Position numbers and translations under genes: made by a program
The notes under the pieces: model-generated
The model's input: only the letters and a program-made list of their open reading frames with translations
The model's database searches: none
What the model was told of the DNA's origin: nothing
Shown: one piece after another, positions 1 through 64,000 of the stretch
How positions within the stretch are numbered: the first letter of the stretch is position 1
How the letters are laid out: each line of letters starts with the position of its first letter
DNA from: Pseudovirgaria hyperparasitica
Lineage: Eukaryota > Ascomycota > Dothideomycetes > Acrospermales > Acrospermaceae
DNA: 64,000 nt
Reading direction: 5' to 3'
NCBI RefSeq assembly: GCF_010093815.1
Contig: NW_022985559.1
Location: 1,490,695 to 1,554,694 of the forward strand

Positions 1-1101
1 CTATATATATTCCCCCCTTCCTTGCCCCCTTCCATCCTTTCCTTCTTCTCTCCCACAGAGAACACACACACACACCACAAACACGAAACGCAGAATGCCA
101 AAGGAGGTTACATGCTCTCGCCAAAGTGCGGGACGAAAATAGGAATGTCTCCGGTTGCTGCATCGGTACGAAAAATGCGTGTGCGTTTATTTAGCTTGAT
201 GGTGTCTCATACACGCTAGTAGAGTTGTGAGACAACATGATGTCTGGGTGGGTGTGTTGGGGTTCTTTCGGTGGTGAAGAGTAGCAGCAGGTGAGGAATG
301 GTGATGAAGATTGTGGTGATGATAATCATCACAATCAGCAGAAACGGGCGCGGGCACAGGCATCGCGACTGCAATCGGTTTTGGGTGATGATCGTTTACT
401 CATCGTCCCCCCTTGTTTCGCTGGTGCTGTTTTCTTGGGTAAGGAAAAAGAAAGTTAAGTTTAGAAAGGGTTTTGGAAAGAGTTATAGGGACAGGGGATA
501 GAGGGAGGCTGCGTCGAGTGCAGTGCATCGTTTCGTGTTAACACATACAGTAGTTTCAAATGTTTTCGTCGGTCTCTTGACCTTACCCCTTTCGTATATT
601 TGAAGCTGGATGCCTATTATTCACTCCTCCTTATATAACGCAGCCAGTCCACCGACACTCGATCGACTTGGGAGTGTCTATATATATATATATATATATA
701 TACATGCGTAAGATTGACAAGTTGATCTCAGATTCTTCCTCTTTAGTCCGCAGATTAGATGCGAGAAGCTTATGAGATGGATTAGGGGGCACTGAAATAG
801 ATCAAGCGGCCGAGTATCAAGGATAGCCCCGACGAGGAACCTAGGTATGGAAGGATAGGAGAAGACGTAAGTAGAACTATTGTCCTTGTGATGAAGCTCT
901 ATTGTGAGGTCGCTTAATGGGAGCCGCGCCTCAATTGTGAAACCATGCCTAAATGGACAATATGCGTTTCCCTCACATACTATATGCGACACTCGAGTCA
1001 TTGGTCCTGTGTGAGCATACTCTTGATTGGAGCCTTCCTACGGACTTAGTATACAGCCCATACGTCTCCAGCCATCGTGTTTCATCGCTCCTGACATACG
1101 C
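1..1101. other. Gene-poor left edge
   Basis: I see no supportable gene here. The first 60 bases are pyrimidine-rich and 60-80 is CA-rich. Positions 298-330 are GTG/ATG-rich and contain a near-palindrome (GTGATGAT/ATCATCAC). The open frames are short, without recognisable domains, and mostly antisense to the 3' flank of the chaperonin gene that ends at 1102. A TA microsatellite lies at 679-702. The stretch is probably the 3' flank of CCT4 plus the end of a neighbour outside the window. Confidence 0.5.
679..702. repeat. (TA)12 microsatellite
   Basis: An uninterrupted TA dinucleotide run of 24 bases, about 400 bp downstream of the CCT4 stop codon. It is a simple repeat likely to vary in length between strains. 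Nothing suggests a function. Confidence 0.95.
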
Positions 1102-2994
1102 TCAACGGCTCAAGGCAATATCATCAATCCGCAGTATCAACTTCACCGTCTCTGCCGCCAACTCCAGCGCACTCGTGCTCACGAGTAAGGGCTGTAGCAC
1201 GCTCTCCTCCTTCATGTCTGTCTTCACGCCTCCACTCTTAATGCTGACACCAGCATTCCTCTCGCCCTTTGCATGTCTGTGCCGTAACTCCGTGACCACA
1301 CGAATGCTATTCAGTCCCGCGTTTTCTGCTAGCGTGGTTGGAATAACTTCCATTGCATCTGCGAACGCCTTCCAGCAGATACTCTCGGTGCCTGTGAGTG
1401 CACGTGCTTGTGCTGCGAGCTGTTGCGCAATCTCGATCTCGGGCGCACCACCACCGGCGAGCAGAGCCTTCTTCTTGACCAAGCAGCGTATAACACAGTG
1501 CGCGTCATGCAGACTGCGCTCAGCCTCGTCAAGAATGAGAGAATTAGCGCCTCGACATACGATGCTGACGGTATTCGCCTGTGCACGAACACCGGTAACC
1601 TTTACAATACGTGCACCCGAAGACTGGACTTCCTCGATCAGGTCTGCACTACCAAGCTTGTCTTCGGTGAAGGAGTCAATGTCGGCAATTGGTTTACAGC
1701 CGGTAGACTTGCAGAGGAACTCGATTTCATCGCGCTCAATATCCTTGATGGCTAGGATGTTGAGCTTAGCGAGGAAATGTAGGGAAAGGTCGTTGACAGC
1801 GTCGCGAAGAATAGATTTCTGGATAAAGAGAACGTTGCATTTTGATTTCTTGATCTTCTTGACCATGTTGAGGAGGTAGGTGCGCTCTTCCTTCAGGATC
1901 TTGTCCATTTGGCGGTAGTCGTTCACGACAATTTGGTTCTCCATCTAGAGGTTCATTAGATTTGAAGTGGGTACATGGGAAGGCTATGCTTACGTCGGGC
2001 TTGGGAGGACTGAGCTGGAACTGGATCAGTCCTATCCTTGCCTTTTCCATTCTTGTTGGACCTCCTCCGCTTTTTAGGACTTGCTGGTTAAGTACCACAC
2101 CATCCACCATCTCACTGTCCTCAATCGTGCCGCCGGACTTCTTAAGGATCCTAATGTTCTTCAGGTCTACGTTGTCTGCGGTCTTGGCATCGATGATCTT
2201 CAGGACACTATCTACAGCCATAGGCGCAAGCTTGGGCTCTTGTGCTACGATCTTGGAGGAGAGTGATGTGGAGGCGGCTTTGAGGAGAGTGGGGCGGTCA
2301 GTGAGAGAAATAGGTACAGACATATCATGTAGGACCTTTACTGCAGCGGCAGCAGCTCTTTGGAAGCTTTCTGATATGACTGTCGGGTGAATACCCTTTC
2401 CGAGCAGGCGTTCGGCAGCTCCCAAAAGACTTCCTGCGATTACGACAACTGATGTGGTTCCGTCACCGGCCTCTATATCTTGAGCATTCGCCAAATCTAC
2501 GAGCATCTTGGCTGCTGGGTGCAGAACGCTCATCTGACTCAACATTGTGTTGCCATCGTTCGTCTTGGGGAGTATTAATTACGGTCGTGTGAGAACTTGC
2601 GGTAGGCTTACGATTATGGTCTCTCCTTTTCCAGTTTGAATCTTCAATCTTCGTTAGCACATCAACAGAATCATTAGACAAACAGACGTACCATTTTGTC
2701 CATTCCCCTTGGGCCTAGAGACTGCGCAATGTTAATGTAAAGCTTCGCATATCAGACTAGTAAGGCCTACAGTTCTTATGGCGTCCGCAACCGCTGTGGA
2801 TTCATGTTAGCACAAGGTCAAAGGCCCAACAGCATAAACACACACCTCGCGCGGCTACAATGTTACCGGTCCTCACGGCTGTGGGCTTCTCCTTGTCCTG
2901 TTTCGTATGTGAGCTGTGTATATGAGTGGAGAGCTCCTCGGTGTCTCACTTTGAACGCATTGTTGAAACCGCTGGCGGCTTGAGTAGCTGCCAT
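1102..2994 (-). CDS. CCT4: T-complex protein 1 subunit delta (CCT4)
   Basis: Cytosolic group II chaperonin subunit. Eight different CCT subunits form each ring of TRiC, which folds actin, tubulin and WD40 proteins with ATP. The protein starts [15 protein letters not shown] (ATG at 2994) and continues through several small 5' exons, which contain [13 protein letters not shown] and [13 protein letters not shown] (the ATP-site LGPRGMDK motif). The GDGTTSVVV nucleotide-binding motif follows. One intron is clear at 1945-1993. The 3' exon carries the apical domain and the second equatorial half, with [10 protein letters not shown] (the GGG motif) and a C-terminal tail of [10 protein letters not shown]. 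Overall similarity points to the delta subunit rather than another CCT paralogue. It is divergent from RPT1 with 346 bp between start codons. Subunit assignment is by recall of the family; the group II chaperonin call itself is certain. Confidence 0.93.
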
Positions 2995-3340
2995 AGTTAC
3001 AAATAGAGCCTAGGAACTGGAATTTGCGATATGAAAGGCCTGTGAGTCGTTTGTGCAGGCTCTAATCGTCCCGCGCTTCTAGGTAGAAATTCTGATAGAA
3101 TAAACTCGCGTTGTCGCGACGCCCCGAGGTTAGTCCGGCGGCGCCGACTTCGAGCTTCCCGGACGACGTGATTACGATGTCTGTGTAATTAGCTATCTAA
3201 ACCGCGTCACATATCATCATAACTTCTTTCGCCCTTCCAACACCACTGCCTGGCTTCTCACTCTCTTCGCCCGTGCCATACTCTGTAGACATATCCTCGA
3301 ATCGCCTCAGCTTGTCACCTTCGTCCATATCGTCACAATC
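2995..3340. promoter_or_regulatory. Shared divergent promoter of CCT4 and RPT1
   Basis: 346 bp separate the two start codons, so both promoters must lie here or overlap the 5' UTRs. There is a GC-rich core (about 3100-3170, with CGCGTTGTCGCGACG and GGCGGCGCCG) and a pyrimidine-rich leader before the RPT1 ATG. I found no convincing TATA box and no yeast-type PACE (Rpn4) element. Co-regulation of a chaperonin and a proteasome gene is inference from geometry. Confidence 0.5.
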
Positions 3341-4716
3341 ATGCCTAGCGCCACGGGGCAGAGCTGGGAGAAGTACCAGAAGAACTTCGCTGACGACGAG
3401 GTAGAAGAGAAGAAGATCACACCGCTGTCAGATGAGGACATTCAAGTGCTGAAGACTTATGGAGCCGCACCGTACGCCGCAGAGCTAAAGAAGCTCGAGA
3501 AAGAGATCAAGGACAAGCAGTCATCAGTCAACGAGAAGATCGGAGTGAAGGAGTCAGATACTGGTCTTGCACCGCCACATCTATGGGACATTGCTGCCGA
3601 CCGGCAACGGATGCAGGAAGAGCAGCCGCTGCAGGTGGCCCGGTGTACGAAGATCATTCAGGATGAGAAGGACACGGAAAAGCATAAATATGTTATCAAT
3701 GTCAAGCAGATTGCCAAGTTCGTAGTGAATCTGGGCGAGAGAGTATCACCGACAGATATCGAAGAAGGAATGCGTGTAGGGTAAGTTCAGATGTCATTCG
3801 AGGACAACTTCATTCAAAGTACTGATACGACCCCAGCGTCGACCGCAACAAGTACCAAATCCTCCTACCTCTACCGCCAAAGATCGACCCTTCCGTCACA
3901 ATGATGACTGTTGAGGATAAGCCAGATGTAACATATGGCGATGTCGGTGGCTGCAAAGAGCAAATCGAGAAGTTACGAGAAGTTGTAGAAATGCCTTTAC
4001 TCTCCCCAGAGCGCTTCGTCAATCTGGGAATCGACCCTCCAAAGGGTGCTCTTCTATACGGCCCCCCAGGAACCGGAAAAACCCTCTGCGCGCGTGCCGT
4101 AGCCAACAGGACAGACGCAACCTTCATCCGTGTCATCGGTTCCGAACTAGTCCAGAAATACGTCGGTGAAGGAGCACGCATGGTTCGTGAACTATTTGAA
4201 ATGGCGCGCACCAAGAAAGCCTGCATCATCTTCTTCGACGAAATCGACGCCATCGGTGGAGCCCGTTTCGACGACGGTGCGGGCGGTGACAACGAGGTCC
4301 AACGTACCATGTTGGAACTGATTACCCAGCTCGATGGTTTCGATTCTCGCGGAAACATCAAAGTCATGTTCGCCACGAATAGGCCGTCTACACTCGATCC
4401 CGCTCTGATGAGACCTGGCCGTATCGACCGAAAGATTGAGTTCTCCCTACCAGACATGGAGGGCCGAGCCAACATTCTCCGGATTCACGCCAAGAGTATG
4501 AGTGTGGAGCGTGACATAAGATGGGAACTGATCTCGAGACTGTGTCCCAACAGCACAGGTGCAGAGCTCAGGAGTGTGGCGACTGAAGCCGGAATGTTTG
4601 CTATTCGCGCAAGGAGGAAGGTCGCTACAGAGAAGGACTTCCTGGCCGCCGTGGACAAGGTCATCAAGGGCAACCTGAAGTTCAACTCGACGGCGACATA
4701 CATGCAGTACAACTAA
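3341..4716 (+). CDS. RPT1: 26S proteasome regulatory subunit RPT1 (AAA ATPase)
   Basis: One of six AAA ATPases in the base of the 19S cap; it unfolds ubiquitinated substrates and opens the 20S gate. The start [16 protein letters not shown] and the N-terminal coiled coil ([16 protein letters not shown]) match Rpt1/PSMC2. One intron, 3781-3836, joins GMRVG to VDRNKYQI. The AAA module has Walker A GPPGTGKT, Walker [12 protein letters not shown], the sensor stretch [13 protein letters not shown] and the arginine-finger region RPGRIDRK. The C-terminus TYMQYN lacks a canonical HbYX tail, as expected for Rpt1. About 430 residues in total, normal for the family. All key residues are present. Confidence 0.96.
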
Positions 4717-4976
4717 GCTTGTATTCAGGGAGTTGGGGAATCTTCGTAATAGTGCAAAGACCGTATTAGTAGCTTTAGACTCAGCATAGGATGGCGCCTA
4801 GAACAACTGAGCCCCATGTATAATACGATCATTGATCTCTCCAGAATGTCCACGGTTGCATGTAGTGAGAATCGTGCATTCGAAATGTAATATGTTCAAC
4901 TCGATATAGGTACAAAGTTACCCGCTGCCTAATACATGCACCTCTACCCTGAAAAGTAGACTTAAAAACAGTTTTT

Positions 4977-7329
4977 CTAATACGTACGCTTGAACGGAGG
5001 AACTGCCTTGCACTCCGCCTCGTCTAGGGTGTTCGCCACCACGCTTCTGTAACTCAAGTCAACCTTTGAGTGCGGCTTCTTTTGCCAACTAAGAGTGTGC
5101 TTCATCCAGTTCTCGTCATCACGGTCGGGATAGTCCTCGCGGGCATGAGCGCCACGGCTCTCCTTGCGGTTGGCGGCACTCTCAGCAGTTTGCACCGCAC
5201 AGGTGAGTAGATTCCTTAGTTCAAGCGTCTCAACAAGGTCGCTGTTCCAGATCATACTGCGGTCCTTGGTGCCGACGTCCTTGAACTTGGCGTCAACGTC
5301 GTGGATTCTGCGGACACCTTCGTCGAGAGATTCTTGAGTTCTGAACACGCTGACATCAGTTTGCATGACCTTTTGCATCTCAGAGCGAATATCAGCAGTT
5401 GGTAGATGACCATCGGCAGTACGGATCTGGTCAATTACGCTGATACCATCGGCACCAGCGTCCGCGGACACAGGTCCGACGGACTCGCCAGGACTGAAGT
5501 TGTCGCGAATGGTGTGAGATACAGCACGGCCGAAAACGATCAGATCAAGAAGTGAGTTGGCTCCGAGACGATTCGCTCCGTGGACAGAGACACAGGCAGC
5601 TTCACCGCAAGCAAACAGACCTGGAACGACCTGATCCTTACCGGACTCGTCTACAGTTAGAACTTCTCCGGTGTACTTGGTTGGGATACCACCCATGTTA
5701 TAATGGACGGTGGGTAGGACGGGAATCGGTTGCTTGCGAACATCAACACCAGCGAAAATCGAAGCAGTTTCCGAGATACCTGGCAGACGTTCATGAAGAA
5801 TCTCTGGTGGCAAATGACTTAGTTGCAAGTAAATGTGGTCCTTGTCTGGGCCGACACCGCGACCTTCGCGGATCTCCATAGTCATGGAGCGGGATACGAC
5901 ATCGCGACTGGCAAGATCCTTAGCAGTTGGCGCATAACGTTCCATGAAGCGCTCTCCTTCTGAGTTCAGAAGATAACCTCCTTCTCCTCTTGAGCCCTCG
6001 GTGATCAAACATCCAGCGCCGTAGATACCGGTGGGGTGGAACTGTACGAATTCGAGGTCCTGATTGGGGAGACCTGCGCGGGCGACCATGGCCATGCCAT
6101 CTCCGGTACAAGTGTGGGCAGATGTACAGCTGAAGTACGCACGTCCGTACCCACCAGTGGCAAGGACTGTGTGTTTAGCCAGGAATCTGTGCAAAGTCCC
6201 GTCTTCCTGGTTATAAGCTAGGATACCCTTGCAAACACCATCCTCCATAATAAGATCGGTGGCGAAGAATTCGATGAAGTATTTGGTGTTGTGGCGGAGA
6301 GATTGTCCATAGAGAGTGTGAAGCAGGGCGTGTCCAGTGCGATCAGCCGCAGCACAGCATCTGTAGGCCTGACCACCCTTTCCATACTTCTGGGATTGAC
6401 CACCAAAAGCTCGTTGATAACTACTATAGTCAGCAAACGACATTTTCGGCTACGGTCGACAAGCTCTTACATGCGACCATCGTCCGTTCTCGAGAAAGGA
6501 CATCCATAGTTCTCGAGTTCGATAACACTTTGAGGAGCCTCTCTTGTCATGTAATGGATAGCGTCTTGATCTCCAAGCCAATCCGAGCCTTTCACAGTGT
6601 CGTACATATGCCATCGCCAATCGTCCTCATGCATGCTGTATACTTGTTAGATTTGGAGACGGTTTCGCGTGATCGATACTCACTTTCCAAGAGCCGCGTT
6701 GATCCCTCCCTGCGCCGCCACAGTGTGTGACCGTGTAGGAAACAGCTTCGAAACACATGCTGTATTAAAGCCCGCCTCGGCCAGACCAAATGCAGCCCGC
6801 AGACCAGCACCTCCAGCGCCAACAACTACAGCATCATATTCGTGGTCTATGACGGGGTATTTATGGCTGATCGCCCCGGACGCTTCCTTTGCGCGAAGCG
6901 GTTGACTCGTAATAATGCGCTGTACGGCTTTCGTAGATGAAAAGGATCTGTTCTGCTGTTGAAGGCTCTTGCATATCTGGACAGAACAATGTATTAGCTG
7001 ATATGTGCATATGTAAAGCGTAATTTGTATATTTGTAGAGCGCTCACGCGTCCAATGGCTGACAGTCGTGCGAAGAGCTTTGAAGTTGCGTCTGTGAATG
7101 CGGAGGGCTTGCGGGGGTCTCGGTGGACGCCACCAAGATCGTGCATGGGAGGAGTCCTACCTGGGAGCCTCTGGCAAGTCCCCGGTGCCTTATGGAATTC
7201 ATCTTGGGTACGACCGGACGGCAATGTTGGAGGGAAAGTCGTCTGTTTGGGAGGCTGGAGTGAAGAGGTTGTAGGCCTGTGGACGGATCATCGACGTCGC
7301 AATTAGCTTACCTTCGCCTGCCTCGCCAT
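4977..7329 (-). CDS. SDH1: Succinate dehydrogenase flavoprotein subunit, mitochondrial
   Basis: Catalytic FAD subunit of respiratory complex II, oxidising succinate to fumarate in the TCA cycle. Exons read in order: a basic N-terminal presequence with [15 protein letters not shown] and the [14 protein letters not shown] lead-in; dinucleotide fold [16 protein letters not shown]; the covalent-FAD histidine motif [17 protein letters not shown]; an exon starting [16 protein letters not shown]; then the long 3' exon (4977 to about 6420) with [22 protein letters not shown] and a C-terminal VPPFKRTY. The mature protein is complete. The 5' end is uncertain: ATG at 7329 (MARQAK, then an intron of about 55 nt) and ATG at 7146 both splice in frame into the presequence. 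I list the longer model. The gene lies head-to-tail with uL3. Confidence 0.92.
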
Positions 7330-7942
7330 TCGCCGGCCGCCACAGCCGAGGCGTCTATCCGTCCTACAATAATCGTGCGTTGCATAGAGTCCAGAATTTC
7401 GACCGTGATTACAGTCGCAACAATAGCCAACTAAATGACGATCTTATTCTTTCAAGTCGATTCATCAAAATGTATCGTTTGGGCTGAGGGACCTTTGCGA
7501 TAATTAATTGACATTGATTGGCAGTGCCGTCCGGTAACGTGCAGTGCATGTGAAAGCTTAGCTTCTACTGCCGGTCCACACAATTCTGCAGAACATAGCC
7601 ATAGGTCATTGAAGCTTCAGTCATATTCGAATTAAATTAACAAAAAATGCTCCTGGCACGAGATGCCAATGTATATTTAGTTTATTGGAAAGTATGCGAG
7701 TGGAAAACCACTTCGTATCCATCACTCGGTGTTAGTGTTGTGGTTGTTTGGGCTTTACGGCAGTCCTGCAAATTCATCGCGAAATTTGACATACAGTGGA
7801 AATAGTGCACAAGAAGAAGGTCGGCTAGAGTTTGGGTATTGGTCATTTATTTTATTTCCTGTTCGCACTATTCGATGCCACAGGTGAACGCCACACATCT
7901 CCCTTCGAAGAACCGTTAAATGCAAACATCGCCGAGAACAAC
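7330..7942. other. Intergenic, SDH1 5' flank / uL3 3' flank
   Basis: I see no gene. The stretch must hold the SDH1 promoter (right of 7329, minus strand) and the uL3 3' UTR. It is moderately AT-rich around 7490-7700 and has no repeat that I can see. Confidence 0.5.
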
Positions 7943-10216
<2,274 letters not shown>

Positions 10217-11986
10217 ATGGTGGAAAGCGATAACCAGACAACGTGGAAATTCACGCAGTACGTACCATTTCGTGCGCTCCGCCAGCTGCTGGACCCGAAA
10301 CGGCCGTATCGTTGGTCTTTTGTTATAAAATGCTTTATTGTCCACTGACTTCCTTGTCTAGATGCTTTGGTGATAAAGGTGACGTAGAGGATATCACAGA
10401 GGGTACAGTCTTCCTTATCAGTCCCATACCTAAACACTATTAACGCGGCGTTAAATTAGCCGACATCATATCAACAGTCGAATTTGACCAAACGGGCAAC
10501 TATTTGGCCACTGGTGACAAGGGTGGCCGTGTTGTGCTGTTTGAGCGCAATGAATCAGTCAGTACCGATTCACGAGGGTCAGACCTCACACTCGCTACTA
10601 TTACTGACTTTGCCCAGAAAAAAACTTGCGAATACAAATTTCACACAGAGTTTCAATCACACGAACCAGAATTCGATTACCTGAAATCGCTCGAGATAGA
10701 AGAGAAGATCAACAAGATTAAGTGGTGTCGCAGGCAGAACGCATCTCACTACCTCCTATCAACAAATGACAAGACTATAAAGTTGTGGAAAGTATTTGAG
10801 AAGTCTCTAAAGGTTGTGGCTGAGAACAATCTCTCTCATGAGTTAACTCCGGGAGGGGTTCCAGGAGCTGGGGGTCCCGTAAAAAACCCAGGAACATACT
10901 TTCGCAATGCGTCAGATCTCAAGCTCCCAAGATTAACACATCATGACACCGTTGTTGCGGCGGTACCGCGGAAGACGTATGCGAATGCTCACGCATATCA
11001 CATTAACAGCATTTCGGTGAACAGCGATGGAGAGACTTTCATTAGCAGCGACGATCTGCGTATCAACTTATGGAACCTGAACATTCAAGACCAGAGTTTT
11101 AACATTGTTGATATCAAACCAGCGAATATGGAGGAGCTGACAGAAGTCATTACTGCTGCGGAGTTCCACCCTCAAAGCTGCAATTGGTTCATGTATGCGA
11201 GTTCGAAAGGAACCATCAAGCTCGCTGACATGCGAGAGAGCGCATTATGTGACCAACATGCCAAGCGTATGTTCTCTGTATAGAACTAGGAAGAGCATGA
11301 AAGCTAATCGTTGATACCAGAGTTCGAGCAAGAAGAGGATCCATCATCGCGATCTTTCTTCTCGGAGATTATATCCTCAATTTCCGACGTTCGATTTTCA
11401 CATGATGGTCGATACATCCTCTCCAGGGACTACCTTACTGTTAAGATCTGGGACGTGAACATGGAACGCACCCCTGTCAAGACGATCCCAATTCACGAAC
11501 ACTTGAGGCCACGTCTCTGCGACACGTATGAGAACGATAGCATTTTCGACAAATTTGAAGTTGTTTTCTCAGGTGATGCCAAAAACGTTATGACTGGCAG
11601 CTACAACAACAACTTCATGATTTACCCTTCGGACCCTGACAAGGACACAGAGGTTGTTCTACAAGCCGACAAGTCTGCATTCAAGGCGAAGAAAGTCGGT
11701 ATTCCAACACCTATGAATTCATCAACAAGCCCAACGACAGGCAACAAGAAGAATAGCTCTCGGGCAAACAGTCCGGCCGCTGGTGCCGTTGGCCAGGGAC
11801 AGAGGATGCGAAAAGAAACCGACGCTGATCAGATCGATTTCAACAAGAAGATTCTGCACATGAGCTGGCACCCGTTCGAAGACAGCATAGCCATCGCCGC
11901 GACCAACAACGTAAGTATACTCACCAGCACGCACGCCCACGCATACTAAAATCGTCGGCCAGCTCTTCGTCTTTTCGGCGCTATGA
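10217..11986 (+). CDS. Protein phosphatase 2A regulatory subunit B (B55 family)
   Basis: WD40 beta-propeller subunit that gives PP2A its substrate choice; the yeast homologue is Cdc55 (mitosis, morphogenesis). Start [14 protein letters not shown] at 10217, then a small exon [13 protein letters not shown], then [25 protein letters not shown]. Family landmarks follow: [58 protein letters not shown] and [19 protein letters not shown]. An insert rich in S/N/G at about 11700-11800 precedes the last blade, usual in fungi. The last exon is short: after the intron at about 11911-11961 only LFVFSAL and the stop remain. Four introns in all. The family call is very secure. Confidence 0.95.
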
Positions 11987-12870
11987 ACGATGGACACAAT
12001 CCCAGGCGAGATCGTTTAGTACCAGAACCACAGGCCAATGAAGAAAGCCGCGCCTCTTCATGTGTGCCCAGGTCTACCGTCATTGGGTTGCCGGACATAA
12101 CGAGTAAACGAAAGCGACAAAAGTTGGAGGTCTGACTGAGATCGGGGGGATGTATCATGTGGCAGAATAGATAGACTGTTAGGCTTGCATGATTTGCAAG
12201 CTCACTTAGATCGGACCTCTGCGTCGAATGGAACGTAAAATTACTACAAAGGTGTCATGCAAATAAAGCATTATCAAGCCTTTTTTATCCTTGTGGAGAA
12301 TTAGGAATAAAGGTCCGAGTCGTAGAGCCGCCTCAGCCCTGCGACAAGCCCTGTCCCTGTGTTCTGTTAGACAAGCCACAGCCGACGAGCGGCCGAGCCT
12401 CAACTCAATTCGGATGGATCTATCAACCACACATCGACTCATGACCTTATATGAATTTGAGATCTGAGACTGTTTAGCCAGAGTTACCACCATGTCGGAT
12501 GCCATTCGACCATAACCCGATTTCTGTATGTATGATTTGATTCCCATAAGATTGCCCGGTTCATATCGTCCACGTCATCGTAGCATTTCATTCAGTTCTG
12601 GTTCAAAGTGCCTCGAAGGTATATCAATCACCTCTGCCCGCGAGCGCTGGACTGTTACGACGAACAGACGTGTGCATACGTGTACACGACTGATACAGAT
12701 TTTCGGATCAATGCTCCCGCTTCTAAGGCTAATGCGTACGCAGGATCTTCTTTGAAACCTACGTCAAACTTCACCCCTCAGTATTCTATTCTTCGTTCAT
12801 ACTTGGATTGTAACCTTGTCTGTACGTATACGGCATCGAATATTGCCCACGTCTATTTCCCACGTCTATT
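11987..12870. other. Intergenic between B55 and the Yea4-like gene
   Basis: I see no supportable gene on either strand. The B55 3' UTR should occupy the first 100-200 bases, and the promoter of the transporter the last few hundred. Small open frames (for example 12608-12874) have no domain and no intron logic. Confidence 0.45.
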
Positions 12871-14093
12871 ATGATAGAAAGCCTCGTCCCTCTGGGGATT
12901 GTGACGCTGATCTTCGGCGGGTGTTGTTCCAATGTACGTACCATGCAATCGGGCATATCATGCGTGCATCAATTCACGACGTTTTAGGTCTTTGCATTAG
13001 AAGCAATCGTCAAGTATGTACTCCTCCCTAACCTTCCACAATTGCAACAGCTAATAGCAACCCAGAGAAGAACCTAACAGTGGTATGTATATACAATCCC
13101 GTAGTCCCCCTTCTACCCAACCATCAATCTAACCACAACCACCACCCCCCAGGCCTCCTCATCACCCTCGGCCAATTCATCCTCGTCTGCCTCGCCGTCC
13201 TCCCCTCCCAACTCGACCCCTCCAGCCCCTACGCCCTCAAACGCTCCGCCGTCCCCTTCCACAAATGGCTCGTCTCCGCCGGCATGTTCTTCGCCGTCAA
13301 CATGCTCAACAACTGGGCCTTCGCCTTTAACATCTCCGTCCCCGTCCACATCATCCTCCGCTCCTTCGGCTCCGCCACCACCATGGCCGCCGGCCACCTC
13401 ACCGGCAAGCGCTACTCGCGCCTCCAGATCCTCAGCGTCGCCCTCCTCACCGCCGGCGTGCTCGTCAGCGCCTGGGCCGATGCGAGCGGCAAGGGGAAGA
13501 GCATGACTGACCCTGGCCAGAGTAGCTTCGGCGCCGGTCTGGCCGTCTTGTTGCTCGCGCAGCTGCTGAGCGCGTGGATGGGCGTCTACGTCCAGGATTT
13601 GTATGCCGTGCATGGCGCCGCCTGGGAGCAGAATCTGTTCTACTCGCATCTGCTCAGTCTGCCCATGTTTGTCCCGCTGCGCGCTACGCTAGGGGCGCAA
13701 TTCCGTGCGCTGATGCGCTCGCCACCGCTCGTCACGCCCACGTCAGTATATTTACCCGCGTCGCTGCCGCTGCCGGTCGTCAAGCTGCTCGCGCAGACGC
13801 CGAGGGCGGTGTTTATGCTCGGTGTGAATTCGGTGACGCAGCTGTTGTGCATCAGCGGGGTGAATCTGTTGAGTGCGAAGACGTCGGCGGTGACGGTGAC
13901 GATTGTGTTGAATATCCGGAAGCTGGTCAGTTTTATATTTAGTATCTGGTTGTTTGGGAATAGAATGGGGTTGCAGATGGCTGTTGGTGCGGTGTTGGTG
14001 TTCGGATCAGGGGCGCTGTATGGGTGGGAAACGACGGTTGGGATTAAGAGGAGACGTGCAAAGGCAGAGATGGAGGCGAAGAAGGCAAGGTGA
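12871..14093 (+). CDS. Nucleotide-sugar transporter, Yea4/SLC35B4 type
   Basis: Multi-pass ER/Golgi transporter, probably for UDP-N-acetylglucosamine and/or UDP-xylose as in the SLC35B4/Yea4 family. Five exons fit in frame: 12871-12933 (MIESLVPLGIVTLIFGG), 12988-13013, a 17-nt microexon 13066-13082 and the main exon from about 13153; together they read VFALEAIVKEEPNSGLLITLGQF. Then FHKWLVSAGMFFAVNMLNNW, VPVHIILRSFGSATTM, GKRYSRLQILSVALLTAG and the C-terminal membrane helices with LSAKTSAVTVTIVLNIRK and SIWLFGNRMGLQM. The tail is basic (KRRRAKAEMEAKKAR). The first half is strongly C-rich on the coding strand and the second G/T-rich, switching near 13480. Substrate is inference. Confidence 0.88.
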
Positions 14094-14593
14094 ACCTAGA
14101 GTTGTCGTTTTCATGATGAAGTTGGACCAGATAGATATAGAGTTAGTAGTAGTAGTAGTATTGGTCACAAATCGTTCTTCGAGGCCATCTGAAAACGATC
14201 GGTCTATTTGGGGATCTACTGCTACTAGATTGACACATGAATCGTGTGCACGTCTCGGCATGATCAACGTAGAACAAGCATGAACCAACAATATGTTCCA
14301 AACAGTCGACAGCAAAGGAAATGAGAAAGCACCACGTGACAAAGCACAAAAACACTTCAAAGATTATTGCATATGTGCACTCCGTTCCACTGTTTCTAGG
14401 AGAATGTAATGCAATATGTGAGAGACATGCAGAGTATGAGGAAAGCATGCTTCTCAAGTGTTGACAAACGCCGGCGACCCCCATATTATCGAGATACCTT
14501 ACTTGGCAAGGTTTCGTTCCAACTTTTATTCCGTAGATAAAACTCAAATTGGATACAAGCGAGTCGGCAGCTTAAGACGATTTTCGACACCAC
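14094..14593. other. Convergent 3' flanks of the Yea4-like gene and eIF4A
   Basis: The two genes end facing each other 500 bp apart. A short GTA/TAG trinucleotide run sits at about 14143-14162. No gene is evident; the stretch should hold both 3' UTRs. Confidence 0.5.
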
Positions 14594-15991
14594 TTAAATC
14601 AGATCTGATCACATTGTCAGCTAATTGTTGCCAGTAAAGATGCGTCCTCTGAGACTTACCGGCCACATTCATGGGCATCTCCTCAATTTGTGTGCTGTAG
14701 AATTGTTCAATTTCGCGCATCATTCGTACGTCATCAGCAGTGACGAAGTTGATGGCAACACCCTTACGACCGAAACGGCCACCACGACCAATGCGATGGA
14801 TGTAGTTCTCGCGGTTGGCAGGCAAGTCATAGTTAATGACCAGAGAGACTTGTTGGACATCGATACCACGGGCCAACAGATCAGTAGCGATGAGCACACG
14901 GGATGAACCGGAGCGGAACTCCTTCATAATGAGATCACGCTGGGCCTGGTCCATGTCTCCGTGCATGGCGGAGACGGTGAAGTCACGGGCAGTGAGCTTG
15001 TCGGTAAGCCAATCGACCTTTCTCCGGGTGTTGCAGAAGATGACGGCCTGTGTGATGGTGACGGTCTCGTAAAGATCGGAAAGGGTGTCTAGCTTCCAAT
15101 CCTCCTTCTCAACAGCGATGTAGAACTGCTTGATACCTTCGAGAGTAAGCTCGTCCTTCTTGACGAGGATACGAACGGGATCGCGCATGAACTTGGTGGT
15201 GACCTCAAGGACGTCCTGGGGCATGGTGGCGGACAGAAGGACAACCTGGGTAGACTGGGGGAGCAGCTGGAAGATGTCGTAGATCTGCTCAGTGAAACCG
15301 CGGGACAACATCTCGTCAGCCTCGTCGAGGACGAACATTTTCATGGAATCAGTCTTCAGGACGCGGCGCTGAATCATGTCCTGAACACGGCCAGGAGTTC
15401 CAACGACGACGTGAGGGCCATCTCCAAGAGCCTTCATGTCATCACGGACGCTGGTACCGCCGATACAGGCATGGCATTCAATGTTCATGAAATCACCGAT
15501 GGCGATAACGACCTTCTGAATCTGCTGGGCAAGTTCGCGAGTGGGGGCAAGGATCAAGGCCTGGCAAGCCTTGACATTGGGGTCAATCTTCTGGAGGACA
15601 GAGATGGAGAAGGTGGCAGTCTTTCCAGTACCTGACTGAGCCTGCGCGATAACGTCGGAGCCTATGGAGAATCAGTAACCATGTCCGAACGTGGATGTAT
15701 GCGGAATATGTAGACCCACCCTTGATGACGGGCATGATAGCGCGCTGCTGAATCGCAGAGGGACGCTCGAAACCGTAGGCATAAACTCCACGAAGGAGCT
15801 CAGCCTTCAGGTTCATGCTGTCGAAGGAGTCGGTAACTTCATCGTAGTTGGACTCGATCTGACCTGGTACCGAGAGCGTTAGTGGATGCAAATTTGCGGC
15901 AAAATAATAGCTTCGCCCAGAACGCAACGAGTGCGCCCTGCGAGAACCTTCACGTACCCTCTGGGATATCTTCGAGGCCTTTTTCAGCCAT
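14594..15991 (-). CDS. TIF1: Translation initiation factor eIF4A (DEAD-box RNA helicase)
   Basis: ATP-dependent RNA helicase of the eIF4F complex that unwinds mRNA leaders. First exon [12 protein letters not shown] (ATG at 15991), then [19 protein letters not shown]-motif region [12 protein letters not shown], motif I AQSGTGKT, Ia PTRELAQQ, motif [11 protein letters not shown], motif III SAT, the C-terminal lobe with [24 protein letters not shown] and motif [15 protein letters not shown]. The last codons DLI-stop are spliced from a tiny terminal exon (stop at 14594-14596). About 397 residues, standard. The next gene upstream is divergent, 574 bp away. Confidence 0.96.
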
Positions 15992-16565
15992 GATTGCGAC
16001 GAGAGGAGATGGTGATCACAGGCGTTGCGCTGCGATCAAATGAACGTTTGTGCTTGTGGCCGGGCTGTGCAGAGAAGTCCTTGAAAGGAGGCTCTGCGAC
16101 AAAGGTTGAAGAGTACTAAAAATGCGAAGAAAGACCCTCTGTACAAATAGAATCAGTTCTATACGAGACGTGAGGCCTCGAAGTGGTGGTGGTTGAGTTG
16201 AAGTATTTGTTGTGGAGAGTTGGAAGTGAGAGAAAAAAGTTCGTCCCCGCCTGCTGAATTTTGAAAGATTTCGTAGATTCGGGGGGGATCGCGCTAGTAG
16301 CCTTGGCATCCACAGTCCGCCAGAAAATTGTGTCGCGGGAGGCAAAATTATCGCATTTGGATTCGCATATACTATGACAGAACCTCTTTGCCTTTGCTGA
16401 TCAATGTGAGCTTGATACTGTGACTTCTGGTCAACCGTTCACAGTCACAATACTGACTTTGACGTGCGATCTAGCATCTCTCTCGCATTCCGCATCGTCC
16501 GAGCGCATCAGCCTCACTGACTGACCAATCAACAACGGCCTTGCCCCTATGCTTGTTGACTTCAA
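15992..16565. promoter_or_regulatory. Divergent promoter region of eIF4A and the JmjC gene
   Basis: 574 bp between start codons. It contains an AAAATTGTG/CAAAATTATCG AT-rich patch near 16322-16355 and CT-rich leaders on both sides. I see no coding potential that outscores chance. Confidence 0.4.
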
Positions 16566-18561
16566 ATGACTCCGTCCGCAGTACTTAATCCCACCACTGA
16601 CGAGGGAAGCACTATTCATCCAGCTAAGAGGATGAAGATAGATGGTCCCCCGCAGAGCACATGCTCTGACTCTGATGAGTCAGGGGATGACGTTCCGGTA
16701 GCAATACAACAACATCCTCTACGAGTGAAACCATCTGGAAATGCCTACACTGCGTCCAGTAACTCGAAGGACTGCAGTGGTTTCTTCGCCAGGCTACCGG
16801 ACGAGCTGCTTATGGTTTTACTTGAGTCCTTTGACTCAGACAAGTTGACTCAGCTGGGGGGCACATGTAAGTACTTGTATGCCTTCACGAGGTCAGATGA
16901 GTTATGGCGGGACCTCTTTGTACGGTAAGTGGCATGCCACGTTCCTTTGCTCTCTAAGTCTCGTTTTATGTCTCCAAGTCTTCGAAATCGTTCCTTGGGA
17001 TAGGATGCGCCCCGTAAGAGGACAGTATACACCCATACCCTATAACCCCTATTAAGGATGGGGAATAACATGCAATGGGAGCGACATGATCGTATGCAAG
17101 CGTTTCACTGATGATATCCTCATCGACCCCATGTCTCCCATCCAATCATGTATCAAATACTGTGTATGCACATCATCGACATGCTCCTACCTCTGACCGG
17201 TCAAAAGCTAGTTGGTCTTACTTCATTCACCCTGCTAACGACGAGCTAGATCAAAACCAAAAGACTTCTCCTGGCACGGCACATGGCGGGCAACGTATCT
17301 GGGCAAGCCATCCTCTGCATTTTCCCGTCTCGACTGCTCAGCCGTCTTCTCCGACGTCCTCCACCGCCCCTTTTTCTGCGCTCACACACCCCTCGACCAC
17401 TACGCCCGCAACATTCCGCGCCAAAACGCCATCGACCGCTTCTCCGATCTCAGCGAAGCAGACTTTCAATCTTCCTGGACAAACAAACCCTTCATCCTCA
17501 CCGACCCTATCAAGCAGTGGCCCATTTACAAGACCTGGAACACCGCCTCGCTCCTCGAGAAATACGCCTCCGTCACCTTCCGCGCTGAGGCCGTCGACTG
17601 GCCACTCAGCACCTACACCTCCTACATGCACAACTCATCCGACGAATCCCCCCTCTACCTCTTCGACCGCTCCTTTGTCGAGAAAATGTCCCTCACCGTC
17701 AGCTCCTCCCCACCCTCCAACTGCTCCTCCTCCACCTCCACCACCTCCACCGACGCAACAGAAGCAGCATACTGGCCACCCCCCGCCTTCGGCACAGACT
17801 TCTTCTCCGTCCTCCACGCCCAACGGCCCGACCGCCGCTGGCTCATCCTCGGCCCCGCCCGCAGCGGCAGCACCTTCCACAAAGACCCCAACGCCACATC
17901 CGCCTGGAACGCCGTGCTCACCGGCGCAAAATACTGGCTCCTCTTCCCCTCCCCACCCCCAGGCATCATCCTCTCCCCCGACAACGCCGAAATCACCGCC
18001 CCGCTCAGCATCGCAGAGTACCTCCTCACCTTCCACGCCCTCGCGCGTCGCTCGCCGGGCTGCGTCGAGGCCGTCTGCCACGCGGGCGAGGTCCTGCATG
18101 TCCCCAGCGGCTGGTTCCATCTCGTGCTTAATCTGCAGGAGGGCGTGGCGGTGACGCAGAATTTTGTGCCTAGGGCCAAGGTGCCGGATGTTTTGGCGTT
18201 TCTGAGGGATGTGCCCGAGCAGGTTACGGGGTTTCGGGATGATGTGGGGGATCCGTTTGGGTTGTTTGTTGAGAGGTTGGGGGCGGAGTATCCGGATGTT
18301 TTGGAGGAGGGTATGGGGGTTTTGGAGAGGAGGGGGACGGGGAAGAAGGGGAGGAGGACGAGGTGGGAGGTGTTGACGAAGGGTCTGCTTGGGGGGGATG
18401 ATGGGGAGAAGAAGGAGAGTGGGTTTAGTTTTGGGTTTGGGGGTGGGGAAGGGGATGAGAGTGCGGATGAGGATGATGGGGCGCAAGGAGGGTTCTCGTT
18501 TGGGTTTGGGACGACGGGGGATGATAGTGAGGACGATGACGATGCACTGCCAGCCCAGTAG
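16566..18561 (+). CDS. F-box and JmjC-domain protein (JMJD6-like oxygenase)
   Basis: Predicted Fe(II)/2-oxoglutarate oxygenase joined to an F-box, probably nuclear. Exon 1 (16566-16924) has a short KRMK basic motif and the F-box FFARLPDELLMVLLESFDSD. A long intron (16925-17249, 325 nt) completes an Arg codon and leads into SKPKDFSWHGTWRATYLG. The cupin core follows: NKPFILTDPIKQWP, PARSGSTFHKDPN with the iron ligands H and D of HxD, and GEVLHVPSGWFHLVLNLQ with the distal His. Metal ligands are intact. The tail is unusual: basic KKGRRTRW, then acidic with two GFSFGFG copies (about 18418-18510). Codon use switches from C-rich to G-rich near 18150. Substrate (lysyl hydroxylation or arginine demethylation) cannot be told from sequence. 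Confidence 0.88.
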
Positions 18562-18700
18562 AGAGTAATAATGCCATGAATATGTTCTTAACCTGATGTA
18601 TCTATATCTCGGCAGTCTCTAGTAGATTTCGCCATAACGTGACCCATTGAACGCCCCTTAAATGCAGTCATCTAACAATGTATACATACAACATCATCAA

Positions 18701-19935
18701 TCATTCCCTTGGTTTCGGGCTCGGACTCAACAGATCCTCCTCAGACACACCGTCTCCGACGTTGAAGACATTAGCAACGTCGTCGACATCCCTAAATTCC
18801 TGCGCGTCCTCAGTCCACGCCGGATGTAGACTGATGTCATCCTCCTCTTCACGTAAATGTACAGCGGCCTCGAGCGCATCCGGATCATCCGCATATTCGC
18901 GCTCCAGATCCCCGACACTCTCGTTGCGCACATGCTCGCGCTCTTCGGCCTCTAGCTCTTTGGCTCTGGCCTGTGTCTTTTTGTACATGAAGTATCCTGT
19001 TGCGATGCCGGCTACGAGGCCGATCAGGATGCTTAGGTATGAGATTGCTTTTGTCTTGCCGTCCATCTCTTCGCCCTCGTCGGCGATACGGCTGAGCTGA
19101 GAGCCGACGTAGACGTGGATGAGGAGCTTTGGTGTCACGCACGCGGTGGCGAGGGCGAAAAAGGCCCAGTGGACGGTGGGGAAGGTGGCGATGGCGCCGT
19201 TTGAGATTGAATATGGGAGTGGACAGAGTCGGATCATGACTAGGAGCTTGAGGCCGTCGTGTTTCAGAGTCAGGGCTAAGGCGTTGAAGCGCTTGTCGTG
19301 GGCTACGAAGCGGTCGACATACTTCTTCAGTACCGAGCGCGAGGCGATGAACGCTATCGTACTCCCAACCACAGTAGCAGAGGCAGCAATGTACCAGCTG
19401 GAGGTAAGTCAGCAGGCAAATTCCAGCACCAGGGGGCAAAGTGTACACACCCATTCGGAAAGCCATATACAAAGCCAGAGATGGTCAGCAGCGTAGAGTA
19501 TCCTATCATCGGCGGGAAGGACACAATGATGATGAGAAACCAGAGTATGAGCCATCCCGCGGTGATATCATTCCACTTCTTCGCATACGGTTTCATCCAC
19601 CGGAATATGCTCTCATTATAGACCAAAAACAGTATTCCCAGCACCACAGCTATGACGCCTGCTACGCTCGCCAGAACTTTCTGCAACGGCGTGAGCTTAT
19701 TCCATTGCTTCAGGCCTCTCCTTTGAATCTTCTCGGCATTCTGTAGCACCTGCGCACTCCAACTGCGCGGACGGTCGCCGAAGGTAGACTGTCCCGACCG
19801 GTTGTATGAGCCGGAGCGACGAGCATACGAGCTCGACCTCCTCGCCCACGCCGGGCTATCCGAGCGTCTCTGTGATTCTGGATCGGTGTCTGCAGGAAGC
19901 ATGAAGGCGCGCGCATCTTCGTCAGCGACTGGCAT
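18701..19935 (-). CDS. TVP38: Tvp38/TMEM64 family Golgi membrane protein
   Basis: Multi-pass membrane protein of the VTT/DedA superfamily; yeast Tvp38 sits in Tlg2-positive Golgi vesicles, and relatives scramble lipids. Two exons joined across about 19396-19451. The N-terminus is hydrophilic and Ser/Arg-rich (MPVADEDARAFMLP, ATG at 19935). The first helix is VAGVIAVVLGILFLVYN; then GWLILWFLIIIVSFPPMIGY, SGFVYGFPNG, and the VTT core with LLVMIRLCPLPYSISNGA and FFALATACVTPKLLIHVYVGS. A last helix, SILIGLVAGIATGYFMY, is followed by a long acidic coiled tail rich in E/D. The conserved R-x-x-P-x-P motif is present. It is convergent with the JmjC gene, 139 bp apart. Confidence 0.92.
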
Positions 19936-21101
19936 GGTGACGATTCAAGATCGAGATCGAGTTCGGAGATGTCGGAAGCACTGACAGGGGGAGGTGATGA
20001 CGACGATTCGGCGGCTGCAGACGGCGGAGATGATGACGGGACTACCGATGCAGAAACATCCGAGAATACTGAGTACGAAGCGAAGAGAAGAGAAGAGGAG
20101 CTTAAGATGACACAAGTAAACGGTTGGACGAAGCAGTTGGAGTGAATGTTGGAAGCCAGCCGCTGCTCACGTAATGGCGTAATGAGCGTACAGGGCTGCC
20201 AGGATTGCTGCCTTCAGGCACCAAGAATGGATCCCAAAGTGAAAGAAAGAACCCTGCGATCCATGCGGGCGGCCGCTAGTAAGACTCCCGTCTCGGTGCG
20301 TGCTATATCCGTGCGCGGTGTATTTACATGTTTATAGTCATGCAATGATAATGAATATATGTTACGTTGGACCATGCAGAGCATTGTACTGCAGACGTCT
20401 GATGGGAGGCTACTCGGTAGAGACTGTGACTTACTAATAATAACTCTTTCTTTGGGCACGACGCCGTACGCGCCGCATTCGAGGCGTTGTTTAGCTATGG
20501 TCTGAGCAAGTGGACAACATCACGTCGTACATTGTGAGCTCAGGCTTCTTCAACCGTCAGAGCAGCCAAGGATGAAGCCCATAATTCTGGACATATATAT
20601 GACAAGTATATTCCATGAAGTGATTAAGGATTCATGCAGCTGTTTCGTTTCAATTGTATGCACGGACTTTGGTAGACTAAAGGAGTCTTGGCTCTGGGGA
20701 ATTCATTAGCCCGTTCTAACCTCAGGCCAATATCAGGCCAACATCAGGCTCTCACCCTCACCTTGACCCCTCGACCGCCAGCCACAACACCACCACTCAC
20801 TCCTAATTCACTCCTCCCCTCACTCTTCTCTTCGATCAATATTCTCACATACTGCTGCTGTGGTCTTTGTTCTTTCGTCTCTGCAATTCTTCCGTTTTGA
20901 TCCTACGCTGCCCGGTCAGCTACTTGCCCGCGTTTCACCGCGTCAGCATCACTGAATATAAGCCTACTTTCACGTTCCGTGACACCGCCCTAATCGTAAT
21001 CTACCTTCACTCACACATCTGCGGACTCTACTTCTGCTGGCGTCTGCTATGCGCCTGGAGCTTTCCGTCACCAACCTACCTTCAACAAACAACCCTCCAA
21101 T
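19936..21101. promoter_or_regulatory. Divergent promoter region of TVP38 and the CCCH-SMR gene
   Basis: 1166 bp without a supportable gene. Notable is a short tandem of CAGGCCAATAT / CAGGCCAACAT / CAGGCTCTCAC around 20724-20756, which includes a CCAAT core (a possible HAP-complex site). From about 20750 to 21090 the sequence is a pyrimidine-rich leader before the ATG at 21102. Confidence 0.4.
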
Positions 21102-23425
21102 ATGATACCCGACGCCGCTTACGACCTGTGTCTCCCGATCCTCCAAGACGACTCGCTCGACGATGATGACAAGACGGAGAAGGTGGAAGAGCTTTTGCGT
21201 AAAGAGACATCTTTGACGGGAAAGTCCTTAGAAGGTGCTGTTCTCGATGCACTGTGGCGATACCGCGATAGCACCGTGGGCAACTCAACATCTCCTCCAC
21301 CTAGCCGCCATACTGTCGTCCGTCGACCATCCCCAGCTGCTTGGCAGCTCGCTCGAGCTTCTACACCACTCGGCTCTTCTCCCAGGATCGCGCCACCTCC
21401 AGGCTTTGGAATAGCTCCACCCGGCTTTGCTCGTGCAAAGTCGTCGACCGCCTCACCCTTCACCTCCCCGCGTCCGTCTCCACGACTGGCATTCTCCTCG
21501 CCGCATATACCACACAGTCCAAGCCTCAGCGCATATCAATTTAGCGAGTCTAGCTATACTCCAGATCCATATGGAGATCTCAACAGTGACTCTGTGGACT
21601 GGCTAGTCAACGATGACGCTGTGAGCGAGGCTTCTTCTCTGCAGGGCGAGACTGGACTGAACGGTGCTGCGGCTGAATGGGTTCAGCCGTACACTATGGA
21701 TATGGAACCGTATGATATGCTCAGGTCCGTCTTACGGGATGACAAGTCGAACGAGGAGCTCGAGAAGGCGCTACAGGAAAATGAGTACGACCTCAGTGCC
21801 ACAATCCTCGCCTTGATGGGGGAACAAGGTTTAACTCAGCCCTCACTAGCTGAAGCTGAGAAGACATTCACAGTTGGGAAGTCGATGAGTCCTGCTTTCA
21901 GACCTGCGACTCCTGCGGGTCAAGCCAAGTCAAACATACTGTGCAAATACTGGCTCTCCAGTGGTCATTGCGCACGTGCGGATTGCAGGTTCAGCCACGA
22001 CCCTAGCAAAACACTGTGCAAGTAAGTAGTCGTGATTTACAGATTATGTATTCAGCTAACATAATCGTCGCAGGTACTTCATTCAAGGCAACTGCCTAGC
22101 TGGCGAGACTTGCATGTTTTCGCACGACCCCTCCGCTCTGATGGCCCGCTTGATGTTGGAAGGAGGAGCAGGAACCCAGGCAAATACTGCACCGAACTTT
22201 CACGTACAAGACTACGAAGCGTTTCCAGCTCTACAGCAGACTCCGTCCAACTCTTACCTTGATCCATCTACCGTCGAAGCTATCTACAACTCAGGCGGCT
22301 CCGTGGCCACACCCCCGCCAGGCTTGAACCCATTCGCAAACTTCGTCCCGAGCTCCCAGAGCCGGTCACAATCCAGACCAGGCAGTCGTCAACAATCGCG
22401 AGCTGTAACACCTTCTGCGCCTTCTGTCAACGATGACGAAGCTTTCCCTACACTGGGGTCCGCGGCTACCAGGGGTGGCAAGAGACATCATGGAAAGCGT
22501 GGTGCTCACGGAGCTAGCAAGGAGAATGTTGTGCCTCAGTCTATGGCTGATCTGGTAAAGATGTCACCATCGCCAAGTCCGGCTCAGCTCCGAAAGGGCG
22601 TAAGGTCCGCGAAGAGCTTTCAGAACAGTCGCGAGAACAGCGCTGCAGCACAGGCTATTCCTGCTCCAGAACGCGTCCCGTGGCTAGATACGGGTGACTC
22701 TGCCAATAAAGCTTACCTTAAAGCTCGCCAGGAAGCATTCAAGCATGGTGGACTACGAAACAAATTCTTACAGAGCGCAGCTCAGGCGTGGAATCGCAAC
22801 GACTCACGCGCTGCCAAAGCGCTGAGTCTACGAGGCCAGAGTGAAAATGACCTGATGCGGAAAGCACATCGCGAGGCGGCACAGCATCTTTATGAGGAAC
22901 GGAACAAAGATCTTGGTCCCAACGCACGTGAGCTTTACGTTGATCTACATGGTGAGTCCTCCCTTTTAGTTAGCAGTGACTATGATACTAAAGACAACTA
23001 CAGGTCTACACCCGGAAGAAGCCGTCACCTATCTCGAAAACATCCTCCTCAAACACCAAGCCACCTCCCGGCCCATCTACGCCATCACCGGCACCGGCCA
23101 CCACTCCAAAAACGGCAAAGACAAAGTCGGCAAGGCCATACGTGGCTTCCTCAACGAATGGCGCTACGTCTTCCGCGAGTTCTCGGTGCCGGGCGACCGC
23201 AATAACGTTGGCGGCATCCTCGGGGTGGATCCAAGCAGCTGGGACCGCAGCTTGGGCGAGCGCACGGCCAAAGAGTTTGTGGAGGAGGGCGCGGACGACG
23301 GGAAAAGGGGCGAGCTGGGCACGAAGATTCAGTTGCTGAAGAGGGGCGAGGACGCTGGCGGGGCGAAGGTGATGGTGGGTGAGATACCCAAGGGGCCGCG
23401 GGCGAGGCTGGGCGCGGTGTCGTGA
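21102..23425 (+). CDS. CCCH zinc-finger protein with SMR domain
   Basis: Predicted cytoplasmic RNA-binding protein with a C-terminal nuclease-like SMR fold. Three exons: 21102-21021+1000 (ends 22021), 22074-22951 and 23004-23425. N-terminal acidic region DDSLDDDDKTEKVEELL, then a CUE-like stretch (YDMLRSVLRDDKSNEELEKA, with a following DLSATILALMG). Two CCCH fingers follow, the second created by the splice: CKYWLSSGHCARADCRFSH and CKYFIQGNCLAGETCMFSH. A linker contains NDDEAFPTLG. The SMR domain opens ELYVDLHGLHPEEAV and contains the ITGTGHHSKNG loop, with the catalytic-type DLH and TGxGxHS motifs intact. The architecture resembles the fungal Cue2/NEMF-linked endonuclease-like proteins, but an mRNA quality-control role is inference. 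Confidence 0.87.
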
Positions 23426-23953
23426 CAGTTGTAGAAGCGAGAAAAGAGAAAATTTAAGATTAAATTAAACGTTGACGTTTTGACTGCGCGTGATGAGACT
23501 GGCTTGATGGCTGAAAGCTGACTTGATGGCCGGGGGCTGATTCGTATGCATCGAGGAAAGGAGCTTAGCTGCTGGAGTGCTCGCACTTTTGATTTCCAAT
23601 TGCTGTCTCGATGGATTGGATTGTGAATGCCGCTGCATGCACATCAGACTTTTGGTCTGGTTATACAGGCTTGGGCTGGTGGTGTGAAGCGTTTCACAAG
23701 ATTCAATTCGAGCCATGTTGTTCTATGTCATCTAACTTTCTATTGGTGATGATGCTATGCTGGAGTATATATGCGTGTGAGATCGAACATGATAGCGAGA
23801 GTACGTATGTAGTAAGTACTGTTGAAGTACAACAATCCATCCATCCCCATCCAACCGCATGCTACGCCCGCTCAAATGCAACACTCAATCCCCCCTTTTC
23901 TCTCCCTTTCCCTCTCCTCCCCCCTCAATCAACCCCTTCCCCTCTAACCCCCC
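23426..23953. other. Convergent 3' flanks
   Basis: The CCCH-SMR and GNAT genes end facing each other. The right end (23870-23953) is very C/T-rich with no coding evidence. No repeats seen. Confidence 0.45.
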
Positions 23954-24511
23954 TCACCCCGGCCTCTCAGCAGCAAGATAATAAAACTCCCTAAACCCGA
24001 CCTCGCCCTCCCGCCCCTCCCTCGCCCACGGAAAATACACCCCCTCAACCCCCAACCGCCTCCACCCCAACCTCTCATAAAACCTCACCGCAGCCCCATC
24101 CTTCTCCAACACATCCAGCACGACCCCCCTCCCCCACGCCCTCGCCCGCTCCACCGCCTCACACACAAGCCTGCGCCCCACGCCCTGCCCCTGCGCAAAC
24201 GGCGCGATGAACAGCCGGCCCAGCACGACGTAGTCTTCTGCGCGGGCGGCCGGGTGGTGGGATTGCAGGGCGGCGAAGAGCGTGCTGGCCGGGTTGATGG
24301 GGTGGAGGGCTGCTTGGCCTAGGGGGGTGGTTGTTTGGGGGGTGGTGAGGACGGCGACGTAGGCGGCTAGGGTGGAGGTTGGGGTGAGGAAGGAGGCTGG
24401 GACGGCGGAGCCTTCGACTGGGTAGCCTGTTGTGGCGTGGATGAGGGGGATGAGGGCGTGGAGGGCGGGGATGTCGGTGGGTTCGCGGGCGCGGATTTGG
24501 ATTGTGGACAT
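23954..24511 (-). CDS. GNAT-family N-acetyltransferase
   Basis: Predicted acetyl-CoA-dependent acetyltransferase of about 185 residues. The chosen start MSTIQIRAREPTDIPAL (ATG at 24511) is where GNAT homology begins. Motif A is clear: VLGRLFIAPFAQGQGVGRRL with the Q-x-x-G-x-G acetyl-CoA loop, and motif B-like AVRFYERLGWRRLG lies near the end. The frame stays open upstream to an ATG at 24868, which would add about 119 residues rich in T/Q/H/P; this looks like a low-complexity leader but an extended protein cannot be excluded. Codons are C-rich in the 5' half and G-rich in the 3' half (switch near 24230). Substrate unknown. Confidence 0.82.
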   Translation of the reverse strand: MSTIQIRAREPTDIPALHALIPLIHATTGYPVEGSAVPASFLTPTSTLAAYVAVLTTPQTTTPLGQAALHPINPASTLFAALQSHHPAARAEDYVVLGRLFIAPFAQGQGVGRRLVCEAVERARAWGRGVVLDVLEKDGAAVRFYERLGWRRLGVEGVYFPWAREGREGEVGFREFYYLAAERPG

Positions 24512-25645
24512 TGGGGTTGTGGTTGTGGAGGCGTGTGAGTTTGGTGGTTTGTGTGGGGTTGTATGGATTGTGAGGTTTTGGTCTGGTGTGGAGGGTTGAT
24601 TGTTGGTTGGTGGTGTGTTGGTGATGGGTTTGTTCTGCTGTTTTTCGTGTGTCTGTGTGGTGTGTCTGTGTGTCTGTGTGTGTGATTGTGGTTGTTTGTT
24701 TTGTTGTGTATGTGGAAACTGGAAAGGTGCTTTGTAGCTAACGGATGGAAACAAGAAGGACCGATCCGAAACTGTTGTGTCACAATGAATTAGTCTAGTC
24801 GAGTTCAAAGTTCCAATTGAACTGACTGAAGCTGAAGTGCTAGAAATCTTATAGCCAACCATAGACATAGACTGAGAATTCGACTCTAGTAGTAAGTTTC
24901 AAGAAGTGGACTCTCCTAAAAGCTTATGTATATACTATACACGTGATTAGCACACGTGACTCTGTCGAGTGAAAGCGATCCCTTTGAGGTACTTAAAGTC
25001 TTTATAGCTGATATACTAGGTCTATACGTAGTCTCAGAATAAGCATTGATCATAACGAAGCTATCAGTTATATATCTGCACTCAATACTAAACTGCTGAT
25101 CTGATAGTTGTCTTATAGCTAAATGTAAATCAATAGGAATCTTTCAAAGCATTTTCTTAATCCGATAGTAGACTATATCTACACCGAGAGTGAACTAGGT
25201 TAGCTGTATTTCCATTGGCAAGAGGTTCGATTTGGACAACTACTAATGTACCCTTCAAGGGGTCAGATAGAAGTTGAATTGATCGTTCGGAAGTTTATGA
25301 GAACTTCACACATAGCTCATGCTCTCATGTTTGTGCAAGATTGCATATGTGTATGCCTCAACGACAAAACGTGCCGCGATAAGGGTCAGTGATTTCATCT
25401 TTCAGTAACTCGGAGTTGCGATGCAGCGGAGAGGAAATCGACACCTAGATTGGTGGCAAAACCCCACTATACATGGTGCGGGGATGCCATCCGCAAAGGG
25501 GGAAGGTGACCCGAGCCTGTACAGTCCAATGGACCATGGAACAGTGTATTAATAAAGCAGTAACTGCTCAGAAATGCAATGTCGTGTCGGGAATCCTTTT
25601 ATCGCACGTTCCATTTCCCAAATAGGCAATCTGTTTTGACTCGCA
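24512..25645. other. Intergenic between GNAT and LAD-like genes
   Basis: Left part (24512-24720) is a GT-rich low-complexity tract (CA-rich on the GNAT mRNA strand). From about 24880 to 25340 the DNA turns AT-rich with many TATA/CTATAG words and no gene; it may be a decayed repeat. The last 200 bp serves as the LAD-like promoter and includes GTGCGGGGATG, which fits the loose CreA (SYGGRG) consensus, as expected by chance or for a sugar-alcohol gene. Confidence 0.45.
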
Positions 25646-27081
25646 ATGGTTGCTCCGGATCGAATCAACGGGACCGGCGGATCTGGCGCGGCGGCACAAA
25701 CACGGCCGTCAACGATTACGCATGATGTACTTACTGCACCCTTGCCGAATCCGTCGCTCCAGGTCACCGCGGATCATGGCTTGAAGGCCGTGGAAGCGCC
25801 GGTGTATGCGCCTAGACGAGGGGAGGTGTTGCTGCAGATCAAGACGACTGGGATATGTGGGTGAGGCGCGCCGACGTTCGGAAATTCACGTGCAATTGGG
25901 TCACTGATGCGTGCGCGACAGGTCAGACATTCATTTCTGGAAGATGGGCCGTATTGGCAGTTTGATTGTTGAGGGAGACTGCATCTTGGGCCATGAGGCT
26001 GCTGGCGTGGTTTTGAGGTGTGGTGACGGTGTGACTACACTGCGGCCAGGTTCGATGAGATGTGTGTGATTCGCGAGAAGCTTCGCTGACTCTCCTGAAG
26101 GCGACCGTGTGGCTCTGGAACCTGGTGCGCCGTGTGAGAACTGCTTTCTCTGCCAGGAGGGCCGCTATAATCTCTGCGAAGCCGTCAAGTTCTCGGGTGT
26201 ATACCCCGACCACGGCACGCTGCAGCGATACAAAGTACATCCCGCAAAGTGGTGTCATAAGTACGCTTCTCAGCATGCATACTTCCACTTCATGTCCCAG
26301 TACCGAATTCATACACTGACAAACATCCCAGACTCCCTGCTAATCTGACATACTCCCAAGGCGCTCTCCTCGAGCCCCTATCCGTCGTCATGCACGGCAT
26401 AAAATCTGCCGGCGTCTCGCTCGGCCGTGGCACAGTTGTATGCGGCGCCGGTCCAATCGGACTCATCGCCCTCGCAGCAGCCCGCGCATCTGGTTCGCAT
26501 CCCATCGTAATCACAGACCTCGAACCGCGACGCCTTGCGTTCGCAAAGGACTTCGTGCCGACCGTAATACCGTACCAGATCAGTAGAGATCTCGACGCAC
26601 AAGCAAACGCAAACGAGATCCGGAAGTTATTTGGACGAAGCGGCGGGAGTGGTGACGGCGACGAGGACTATTTCGCGCCACATACGGTGCTGGAATGCAC
26701 GGGTGTGGAGAGTAGTATCTGTACGGGGATATACACTGTGAGGAGAGGCGGGACGGTCATGGTGATTGGGGTTGGGAGGCCGATTATCAATAATGTGCCG
26801 TTTATGCACCTGTCTTTGGCTGAGGCGAGTACATGTCTGACTTCGTAGAAATGTAGGCTGATACTGATTTTCTCCAGATTGATCTGAAGTTCATCAACCG
26901 CTACCGGGATACCTGGCCTGCGGGCATGGCATGTCTGAGCGGGGGCATACTGGATCTGGATAAGTTGGTCACGCATGTGTTTCCCTTGGAGCGGGCGATG
27001 GATGCCATGCGCTTGTGCTCGGATGTTAGTCAAGGGAGCATCAAGGTTCAGATTGTGGATGAGGTTGACGGGGCATTTTGA
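25646..27081 (+). CDS. L-arabinitol 4-dehydrogenase-like zinc alcohol dehydrogenase
   Basis: Medium-chain Zn dehydrogenase of the sorbitol/xylitol/L-arabinitol group, acting on polyols with NAD+ in pentose catabolism. Five exons: introns at 25861-25921, about 26050-26100, 26261-26332 and 26826-26878. Catalytic zinc site: TGICGSDIHFW and GHEAAG. Structural zinc loop: GAPCENCFLCQEGRYNLCE with four Cys. Rossmann motif GAGPIGLIALAA, followed by ITDLEPRRL, whose acid fits NAD+ preference. LAD-specific words include LECTGVESS and THVFPLERAMDAM. An insert GRSGGSGDGDED at about 26630-26670 is extra compared with the usual enzyme. Intron 2 uses a weak donor, GTTCGA. Exact polyol specificity is inference; the xylitol and sorbitol enzymes are close alternatives. 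Confidence 0.87.
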
Positions 27082-27869
27082 GTACTTTCTCTTACTCCTG
27101 AGTGAGTGTCAATGTACTGTCACAATAGGGCAAATGATGCGAGGGATCACCAACGAGTGCTAAGATATGTCCATACTCCACCTTCAGAACGTTATACTGA
27201 CGAGTGCTCGTGTCAAGCCTCACGCAAATGCTATGCGTGATATGCGAATAGCTACGTCGCAAGTCACGCTTCCAGCACGAACAAGATACGTGTCATACTC
27301 CCATGAGGCTAAACAAGTGAAACAATTCCGCAGTGACTCGTTCAAGCGTAGAGGGATTGAACTTGGCCGTATCTATTGCACAGACATCAAACAAGATGTG
27401 ACTTTTGCAACGGGAACTTCAATGGGCTGTCTTTGATAGGAAAGGGATGTGATATAACCACTGTACATGTTCCAGACATTCTTATAAATATGGGACACGG
27501 CTGATATGTGTAGTTTGATAGTTCTTTGATTGAGCGATGCTTAATCAAGGAGCCATCTGCGTCTGTATGGTGAATCCAATCGGAGTAAGAAAGTGTGGTT
27601 TTAGTTCGATTGCTAGAGAGCCACGAAGTGAATAGGGTTGGAGCGGCTCCATCAATGATAAACCTCAGCTAGAGCAAGATAGAACGGTTTAAGCACGCCG
27701 AATAGCCGTGAACGATGACTTCACCATTGTGGCTGATGCTAGTGGCTTACGCGTTCACCAAGCTAGTCCGGCCCCACTTCCGGGACCCATTTGCCAAGTA
27801 AAACGCCGTTAAAGGTCGCCCGGATCGACTCCGACGCTGCCCTGCGATTTGTCGACCTCCCCTCTAGTT
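27082..27869. other. Intergenic between LAD-like and IQ-motif genes
   Basis: 788 bp without a supportable gene. Short frames (27167-27436, 89 codons) have no domain and no homology that I recognise. Confidence 0.4.
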
Positions 27870-29669
27870 ATGACCGAATCTCCACGACAGAGTCTCCAGT
27901 CTCCCGGGCAGGCATCCCAGGCGGACAGGGAAAAGGAGCTGGAAAAGAAGCATGAGGGATCATTCGATGCCCTCACTCGGCGCAAGCGCGACTCGGCGGC
28001 CATTCTTATCCAGAAGAACTATCGCGGCTATCGCACGAGACAACAGCTGAAGGGGTTGACGCTTCACCCGTCGGATCGCTGGATTGAGGTCAGCATGCGC
28101 AATTGGAACGTTGCAACTCGTGCTAATATATGTCTTCTGCTGTCTAGGCTGTCAAAGAAGGTCAGATATACCGGCCCCTCGAGCACGACTGATCTGAGAG
28201 CCATAACGAGGGGAAGTCACTGACACACCACAGCACAATGGCGCAAGGCCGCTCGCCCAATGTCGCGCTCAAAGCGCTCCGAGTCTCAAACCCTTCAAGC
28301 CCCCGAAATTGGCACACGGCCGCGTTCGCAATCGGAAGCATTGAAGACATGGAAGCGTGTCGGCGCAATCGCAATGCACGCCGGCGGCGACGACTCAGAC
28401 ACCTCCACAGACCTCTCCGATATCCCTGAAGAGGAGCGCATGGAGTACAAGAACCGCAGAGCGCGGGAGAAGCGTGAGCGCGAGAAGACGGCCAAGATGA
28501 TGGACCTGCAGTATTGGCTGGAGATGGTCGATCCGAAACACCGGTACGGCAGTAACCTGAGGGCATATCACGAGGAGTGGAAGAACTCGGGCACGAATGA
28601 GAATTTCTTCGCGTGGTTGGACGAGGGCGAGGGGAGGAATATTGAGGTGCCGACGGTGCCGAGGGAGAGGTTGGATCGGGAGCAAGTAAGATATCTCACG
28701 AGGGAGGAGCGCATGGATTATCTTGTCACGGTGGATGCTGAAGGGCGCTTGTGTTGGGCGAAGAATGGGAAGCGGATCTCGACTACGATGGACTACAAAG
28801 ACAGCGTGCGTGGAGTGGTCCCAGCAGATGATCCGACACCATCGTTCCGCGACGCTGGCGGTAAATTGCCACGAAGAGGATCCTCTTCGTCCAGCGACAG
28901 TGCTTCGTCTGGCAGCGTCATCAGCGAAGAGGCCGAACATTATGTCAATCATGATTTGGACAAGGCGAAGGGTCTGAGGAAAGTCAAGCACGTCTCTGCA
29001 GCGGTTGTGTTCAATAGACTGCTTCAAGGAACCGTGAAGCCGAATTCTTGGATCTTTGTTGCAGACACATCTTTTCGTCTATACGTTGGCATCAAGCAAT
29101 CGGGCGCCTTCCAACACAGTTCGTTCTTGAATGGGGCACGCATATCAGCTGCAGGTCTGATTAAAATCAAAGACGGACAACTCCGACGTTTGTCACCACT
29201 AAGCGGACATTATAGGCCTCCAGCAGCTAACTTTCGCGCGTTTGTTCATTCCCTGCGAGACACGGGCGTGGACATGTCGCGAGTCTCCATATCGCGCTCC
29301 TACGCTGTGCTAGCTGGACTCGAGGCATACGTCAAGACTCGAAGAAAGATCAAGCACGGGTTCCAGCACAGCAAGGAGCATAAAGACAAGATTCTGCACC
29401 CAGAGGAGGTCAAACGACGCGAAGAAGCTCAGATGGACAAATCTGAAGCGGCCAAGAGAGAGCGCGAGGTGTTAGCGATTGAAGCTCAACGCGAGGAGCA
29501 GAAACGGAAAGAAAACAGCTTCTTCCACTCGAAGATCTGGCGCAAATTGAAGCGGCTGTCGGTCAGTGAAAAGGATCGCGGCAAGACGCCTGCGCAGAAG
29601 CGACCGGTCCATCAACCAGGCCAGGACGCAGAGGATGGGATACCTCCTGACGGCAAGATTCGTAGCTGA
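27870..29669 (+). CDS. IQ-motif (calmodulin-binding) protein
   Basis: Fungal protein of about 560 residues with an N-terminal IQ motif, IQKNYRGYRTRQQLKG, preceded by RRKRDSAAILIQ; it should bind calmodulin. Three exons: 27870-28088, a 13-nt microexon 28148-28160, and 28234-29669; the join reads RWIEAVKEAQWRKAARP. The body has no enzyme domain that I recognise. It has conserved-looking blocks LQYWLEMVDPKHRYGSNLR, RLCWAKNGKRISTT and WIFVADTSFRLYVGIKQSG, a Ser-rich patch (GSSSSSDSASSGS) and a long basic/acidic coiled region near the C-terminus (KHKDKILHPEEVKRREEAQ). Function unknown; a cytoskeletal or signalling adaptor is a guess. Confidence 0.82.
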
Positions 29670-31548
29670 AGATCGGGGTCTCATTCGACTCCAGGACCAG
29701 CATATATAATGTCTATGATGATGGACGGCACTTGGGTTGGTCCGCGTGCAGAAAGTGCTGGATCCTTTGCGAGGCACATCAAGGAAGCGTTTCATACACT
29801 AACCAGCCGCCATGGCACCATCCAAGGTGAATGCACTCCAGATGAGCTGTCGCTGGCGCCTATGCATCTATGAAGTAAGATGCAGGAACATTCGCTTTCC
29901 GATTCGCACAGACCATGGCAATGTTCTGCCAGGGGGGCTTCTAAGGTCCGGCAGCACATGCAAATACCCGGGACACCTGGTGCAGTAATCGATATACCAC
30001 CGCAGAGTGACGGTATCCGATTTGAATCCATGCATCTGTGCCAGTAACGTCGGATGGAGAGGCGGGACGGCGTAGAGAAGGGAGTACAGGGCGGCTCGAA
30101 GGGTAGGGATGTATATTACGGCCTGCGCAAAACTTGGTTTACAGTGCGCGAGAATACGACATGAGTCTCAGGGGTGTTTTGAGTGGGCATTTGCTACAGC
30201 AGCAGTGGAGGTGATGGTGGTCGCAGGGGTTGGTTTATTGCTGCGTATTGTTACCCGGCTCTTTTCCCTATTACAGCTCTCCACACAAGGGTTCGCGCCA
30301 CAGCAACGCCACACAATGTCATCTTTGCCAACTTTTGCTCCTCGCCCGGCCGCATCCTCGCTTTCTTCCCTTGTCACTTGCAAAAATTGCAACTCTATGG
30401 TGGGGCTGGTGAAGTCAGACAGATATGCAGAATGCCTGCTTGTGCTTCTCATCCCTTGTAGCGACTCGGGTCGTGGATCGTGATACGCTCGTTCCTTTGC
30501 TTGGGGGATCCGCAACGCAAAGGACGCGTCTCACAGTTGGGCCCTCGGAAAATCAGAAGCAGCACGGCGAAGAGAGAGAAAGGCAAAGTTGGCATGGGAT
30601 TGTTGAAGGAGAGTCATGGCTTCTGCTGTGCTTGTCTTGCAAGCGAAACGTTTCGCATGCTATATCCCCGGTTGACACTTCGACATTCACTTCGCACTTT
30701 ATATACGCATACAGTAACCATATATTGCTAACAGCGGCTCAGGGCATCTCCACGCGACAACCGCCATCTGCCACAGACTCCCGCCAGGACTAGTAGATCT
30801 TCAAAGACGCCTCATAACATTGTGGATCCCTGCTGCTGTCTGCCAAGTTCGCTTCCGGAGACGTCAAGCCACTTCCAACCGCTATCTCCATATCGAGTCG
30901 TCTCCATCTTCGATGAGGATCACGAAATCGACCAGTCAAACATATATTCCAGCCACACTTGCTCCATCTGAGGCTTGACGTCTATCCTCAAAAGTACATG
31001 CCGCTCCAAGAGCCCCCTCCCCCCTGAGGCAAGGCCTGTGATACAGTGACTGCTGCTGCAACCATGCTGCCCTACTCGTCTACACCTACCCCGGCCATAC
31101 CTCCACTCAACCCCGTTTGTTCACCCGTGATGCTGGAGCAAAGTGACGCAATACCATCCACCTGCTTCCCCGACATGCTGTGGCTTCCGCGTAACATCGA
31201 CTTCACCCAGAAGTCGTCGAGTTGCAGCCACAAAAACAGGTTTCCCCATGCTATCCTACCCTTTGCCGACCAGTCAAACCCGATCACGCCTCTGTTGGAG
31301 GCCATGACTCTAGCAAAACACGACACATGAACGCTTGGGGCCCCCTCCTCGATCCGGTAATCAGCTCCTCATCATTGCTATACAAGCTACGTCATGGTGA
31401 GAGGAGCTCATGCTGCCATCATAACCAATCTATGCTTCCCCCCAGTCCAAGTGTTATCCCATCTCGAACCCCATCCTCATAAAACTCCCCAACTGCCCCT
31501 CTTTACACTACAGCCTTCTTTTCCTCACACGTCTCTGACGGAATTTTT
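29670..31548. other. Long intergenic / probable leader of the repeat-protein gene
   Basis: 1879 bp. Several open frames exist (30109-30483, 31046-31330) but none shows a domain, consistent codon use or splice logic. From about 30940 the sequence is CT-rich and ends with a GAATTTTT patch just before the ATG at 31549. A long 5' UTR with or without introns is the simplest reading. Confidence 0.4.
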
Positions 31549-34500
31549 ATGAGTACCCATTCCTCCATATCCTCCAGTAGCTCTTACACCTACTACTCGT
31601 TTCCCCCGACACCCACCAGATCCTCCCCGGGCTCTACTTCTAATACTCCCACCCCAAAGCCTGCTAGTAGTCGAAGTTCCAAAGCTATGCCATCCCCTGC
31701 TGCTGGAAAGGGCAGTGACGCACCTCGCACCCCTACAAAGCTCGGTCGTAAGCCCCAGTCACAGGCCACGTCGAAGCTTGGCAAGGCTGGCGAGCAAGCG
31801 AAATCTACGGCTGCCAAGGGCGGATCGGATCCGCCCAAGTTGCCATCGAAGCCTGAGGCTGGCGATGTAACGGAGAAGGCCGAAGACGTTTCGAGCAAGG
31901 CACAAGAAGTTCCGGAGAAAGCACAGGACGTCTCAGAGAAAGCACAAGACATCCCAGACAAAGCACAAGAAGTCCCAGACGAGGCAAGTAAAGCCACCAG
32001 TGACACCGCCGACGAAACAACGGGCAAAGTCTCCCAAGCCGGAGATGACGCCAAGGGCGCCCTAGAAGAAGTCGAGCCGAAGCCAATCGATGAAGACGAA
32101 GAAAAGGAAACCACAGAGAATGTAGAAGAGACTGCCGACGACACCGCTGACGATGCAACCGTGAAAGCTGGTGACACAGCCGACGAGACCGACGACACGC
32201 AGGAGGAAGCCGGCACCAAAGATGGCGGTGCACAAAAGACCGGCTCGGGAGTCCTGAGTGGTGCCAAAGGCCTAGCTGGGCAGGCTTCAAATCTTGCTGG
32301 AAAGTCGGCCAAGGATCCGAAACAAGCGGCGGAAGATCTACCAGAAGACGCACAAGATGCTGCCGGAGAGACTGCTGAGGGTGCCAAAGACACGACAGGA
32401 GAGGTCGCGAAAGATACCCAGGATACTGCTGAAGATGCTAAAGATACTGCTGAGGATACTGCCGAAGATGCTAAAGACGCGGCTGAGGATACCACCGAAG
32501 ACGCCAAAGCCACTACTAAAGATACCACCGAAGACGCTAAAGACACTGCGGAGGACACTGTAGAAGACACCAAGGACACTGCAGAAGAAACTGTAGAAGA
32601 CGCCAAGGACACTGCAGAAGAAACTGCAGAAGACGCCAAGGACACTGCGGAAGAAACCAAAGACGGAGCCGGCGACACTGCAAGCGATACCGTCAACGGC
32701 GTCAAAGACACCGCCGAGGACACCACCGGCCAAGACCTACCCGACATCCCCGGTCTCGAGCTCCTCAAAGGCCTCTCCCCAGACGAGGACGGCCTAATCA
32801 AGGACGCAAACGGCGACTACATCGGCAAGCTCGCCGAAGGAGACGCAGAAGACCTCGTCGGCTACGAAATCGGAGACGACGGCGAGATCCTCGACGACGA
32901 CGGCGACCTCGTCGGCCGCTGTGAATTACTGCCTGAAAAGGTCCAAGCACTCAAGGACGAGGCTACGAGTGGCGCGGCGCCAAAGCTGCCCGGTTTGGAG
33001 ATTCTGAAAGGCTTCACTGTTGATGCGACCGGGCTTGTTCTTAATGAGGATGGGGATACCATTGGCCAGCTTACTGAGGGCAATCCTAGGGAATTGATGG
33101 GACGTGAGTTCAATGAGAAGGGCGAGATTCTCGATGACGATGGGAATGTCATCGGTCGTGCCCGTGTCCATGAAGAAGCTGCCAACCTCGTTGATGACGT
33201 CGAAGATGGCGCGGAAGACGCTACTGATGCTGCGGATAATGCTGCTGACGGCGTGAAAGACAAGGCTGTTGATGGCGCAGAAGAGAAGGCTAAAGATGCC
33301 GTTGACGGCGCCAAGGACACATCCGAAGACGCCGAGGAAGCTGCCGAGGGTATTGAAGAAGACCTCCCTGGTGTCGAAGCTCTCGAGGGCAAAGAGATCA
33401 ATTCCGAGGGCGAGATCCTCGACGAGTCAGGCGAGGTGATCGGGAAGCTTGCCGAGGGCGACATCGCAGACGTCAAGGGCCTTACCGTGAACGAGAAGGG
33501 CGAGGTCGTCGACGCCGAAGGCAACGTGCTCGGCAAAGTCGAACTCGCTGAAGGCGCAGCCGAGAAACTCAAGGATGCCTCCAGCCTCATCGACGTGCGC
33601 ATCCTCGAAGGCCTGAAGGTTAACAAGAAGGGCAAAGTGCTCGACGAAGAAGGAGAGGAGATTGGCCACCTAACCGAAGGCGAGACCAAGGACGTCGCCG
33701 GCAAAACCATCAACGACAAGGGCGAGATCCTCGACAAGGAAGGAAAAGTCGTTGGCAAAGTCGAGATTACCTCTGGCGATGCCGCGATCGAAGCCATGAC
33801 TGCTCTCAAGGAGCGTCTCGGTGAGACGGCGGAGCCTGAGCCTGAGCTTAAAGAAATCACACCTGAGCTTGATATTCTTGAGGGGCTGAAGGTCAATAAG
33901 AAGGGCCAGGTCCTGAATGAGGATGGAGAGCCGATTGGCGAGTTGATTGAAGGAGAGCTTGCGAAATGTGCTGGTAAGAAAATCAATGAGAAGGGAGAGG
34001 TCGTCGATAAGGATGGGAATGTTCTCGGCAAAGTCAAGACACTCCCGCAGGAGGTTGAGGTATCTCCCGAAGACGCCACGGAGACTGCTGAAGGCGCCGT
34101 TGAAGGCACCGGAGAGGAAGCTGAGGGCGCTGCCGAGGACGCTCAGGCGACTGCTGAGGGAGCCGAAGGTGCAGCTGAAGATGCCGAAGGCGCTGCCGAA
34201 GACGCTGAAGGCGCAGCGGAAGACGTTGCAGAAGACGTCGAAGACAACCTGCCCCCTCTCTCCGCACTCGAAGGCCTAACCGTCAACAAGGCCGGCAAGC
34301 TCATCGACAGCAAAGGCACAGTCATCGGCGAACTGACAGAAGGCGATGCCAAAAAGCTGTTCAAGGCCGGCACCACATGTGACGCAGAAGGTCAGTTCTG
34401 GGACACCAAAGGCCACGTTATTGGTCGGGCCAAGACTGTCCCTGTCGAAGACCCCGACGAGGATGCCCCGTTTGCTGGTCTCGAGGGCTTGATTGTCGTC

Positions 34501-36926
34501 AAGGGAGGGCTGGTCGAAGACGAGAATGGTAATACTGTCGGACAGGTGACTGAGGGAGATGCGAAGAAGCTTGTTGGCCGTGCTGTGGACGAAGATGGTG
34601 ACATCATCGACAAGAAGGGCTCTGTTATCGGCCATGCAGAGCGCTACGAGGAGCCGGAGGAAGTGCAAGAACAACCCGAAGAGGAAGCTCCCGCCGATCT
34701 ATCTTCACTCGTAGGCAAGACAGTTAATAAGCAGGGCAATGTCATTGGCGACGAAGGTGTACCAATCGGACGTCTGGTCGAAGGGAACCCGAAAGAACTT
34801 GCTGGCAGGAAGATTGACGAGCAGGGTCAAATCTGGAACGACTCAGGAAAGGTGATTGGTCGCGTAGAATTGATCCCGGAGACGGAGCGTGAAGCCAAGC
34901 CCGAAGGACCGTTCTCCGGCCTCGAAGGCCTCCGTGTCGTCGAGGGCGGGAAGATTGCCGATGAAGATGGTAACGTGGTAGGCGAGATCGTCGAAGGGAA
35001 CGCCAAACGCCTGATTGGTCTCTCCGTCGATGAAGATGGTGATATTGTCGACAAATACGGCAACGTCAAGGGCCATGCCGAACCTCTCCCTGAGGAAGAG
35101 GACGAAGCTCCAGTCGATCTCTCCATCTTGGATAACAAGACCCTGAACAAGCAAGGCTTTGTCGTTGATGAGAATGGCATTCCATTTGGCCGTCTCGTCG
35201 AGGGCAATGTCAAGGAGCTCGCTGGTCGCAAGTGTGATGGCGAGGGTCAGATCCACGGTGATACTGGGAAGGTTGTCGGACGCTGCGAGCTCATCCCCGA
35301 GAACGAACGCGTCTCCCGTCCCGAAGGCCCCTTTGCCGGTCTCGAGGGTCTTGTCGTCAACAAAGAAGGCAAGGTCGAAGACGAAAACGGCAACGTTGTT
35401 GGTGAAATCACCGAAGGCAACGCCAAGAAGCTTGTTGGCCACAAGGTGGATGAGGATGGAGATATCATCGACAAGCACGGCAATGTCAAGGGACATGCCG
35501 AGCCATGGGAGGAAGAGGAACCAGAAGAGGAGGCTCCCGTAGACCTCTCTGCCCTAGCCGGTGCTATCGTTAACAAGGCCGGAAACGTGGTCGACGCCAA
35601 CGGGAATATTGTTGGAAAGATCTCTGAAGGTGATGTCAAGAACATGATTGGCAAGAAGGTCGATGGAAAGGGCCAGATCTGGGACAATTCTGGCAACGTC
35701 ATCGGACATGCTGAGCTCGCTGAGGGTGTGAATCAAGGCCCTGAAGGCCCATTTGCAGGCTTTGAGAGTCTCTCTGTCGCCAAGGATGGAACCATCGTAA
35801 CAGCCGACGGCTCGATCGTCGGACGCCTTGTCGAAGGTGACGCCAAAAAGCTCGTCGGATACAAGGTCGACGAGGACGGCGAGATCCTCGATAAAAAGGG
35901 TAACTCGATCGGCAAAGCCGAGCGCTGGGAACCGGAAGAGAAGCAGCGGAAGGTCAACCCCATGTCCGGCCGCCGCGTCAACAAAGAGGGCGAAGTCCGG
36001 GACGAGGACGGAAACATCCTGGGCCGCCTCACTGCCGGCGATCTCGGACACTGTACCGGCTTCGAGATCGACGATAACGGATACGTTGTTGACAACGACG
36101 GCAACAAGGTCGGCGAGGTCACTTTGCTGGAAAACATCGTCGAAGAGGAACCCGAGGCGGACGAGACAGAAGAAGACAAAAAGAAGCGTGAGGACGCCGA
36201 GCTCGCCAACAAAATGGGCAACATCTGCCAGCAAACCCTCGAGCGCATCCAGCCCGTCCTCAAACAAATCACCGATGTAAGTCGAACCTCCTATCCTACT
36301 CATGAATCATCCACTAACCCATTCCCCCCCCACAGCACATCGAAAAAGCCGACCGCACCCCACGCGAAGAACTCGACGAAGAAGAACTCGTCAACAACGT
36401 CAAGCCCCTCATCGAAGAAGGCTCGCGCATCCTGCAAGAATGCAACGGCTCGCTACGCGGCCTCGACCCGGACGGCCGCATCGCCGCGCAAGCCAAAGGC
36501 CGCTCCGGCACCCGCGAAGCCACCCCCGAGGAATACCGGCTCGCAGACCTCCTCAAGGAACTCACGTCCAACGTCGTCACCACCATCGACAACGCCAAGA
36601 AGAAGATCCAGGACATGCCGCATGCGAAGAAGAAGCTGAATCCGCTGTGGGGTCTGCTGTCCGAGCCGCTGTTCCAGATCATTGCTGCTGTGGGACTGTT
36701 GCTGACGGGTGTGTTGGGGTTGGTGGGCAGACTGCTGAATGGGCTGGGCTTGGGCGGGCTGGTGAATGGGCTGTTGGGGGGTTTAGGTATCGGCAAGCTT
36801 CTGAGCGGTCTTGGGCTCGGGAGCGTGACGGACGCGCTTGGGGGTGGTAAGGACAAGAAGAAGAGTGGTGGTGGTGTGAGTAATATCCCGATTGTGGGTG
36901 GGCTGCTTGGTGGTGGTGGAAAGTGA
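31549..36926 (+). CDS. Giant LEA-like / DUF3659 repeat protein with DUF6987-type C-terminus
   Basis: About 1,770 residues from two exons joined across an intron at about 36277-36335. Order of parts: a Ser/Pro/Thr-rich head (residues 1-90); an acidic LEA-like region with 11-residue repeats; about 14 units of roughly 70 residues (32735-36140), each a pair of half repeats with consensus VNKxGxVxDxxGxxIGxLxEG; and a helical C-terminal region starting about 36190 (NICQQTLERIQPVLKQITD) that ends in a glycine-rich hydrophobic tail (LLTGVLGLVGRLLNGLGL). The repeats match what I recall as DUF3659, and the C-terminus DUF6987, in proteins called LEA-domain proteins in Aspergillus and relatives. Strongly acidic overall. 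The hydrophobic tail suggests membrane anchoring. Function unknown; stress protection or a structural spacer are the obvious guesses. No enzyme motif. Confidence 0.88.
32422..32664 (+). repeat. LEA-like 11-residue (33-nt) tandem repeats
   Basis: Within the giant protein, about seven successive 11-residue units of the type AEDAKDTAEDT, with variants TEDAKATTKDT and VEDTKDTAEET. The hendecad period with alternating acid and Lys/Ala positions matches group-3 LEA helices. Third positions differ between units, so the array is not a fresh DNA duplication. Confidence 0.85.
34468..35940 (+). repeat. Higher-order 420-nt repeats in the DUF3659 array
   Basis: The units here alternate between two kinds. 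Kind A opens PFAGLEGL and ends GHAE; kind B opens LSxL, has NKQG, and ends in a Glu/Arg/Pro linker. Kind A starts at 34468, 34909, 35329 and 35749, spacings of 441, 420 and 420 nt. The array is therefore 3.5 copies of a 140-147-residue A+B block, which implies segmental duplication within the gene. Confidence 0.85.
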
Positions 36927-38063
36927 GGAATAATTCACTTTGGGTAATAAGAGCTTGGGTGTATGTTGGGTTTTCCTTCCAAAAAGTTGTATAATGTCTG
37001 TCTACCTGTGGCTTCTGTTTCGACTTGTAGTTGATGGCTCTTTTGCTTTTGCTTTTCGCCTCACGACCTGCGACGCGGATACTCTCTTTTGTTCATCATT
37101 TATGTCCTTTGGCTCACATACTTGTATATCTTTGGCGTTTGCTTGACGATGCCGTCGATGCGTGTACGACTCTATATTCTTCTGTTATTTAGCATAGCAT
37201 ATCATTTCCACTTCACACAACCTGCTACTGAGTTGAATTATTCCGAGTGTAGAGTATCTCGTAGTTCCTGGCTCCCTTCTTCACGAGGCTATCCCTCTTA
37301 CTAATAATAATATCAGGGGAGGAAGGTATTGTATGCTTCTTTGGGTACCTTTGAATTCCCAACTGTAGTACACGGCTCCTCCTTATAAAGTATATATGAT
37401 CTGATAGAAAGATCTATAATAAGTCACTGAGCTACTGACCCCTACATGTCCACCCTCCATTGCTTCCATCTTCTAGTAGACATACTATGATCTCGAATCT
37501 TGCTAAGCCATATAGCTAAAAAGCAAGAGTTTTGAAGTATGATGGAGTGTATATAGATAGAGTAGTAATATAAATGTAGGCACTGTTTCGTTCTTAGTAT
37601 ACATCTATCCGTTTCTAGTATATACATCGATTAACATATGCCTAGATAGACCAATTAGTATTAGTAGCAACGACGGAAAACGTCATGTCTGTGGAAAATG
37701 CTCGGATGACATTAAATGGCGAGGAAGCGGTATTTTTGGTCCTATGGTAGCATGGACTAAAGCTACTGGAGCCTCCAAGTGTCGAACGAAGTCTTCCTAA
37801 TAGCTGCCTAGCAGGGATCCAACCGGTCAATTGTGGGGGTTTTGGTGTTGTGATTCCAACGAGATCATTTCACGCGCCCCTCCTGTTCGTTGAGTCTTGC
37901 CCCACTTACCCCTCCTCGCCTCAAGTTGAGTGTATATAAAGCTCGCTCTTTGCCCCTGCGCATTTCTCCCCCAACGAAATTGAACTTCTTTCTAACTATC
38001 CAGACAGTCTTTGTTATACTTGTTTGCTCATTCTCCTTCGTCAACAAACACAATTTGTACGCA
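36927..38063. other. Intergenic between the repeat-protein gene and THI5
   Basis: About 1.1 kb. The first 400 bp look like a 3' UTR. 37380-37660 is AT-rich with TATATAG-type words. 37860-38060 is the CT-rich THI5 promoter and leader, with a GTATATAAAG TATA-like box at 37931-37940. No gene seen. Confidence 0.5.
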
Positions 38064-38129
38064 ATGGCTCAAAGACCACAGTTCGGCGCCGCGACTATCT
38101 GGACCTCAAGACAGCTATCGACTCGATAG
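38064..38129 (+). CDS. Upstream ORF in the THI5 leader (21 codons)
   Basis: ATG at 38064 opens a 21-residue frame (MAQRPQFGAATIWTSRQLST plus R) that ends at TAG 38127-38129, four bases before the riboswitch P1 helix. In Neurospora NMT1 the TPP riboswitch acts through splicing that keeps or removes upstream ORFs; this one is placed to do the same. It is unlikely to be a functional peptide. That it is in the mature leader is inference. Confidence 0.55.
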   Translation: MAQRPQFGAATIWTSRQLSTR

Positions 38130-38132
38130 AAG

Positions 38133-38314
38133 AGAGCATGGCGGGTGTCCCCGTCCGCACTACCACACACCATCCGCAGCCCCCCCCCCTTTCACAATCC
38201 ACACTGCTTGTGAGATGGGCTGTTGATGGCTGGGTGGTCAGGTCGTGGGCGCGGGTTCTGAGAATATACCGCTCGAACTTGAGTCAAGATAATGCTTGCG
38301 CAAGAACATGCTCT
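38133..38314 (+). promoter_or_regulatory. TPP riboswitch (THI element) in the THI5 leader
   Basis: Thiamine-pyrophosphate aptamer. P1 closes AGAGCATG (38133-38140) on CATGCTCT (38307-38314), a perfect 8-bp match. The 5' strand continues GCGGGTGTCC. The conserved pyrimidine-sensor loop CTGAGA is at 38258-38263, and the pyrophosphate-sensor half reads CTTGAGTCAAGATAATGC then TTGCGCAAGAA, close to the canonical CCTGATCTGGATAATGCCAGCG pattern split over P4/P5. The P3 arm is long, as in fungal THI elements. A likely 3' splice site (CTTGTAG, 38365) lies between the aptamer and the THI5 ATG at 38383, so control of splicing is expected. Confidence 0.92.
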
Positions 38315-38382
38315 TTTCCCCTTTTCTCCCGAGGTAGTGTGCGCTTGGCTTACGGCTGGCTTGTAGGAGAGAGAAGACTATC

Positions 38383-39620
38383 ATGGCCACGGACAAGATC
38401 ACCTTCTTGACAAACTGGTACTGTGGAACTGTGGTGCAATGTGCGGGCTGTGGGAGGTGTATGCTGATATGTAGGCTAGGCATGCGACGCCGTACCACGC
38501 CCCGCTGTACCTCGCGCAGAAGCTCGGGTATTTCGCCGACGAGGGCATCAAGGTTGCCATCCTGGAACCCAACGATCCGAGCGGTACGTATGTGTGCTGA
38601 AGTGATATTTGGCGTGATGACGGCAGGGGCAGTTGCTGATGTTGCTATAGATGTCACCGAGATCATCGGCTCCGGCAAGGTCGACATGGGCTTCAAAGCC
38701 ATGATCCACACGCTCGCGGCCAAAGCACGCGATTTCCCCGTCACGTCCATCGGCTCCCTGCTCGACGAGCCCTTCACCGGCGTCGTCTATCTCAAGGACT
38801 CGGGCGTCACGACCGACTTTCGCTCGCTGAAGGGCAAGCGGATCGGCTACGTCGGCGAGTTCGGCAAGATCCAGATCGACGAGTTGACCAAGTACTACGG
38901 CATGAAGCCGGACGACTACACGGCCGTGCGGTGCGGCATGAATGTCAGCAAGGCCATCATCCAGGGCGAGATCGACGCCGGGATTGGTCTCGAAAATGTG
39001 CAGATGGTTGAGCTAGAGGAATGGTTGAAGGGCCAAGGAAGACCGGCAGACGACGTGCAGATGCTTCGTATCGACGAGCTGGCCGAGCTGGGCTGCTGCT
39101 GCTTCTGCTCGATCCTCTACATCGGTGAGTATCCCATCCCTTACAAGCCCCCCCCCCAGTACATGAACCACACAAACTAAGCAATCCACCCCCCCCTCCA
39201 GCCAACGACGCCTTCATCGCCGCCAACCCAACCAAAATCAAGTCCTTCCTGCGCGCCGTCAAGCGTGCGACAGACTACACCCTCGCATCCCCCGCCGAGG
39301 CATTCGCGCAATACATCGCCATCAAACCAACCATGGACACGCCCGTCAACCACAAGATCTTTGAGCGCTCGTACGCGTACCTGTCCGCCGACCTCAAGAA
39401 CGTGCAGCGCGACTGGGACAAGGTGACGCGGTACGGCAAGCGGCTCGGGGTCTTGGACGCCGCGTTTGTGCCCAACTACACCAACGAGTATCTCGGCTGG
39501 GTGGTGGAGGAGGAGAGTGCGGATCCGATGGGTGATCAGCGGCGGATGGTGGAGTTGCAGAAGGATGTTGCGTGTAGGGGTGGGTTCAGGAGGCTTCAGC
39601 TAGGTCGTGTTGCTGGTTAA
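38383..39620 (+). CDS. THI5: HMP-P synthase (pyrimidine precursor of thiamine), THI5/NMT1
   Basis: Single-turnover enzyme that makes 4-amino-5-hydroxymethyl-2-methylpyrimidine phosphate from PLP and one of its own histidines; cytosolic, thiamine biosynthesis. Exons start [12 protein letters not shown], then introns 38418-38479, 38584-38650 and 39125-39201. Key motifs are intact: [13 protein letters not shown], the PLP lysine and donor histidine in [33 protein letters not shown], and the iron-binding CCCFC in [14 protein letters not shown]-terminal [11 protein letters not shown]. About 340 residues, as in relatives. Regulated by the TPP riboswitch immediately upstream. The codon composition switches to G-rich near 39410. 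Confidence 0.95.
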
Positions 39621-40611
39621 GGGGGGGATGTGTGCGATGGGGGTTGTTGGGTGGATGGATGGGATATGCTGTGTGCGCTCACTGTAGTCTCTCTTTAACG
39701 CTCTGGTAGAAGTATGAGTAACGTGGATGGAGAATAAAAGACCGATTAATCGCGAGGATCTGCGTACCAATAATTCAGTCCAACGCACAGCTCGTCCTCT
39801 CCTCCCATAAAGCTCTCTTAGAATCCACAAAGAAATAACACACCCATACCTCAAGCCCCAGAATCAGATATAAGTCGTTAAGAACGAGAGCGATACATAG
39901 TTCAGCAAGGGAAAGGGAGTTATAAGTAGCACAACGGGAGATATGAGTTAGTTCCAGGTAACTTTCCAGATTCATAGATATGGCACTGATTCGGTCTTGT
40001 GTGTTTAGTGTAGTATAGTAAGAGTGTGGTAGTTGGTTTGGTTCTGGTTCGATTCACCATCTTATTTAACATTTTCTTCTTCTTCTGAAGGTCGTTGGAC
40101 CGAGATATTTACATCGGAGTCTAGCCAAGAGCTCATGTCACCCGTCCATCATGTCTCGGAAACAGTTAGCGTCCAGGCTGCTGAAGAATTGGGTAGGCAA
40201 ATCTCCAAAGAGGGACGGCGTTGTGTTGGAAGCGGTGCGGGCTGTAGCGGTTCGTTACCCCTGTGTTCAATTCCGCTTGACGGCGCCGGAGAGGCTTTTC
40301 GCTCGGTTGTTGGCGAGTTGTGACAGTTGGCCTGAGCCTAACAGAGATCGAAGCAGACGTTAGTCTTGTGGGTGAGAGGTTTTCCACGCCAGATGGACTA
40401 TGTGTCGACATTTCCAAGACAGCCATATATGCGGGACAGATTCCTGGGACGGTATGTTAGGACGGATGCCGTGACTATGTCATGTCCTTTTGTGCGTCGA
40501 CTGATCCTATGTAACTCCCGGGAATGCTGCAAGTTCGTTATTCGTGATTCGTCAAGCGTTTCTATTTTTTTTTTTGAACGACTGCTTGTCGGTGCTGGAC
40601 ATGCAGGACGT
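39621..40611. other. Intergenic between THI5 and BUB2 (convergent)
   Basis: 991 bp. Open frames at 40033-40363 on the plus strand reach 70-96 codons but show no domain, and I cannot support them. Contains an 11-base T run at 40565-40575, which is an A tract on the BUB2 mRNA strand 37 bases past its stop codon. Confidence 0.4.
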
Positions 40612-41741
40612 TCATTTGGCATGGTTGACGATCTGATGGTATATGTCATCGGGTATCTTCGGCGCAAAGGACGTCGCTATCTGTATGATGCGACTCGCTT
40701 GAAGTGGAGGAAGAGCGCGGAGGATCTGGTTCGGACTGCTCGGAAGCACGTCAGGTTAACCCTCCCACAACCTGGTAGAGCACTCACCTGGGATTGTCCA
40801 GCAGCTGGTCCCGAATGAGCACCAACTGCGCAACAATACACAGAATATTCAGATGCGGCCCATACGCAAACAGAAAGTCCCACAACTGCAACACCTCCGG
40901 CAACGGCGGCGTACACGCACACATCGTCAGCACCGACGCAAACGCATAGATCTCCGCATGCATCCCCTTACTCGCCAGATGCTCCGCCAGCCGCGGATCC
41001 ACAATCTCCAGCACGGAATCCACCAGCCTCAACCCACGATGCACCCCATCCATCGAGCCCCTCACATAGCCCGGACACTCATACGTAATCAGCCGCTCAA
41101 ACGCCGCAAACGCCTCCGTCTCGCTGCGCGCCGCATACAGAAACGGCGCCGCGAGCACATTCATCCCCTGCACATACCCGACCTGCCCGCTGCCGTCGGT
41201 CCGACTACTTGAGGCGTCCGTCTGCCGCGCCGAGAACACGTTCGACGGCCTGCTCTCCGGACTGCCTGCGCCGCCCTCGGACAGCGTCGGCGGGCTCTGC
41301 CACCCGTTTATGCGCGCCTCGTGCGCGTCGTGCAGCCGCCATGCTACGGCGTTGAGGACCCGCGTCAGGCTGTTCTCTGTCACGCGCCGCCGGAACAGCG
41401 GGTCCGTGGCCAGGGTGCGGAAGGTGTCGTTGCGGATTTTGGCGTAGGCTGGGGATGCGCCCTGGCGCACGAGGTCGAGGTAGGCGGAGGTTTGGAGCGG
41501 AGGGACGGAGAGGAGGATCAGCCAGATGTAGACTCGCAGCTCGGACTGCTCAGGGTGGTATAAGTTAGTGTTGGGGGGTTGGTTTGGTTGTGGTTTTGGA
41601 GGGGATTTGTCTGTTACGCACCATGCCATCGCTGTTTCCGGGTATGCCCTGTGTGAGGATCGTGTAGCGCAGGTCGTCGAGGCCGCGTTGGAGGTCGTCG
41701 GACGGTGGGCCCTTGAGGAGAAGTACGTCGAGGTTCGTCAT
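40612..41741 (-). CDS. BUB2: Bub2-type TBC-domain GTPase-activating protein
   Basis: GAP for the Tem1/Spg1 GTPase that, with Bfa1/Byr4, restrains mitotic exit or septation until the spindle is positioned. Three exons. First exon, ATG at 41741: MTNLDVLLLKGPPSDDLQRG, ending at GNSDGM. Second: SELRVYIWLILLSVPPLQ through QVGYVQGMNVLAAPFLY (TBC signature with the glutamine-finger YVQGMN), ITYECPGYVRGSMDGVHRGL and LQLWDFLFAYGPHLNILC. Third, after an intron at about 40736-40785: PNQILRALPPLQASRIIQIA to the stop at 40612. The arginine-finger region has diverged around a short Ser/Gly insert (PSNVFSARQTDASSS). About 340 residues, typical. The Bub2 assignment is strong because of the conserved C-terminal half. 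Confidence 0.92.
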
Positions 41742-42045
41742 GGTGCGGTGTATTTGGGGGTTGATTGCGATGTTGTGAGGCTGTCGTGGTCAAGATGGAT
41801 ATGCGATAGAGCGGTTGCTGTGTGGGGCGTGCGCGTGTGGCTGGTGATTTCTGTGAGTGGCTGGAGGACGCGCCGAGAGCAGGGAACGCGTGCCAGGTAC
41901 GCGTCGCCCATGCAGCAGTCTGCAATTTATATGCTGCGTGACAAAACTATATAATTATTTATTATCTATATATCTCGTCTATCTTATTACGCTCTCTATT
42001 GCCATCACAAGGGTAGGACTTCTTCCTTACCAACATGCCCACCCA
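41742..42045. other. BUB2 promoter / 3' flank of the MBOAT gene
   Basis: 304 bp, with an AT-rich patch at 41940-41990. No gene; the two flanking genes are tandem on the minus strand. Confidence 0.45.
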
Positions 42046-43309
42046 TCAGGAAACCATTGACATCCCTCGCGAATACATGGAGAACAGGTAGTGCTGTATC
42101 GACAAGCCATACCACACTATGACCCACGCATAGCCCACCGTTCGCCAAAAGGTGGCATGCTGCGTGCCAAAGATCTTCTTGCCGAACAAGATGACATGGT
42201 CCTCGACAAAGATGGCGATGGCTTGCGCGAAGAACCACGCGAAATCGCCGTTATCCTGAAAGGTACGCATCGTGAGCATGGCGCCGAAGCTATGTACACA
42301 GGCGCTGACAAAGAATGCGACGAACAGCTTGAGGTACCTGGAGCCAAAAGTGCCGCGCGCAAGGTGGAAAACGTCATGGGCAAGGTAATTGCCTGGTGCC
42401 GTACAGAGCTGCATGTGGTGTCAGAGAAGCCTTATATGTATTTGTCGTTCTGGAGCTTACCCTGCGGAGAAGACCATGCCATACCTCGCCCCAGCACTTG
42501 CGGACCGTGTACATTTGCGTGGCGTCGCCGCCGGCGGGCGGGACGGTGTGGACTGGGGAGCCAAGTGCGAGAGCAACGACGGCGGTGAGGGCAAAGCATG
42601 CTTCGATGCCGGCATAGCCGCTGAGGATGAATAGCCATGCAAACAACATGCCTTCTAGCCAGCCCGGACGCGTGAGCACATCAGATCTCGGGTGCCCGTG
42701 ATTGTCGTAGTAGGTGGTGTACGACGTCTGGGCGAAAACGAACTTGATAGCCACAATCACACCGACAAAGTACAGCATTCGGAGGACTTTCCGCAGTATA
42801 GCCCAGCTATCATTGTAAGTCGTGATACGTAAAAGACGTGTATCTTGCCCTTCTTACCTACGCGGAAGATCTGGCGCATATCCCTTTGGCATCTTTGCAA
42901 TCTGACTGGAATACCCCAACAAGCGCGGATTGGCGGTAAGCCGGCCAGCCCATTTCAATCTCGCCATGAAATTCCTCGGAACATCTCCTCTCACACCCTT
43001 CGTGCCACTTTTCTCCGTGCTCTTTGCGTCGATGCGCCGCCATTGCTCGCGGTCGGAATTGCCCATCACAACCCAGTCGAGCCAGATCCAAGGAAACATC
43101 ATAAGGTAGCTGTTGAGTGAGTACTCCTCGCCGTACGCACGTGGATCGCGAAGTAGCGACTTGGACAGAACCCATGTCATTAGCGGGAGCGTGATACTGA
43201 TGGCAAGACTTCGCGGTCGGATCGCAAGGCCGAGCACGCAGATGACGTGCACCAACAGGGGCTGGGCGGCCTGCACGAAAGTGCTCACAGTTTTTAGATG
43301 AGAATCCAT
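42046..43309 (-). CDS. Wax-synthase-like MBOAT O-acyltransferase
   Basis: Predicted multi-pass membrane acyltransferase (wax synthase / Tri7 type) of about 395 residues. Three exons: MDSHLKTVSTFVQAAQPLLV (ATG at 43309) to DLPRR; an exon with MLYFVGVIVAIKFVFAQ and the family motif CWGEVWHGLLRR; and a last exon LCTAPGNYLAHDVFHLARG with the presumed catalytic His in SACVHSFGAMLTM, ending GMSMVS. Introns at about 42419-42468 and 42808-42855. Hydrophobic helices run through all three exons. Substrates could be a fatty acyl-CoA and an alcohol or a secondary-metabolite hydroxyl; the sequence cannot decide. No metabolite cluster surrounds it. Confidence 0.82.
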
Positions 43310-44008
43310 TCTCAAGTCGTCCTTGGGCCTGGGCACTGTTGCATATGGTGAAGAAGAAGAAGAGAGGTCTGAGTTGCACGGCGGGCCATGTTGAATTTAG
43401 TATATCACAACTTCTGGTGGTCTGAAAACTTGACCGAAATTTCACCGTTGTTGGGAAATTTCAGCAAGCCCCAGAGCTGTCTATACGAGGCTTATACTGT
43501 GTACGCATTGGGATATGCATGTAAAACTGTAATTACTGGGCTGATGCATTCATGGACAGATGAGTTACCACGCGATCATGGATCAACCTGCGGGGTTGTA
43601 GGGCTATGCCGGGATATCCATGGCTCCTCCGTACACCTTCCACCTTCCGGGATCCCTTCCGGAACACCCGTCGGACCCGATCATTCGCTGATATTTGGAA
43701 CTCAAGGTCCTCAACTCATTGACCGAAATGTCTAGACCTCTTCCTCTCACAGTATATTCGTTACGTAGCCTTATCCTACAGTCGACTAACTACGGTGGTT
43801 GCTTCTACAAGGACCACTGCCGGTTTATTCCGTCCAAGAGAACGTAAATTTTGAACACATCCTGCTGCTGTCCTCGTTTGCATCCAGCACTAAATATATC
43901 GATGTGACGCCGAGACCGATGCCCGACTCCAAGTCTACGCCACCTAGCATCGACAACATGCGGATGAATGGGGGCGGAAGGAAGTTCATTGCTTAACTAG
44001 TAGTCTTA
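43310..44008. other. Gene-poor spacer left of the MITE
   Basis: Open frames to 115 codons (43388-43735) without domains or splice logic. I regard them as chance. It holds the promoter of the MBOAT gene at its left end. Confidence 0.4.
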
Positions 44009-44395
44009 AGGGATGTTTGAAATCTCAGGTCGACTTTTGACTTCGAAAATAACCGTATTCACAAGTGTATAGACGCCGTCCGGACGCCACCCAGTCAAAG
44101 AAATTTATTGGATTTGATGAATTTTAGGCGAACTTAAATCGTCGACAGATAAAAAATACTAAACCCCTATAAAGATATCGATTTTAACTTATAATCACGC
44201 CTAAAATGGGTGGGTTTAGCGACCCCAAATCGGAGCCTTATTCCTTTAGCTCCACACCATCTCATAATCCCAGTTATTAGCTCGAATTCCAAGCTGAGGG
44301 TGGGGGTGGGATGAGATTCAAAGGCAGAATATGGGGTGATCGGGGGTTTAAAAAAATGTTAAGAGTGACCTTTACCGAAGATTTCAAACACCCCC
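44009..44395. mobile_element. Probable MITE (387 bp) with 17-bp terminal inverted repeats
   Basis: Left end AGGGATGTTTGAAATCT (44009-44025) is inverted at the right as AGATTTCAAACACCCCC (44379-44395); 15 of 17 bases match. TA dinucleotides flank both ends (44007-44008 and 44396-44397), fitting a TA target duplication as in Tc1/mariner-like or PIF/Harbinger-like elements. The element is AT-rich and non-coding. An inner inverted pair, ATTTTAGGCG near 44122 and CGCCTAAAAT near 44196, would fold the middle. No second copy was seen in this window, so mobility is inferred from structure only. Confidence 0.72.
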
Positions 44396-45944
44396 TAAAG
44401 GAACGTCTTCTATCGTAATATTCATCTTTACCATAGCATCAGCAACCACCAGCCAGCACCCTACCCTCCAACACAAAAACTGCGCATCCTTCGGCGTAAC
44501 CTCCGGGATCGACCTCGCAGACTTCACCGTCATAGGCCGCAGCACCGAACCGGGCAACTGGGTCGTATAAACCCTCAGCCTCTCCACCGGCGCAACAGCC
44601 GCAACCTTCATCCAGGCCGACCTCATGAGTCACCACCCACCATCGCAGGCGCCCTCGCCGCTGCACAACACGCCCAAGCATGCATGGAGGCCCATCCCCG
44701 CTGCTCCTGGACGCTTTGGATGCCCTGGCTGGCTAGGGGCGACGGCAGCGACGGCGGCAACGGCGGAGGCATTGTGCCTGTCGCGGGCCGAGAACCGGTT
44801 CGTGAGACTACCTAAAGTCATTGCCGCTTTTCATGCCCGAGATGCACCTGTATCTATCTACTATCTATAAGCTATAGTATAGTATATCAAGTACCTATTA
44901 AGTATGATAATTAATATTTAATCTACTACTATTAAACGTCAAAGACTAAAATGTTATTTTATAGAGTTCTATTACTTTGATAAGGTGCTACGTTTGATAC
45001 TAGTATTGTTCTATCATGAGCAGCATGGACCCTATACCGAACCGCCAGGGTTCATGCAGCACAGCCTCGACAATCTCCACCACGAGCACACACGGTTCGG
45101 ATTCTGGAATGCACTGATGAGCGAGCATGATCTGGGGTTTATGTACGTGCAGGAAGCGGGTGGCGCATTGTTGCGATGGCGATGCTGGGTACGAGGACAA
45201 AGGTTGTAACTTATGGGGGATCCCGGGTTATCGGGCGGTTTGGCACGACGCCGGAAGTGGCGGGCGCGGAATGTGATTGGGTATGTGCTGATGCCGGAGG
45301 TGTTGGAGAAGGATCGGTTTGGGTTTTATGTGGGATGTTTAGTCGGCTGGGTATGGATATGGATTCACAGAGTTATCAGATACAAACTCTATCAAAGTGA
45401 TGCCTGAGGCACAAATAATCACGCCGAAGGTTACATTTCCTCCGAGGTCCCCTATCCAGACATCCACAGCCTTTTGCAACATCTTACACCTCCCTTCGTG
45501 CTAAGACAACATCAACATGCTTTCAGTCCGTATTCAATCAACACACAATATGCTGAGCATCGTCTCCACTCCGCTGCTACTGTACGAGTGCCAGCTAGCC
45601 CCACAACATTACTAATATGAAAGACGGAGAACGACGGGTGTAACCGCAACAATTTTCGTGTCCAGCAATGTCGTCGTCGACAGCACACATCAACGCAAAC
45701 AACGCCTTCACGGTACCATGTCAGTAAGGATCGCCTCACTGCAAACATATCTGCGTACGTCAATCAATCAATCAATCCACACAAGTCTACTCTTCCGACA
45801 TATCATGATTATCATCTGACATCTCTCCCCCCCCCCAAAGGCCTCCCAACGACAGCATCATCCCATCTCCCCCACCTCCTCACCCCTCTCCGACCACCCC
45901 TTTTCCCGCAACGAAGAACCCTCACAAACACCACATCCCGCACA
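44396..45944. other. Orphan coding-like stretch, gene not resolved
   Basis: 44440-44870 and 44985-45404 have higher GC and open frames (for example YHEQHGPYTEPPGFMQHSLD at 44985-45209 and NVIGYVLMPEVLEKDRFGFY at 45213-45407, in a shifted frame) separated by an AT-rich gap at 44870-44985. The fragments look like protein-coding sequence with frame breaks or unrecognised introns. I do not recognise the family. Right of 45410 is intergenic, with (CAAT)n at about 45761-45775 and a C10 tract at about 45828. Confidence 0.35.
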
Positions 45945-47117
45945 ATGGCCTCAATGTACGCCCACGCAAACGCACACTCAAACTCAAACACAAACACAAA
46001 CACCCCTAAGCCCCCCAACGACACCACTCCCTCCAGCCCCGGCCAAACCGCATGGTCCACCCCCGGCCGCGCCGCCCGCGATTTCCGCAGCGACACAATC
46101 ACCACCCCAACAGCCTCCATGCTCTCCGCCATCACACACACCACCCTCCTCGACGACTGCTACGTCGAAGACCCAACCACCAACGAGCTCGAGGCCCTCT
46201 GCGCCCGCCTCACAGCCCATGAATCCGCCCTCTTCGTCCTCAGCGGCACAATGGGCAACCAAGTCGCCCTCCGCACCCACCTCGGCGCCCCGCCCCACGC
46301 CGTCCTCCTCGACGCCCGCTCCCACATCATGGTCCACGAAGCCGGCGGTCTCGCCAGCCTCAGCGGCGCCCTCGCCCAGACCGTCCTCCCCGCAAACTCC
46401 CACCACCTCACCCTCCCCGACATCACCCGCCACGCCGTCCTCACCGACGACATCCACTCCTGCCCCACACGGATCATCTGTCTCGAAAACACCCTCCACG
46501 GCACCGTCATGCCCCTCGCCGAAGTCCAGCGCATCACCGCCTGGGCCCACGCCCACGGCATCCTCGTCCATCTCGACGGCGCCCGGCTCTGGGAGGCCGT
46601 CGCCAGCGGCGCAGGCACACTCGCCGAGTACGCGTCTGCCGTCGACAGCGTGAGTCTGTGCTTTAGCAAGGGCCTTGGGGCGCCGATCGGCAGCATGCTA
46701 GTCGGCAACAAGGCGTTCATCAAGCGCGCGCGCTGGATCCGGAAGTGTTTCGGCGGGGGCACGAGGATGTCGGGGGTGTTGACGGCGGCGGCGCGGAGCG
46801 CGATCGAGGACACGTTTCTTGGCGGGCGGTTGGAGGGGAGTCATCGGAATGCGCGGCGGGTGGCGGAGGTGTGGCGCGGGTTGGGGGGCAAGCTGGTGTA
46901 TCCGGTTGAGACGAATATGGTTTGGCTGGATCTGGAGGCGCATGGGATTGCGGTGGAGCGGTTTGTCGAGGCTGCGGGACGGCGGGGGTTGGTTGTTATG
47001 GGGGGCCGGCTTGTTGTGCATTATCAGATTTGTGAGGATGCGCTTGTGCAGCTTGAGGGGGTGCTTAGGGGGCTGTTGGCCGGGGAGGAGGGCGTTGATG
47101 GCGGCGCGGAAGCATGA
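45945..47117 (+). CDS. GLY1: L-threonine aldolase (low-specificity, GLY1 type)
   Basis: PLP enzyme splitting L-threonine (or allo-threonine) to glycine and acetaldehyde. Single exon of 390 codons. After a low-complexity Asn/Thr head (residues 1-35) the fold starts at DFRSDTITTPTASML; then DDCYVEDPTTNELE, VLSGTMGNQVALRTHLGAP, HIMVHEAGGLASLSGA, ICLENTLHGTVMP, VHLDGARLWEAVASG and the Schiff-base lysine in SLCFSKGLGAPIGS. The C-terminal domain ends at LVVHYQICEDALVQLEG. All PLP contacts look present. ATG at 45945 gives the extended head; a later ATG at 45954 is also possible. Coding strand C-rich to about 46640, then G-rich. Confidence 0.93.
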   Translation: MASMYAHANAHSNSNTNTNTPKPPNDTTPSSPGQTAWSTPGRAARDFRSDTITTPTASMLSAITHTTLLDDCYVEDPTTNELEALCARLTAHESALFVLSGTMGNQVALRTHLGAPPHAVLLDARSHIMVHEAGGLASLSGALAQTVLPANSHHLTLPDITRHAVLTDDIHSCPTRIICLENTLHGTVMPLAEVQRITAWAHAHGILVHLDGARLWEAVASGAGTLAEYASAVDSVSLCFSKGLGAPIGSMLVGNKAFIKRARWIRKCFGGGTRMSGVLTAAARSAIEDTFLGGRLEGSHRNARRVAEVWRGLGGKLVYPVETNMVWLDLEAHGIAVERFVEAAGRRGLVVMGGRLVVHYQICEDALVQLEGVLRGLLAGEEGVDGGAEA

Positions 47118-47563
47118 AGCAGGGGACGCTCTGCCGCTCAAAAACAGAATTGGGTTAGACAGTCGTGTTTTCATGCATTTTATAGACGATTCTGAGCGGT
47201 TTGCGCCTTTCATGGTTGTCCTTATCCTGTCGCTTCACTGAACTGAACTGAAATGACTGTGTTGGCAAAATGACTTGGCAGAACCCCCTTTTAAACGTAT
47301 ACATCCCATCTATAAAGAACAGAGGGAGACGATTGTGATTTGCTCACGGCTTGACTTCTTTGTTTTGTGTAAGAAAAAGAATGCATCATTATACTGGTGT
47401 GTGATGATTTCTCCTTCACAAGCAATACTACTGTCTTTTATCTTTCAATTTCTCAAACGACGCGAAGGAACAACGATACTAGAGCAGGTAATAAACAATC
47501 TGCACACCACTTATCACAACACGATACATACCAATCCAGACCTACCAACACGCTCCTCCCTCA
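47118..47563. other. Convergent 3' flanks of GLY1 and the S9 peptidase gene
   Basis: 446 bp between the two stop codons. The region is AT-rich around 47330-47480 and contains no supportable gene. Confidence 0.5.
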
Positions 47564-49923
47564 TCACAAACTCAACCCCTCTACCCCAACCTGAGCCCCA
47601 TCATCATCACCACCAAACCCATCCATAGCCGCCTCCTCCCTCCTCTCCCTCCCCGCCCGACTAACATCCGAATACTTCGGCAAGCCCACCTTCGGATTAA
47701 CAAAATCCAGCACAACAGTATGCCAAAGCAAGCCATTCTCCGGCTTCAACACCCAGTGATTCTCGTCCGGAAACGTCAGAAACTCGCTCTCGATCCCCTT
47801 GGCCTGCAGCACGGTGAAGGCGGACAGACCCTCGGAGACGGTGAGACGGTAGTCGAGCTCCGAGTGGATGACGAGCTGCGGGGTGGCCCAGTTGGCGCAG
47901 AGGCGGGAGGGGTCCCATTGGGACCATGACTGGGGGTTTTTCCAGAGCGGGCCCTTCATGTCGTGGAAGGGGAACCAGGTTTCTTCAGAGGCGAGTTGGC
48001 CTGTCATGCTGAAGACCCCGTCGTGGCAGACTAGGGCTTTGAATTTGCGGCCGAGTGGGTTGCCTTGGATCCAGTTGATCATGAAGCCGCCTTGTGGATT
48101 GAGTGTTAGTGTCGTGGACGGCTGGTCATGGGAGTTGATCTGGACTTACCGTATGAAGCGCCGAGGGCGACGGCGTTCTTGCTGTCGATGTAGTCAACGT
48201 TGTTCTCGATCCACCACATGCAGTTGACTAGATCCTGGTAGGGCAAGCCACCCCACTGGTCCTGTATGGCGTCGCAGAAGTCCTGTCCATAACCCGTGCT
48301 CCCGGTCGGGTTGGGCATGACGACAACGTAGCCTTGCTCTGCGAAGACGGCTGGGTTCCATCTGGTGTTCCATGCATTCTGCCAGGCTCCTTGTGGTCCA
48401 CCATGGATGAGGAAAGCTAACGGGTACTTCTTTTTTTCATCAAAATTGGACGGTCGAATTACCAACGAATGTACAGACGTTGTCTTGTCGGCTCCTGTGG
48501 TCCAGAATTCAGTAATTTGGTCGGGCGACAGTCCAAAAGCTGCGCCGTTCTTCGATAATGATGAGATGACGGCCATGGAGTTTGGCTTCTTTGCATCGAC
48601 AATAGAGTAGATACTGTTGTCGACCATACTGGAGCCCGAGATCAAGATGTGGTCGTTCTCGAGGTATCGAATAGCTACGACACCATGTCAGTCACTGGGA
48701 GTAGTTATGAGTTCTTGGCATTCGACATACCCGATACATTACCAGTCGTGTGGTACTTTTTAATCACAGATGTGTCCGAAGTAGGTATCTGTTCACGATC
48801 GACACTGTACAGACACGTTTGGCCCCGGAACTCTGCAGTCAAGAAAATGGTCTTTGAGTCCTTGCTCCACGTGATGCTACCAGGCGACGAAGCCCATGCG
48901 CCCCTGCCTGTAGATTCAGGAAAGGCCGTGATGACCCAGGAGGGTTTTTCAAGGTCTGGTATGAGAAAGAGCTGGTTCTTGTCCGCCTCGTAGCCATTCT
49001 CTCGCATTCTAAGAAAGGCCGCCTGTTTGCCATCGGGAGAGAACACAAGTGACGTTGATGCGCCCTCGAAACCATAGGTTAAAGCCTCAATCGGCGGCGG
49101 AGGTCCTGGCGGGGTGAGTTCTTTCGAAAAGGGTATCGGAATGTAGTATATATTCGTCTTCGTGTTTGTCGCGGCGCTGAGCTGGGGATCCTTTGCGGTG
49201 AATATGATGCCATTGATGCTCAAATCAAAGTGATCTGCCCCGCCAAACGGGGGTATCGGGCTTTCAAGACCAGTGTCTTTCAATGCATTCGTGAGCGGAG
49301 ACAGCAGGTATTGCTTTGGGGTATCGCCTGCCATCTCAACCAGAGTTCCATACCAGATCGAGTTTCTCTCCTTGCTGATCCATTTGTCCCAGTGGCGAAC
49401 AAACGTCGACTTGTAAAGTCGCCCGGTCGTGTTGGGCTTCTTTGCGTGCTCGGGATTGTACAATTCGCCATCTGGAGTGGCAGCTGCAGTCAGAGCAATG
49501 GCATACTTGCCTTTGTCAAGCTTGACGAGCTTCAGATCGCTTATGGGAGCATCGACTGTTCCCGCTACGTAGTGGCTGTCTCTAATCAACACATGATTTG
49601 TATTACGACAACCAAATTTACCTGTCAAAGTCAAACGGGTCTCCGACTGCAATCTTGGTCGCTCCGTGCTCTCCAGGGAGAAGCAAGATAACCTTGTCAT
49701 CGATCCATTGCGGCTGACTAGCGCCCTCCGCCATTGTCACCAAGTGAGACGAATTGTCCTTTGCCTTGAGGATCCGCACCTGGGAGGTTTTGGAATGCTC
49801 CTCAAACGAGTAAGTCGAGACTGTATATAGAATCAATGACGCATCTCCATTCGGGACTCCCGCTGAGCGACGAGGCGCGCGCAGCATCACCTCTGGTGTG
49901 AACTTCTTTGCTCGGATTGTCAT
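47564..49923 (-). CDS. Dipeptidyl-peptidase V-like serine peptidase (family S9)
   Basis: Alpha/beta-hydrolase peptidase with an N-terminal beta-propeller, about 700 residues. ATG at 49923 starts MTIRAKKFTPEVMLRAP without a signal peptide, so it is probably cytoplasmic, unlike secreted DPP5. Propeller: GRLYKSTFVRHWDKW, TSLVFSPDGKQAAFLRMREN, GSITWSKDSKTIFLTAEFRG. Catalytic half: PLAFLIHGGPQGAWQNAWN (oxyanion region), NPTGSTGYGQDF, the nucleophile serine in VALGASYGGFMINW (spanning an intron near 48090-48150), the acid region IHSELDYRLTVSEG and the histidine in FPDENHWVLKPENG. The triad is intact. The tail is Gly/Asp-rich. It is tandem with the CorA-like gene. Confidence 0.9.
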
Positions 49924-50823
49924 GTTGCCGATTGTAGATGTCGAACAACAAGCTATGCTAGATCTTCGGATGGTGATTGGGTGAACCTTGCAAGCTTGAC
50001 TGGGATAGTAGAGAGGTGTTGGTCGCAAGGCACTGTAATGCTGTATAGCCGTCCTTGAGTCCTTGGCGGAGGGTTTACTACGTATAATTTCTGTCAAAGA
50101 CCACAATGGTCGTCTCAATCGTTGTGCCACAGTTCTCTGAAGTCTTTGGACTTCAATGATATACCAGTGAGACAGGTGACGTCGTAACGGCCATGTTTGA
50201 ACCGTGATGTCTGCTGACTAACCATATGCGGGGGTGAAGGTCGTTGCCCAGGCAAGCAAAGAAGGTGTCTGTGCTTCTCTCCAATAATGCCCTTATGGTA
50301 GATTGGGTATGATCTTCACACGAATATAGAGCTCCCGTGATTCGTGTCCTTAATTAGCTTGACAAACGGAATCCTCCTTACCAATGACTCCTCCGAGGCA
50401 CAGCACAGGTAGATCACGAACCTACGACGAAATGCTCCCGAGGCGTAACGGTCTGCATATAGTCGGACTTAACAGGATGTTAACCGAGCCGATACAATAA
50501 GTGCCACTATAACAGTCCACATAACATAGACTGTCAGGTGTCACGGCTTAAAAAGTAAGTCTGGAACATGAGAAGAAAAGAGCTTCCCGCTGTCATATCT
50601 TTCTTATACCTCCTTGACATGTCTTCCCAGACTCTAGATAGTGTATAATAGACGGACACAAACATATCTTATCTTGTACAACAAGTATAAAGACACCGCT
50701 GAGAAAATCTACCACCCTCTACTCTGCTGTAAGTTCCAAATCTGAGATGTCTGCCTCCCCTCCTTTTGCACTCTACTACCTACGCGCATTTACACCAGCG
50801 GCGGCATTGTGATTCGACACCAA
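49924..50823. promoter_or_regulatory. Promoter region of the S9 peptidase / 3' flank of the CorA-like gene
   Basis: 900 bp. The frame of the peptidase stays open upstream to about 50130 with no ATG, so the true start is at 49923 unless an upstream exon exists. I see no repeat and no RNA gene. Confidence 0.4.
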
Positions 50824-53800
50824 CTAGTCACTATCGCTGTCGCCGTTCCTGGGCCCTTCTCTTTCTCTTTCCCTGGAGTTATCCCTATCCCTTGCCCTCG
50901 GCCTGGGCCTGGATCTGGAGCGGCTGACTACCCGTCGTTGCGACCTCCTGTCCGAGCTTTCAGAGCTATATCCGCGACGTCTCCTCTTCTGCCATCCATC
51001 TCTCCAGCTAGAGCCTCCATCTGCCGGCCTTCCAGACCCAAACAAACCCCGTCTCCTCCGAATACCGCTATCCTTCCTCTCATCTGCCCCGGACGAAATC
51101 AGATCCGCATCCAACCCAAACCCCTCAACCGCTCCACCCCCAACCCCACCACTGCTCTCCCCTCTCACGCCCCGGACCCCAGCCCACATCCCCTTGAGCC
51201 CATCCCACGTATTCGTAATCTCGCCCGCCCAAAGCAGCGAAATCAGGATAATCACCACCGTCAACGGCACGCCCGCCGCCCAAAACACCCATTGACTCAG
51301 CTCCATGTCGCGCACGTCCGTCGTATTCATGCCCAGAAAGCCCGCCACAAACGACAAGGGCAGGAAGATGATGGTCACGATGGTGAAGGCGTAGATGGCC
51401 GCTTCCTGCCGGTCCTTGTTGCTGTCGATCTGCCGCAGGTTCCAGGCCTCGAGCTCGCTGGCGCGCGCGTCCATCTCGGCGAATTGGTCCTTGCGGTACT
51501 CGACCCAGGCGAGTGCGTCACTGATGATCTGTGCGTCGCGGGAGCCTGGGGTGGAGTTGTAGTGTAGGCCGTGGGTGTTGGGAAATGCGCCGGCGTAGCC
51601 ACGACGTCCGCTGCCGCCGCCGACGCGCTCGGGGCGGGCGCCGAGCATACGGGTTGTGCTTGTAAATGCTTGCAGCAGGTCGGAGAGGACTTGGCGCTGC
51701 TGGTCGAGGGTTTTTGTGATTGCTTCGATTTCTTGTTTTAGCGCGGTCAGCTTGCCTTGGTGTGAGCGCTTTAAGGGGCGGGCCTGGAGGTCAAATTCCT
51801 GTGATGTGTTAGTACGTGCATTGTGATAGACTGGAAAAGTAGTGGTTTACAATCTGCTGGAAATACTCCTCGTAGGTGGCGGAAAGGTCGGGGTGTTCAC
51901 GGGTTATGTCCATGGTGAGATTGCGGACGAGCATGGACATGATGGTATCAGGTCCGGCTATGGCTTTGGATGAGAGGGATGCGCCAGCGAGCGACTTCAG
52001 GAGTTTGACCCAGCCGCGCTTCAGCATAGACTGGCTTTTGTCTAGGTGTGACTTGGCTCTGCGTATGGTACTTCTTGTCCCGTCCGCTTGTACCACACTC
52101 AAGTACATGATTATATGAAGGAAGGCTCGTTCGAACTCCTCTGGCATATTGATAGAGGTGGAAATCCCATCAATCAGCTGGGCATTGATGTACTGCATGA
52201 GTTGGACGATTGCACGAAGCTCCGTGTCGGAGCCTGAGATCTGGTTGCGACGATGCTATGTCCGTCAGTAACGCAAAGAGATACCATCTAGGAATATTGG
52301 CCTACATTTATAGAGTACCATACACCACCCCAGTACTTCCTCGAGAGGATGGAATCTACTTTTTGCGGTAGGAAGAAGTCGTAAATCACCTTCGCAGAGT
52401 GCATGTACCATGCTATACCGTTATCTTCATCTCTGAGTTTCAGTGCGCTGTAGTATGTTTCAGAAATGCTATCCCAGGAAAGTTCAGTAGCTTTTTGATA
52501 GACATTTTTCTCATAAGCGCTCGTTGCACTGAGGAGGTACGCATGGACTTCGAGCATAGCGGTTTCGATTTTGCTGATGAATTTCTTGGTCGTCTCCTTA
52601 AGTGGCTGTCCGAGAGTCGAAGTAGTTATATCTCCTCTGTTGTTATCTGAGACAACGCTCACCCCTCGGTCGCCAACTGCCCATGAAAAGACCTGGAACT
52701 GCTGTGCAGCATGAGCTGTCTTGTCCTCCTTCGAGGTGGTGTCCTTTAGGTCTTGGTTGGAACCGCGTGGAACGACGCCCGCGTCCGGATACGTATTACC
52801 TTCAGGCTCGTCACCACGAGAGATAGAGACAGCTGTGTCCTGTGATGGTGTCTGACTGTCTGTAGTGGCCTTGTTCAAAATATCGAGATCTGGTAAATGG
52901 AGCTCCGAGGTCTCGAGTTGTGCTCTCCAAACATATCCCGTTCCCCTATGTCCTTAGAAAAATCCAAAGCGGTGAATGCCATCATAAACTTACTCGAAGG
53001 ATATTTCAAGGCTCGCATTACTATGTTCCACTGCAGCCAAAGTTTGAGGCCACGTCTTGGCTGTTACCTGCTCGTTGCGAAAGGAGATCTTGAAGAGACT
53101 ATCCGCAGTTTCACGGGTCATAGGATCTGTCGATATCATTTCTGACAGGAAGTGAGAAGTAAAAGCCTGATTTTGTGAGCAGGATATCACTGGAAACTTG
53201 CTGTGCACTAACCAGCCACGTCTGACTCCTGTCCTTTGGTATCTGCCAACGTGATCCAGCGGAGTCAGCGACAACAATGTGCGACATCTGATCTGAAGGT
53301 TTATTCGTGAGCAGAATATTCTGCTTATCAACCGTTCTTTGTGGAATATTTGCAGCTGTAACAACCAAAGCTTCAGGCCATTGTCAGTCGTCTGCATGCG
53401 TCAACTGTGAGATCAACTCACAATTGTTCAACACAAGGATCCAAAACTCTGCAACATGAAAGCATTGGCCCTTTGGAGTGCTCGGAATCTGACAAACTGC
53501 TTGCTGCAAGTCTCGCTCTCTCCTCGCAGAGCCGTGCAGGAACTGCATCAAAGTCCGTGGTGGATGCAATGGCGATCTCTCCGGGAGTTCGATGGCTGTG
53601 TAGGGTTTCAATAGGAAATAAGGCAGAGCAATACAGGTTACGATCTGGTCAGGATCTAACCGCCCATCGGATTTCACGTTACTGAGATTGCACTCCCGGA
53701 GAAGGGTTGGTACCATATAGCGACCTCGATTTCCTTGAGTTGTGCGAAGGGGCTTCTCTGCTTGTCTGCGTATACGTTTGAGAACTTTTGCCATGGTATG

Positions 53801-55172
53801 TTTGTCCCTGGAGGACATCTCAGGAGCACCGCATGCAGCATCCTAGGAGAAATCAGTGGCAAAATTCCGACTGTTTTCATTGCGTACTTACCATGAACGC
53901 GTCAAAGTCCATGTATGTGCCTTCGAGGTGGCTATGTTATGTCAGCAAAATCTTCGTCAAGGGGTGGGAAATCAAGTCTGGTGTATCTGAAGGAGAAACA
54001 AGCGAGTGAGACGAGATCTAGCGTCGTGCCTCAGAACCAATAGGGATAGGATGACAGTACTATAAGCATTGAAGAACCGCCACCTAGGGCCATGACAAAC
54101 ATGCTTAGATGCGAGACAAAACTTACATCCAACGGTAGAGAGGCTCATTTTGTAGTGAGGGTCTTCTTGCAGTCTCCGGCCTCGTGGTCAAAGCCACAGT
54201 GAGTTCTCCACTGTCCTCACTGGAGTCTGTGAATGAGGAATATATGACTTCTTTGTTTGTGATATTCATTCGATCCAAGGGGTCTGCAACAGGCCTATCG
54301 ACGCCAGGTCTAGAAGTCGCATCAAACCCGTCTACTTCTTTCTCTTGATCCCTTTGACCCAGCTGACCTTGGAGCCTGAAGTCATTGAAGCTCGAAGCGT
54401 CTTCATCCGAGTCTGAGAAGTACACTTGTCGACGTCGGCTGTCACGACGGCGCTGCACTTCGATGGTTTCTGGTTCTTCGACACGGACTGGGGCGTCTAC
54501 ATCAGATCCATTGACGCTTGCACCAGCGGGAAGATCGATACGCTCGGAGTAAGGCTGCGTTTTTCCTGGTTCTGCGCCCGCGTATGGGCTATCTGATGCG
54601 GGCGCACTGTGTGGTCGTTCCAGATCCTCTGACCCTTGCCCTGGAGTAGGGCGACTTGCTGGTCCATCATCGTCCGTCCTTCTACGATCAGGCCTACTTC
54701 GTTGACGATATACCTGATCCGGTTCATCCCAGGCAGGTCTAACCCTCCGCGTAATGGGACTTTCTCGAATAGATAGGTCGTCGTCATATCTGCGAAGTGG
54801 AGAATCTCCCTCGTCCCATGTCCCTGGACGTAGCACTCTTTGTATAGTGGGCCTCTCTCGGGTGAGTGAAACATCATATTCATACTTATGATTCCCTCCT
54901 GACCGGTGCTGCGGTCGACATGTCTCGATTGTAATCTTCGTTTCGTCGCCTTGTGTGTTGACCCACATATTGGCCGCAGAGCGGTTCCCACGCCGACCAT
55001 CCACGCCATACTCGTCATATCCATAGCCAGACTGGCGGACCATGGGTGGCGGGGGTGGCGGAGGTACGTAGCGAGCCTGATTTCGATCACCAATGCCTAT
55101 ATGTCGACGATTGGGGTATGAATCGTTTGCATCGTCGGCAGCCCGAGATCGTGCCATGTGAAAAGGTGGCAT
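50824..55172 (-). CDS. CorA-like metal-ion transporter-fold protein with long N-terminal extension
   Basis: Multi-exon gene of roughly 1,100-1,200 residues. The first exon (ATG at 55172, MPPFHMARSRAADDAND) is low-complexity and Arg/Asp-rich, with PPPPPPPM and RRRDSRRRQVYFSDSDED, ending SLQNEPLYRWM. Later exons carry HLEGTYMDFDAFM, MSSRDKHTMAKVLKRIRRQA, IALPYFLLKPYTAIELPE (fungal CorA-like start domain) and helical exons. The C-terminal exon has the two membrane helices TIVTIIFLPLSFVAGFLGMN and WVFWAAGVPLTVVIILISL with the CorA signature GMNT between. The tail (50824-51150) is Arg/Ser/Asp-rich. Several exon joins are uncertain. Function in Mg2+ transport is inferred from the GMN motif only; fungal members of this branch are uncharacterised to my knowledge. 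Confidence 0.78.
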
Positions 55173-56068
55173 AATAAGTAACCTCTTATTTGACTCTTTC
55201 ACAATCGTTTCCCGGATGTGCTGTGGCAGGTGATTTTGTTGTTGCGAACGTGACGCGTTAATTACGGAAGCTGAGCTGAAGAGAGCTCAGCTGTCAGCAT
55301 CACCATTCTTCTTCAAGCGTGTTTTATGGGTTTCAGGTGACTAGAACTCGACTCTGAACAAATTCAAATCGGCGACCAAGTAGGTAGGATAGATTATAGC
55401 GAGTCTACTTTCATGTGATCTAGCATACTTTGTCTCTTCAACTTAGATGCGGTACGACGTTCCACTTTCATTGTTACAAACGTGCGACTCGCGTGCTTAG
55501 GTCGTGACCACTCCGAGACCACGCTAAGGAGGTAATGCCTAGCTAGCGACGATCCTAAACAACACAAGCGTGGGGGCTGATTATTCTATACCCTCAATAC
55601 TCCGAAGAAGTAGACAGTCTCTTCGTTTTCAGATGGCATATTTCGTCAGAGGTGTTACTACCAGTGGCCGTGAGTGAGAAGACTATAGGTTGTTTATGCT
55701 GTAATCATTTGCTAAGCTTCGCAGGGAGATCCTTGCATGTAACGATGCGTCTAGTGTACAAGGAATGGCATGGATTCCGTAGAAGAGTTGCATGCCGAAT
55801 GCTCAACCAGCATATCAGAGCACACTATCAAGTCCGTCTGACCGTCAGTGAACAGACAGATTCTCGCGACAGCGATATTATGAATGCTAGAAACAAAGGA
55901 AAAAGCGAAATTGCCAAAGAGCGATGACTTATGCGCGCGATATGAATCGACCCAGAACCGACCCAAGATTTGAGCGCAATACGCGTTCTACGGCGCCTGA
56001 CTCCACGCTCTATGATTATGCAGATGGTCAAAGAGATTCGTTACAGATGCGATGATGGGGTTGTGCGA
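55173..56068. other. Intergenic, promoter of the CorA-like gene
   Basis: 896 bp between tandem minus-strand genes, without a supportable gene. Open frames at 55652-55927 lack domains. The left 300 bp should be the CorA-like promoter. Confidence 0.4.
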
Positions 56069-58179
56069 TCATATAGACGTAATCCTACCGTGTTGAGATG
56101 GTGTTGGTTTCCCACGCAGGGTAATGACGGATTCTAGTTCTTTGAGCATGTTGGTGTTTGCTTCTCTCTGCTCACGCAGACTTTGTTGACGTGTACGATC
56201 ATCTTGGAGCTTCGCCTTCCGTTCTTCCATGGTCATTCGTGGGCGCTGTCGCGGTATCGCTATGGCCTCGAAGACCTCCTCATCTGAATTGCTCCCGTTC
56301 AAACTGGAGCGTCCAGATGTAGAAGATCTGTCACCATTCAGAGCTCTCAGAGCATCACTCGCGTCACCTTCTTCGACAGCAGTAAGACCACTGAGACTGG
56401 TAGCAGGAGAGCGAATGTCTACAGAAGCTTGTGAGATACGCCTCTCTTGTCGGTCGATGTTTGCAGCCAGAGCTGCTTTACCTGTCTCCCAGGCTTGTAT
56501 TAGAGCTTTGAGGTCTGAGCCAATAGAGTCGTACTGAGACATTAAACTGGCTCCTAGCTCAGTAACGTCATCAGATTCTTCCAACGTTCTGTTGGATTCT
56601 TCTCGAAGAATTTGCATTTTAGCTTGCAATCCACGGATACCCTGGGATAGTGCTCCAAGCTTGCGAAGTTGACCTCGGACACGCTCTTTACCTGGGGCTT
56701 GAATGTTCGGCTTTGGTGAGGCAACTGTAAATTCTGTGCTTGTTTAGCTAAGTGATTAAATTTGCGTGGCGAAATGAACATACGTTCTTCCTCGCTCAGT
56801 ATAACATTAATTTTTCGGCTCCAATCTCCTGAGATGATTGCTAGACTTTCCATCGCTTGAATGGCGAGACGCCATCGAGGAAAGTCAGACTTCCCTCCAT
56901 CAGCTTCAAGAGCCAGAAGTGAACAGAGGAAGAGTCTTCGTAGGATATCTAGACGATACTGACATACTCGCAGTGCACGTAAGCTATCTGCGTCCTCAAA
57001 TTCAAACTCTGAGGATCCCACAGAAGCTTCTTTGACGTCTGTGAGCGACAACTCATACATGTCCAAGTACTTCTCGAGATCATCTGGGGCAACGAGACTG
57101 CGAACTACTTGACACTGTTCGATGAAAAGCGGTATGACGGCGACGAAAGCATTTCGGGCGCTCCGACGCAGTCTATGACATCGTCGGCTTTGTCCCTTTT
57201 CTTCGAGCCTGGTTATAGGAGGCAAAGGGCTGCTTCTGTTCCAAGTCAGCGATTCGCTCTCACTAGTGGGCTACAAGCGACGCACATGCGGTAGCCTCTA
57301 GAGATCAGCTCCACTTCTTGGATAAAGGTCAGGGTAGTCGATGTAGATCCATCCAGGGCATGTAAGTTGGTAATGAGTGCAGTGACCGCATCTACTGCTT
57401 GGTGTCGGAGGTTCCGCAGCCACTGTCGCCTGATGTAGACGTAGGCTACTGCTATCGCTAGGGAAAATGCTGCCAATGCGACTACGAGGCGCCCCTTATT
57501 GGCAAATGCGCCAGGCCTTGTGCCTTTTGCCCAGTGGATTATCCATACCAGGACGAAGGCCGCCACCCCAGAAGCCACTGCTCCTCTCAAGGATATCGAT
57601 ACGGTCTTGTAGTTGGAGCGGGATGCCAAAGCATCATCGGCGAATCGGGGTTTCAGCGCTCCATTTGTGGTATGTTCGCTCAACAAATGAGAGGCTACGA
57701 GGATATAGCGGAAATGTTCCAAGAAGCGCTCGTTGTCTGCACGTCCCAGCCTAGAATTGACTGCACGCTGATTACATGAGACGGATTAGCAATCGTCAGC
57801 CGCAACAAGGTGATGCAGCTAACATACCGAGCATGCACTATGTATCTTTGCCACAGGACTTTTGGTTGTGCTGGGTATCGTGAGTGGTTGTGGGAGTTTG
57901 TTGCGTAAGCGAGCGTGTAGGGTGGATGGACCTCGAGGCGCAAAGGCTATAGAGATTGGTGAAGCATTTCCTGACGGGGGATCCCTTTGCGCATCCACCC
58001 AGTCTGGTTCAGCGCTGCCCTCGCCTGGTGTTGTAGGTTAGCGTGAAGTTCCACTAATCGTGTGGTGTGTAACAAAGGACAGGTATCGTCCTATGCGGGC
58101 GCGAGACGTCGCTTAGATAGAGCATCGTACCTTCGAGAAGTTCTGCGAGTGGCGAATCTTGATATATCACGCTCTCCAT
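56069..58179 (-). CDS. Vezatin-domain protein (VezA-like)
   Basis: Membrane protein of the vezatin/Inp2 group. In Aspergillus, VezA localises to hyphal tips and supports dynein-driven transport of early endosomes. ATG at 58179 opens MESVIYQDSPLAELLEG; the next exons read EGSAEPDWVDAQRDPPSG and SVQSILGWDVQTTSASW. Two adjacent membrane helices follow, AVASGVAAFVLVWIIHWA and RLVVALAAFSLAIAVAYVYI, then the vezatin/myosin-binding helices (VDAVTALITNLHALDGSTS, RNAFVAVIPLFIEQCQVV, YRLDILRRLFLCSLLALEAD) and a C-terminal exon of coiled coil and acidic linker (SLNGSNSDEEVFEAIAIPR, MTMEERKAKLQDDRTRQQ). At least five introns. The vezatin assignment rests on helix order and overall look; confident but not certain. 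Confidence 0.82.
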
Positions 58180-58750
58180 GAAGACATCCTCATGCGCGCC
58201 GGGATAGTCGTGGCGAAACGGCGAAAGGCACAGCGCTGACAATAGTGCTTACAGGTGTCGAACGGAGGTGACGAACTAGAATGTCGTCGGAGGGTAAGCG
58301 TATGGAGTAGGCGATTGAGAATGTTGTGAGCGATGAGCGACGTTTGAATGGTGAGCAAGGGAATGGTGTTGTGGTGATGTGGTGATGCATGCGTGGGTGG
58401 AGGCTGATGTCTGATGAGTGAAAGCTACCTAAGAATGAGGCTCATTTGGATGCGGGCGTTCTGCAACCTGCATGCAGCTGTGCCGGAAAATGCAACTAAT
58501 TCTGCACCGGCTCCATGACTAAATGATGATCTGGCCGAACTAAGCGGGGTCGTGCGCGCCTCGTGGGCTGCGTTTCAGGGGGAAACCATCAATCAATTTA
58601 GCTGCCAACACCCCTGCCCATCTCTCCGCGATAACAACCTTAAAATCCCATCACGCTGCATATCGCATGTTACCTCCAGCTTGCCAGGGACGAGCCTTTA
58701 CACACCGCTCATGGCAAACAACCTGCGACCGTCGATACCGTCTGCGGCCA
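58180..58750. promoter_or_regulatory. Promoter region of the VezA-like gene
   Basis: Ordinary base composition and no gene. The left 250 bp is rich in GTG/GATG words. It ends where the composition changes toward the AT-rich block. Confidence 0.4.
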
Positions 58751-59560
58751 CGTGGGTGGACGGTTTCACCTCCCTCCACCCAAGCGTCCTGAATGTCTCG
58801 TAGATGACTATGCAAAGTCGTCAGACTCATTCAGGGAAGGGCTTCTTGTGTATTTTGGTGTGGATGAATACGGTATTTTATCTAGCCTTAGCTTTCTTAC
58901 TAAGGAAGTACTACGGTATCTGGCGCAATGGATATATGGATATGCAAACCTAGCACGGGGGCTCCCTCTAATAGCTTACTCAGCCTACTTAACACCTACT
59001 TCCAAGAAGTCTATCTTTATCTCTAAAGAAGGGTCGCTGTATCCGCATGCAAGTATCATTATTTACGTTTTAGGAGTGAGAATTGAGCCAAAAACTATAT
59101 ATGTCTATAATCTAGCATAAATACTCGCGTGAACCGCTAGGAGCTACTCCGAGGTATATCTAGCGCTTCTTCTATATAACTAAGTAATTGGATATATAAG
59201 AGTTAATTAGTAATTAGGAACGGCGAAAACGTATCCGATAACTTTTCTATGGTAAATTATTATAAGAGATTTATTATAAGTAGGCTTATCGGCCATAACT
59301 AATATTATGTACGAACCACCGCACGAAAGTTATATTATATATATTTTAATAGTTTGAAAATAACTGCCCCTACACTCAGCCCATACTTTAATCCTTACCT
59401 AGCCTTAGATCTTAGGTACCTAAAGAAGAATCTTACCCTATAAGTTGGGACTAAGTAAAAGGCTAGGATCTTACCTAATTAAGAGGTATCACGTCGGATA
59501 CCTGACATAGTAACATAGAGTTAGCTATGTAATATATATATTGATTATTTTTATACCATG
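58751..59560. repeat. AT/TpA-rich block, probably a decayed (RIP-type) repeat
   Basis: From about 58840 the DNA is packed with TATA, CTA, TTA and TAATTA words and short of CpA/TpG, the pattern left when repeat-induced point mutation turns C to T on both strands. An open frame at 58752-59120 (122 codons, including ILSSLSFLTKEVLRYLAQW and PHASIIIYVLGVRIEPKT) uses ATA/CTA codons heavily and may be the remnant of an element-encoded protein. No terminal repeats found. RIP is inference from composition. Confidence 0.5.
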
Positions 59561-60439
59561 AGGGAGTGTTCCCTAGCGCGCTTCGCAAACGCCAAACGCC
59601 ATGTCTTATTCGGCAGCTTCATGTCTCTCGTTAGGGATTATGGGTGGGCGATCCCAAAGACCAGAAACAGGATATCCTCCATTCCTCTAGATTATTCAAC
59701 ATACAGCCGATCATAATACTTGCTAAACGATCTTTTCCCTACTTATGGGGTCGGGTACTGCTGGCGTTGCGCCTTTGTCCGGGCCCGGCCATGGATTTCT
59801 ACGCTATCACACAGTGATATAGCATCGACTCGAGCAGAGTAGTAGGCTCGCACTTTAGGGGGTAATTTCTGCGTCAGCGCCTGGCAGGCTGCAATTATGG
59901 CCATCTGTCATAGTGATTCTGGGGAATGTGGCGAAGCGCCACAGTTCTCCAATATCAAGTTCCTCAAAGCAGGGCAAATGCAAACAAAATGTAAGACATC
60001 TTGTGTCAAATGCAATATAAAATGATCCTCAGCCCAGTGAATATTGCTTTATTCTTTCCCCAACCAACACAAAAGAAACCACCCAGAGCTATCTTAACAA
60101 GCTTCAAGGCCCAAATGTAAGCTTTGAGACCAAACTGCATACCTCATTTGAGATAACAAAGCAAGGTGCACCATGATTACCACCATCGTTGCTTGGTACG
60201 ATGACGAGGGCCATAGACGAACGCGAACGGAGATAACGAGAAACGACTGCGGGGTGAGCACTTGTCCCATGTCCGACACCAATCCGAATAATAGGACGGT
60301 ACTACAAATGCATACACAGCATTATTGCGCGGATGCAATGACGCAGCTGTTCGAAACCACACAGCGGGGACGCCAGGAGGATGACGAGATCGTATCAGGA
60401 TTGGACTAAGACCAATGTAATTTGCACACGGTTGGGCGA
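59561..60439. other. Gene-poor accessory spacer
   Basis: No supportable gene. A 78-codon frame on the plus strand at 60173-60409 has no domain. A GC-rich island at 59750-59900 (GGGTCGGGTACTGCTGG, CGGGCCCGGCC) interrupts the surrounding AT-rich DNA. Confidence 0.4.
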
Positions 60440-61270
60440 TTAGTCCGAATGTCTCTTTTTATTCTCTTCTCGAATCCATGCTTCGATCTTGCCTATAGCA
60501 ATAAGGTCATGCTGCTGCGCAGACGTAGTATAATCTTCATCAATCCAGCCAGGCGTGCCTGCTGAAATAAGATTTTCGCCAAACCTTTTACATGACCCAA
60601 AGTCAAGTATGATGGGATTATCTTCAGTATCCAGGGCAATGTTGGTAGGATTAAGGTCGTTGTGCGCGAGTCCTAGGGAATGGAGGTGCTCAATCCCAGC
60701 GCGTAGGCCGTCCATACAAACTGCAATATCCAGATCACGCGGGTCATCTTGAAATCGATACTGCAACATAACATCGTATTTTTCGAGAGCAAGTCCAGTA
60801 ATACGCCCACGCTTGACGGTACAGCCATGGTATTTAATAATGTTCGGGTGACGATGTTGGTCTTTCCCAAGGAACTCAAGTATCTCGGCTTCTTCGAGAA
60901 GCATGCGAGGGATGAGCTTCAGCGTGTACTCATTCCCTGCACACGAGACTTTGGGTCGTTTGATATAATAGTTTTGCCGCTCAAGTTCATCCGACGCGAC
61001 GATAGATATCCTTTCGTCATAAAGCGGATAGATCTTCTCATCGGGAATCTTTCGCAGCTCGCGTTGCAGAATTTCCACCGTCAAGTAGTATTTTCGAACT
61101 CCCGGTAACTCACCATACCAGACGGTACCATCTTTTTCGATATAGGAAAAGAACGAGCGGAGGAATTTCCCGGTTTCATAGTCCTCGATTTCGCCGCGAG
61201 TCGTCAAATCTCTCACGGAGCGAATCTCTGGATGTGTTGATAAGTTAAACTCAACCTCATGGACAGCCAT
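60440..61270 (-). CDS. Protein-kinase-like protein (fungal, atypical HND loop)
   Basis: Single-exon, 276-codon protein (MAVHEVEFNLSTHPEI, ATG at 61270) with a kinase fold in the C-terminal 180 residues: a lysine-bearing strand YTLKLIPRML, helix-C-like LLEEAEILEFLGKD, HRHPNIIKYHG, a catalytic loop HNDLNPTNIAL and metal loop ILDFGS. The arginine of the HRD motif is replaced (HND), while D, N and DFG remain, so activity is plausible. The N-terminal 90 residues have no recognised domain. Such small kinases are common in the accessory regions of filamentous fungi. It is divergent from the APH-like gene. Confidence 0.8.
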   Translation of the reverse strand: MAVHEVEFNLSTHPEIRSVRDLTTRGEIEDYETGKFLRSFFSYIEKDGTVWYGELPGVRKYYLTVEILQRELRKIPDEKIYPLYDERISIVASDELERQNYYIKRPKVSCAGNEYTLKLIPRMLLEEAEILEFLGKDQHRHPNIIKYHGCTVKRGRITGLALEKYDVMLQYRFQDDPRDLDIAVCMDGLRAGIEHLHSLGLAHNDLNPTNIALDTEDNPIILDFGSCKRFGENLISAGTPGWIDEDYTTSAQQHDLIAIGKIEAWIREENKKRHSD

Positions 61271-61760
61271 GTCAGAGTCTGATATGATTGCTACGTGTGA
61301 CCTCTTGGTTGTAGGTGTATAAAGTGCCGGACAGATTGTGCAAAGAATGAATGTTTACGGCTGGAACATTCCTACGTGTAGTGTGCTCCACTAATGACCC
61401 ACTCCACGTGACCCACTCCACTAGTGACCCATGTGATTAATTTGGGACTTTACGGGGTGTATAATTGATTAGTGAGTAGTTCTTAGGTATTTAGTTTGAA
61501 TTATCTAATAGTGGTAAAAAAGAAAAAGCATATGTAGATTAATACTTAGAGAAGATGATCCAGTCGGTACTTTCGTTATGTTTATATAACTCTAGAGTGC
61601 TACTAATAGAGCGGGCAGTAGCTTGCGGGGGCCTGAGGCATCCATCGATGGAGAGAACGCCTGAAATAGGCCACAGATTGCTTGAAAACCCCAATTTCTG
61701 TCCGTGCCGAACGTTAGCGCTCATCGACGTTGATATATATGTTTGGAAATTTCTCTCAGT
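61271..61760. promoter_or_regulatory. Divergent promoter region between the two kinase-fold genes
   Basis: 490 bp. It contains the three-copy motif described separately at 61386-61431, then an AT-rich patch (61434-61560). Small open frames here are chance. Confidence 0.5.
61386..61431. repeat. Three-copy CTCCAC...TGACCCA tandem motif
   Basis: CTCCACTAATGACCCA (61386-61401), CTCCACGTGACCCA (61402-61415) and CTCCACTAGTGACCCA (61416-61431) are directly adjacent; only the centre differs. CACGTG is created in the middle copy. The position, 116-161 bp upstream of the minus-strand kinase ATG, suits a regulatory array, but a simple slippage product is equally possible. Confidence 0.8.
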
Positions 61761-63310
61761 ATGGAATGGGACGAACGAGCAGAGCATGCCAATGTCATGG
61801 CATCCGATGAGTGGTTCACCAAATTCCGGATACGACGAGGCCCGCCTATTGCCAATTGGGTCTCTTCTTTCCGCAGCGACCATCCAAGTGAGGTTGTTGA
61901 AGATCTTTGTGGTTCCTTCAATTGGAGCTGTCGCGTACGCTTCGAAGACAGCGTAGAGTGGCTAGTTCGTTTCGCCGTGCCTGGAAGAGTTATGGACGGA
62001 GACGAGAAGCTACGTCGTGAAGTCTCAGTGATGCACTTGCTTAGAGAAAAAACAAAGATCCCGGTGCCTAAGGTTCATGCTTGGGGTCTGTCAAAAGACA
62101 ATGCTCTAGGGTTAGGGCCCTTCATCATAATGGAGTACATTCCGGGCGGCGAATCCCTCGGTCATCTTTGGCGAGAATCAAATGAGAAGCGGATATTAAG
62201 ATCCGATATCAGCGAACGGGACCTGCGCACCGTGTATCGCCAGATAGCGGGCTTCTATCTCGAGCTTTCGAAATTAGAGTTTCCAAATGTTGGGTCTCTA
62301 TCTATGAAGGACGATGAAAGCATTCAGGCGGACTTGGGGCCGCTAACGCTTAAGATGCAAGAAATAGAGGCACATGGAGGAGTCAAAGTTGGAGGTATGT
62401 AGAGTTGAGTTTCTTACTGATTTAAATGCTATCCTAAACCTGATAAGGCAACCGCTCGACAACATTCCCATCCGCGAGAGATTACTTCGACTACGTCGCT
62501 GAGCAAGATATGGAACATTTGTGCGAGCAGCCCAGCTCAGTCGACAACGATGATGATGCCAGGGCCAAATTCAGGTTCCGCCATCATTTCAACGCCATTA
62601 TTCCACGCTTTGTGGCCGATGAGTATAACCAGACCGGCTTCCGACTAATGTGCGATGATTTTCGCTACGGGAACATGATTGTCAACAACGCAAAAGATCT
62701 TAAGATAATTGCAGTGATAGACTGGGAATGGACATACGCAGCGCCGTACCAGATGTTTTGCTCAGCCCCACGCTGGTTTCTAATAAAACCCCCAATGTTC
62801 TGGACAGCGCCCAACGGTTCTGAATACGAACGATACAACGCATGCCTAGAAATCTTTCTTGAAGAGCTTGAACAAGAGGAGAGCGATAGATACAAGGTCA
62901 CGCCGCAGCTTGAGCCTCTGAATCGACTATCTGGCCTTATGCGAAAGTCCATGACCGACGGCAGGTTCTGGTTCCACGAATTGATCTACGACTGTTTCAC
63001 AGTCGCCGAAAACACAGCCTGGAAAGCCATTCGCGATATCTACCCTAATACCGATGAGCTTGCTCCTATCTCGGAGCCAGAGCTCGAAAAGTTTGTCAAG
63101 AAGAAAATGGAGGACTTGGCGGCGTATAAGGCAGAATGGGACGAGATGAAAGCGATCATCGATCGCAACCAGGCTGAAATGAATGAAACGATGCAACAAA
63201 TGGCGTTGGAGGATTCAGAAACTAGTGGATGTAGTACGGAGCAAGTCGAGGTTGCGACGAAAAATGGAGACATGATCGAGAACCTTGGAGGAGCCGACCA
63301 TCTGGAATGA
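61761..63310 (+). CDS. Aminoglycoside-phosphotransferase-fold (APH) family protein
   Basis: Predicted small-molecule or protein kinase of the APH/ChoK-like group; two exons joined across 62395-62447 (KVGG then NRSTTFPSARDYF). ATG at 61761: MEWDERAEHANVMASDEW. N-lobe: SCRVRFEDSVEWLVRFAVP and helix-C-like DEKLRREVSVMHLLREKT. Hinge: PFIIMEYIPGGESLG. Catalytic loop: RLMCDDFRYGNMIVN (brenner-like, with D and N, the H replaced by C). Metal loop: IAVIDWEWTYAAP. The C-terminal 60 residues are a charged coiled coil (KKKMEDLAAYKAEW). About 495 residues. Drug-resistance activity should not be assumed; fungal APH expansions are mostly of unknown function. Confidence 0.85.
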
Positions 63311-63824
63311 ACATTGAATGAAAAGTAGAAGAGAAGCCAGCAGACGTATGAATGCGTGTAAAGTGGTCAGCGATACTTTGTCTGAGGCAGCTCTATATGA
63401 TCAATTAACGCGTAGCAACACAATCCTATACTTCTATATGTCTACTAGATCTATTTGGAGATATATTGATAATTATATACTTGAGAGCGCTGTATCTATA
63501 AAGAGCTCTAGGCAGAAAAGGAGCGTGTGGGACGCATATGTGGGGTGGGCACTTTCGTAAAAAAGAAGTTATAAAGTTCATGGATCTAACTAGTCTATCT
63601 GCGGTCGTTACTAAGCACAGCTGAAGACCTTATATTAGTAAGCATGATGAGTTAATACACCCGGACCCTACAGCATTACATATCAAGCTTCCCGGCCGAA
63701 AACACGACAACAGCGAGAACCGAAATTTTTGGAATTCAGTCGATCAAACGTACGCATATACCTTCTCATTAGGCTACTTGACTTGCTGTGAGCCAGGCGC
63801 ATCGCCCAGTGCGACCCGGACACC
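63311..63824. other. AT-rich spacer
   Basis: 63400-63560 is AT-rich with TATA/CTAT words and again resembles decayed repeat sequence. The last 100 bp are more GC-rich and lead into the partial gene at the edge. No gene seen. Confidence 0.4.
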
Positions 63825-64000
63825 ATGGCAGCCGCGTGGCCTCAAGTGATGGTGTGGCCCACCGCGCTCCGCGAGCACGCAACTCATCTCAGCAAGCACC
63901 TGCGAGACATCCTCCTCAACATCGAACGCTCGCAGGATCAACCAGTGCCCTCCGATCAGGTCAAAAATATCATTATGGGCACGCTCGGCCTGGTCCTTAA
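63825..64000 (+). CDS. Partial coding region running off the right edge
   Basis: ATG at 63825 in a good context (ACCATGG) opens a frame that stays open to the window end (58 codons: MAAAWPQVMVWPTALREHAT, then HLSKHLRDILLNIERSQDQP). GC content jumps compared with the DNA before it, as expected for a coding exon. I do not recognise the family. Another frame here is also open, so the call is tentative. Confidence 0.4.
   Translation, partial: MAAAWPQVMVWPTALREHATHLSKHLRDILLNIERSQDQPVPSDQVKNIIMGTLGLVL

Follow-up and report, generated by a model that had tools for sequence, protein, structure and literature searches.

Fungal TPP riboswitches have been divided into classes (Mukherjee et al. 2018, PMC5882874), and according to that work the control of THI4 or NMT1 by a riboswitch is ubiquitous, occurring in all classes of Ascomycota but three. 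The TPP riboswitches of NMT1 are described there as residing, together with uORFs, in an intron of the 5'-UTR, with P4-P5 pairing to a region beside a 5' splice site; pairing of the riboswitch with the region of the second donor is also described in PMC5997356 and PMC7404189. In Botrytis, alternative 5' splice-site events of thi4 and nmt1 are reported to be up-regulated (PMC11900860). In Type II, the long-distance pairing type exemplified by Neurospora NCU01977, the description in PMC5882874 concerns a 650-900-nt intron of transporter genes, in which an RGCGGYRRY element and the P1' strand are used.

Here we analyzed the leader of a THI5/NMT1 gene located in a window of 64 kb, i.e. the whole stretch of DNA under study, which is fungal as judged by its genes and introns. 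Computation supports the aptamer, the THI5 gene, the reading frames and two predicted competing folds. The reading that we favor, with a probability of about 0.6, is that the leader contains an intronic TPP riboswitch, in which TPP controls the removal or retention of one intron by way of an anti-aptamer pairing of the first upstream reading frame, uORF1. By gene, place, uORF and acceptor the leader fits Type I, with a putative intron that is delimited by motifs. As in Neurospora crassa NMT1 (Type I), the gene is THI5/NMT1, the aptamer lies in a presumed intron of the 5'-UTR that also contains a uORF, the acceptor is located just before the coding start, and P4-P5 is complementary to the upstream leader. 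Type I features present as motifs are the location of uORF1 downstream of S1 (38057), and an AG (38365-38366) just before the ATG (38383). When compared with the published description of N. crassa NMT1, however, the THI5 leader lacks a convincing proximal donor, the stretch complementary to its aptamer is a long one, with 31 predicted pairs, and belongs to uORF1, and a second reading frame, uORF2, starts from P1 and overlaps THI5. The leader also resembles NCU01977, in that some of the aptamer is predicted to pair far upstream, with an element close to the distal donor, but here it is mainly P4-P5, plus part of P1', that would do so. With the Rfam family RF00059 (bacterial thiM, thiC and others) the aptamer shares P1, P2, P4, P5, UGAGA, the UAAU loop and GCG; it differs in that its P3 measures about 112 nt, its P4-P5 junction is longer by one base and its setting is presumably intronic.

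The THI5 gene and the TPP aptamer

All features of the gene and its leader lie on the plus strand of the window. The gene (38383..39620) starts with the ATG at 38383 and has four exons encoding a product of 343 aa; in the gene model its introns are located at 38418-38479, 38584-38650 and 39125-39201, with lengths of 62, 67 and 77 nt. The preliminary description had assigned the gene 3' of the leader to THI5/NMT1, and the matches of the joined-exon product agree with this: NMT1 in Pfam (E 1.4e-77) and, in PDB, 4esx (THI13; E 3.4e-153, residues 1-338), besides the solved THI5 enzyme. The translation contains the CCCFC motif and KAMIHT, which we take to be important in THI5. A TATA-like box, TATATAAAG, can be read from the sequence at 37933..37941, and its position would place the start of transcription near 37961-37970. 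A scan of viral contigs with THI5 as query gave no match.

Several other genes of the window could be recognized. On the 3' side of THI5, and convergent with it, lies a gene for a RabGAP-TBC domain protein (40787-41737, minus strand; Pfam E 3.4e-34). Also on the minus strand are a succinate dehydrogenase flavoprotein-like gene, encoding a flavoprotein with FAD_binding_2 and Succ_DH_flav_C domains (4980-6449), and a gene for a DEAD-box helicase with a Helicase_C domain (14547-15671). A very long open frame at 31483-36639 (1718 codons from stop to stop) is rich in A/E/D/K/T segments, with recurring VNKEGKVxDENGNVVG-like units, and gives the impression of what is presumably a stress-type repeat protein.

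The aptamer extends from P1 to P1' at 38130..38317 and is supported by its fold, a sub-threshold Rfam match, a descriptor and shuffles. The 5' strand of P1 (38130..38140), which holds the AUG of uORF2, pairs with 38307-38317; the perfect 8-bp helix noted previously (38133-38140/38307-38314) is indeed present and longer still, comprising 11 pairs, one of which is a G-U pair. The 5' strand of P2, GCGG (38141..38144), has CCGC at 38269-38272 as its partner, and the P3 arm of about 112 nt (38147..38258) follows, with a GUGAGA at 38210 buried inside it. The thiamine-ring binding motif CUGAGA (38258..38263) is unpaired in the predicted fold. The segment 38278..38304 contains P4 (CUUG/CAAG), P5 (CAAG/CUUG), the loop AUAAUG and GCG; AUAAUGC stands at 38289, and hence GATAATGC at 38288. 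The core motifs of a TPP aptamer are thus all present, i.e. GAGA (within CUGAGA at 38258), UAAU in L5 (38290-38293) and GCG in J4/5 (38298-38300), and the earlier claim of a complete aptamer, with CTGAGA at 38258 and GATAATGC at 38288, was confirmed. No such confirmation was obtained for a long P3 peculiar to the lineage: fungal TPP aptamers are reported to have a mean P3 of about 150 nt (PMC11683625), so that 112 nt is ordinary.

The predicted fold of 38130-38320 has an energy of -78.5 kcal/mol (z -4.07), and none of 200 shuffles was equally stable. Three strongly conserved core pairs (C38142-G38271, U38279-A38303 and A38287-U38296) are changed on both sides and still paired, as read by hand against the Rfam consensus printed in the alignments. 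The aptamer also has some unusual traits. Its P4-P5 junction (38282-38284) contains one inserted base, AGU instead of AU, because of which the G-G separation of J4/5, counted by hand from G38281 to G38300, is 19 rather than the reported 18; the length of this junction also differs at the bacterial locus L003, there by deletion. By hand reading, a U-U mismatch adjoins the first pair of P3. GAGA is followed by A, which is also the base found at the E. coli thiM locus (L001), whereas the fungal motif is described as GAGAU (PMC5882874).

At gathering scores, a search of the whole 64 kb window with Rfam gave no matches. Thus, the covariance-model check that had been proposed for the aptamer failed at gathering, but it did yield a sub-threshold match to RF00059 under permissive settings (34.8 bits versus a gathering score of 54.3; E 3.8e-05 for 551 bases). 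This match puts the 5' half of the aptamer at 38220, i.e. in part of P3. On fungal aptamers with a P3 of more than about 60 nt, matches to RF00059 are reported to be often incomplete and to end within P3 (PMC11683625), and the low score is probably due to the 112-nt P3, threaded onto the wrong 5' half. Because RF00059 often fails on a long fungal P3, we wrote a descriptor of the P1-P2-P3-P4-P5 architecture and conserved core in which the length of P3 is free and one inserted base is tolerated. The descriptor was not blind, as it was composed after the THI5-leader sequence had been seen; in the first pass, a cut-off of 16 was applied to the window and one of 14 to the bacterial loci. The THI5-leader aptamer matched this architecture with a score of 48.60. 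Eight bacterial TPP riboswitches, all Rfam-positive, scored 48.64-54.78, with the oddities of an improbable 5' half at L006 and a 4-nt junction at L003 and L008. Seven of them adjoin genes annotated as thiM, thiC (two), thiO, thiD, TenA family or thiamine-binding YkoF protein; the neighbor of the eighth, L004, is an ECF transporter component. Proteins of the TenA family act in thiamine salvage. The alternative 5' half at 38220 was rejected, since the descriptor favors P1 at 38136 (48.6) over a placement in P3 at 38230 (43.7).

It might be argued that the element is a degenerate or chance resemblance that does not bind TPP, as its Rfam score is below gathering, it carries the inserted base and the U-U mismatch, and its descriptor score is a shade under the lowest of the eight bacterial loci. 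We consider this very improbable, given its location before THI5, the poor performance of RF00059 on fungal aptamers with a P3 longer than about 60 nt (PMC11683625), and the results of the controls: the maximum descriptor score over 80 shuffled windows was 40.0, and elsewhere in the window, on either strand, the best separate match scored 37.6. A strict pattern of the aptamer core occurs once in the window versus a mean of 0.000 in 200 shuffled windows, and a looser one once versus a mean of 0.28. Moreover, when the 3' half was kept fixed and the upstream DNA shuffled, 5 of 20000 cases produced P1 and P2 helices with no fewer than 7 and 4 Watson-Crick pairs, respectively; the number rose to 12 of 20000 with a P1 of 6 and to 241 of 20000 when G-U pairs were counted as well.

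Upstream reading frames and splice signals

The unspliced leader contains six upstream AUGs, at 38064, 38138, 38215, 38226, 38292 and 38308. The first opens uORF1 (38064..38129), which is taken from the list of reading frames and encodes the 21-codon peptide MAQRPQFGAATIWTSRQLSTR; as noticed before, it lies upstream of P1, with its ATG at 38064, its stop ending at 38129 and a product of 21 aa. Between its end and the THI5 AUG lie 253 nt. The second opens uORF2 (38138..38410; 90 codons), which begins within P1, in its 5' strand. In unspliced RNA uORF2 runs across the THI5 AUG in a different frame, its end lying 28 nt beyond the point where that AUG begins. It would be a stronger block than uORF1, because ribosomes starting there cannot reach the THI5 AUG by ordinary scanning. 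Both uORF2, with its overlap of the THI5 start, and the predicted pairing between uORF1 and the aptamer are new with respect to the preliminary description.

The candidate for a distal 5' splice site, UUU/GUACGC, is located at 38057..38062. It is the sole GU among the five between 37960 and the first upstream ATG that has a purine at +3 and a G at +5, and its GTACGC resembles the donor GTACGT of the coding intron at 38584. Its pairing with U1 is weak, however (-0.4 kcal/mol): 58.7% of the 3694 GU sites on the plus strand are at least as good, and it ranks tenth among the 21 GU sites in 37960-38370. Four donors taken as real, three from the THI5 model and one near 11267 that was picked by eye, gave -1.4 to -8.9. 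Downstream, a branch-point-like CTTAC (38349..38353), whose A lies 14 nt before the end of the AG, precedes a candidate 3' splice site AG at 38365..38366; a CTNA motif is found 11-21 nt before the AG end in all three coding introns of THI5. As motifs, the donor and the acceptor are thus present where they had been placed. The resulting candidate intron (38057-38366; 310 nt) spans both uORF1 and the aptamer, in line with the earlier proposal that splicing from this donor removes both, and its removal would leave none of the six upstream AUGs, in a spliced leader of only 112 nt (assuming a start at 37961), so short that the absence of AUGs is by itself weak evidence.

The weakness of donor 38057 raises the question of whether splicing is involved at all. 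In an unspliced leader, TPP might act through the aptamer on translation or on RNA stability, with the six upstream AUGs open to direct regulation, and Type IV, of which 13 instances are described (PMC5882874), likewise operates without splice signals. This seems improbable to us: unlike Type IV genes, THI5 has introns, its leader does contain donor, branch and acceptor motifs, and an unspliced THI5 leader would always carry the overlapping uORF.

A strict two-donor switch of the Neurospora type (Type I) is a more serious alternative, although we regard it as rather unlikely. Under this model, which is the one published for NMT1 (PMC5882874, PMC5997356), TPP would shift splicing from 38057 to a proximal donor, leaving the uORFs in the mRNA. 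Candidates for such a donor exist at 38145 (U1 energy -6.0, within the best 4.1% of GU sites) and 38210 (GUGAGA; -4.4, within the best 15.9%), and the use of either would keep uORF1 together with an out-of-frame, overlapping uORF2. However, 38145 belongs to P2/J2-3 and would be closed by TPP, and 38210 is buried in P3 whether or not the aptamer is enforced (mean unpaired 0.15 in both cases). Site 38245 lies in P3 as well, and the three sites are mostly paired in either condition. The GU at 38081 falls within the predicted anti-aptamer strand, but it is a very poor donor (+0.5), the use of which would fuse uORF1 in frame to THI5 as an 11-residue extension. Thus, among the GU sites between uORF1 and the apex of P3, U1 energies and folding revealed no convincing second donor. 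Each of the six later donors (38145, 38210, 38234, 38242, 38245 and 38255) would retain uORF1 and the start of uORF2, and for four of them uORF2 would be out of frame with THI5; it would be in frame for 38242 and 38245. The preliminary suggestion of a Neurospora-like splicing switch therefore holds as far as the gene, the aptamer and the uORF in a candidate intron are concerned, but its distal donor is weak and no convincing second donor was found.

Predicted competing folds and the proposed switch

Folding predicts two competing structures of the leader, the aptamer itself and a duplex between its 3' half and uORF1. When P1 was penalized (the suppression of P1, or of P1 and P2, was imposed by soft constraints), 38071-38110 and 38278-38316 formed 31 pairs, which are arranged in eight runs, or 32 when one outlying pair is included. 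The predicted anti-aptamer strand in uORF1 (38071..38110) rests on these constrained folds and on folds of the growing transcript, in which the uORF1 region and the aptamer's 3' half are paired at transcript ends 38290-38310 and P1 takes over at 38314. There is a register shift: in the prefix ending at 38300, 38060-38071 and 38080-38085 pair with 38274-38300, and the prefix ending at 38308 shows the 38071-38110/38278-38316 register. The latter prefix has 22.9 expected pairs between uORF1 and the aptamer versus 3.0 in shuffles, and as many were reached in 2 of 200. The duplex has an energy of -29.9 kcal/mol. Equal strength was reached in 7 of 5000 cases of dinucleotide shuffling, in 17 of 5000 when uORF1 was recoded synonymously, and by 41 of 3435 segments from elsewhere in the window; the paired segments had been picked after seeing the fold, so these figures carry selection, and a broader test of the duplex gave only a modest result (34 of 1000).

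Relative to the free ensemble, the rival fold is less stable by 0.5, 4.6 or 6.2 kcal/mol, depending on the choice of ends. In the full leader from 37965, the openness of donor 38057 is 0.41 both in the free and in the aptamer-enforced state and 0.40 without P1. A difference between the states is seen only with a 5' end at 38040, where the openness is 0.25 with the aptamer enforced versus 0.40 with P1 penalized. Since the full-length fold already favors the aptamer without ligand, and the openness of the donor is unchanged, a switch of this kind would need co-transcriptional timing.

The one-intron riboswitch that we favor could then operate as follows; we infer that TPP binds, that these splice sites are used, that the response runs in this direction and that translation is repressed. 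At low TPP, the nascent uORF1 segment (38071-38110) would pair with 38278-38316 in the 3' half of the aptamer, which would stay open; the 310-nt intron (38057-38366) would be spliced out, all upstream AUGs would be lost with it, and THI5 would be made. Binding of TPP upon completion of the aptamer would lock P1, P2, P4 and P5, and the pairing with uORF1 would be lost; splicing from 38057 would drop, and the retained leader would expose uORF1 and the overlapping uORF2, so that translation of THI5 would be blocked. It is conceivable that the uORF1 pairing also aids splicing, as by a hand estimate it would cut the path between donor and acceptor to about 65 nt (14 + 50), which matches the lengths of the other THI5 introns (62, 67 and 77 nt). 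This conjecture is not supported by the sampled donor-acceptor paths, which scarcely differ between the states: 30.7 (free), 27.8 (without P1) and 31.1 (without P1 and P2) in the full leader, and 17.6, 19.1 and 19.1, respectively, with the short 5' end. Counting against the one-intron model are the weak donor 38057, the modest outcome of the broader duplex test and the inserted base in P4-P5, as well as donors 38242 and 38245, which put uORF2 in frame with THI5 and hence create no block. We put forward only tentatively, as a possibility that we find somewhat doubtful, that uORF1 doubles as a translational block and as an anti-aptamer strand permitting splicing, that P1 carries the start of uORF2, and that a single donor is used while the intron is remodelled.

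The control of THI5 by TPP in a fungus is to be expected, given the near-ubiquity of such control in the classes of Ascomycota as reported in PMC5882874. The standard Rfam model misses the THI5-leader aptamer at threshold, which shows how such elements escape annotation. The THI5 leader gives a concrete two-state model in which the uORF and the predicted anti-aptamer would be the same bases.
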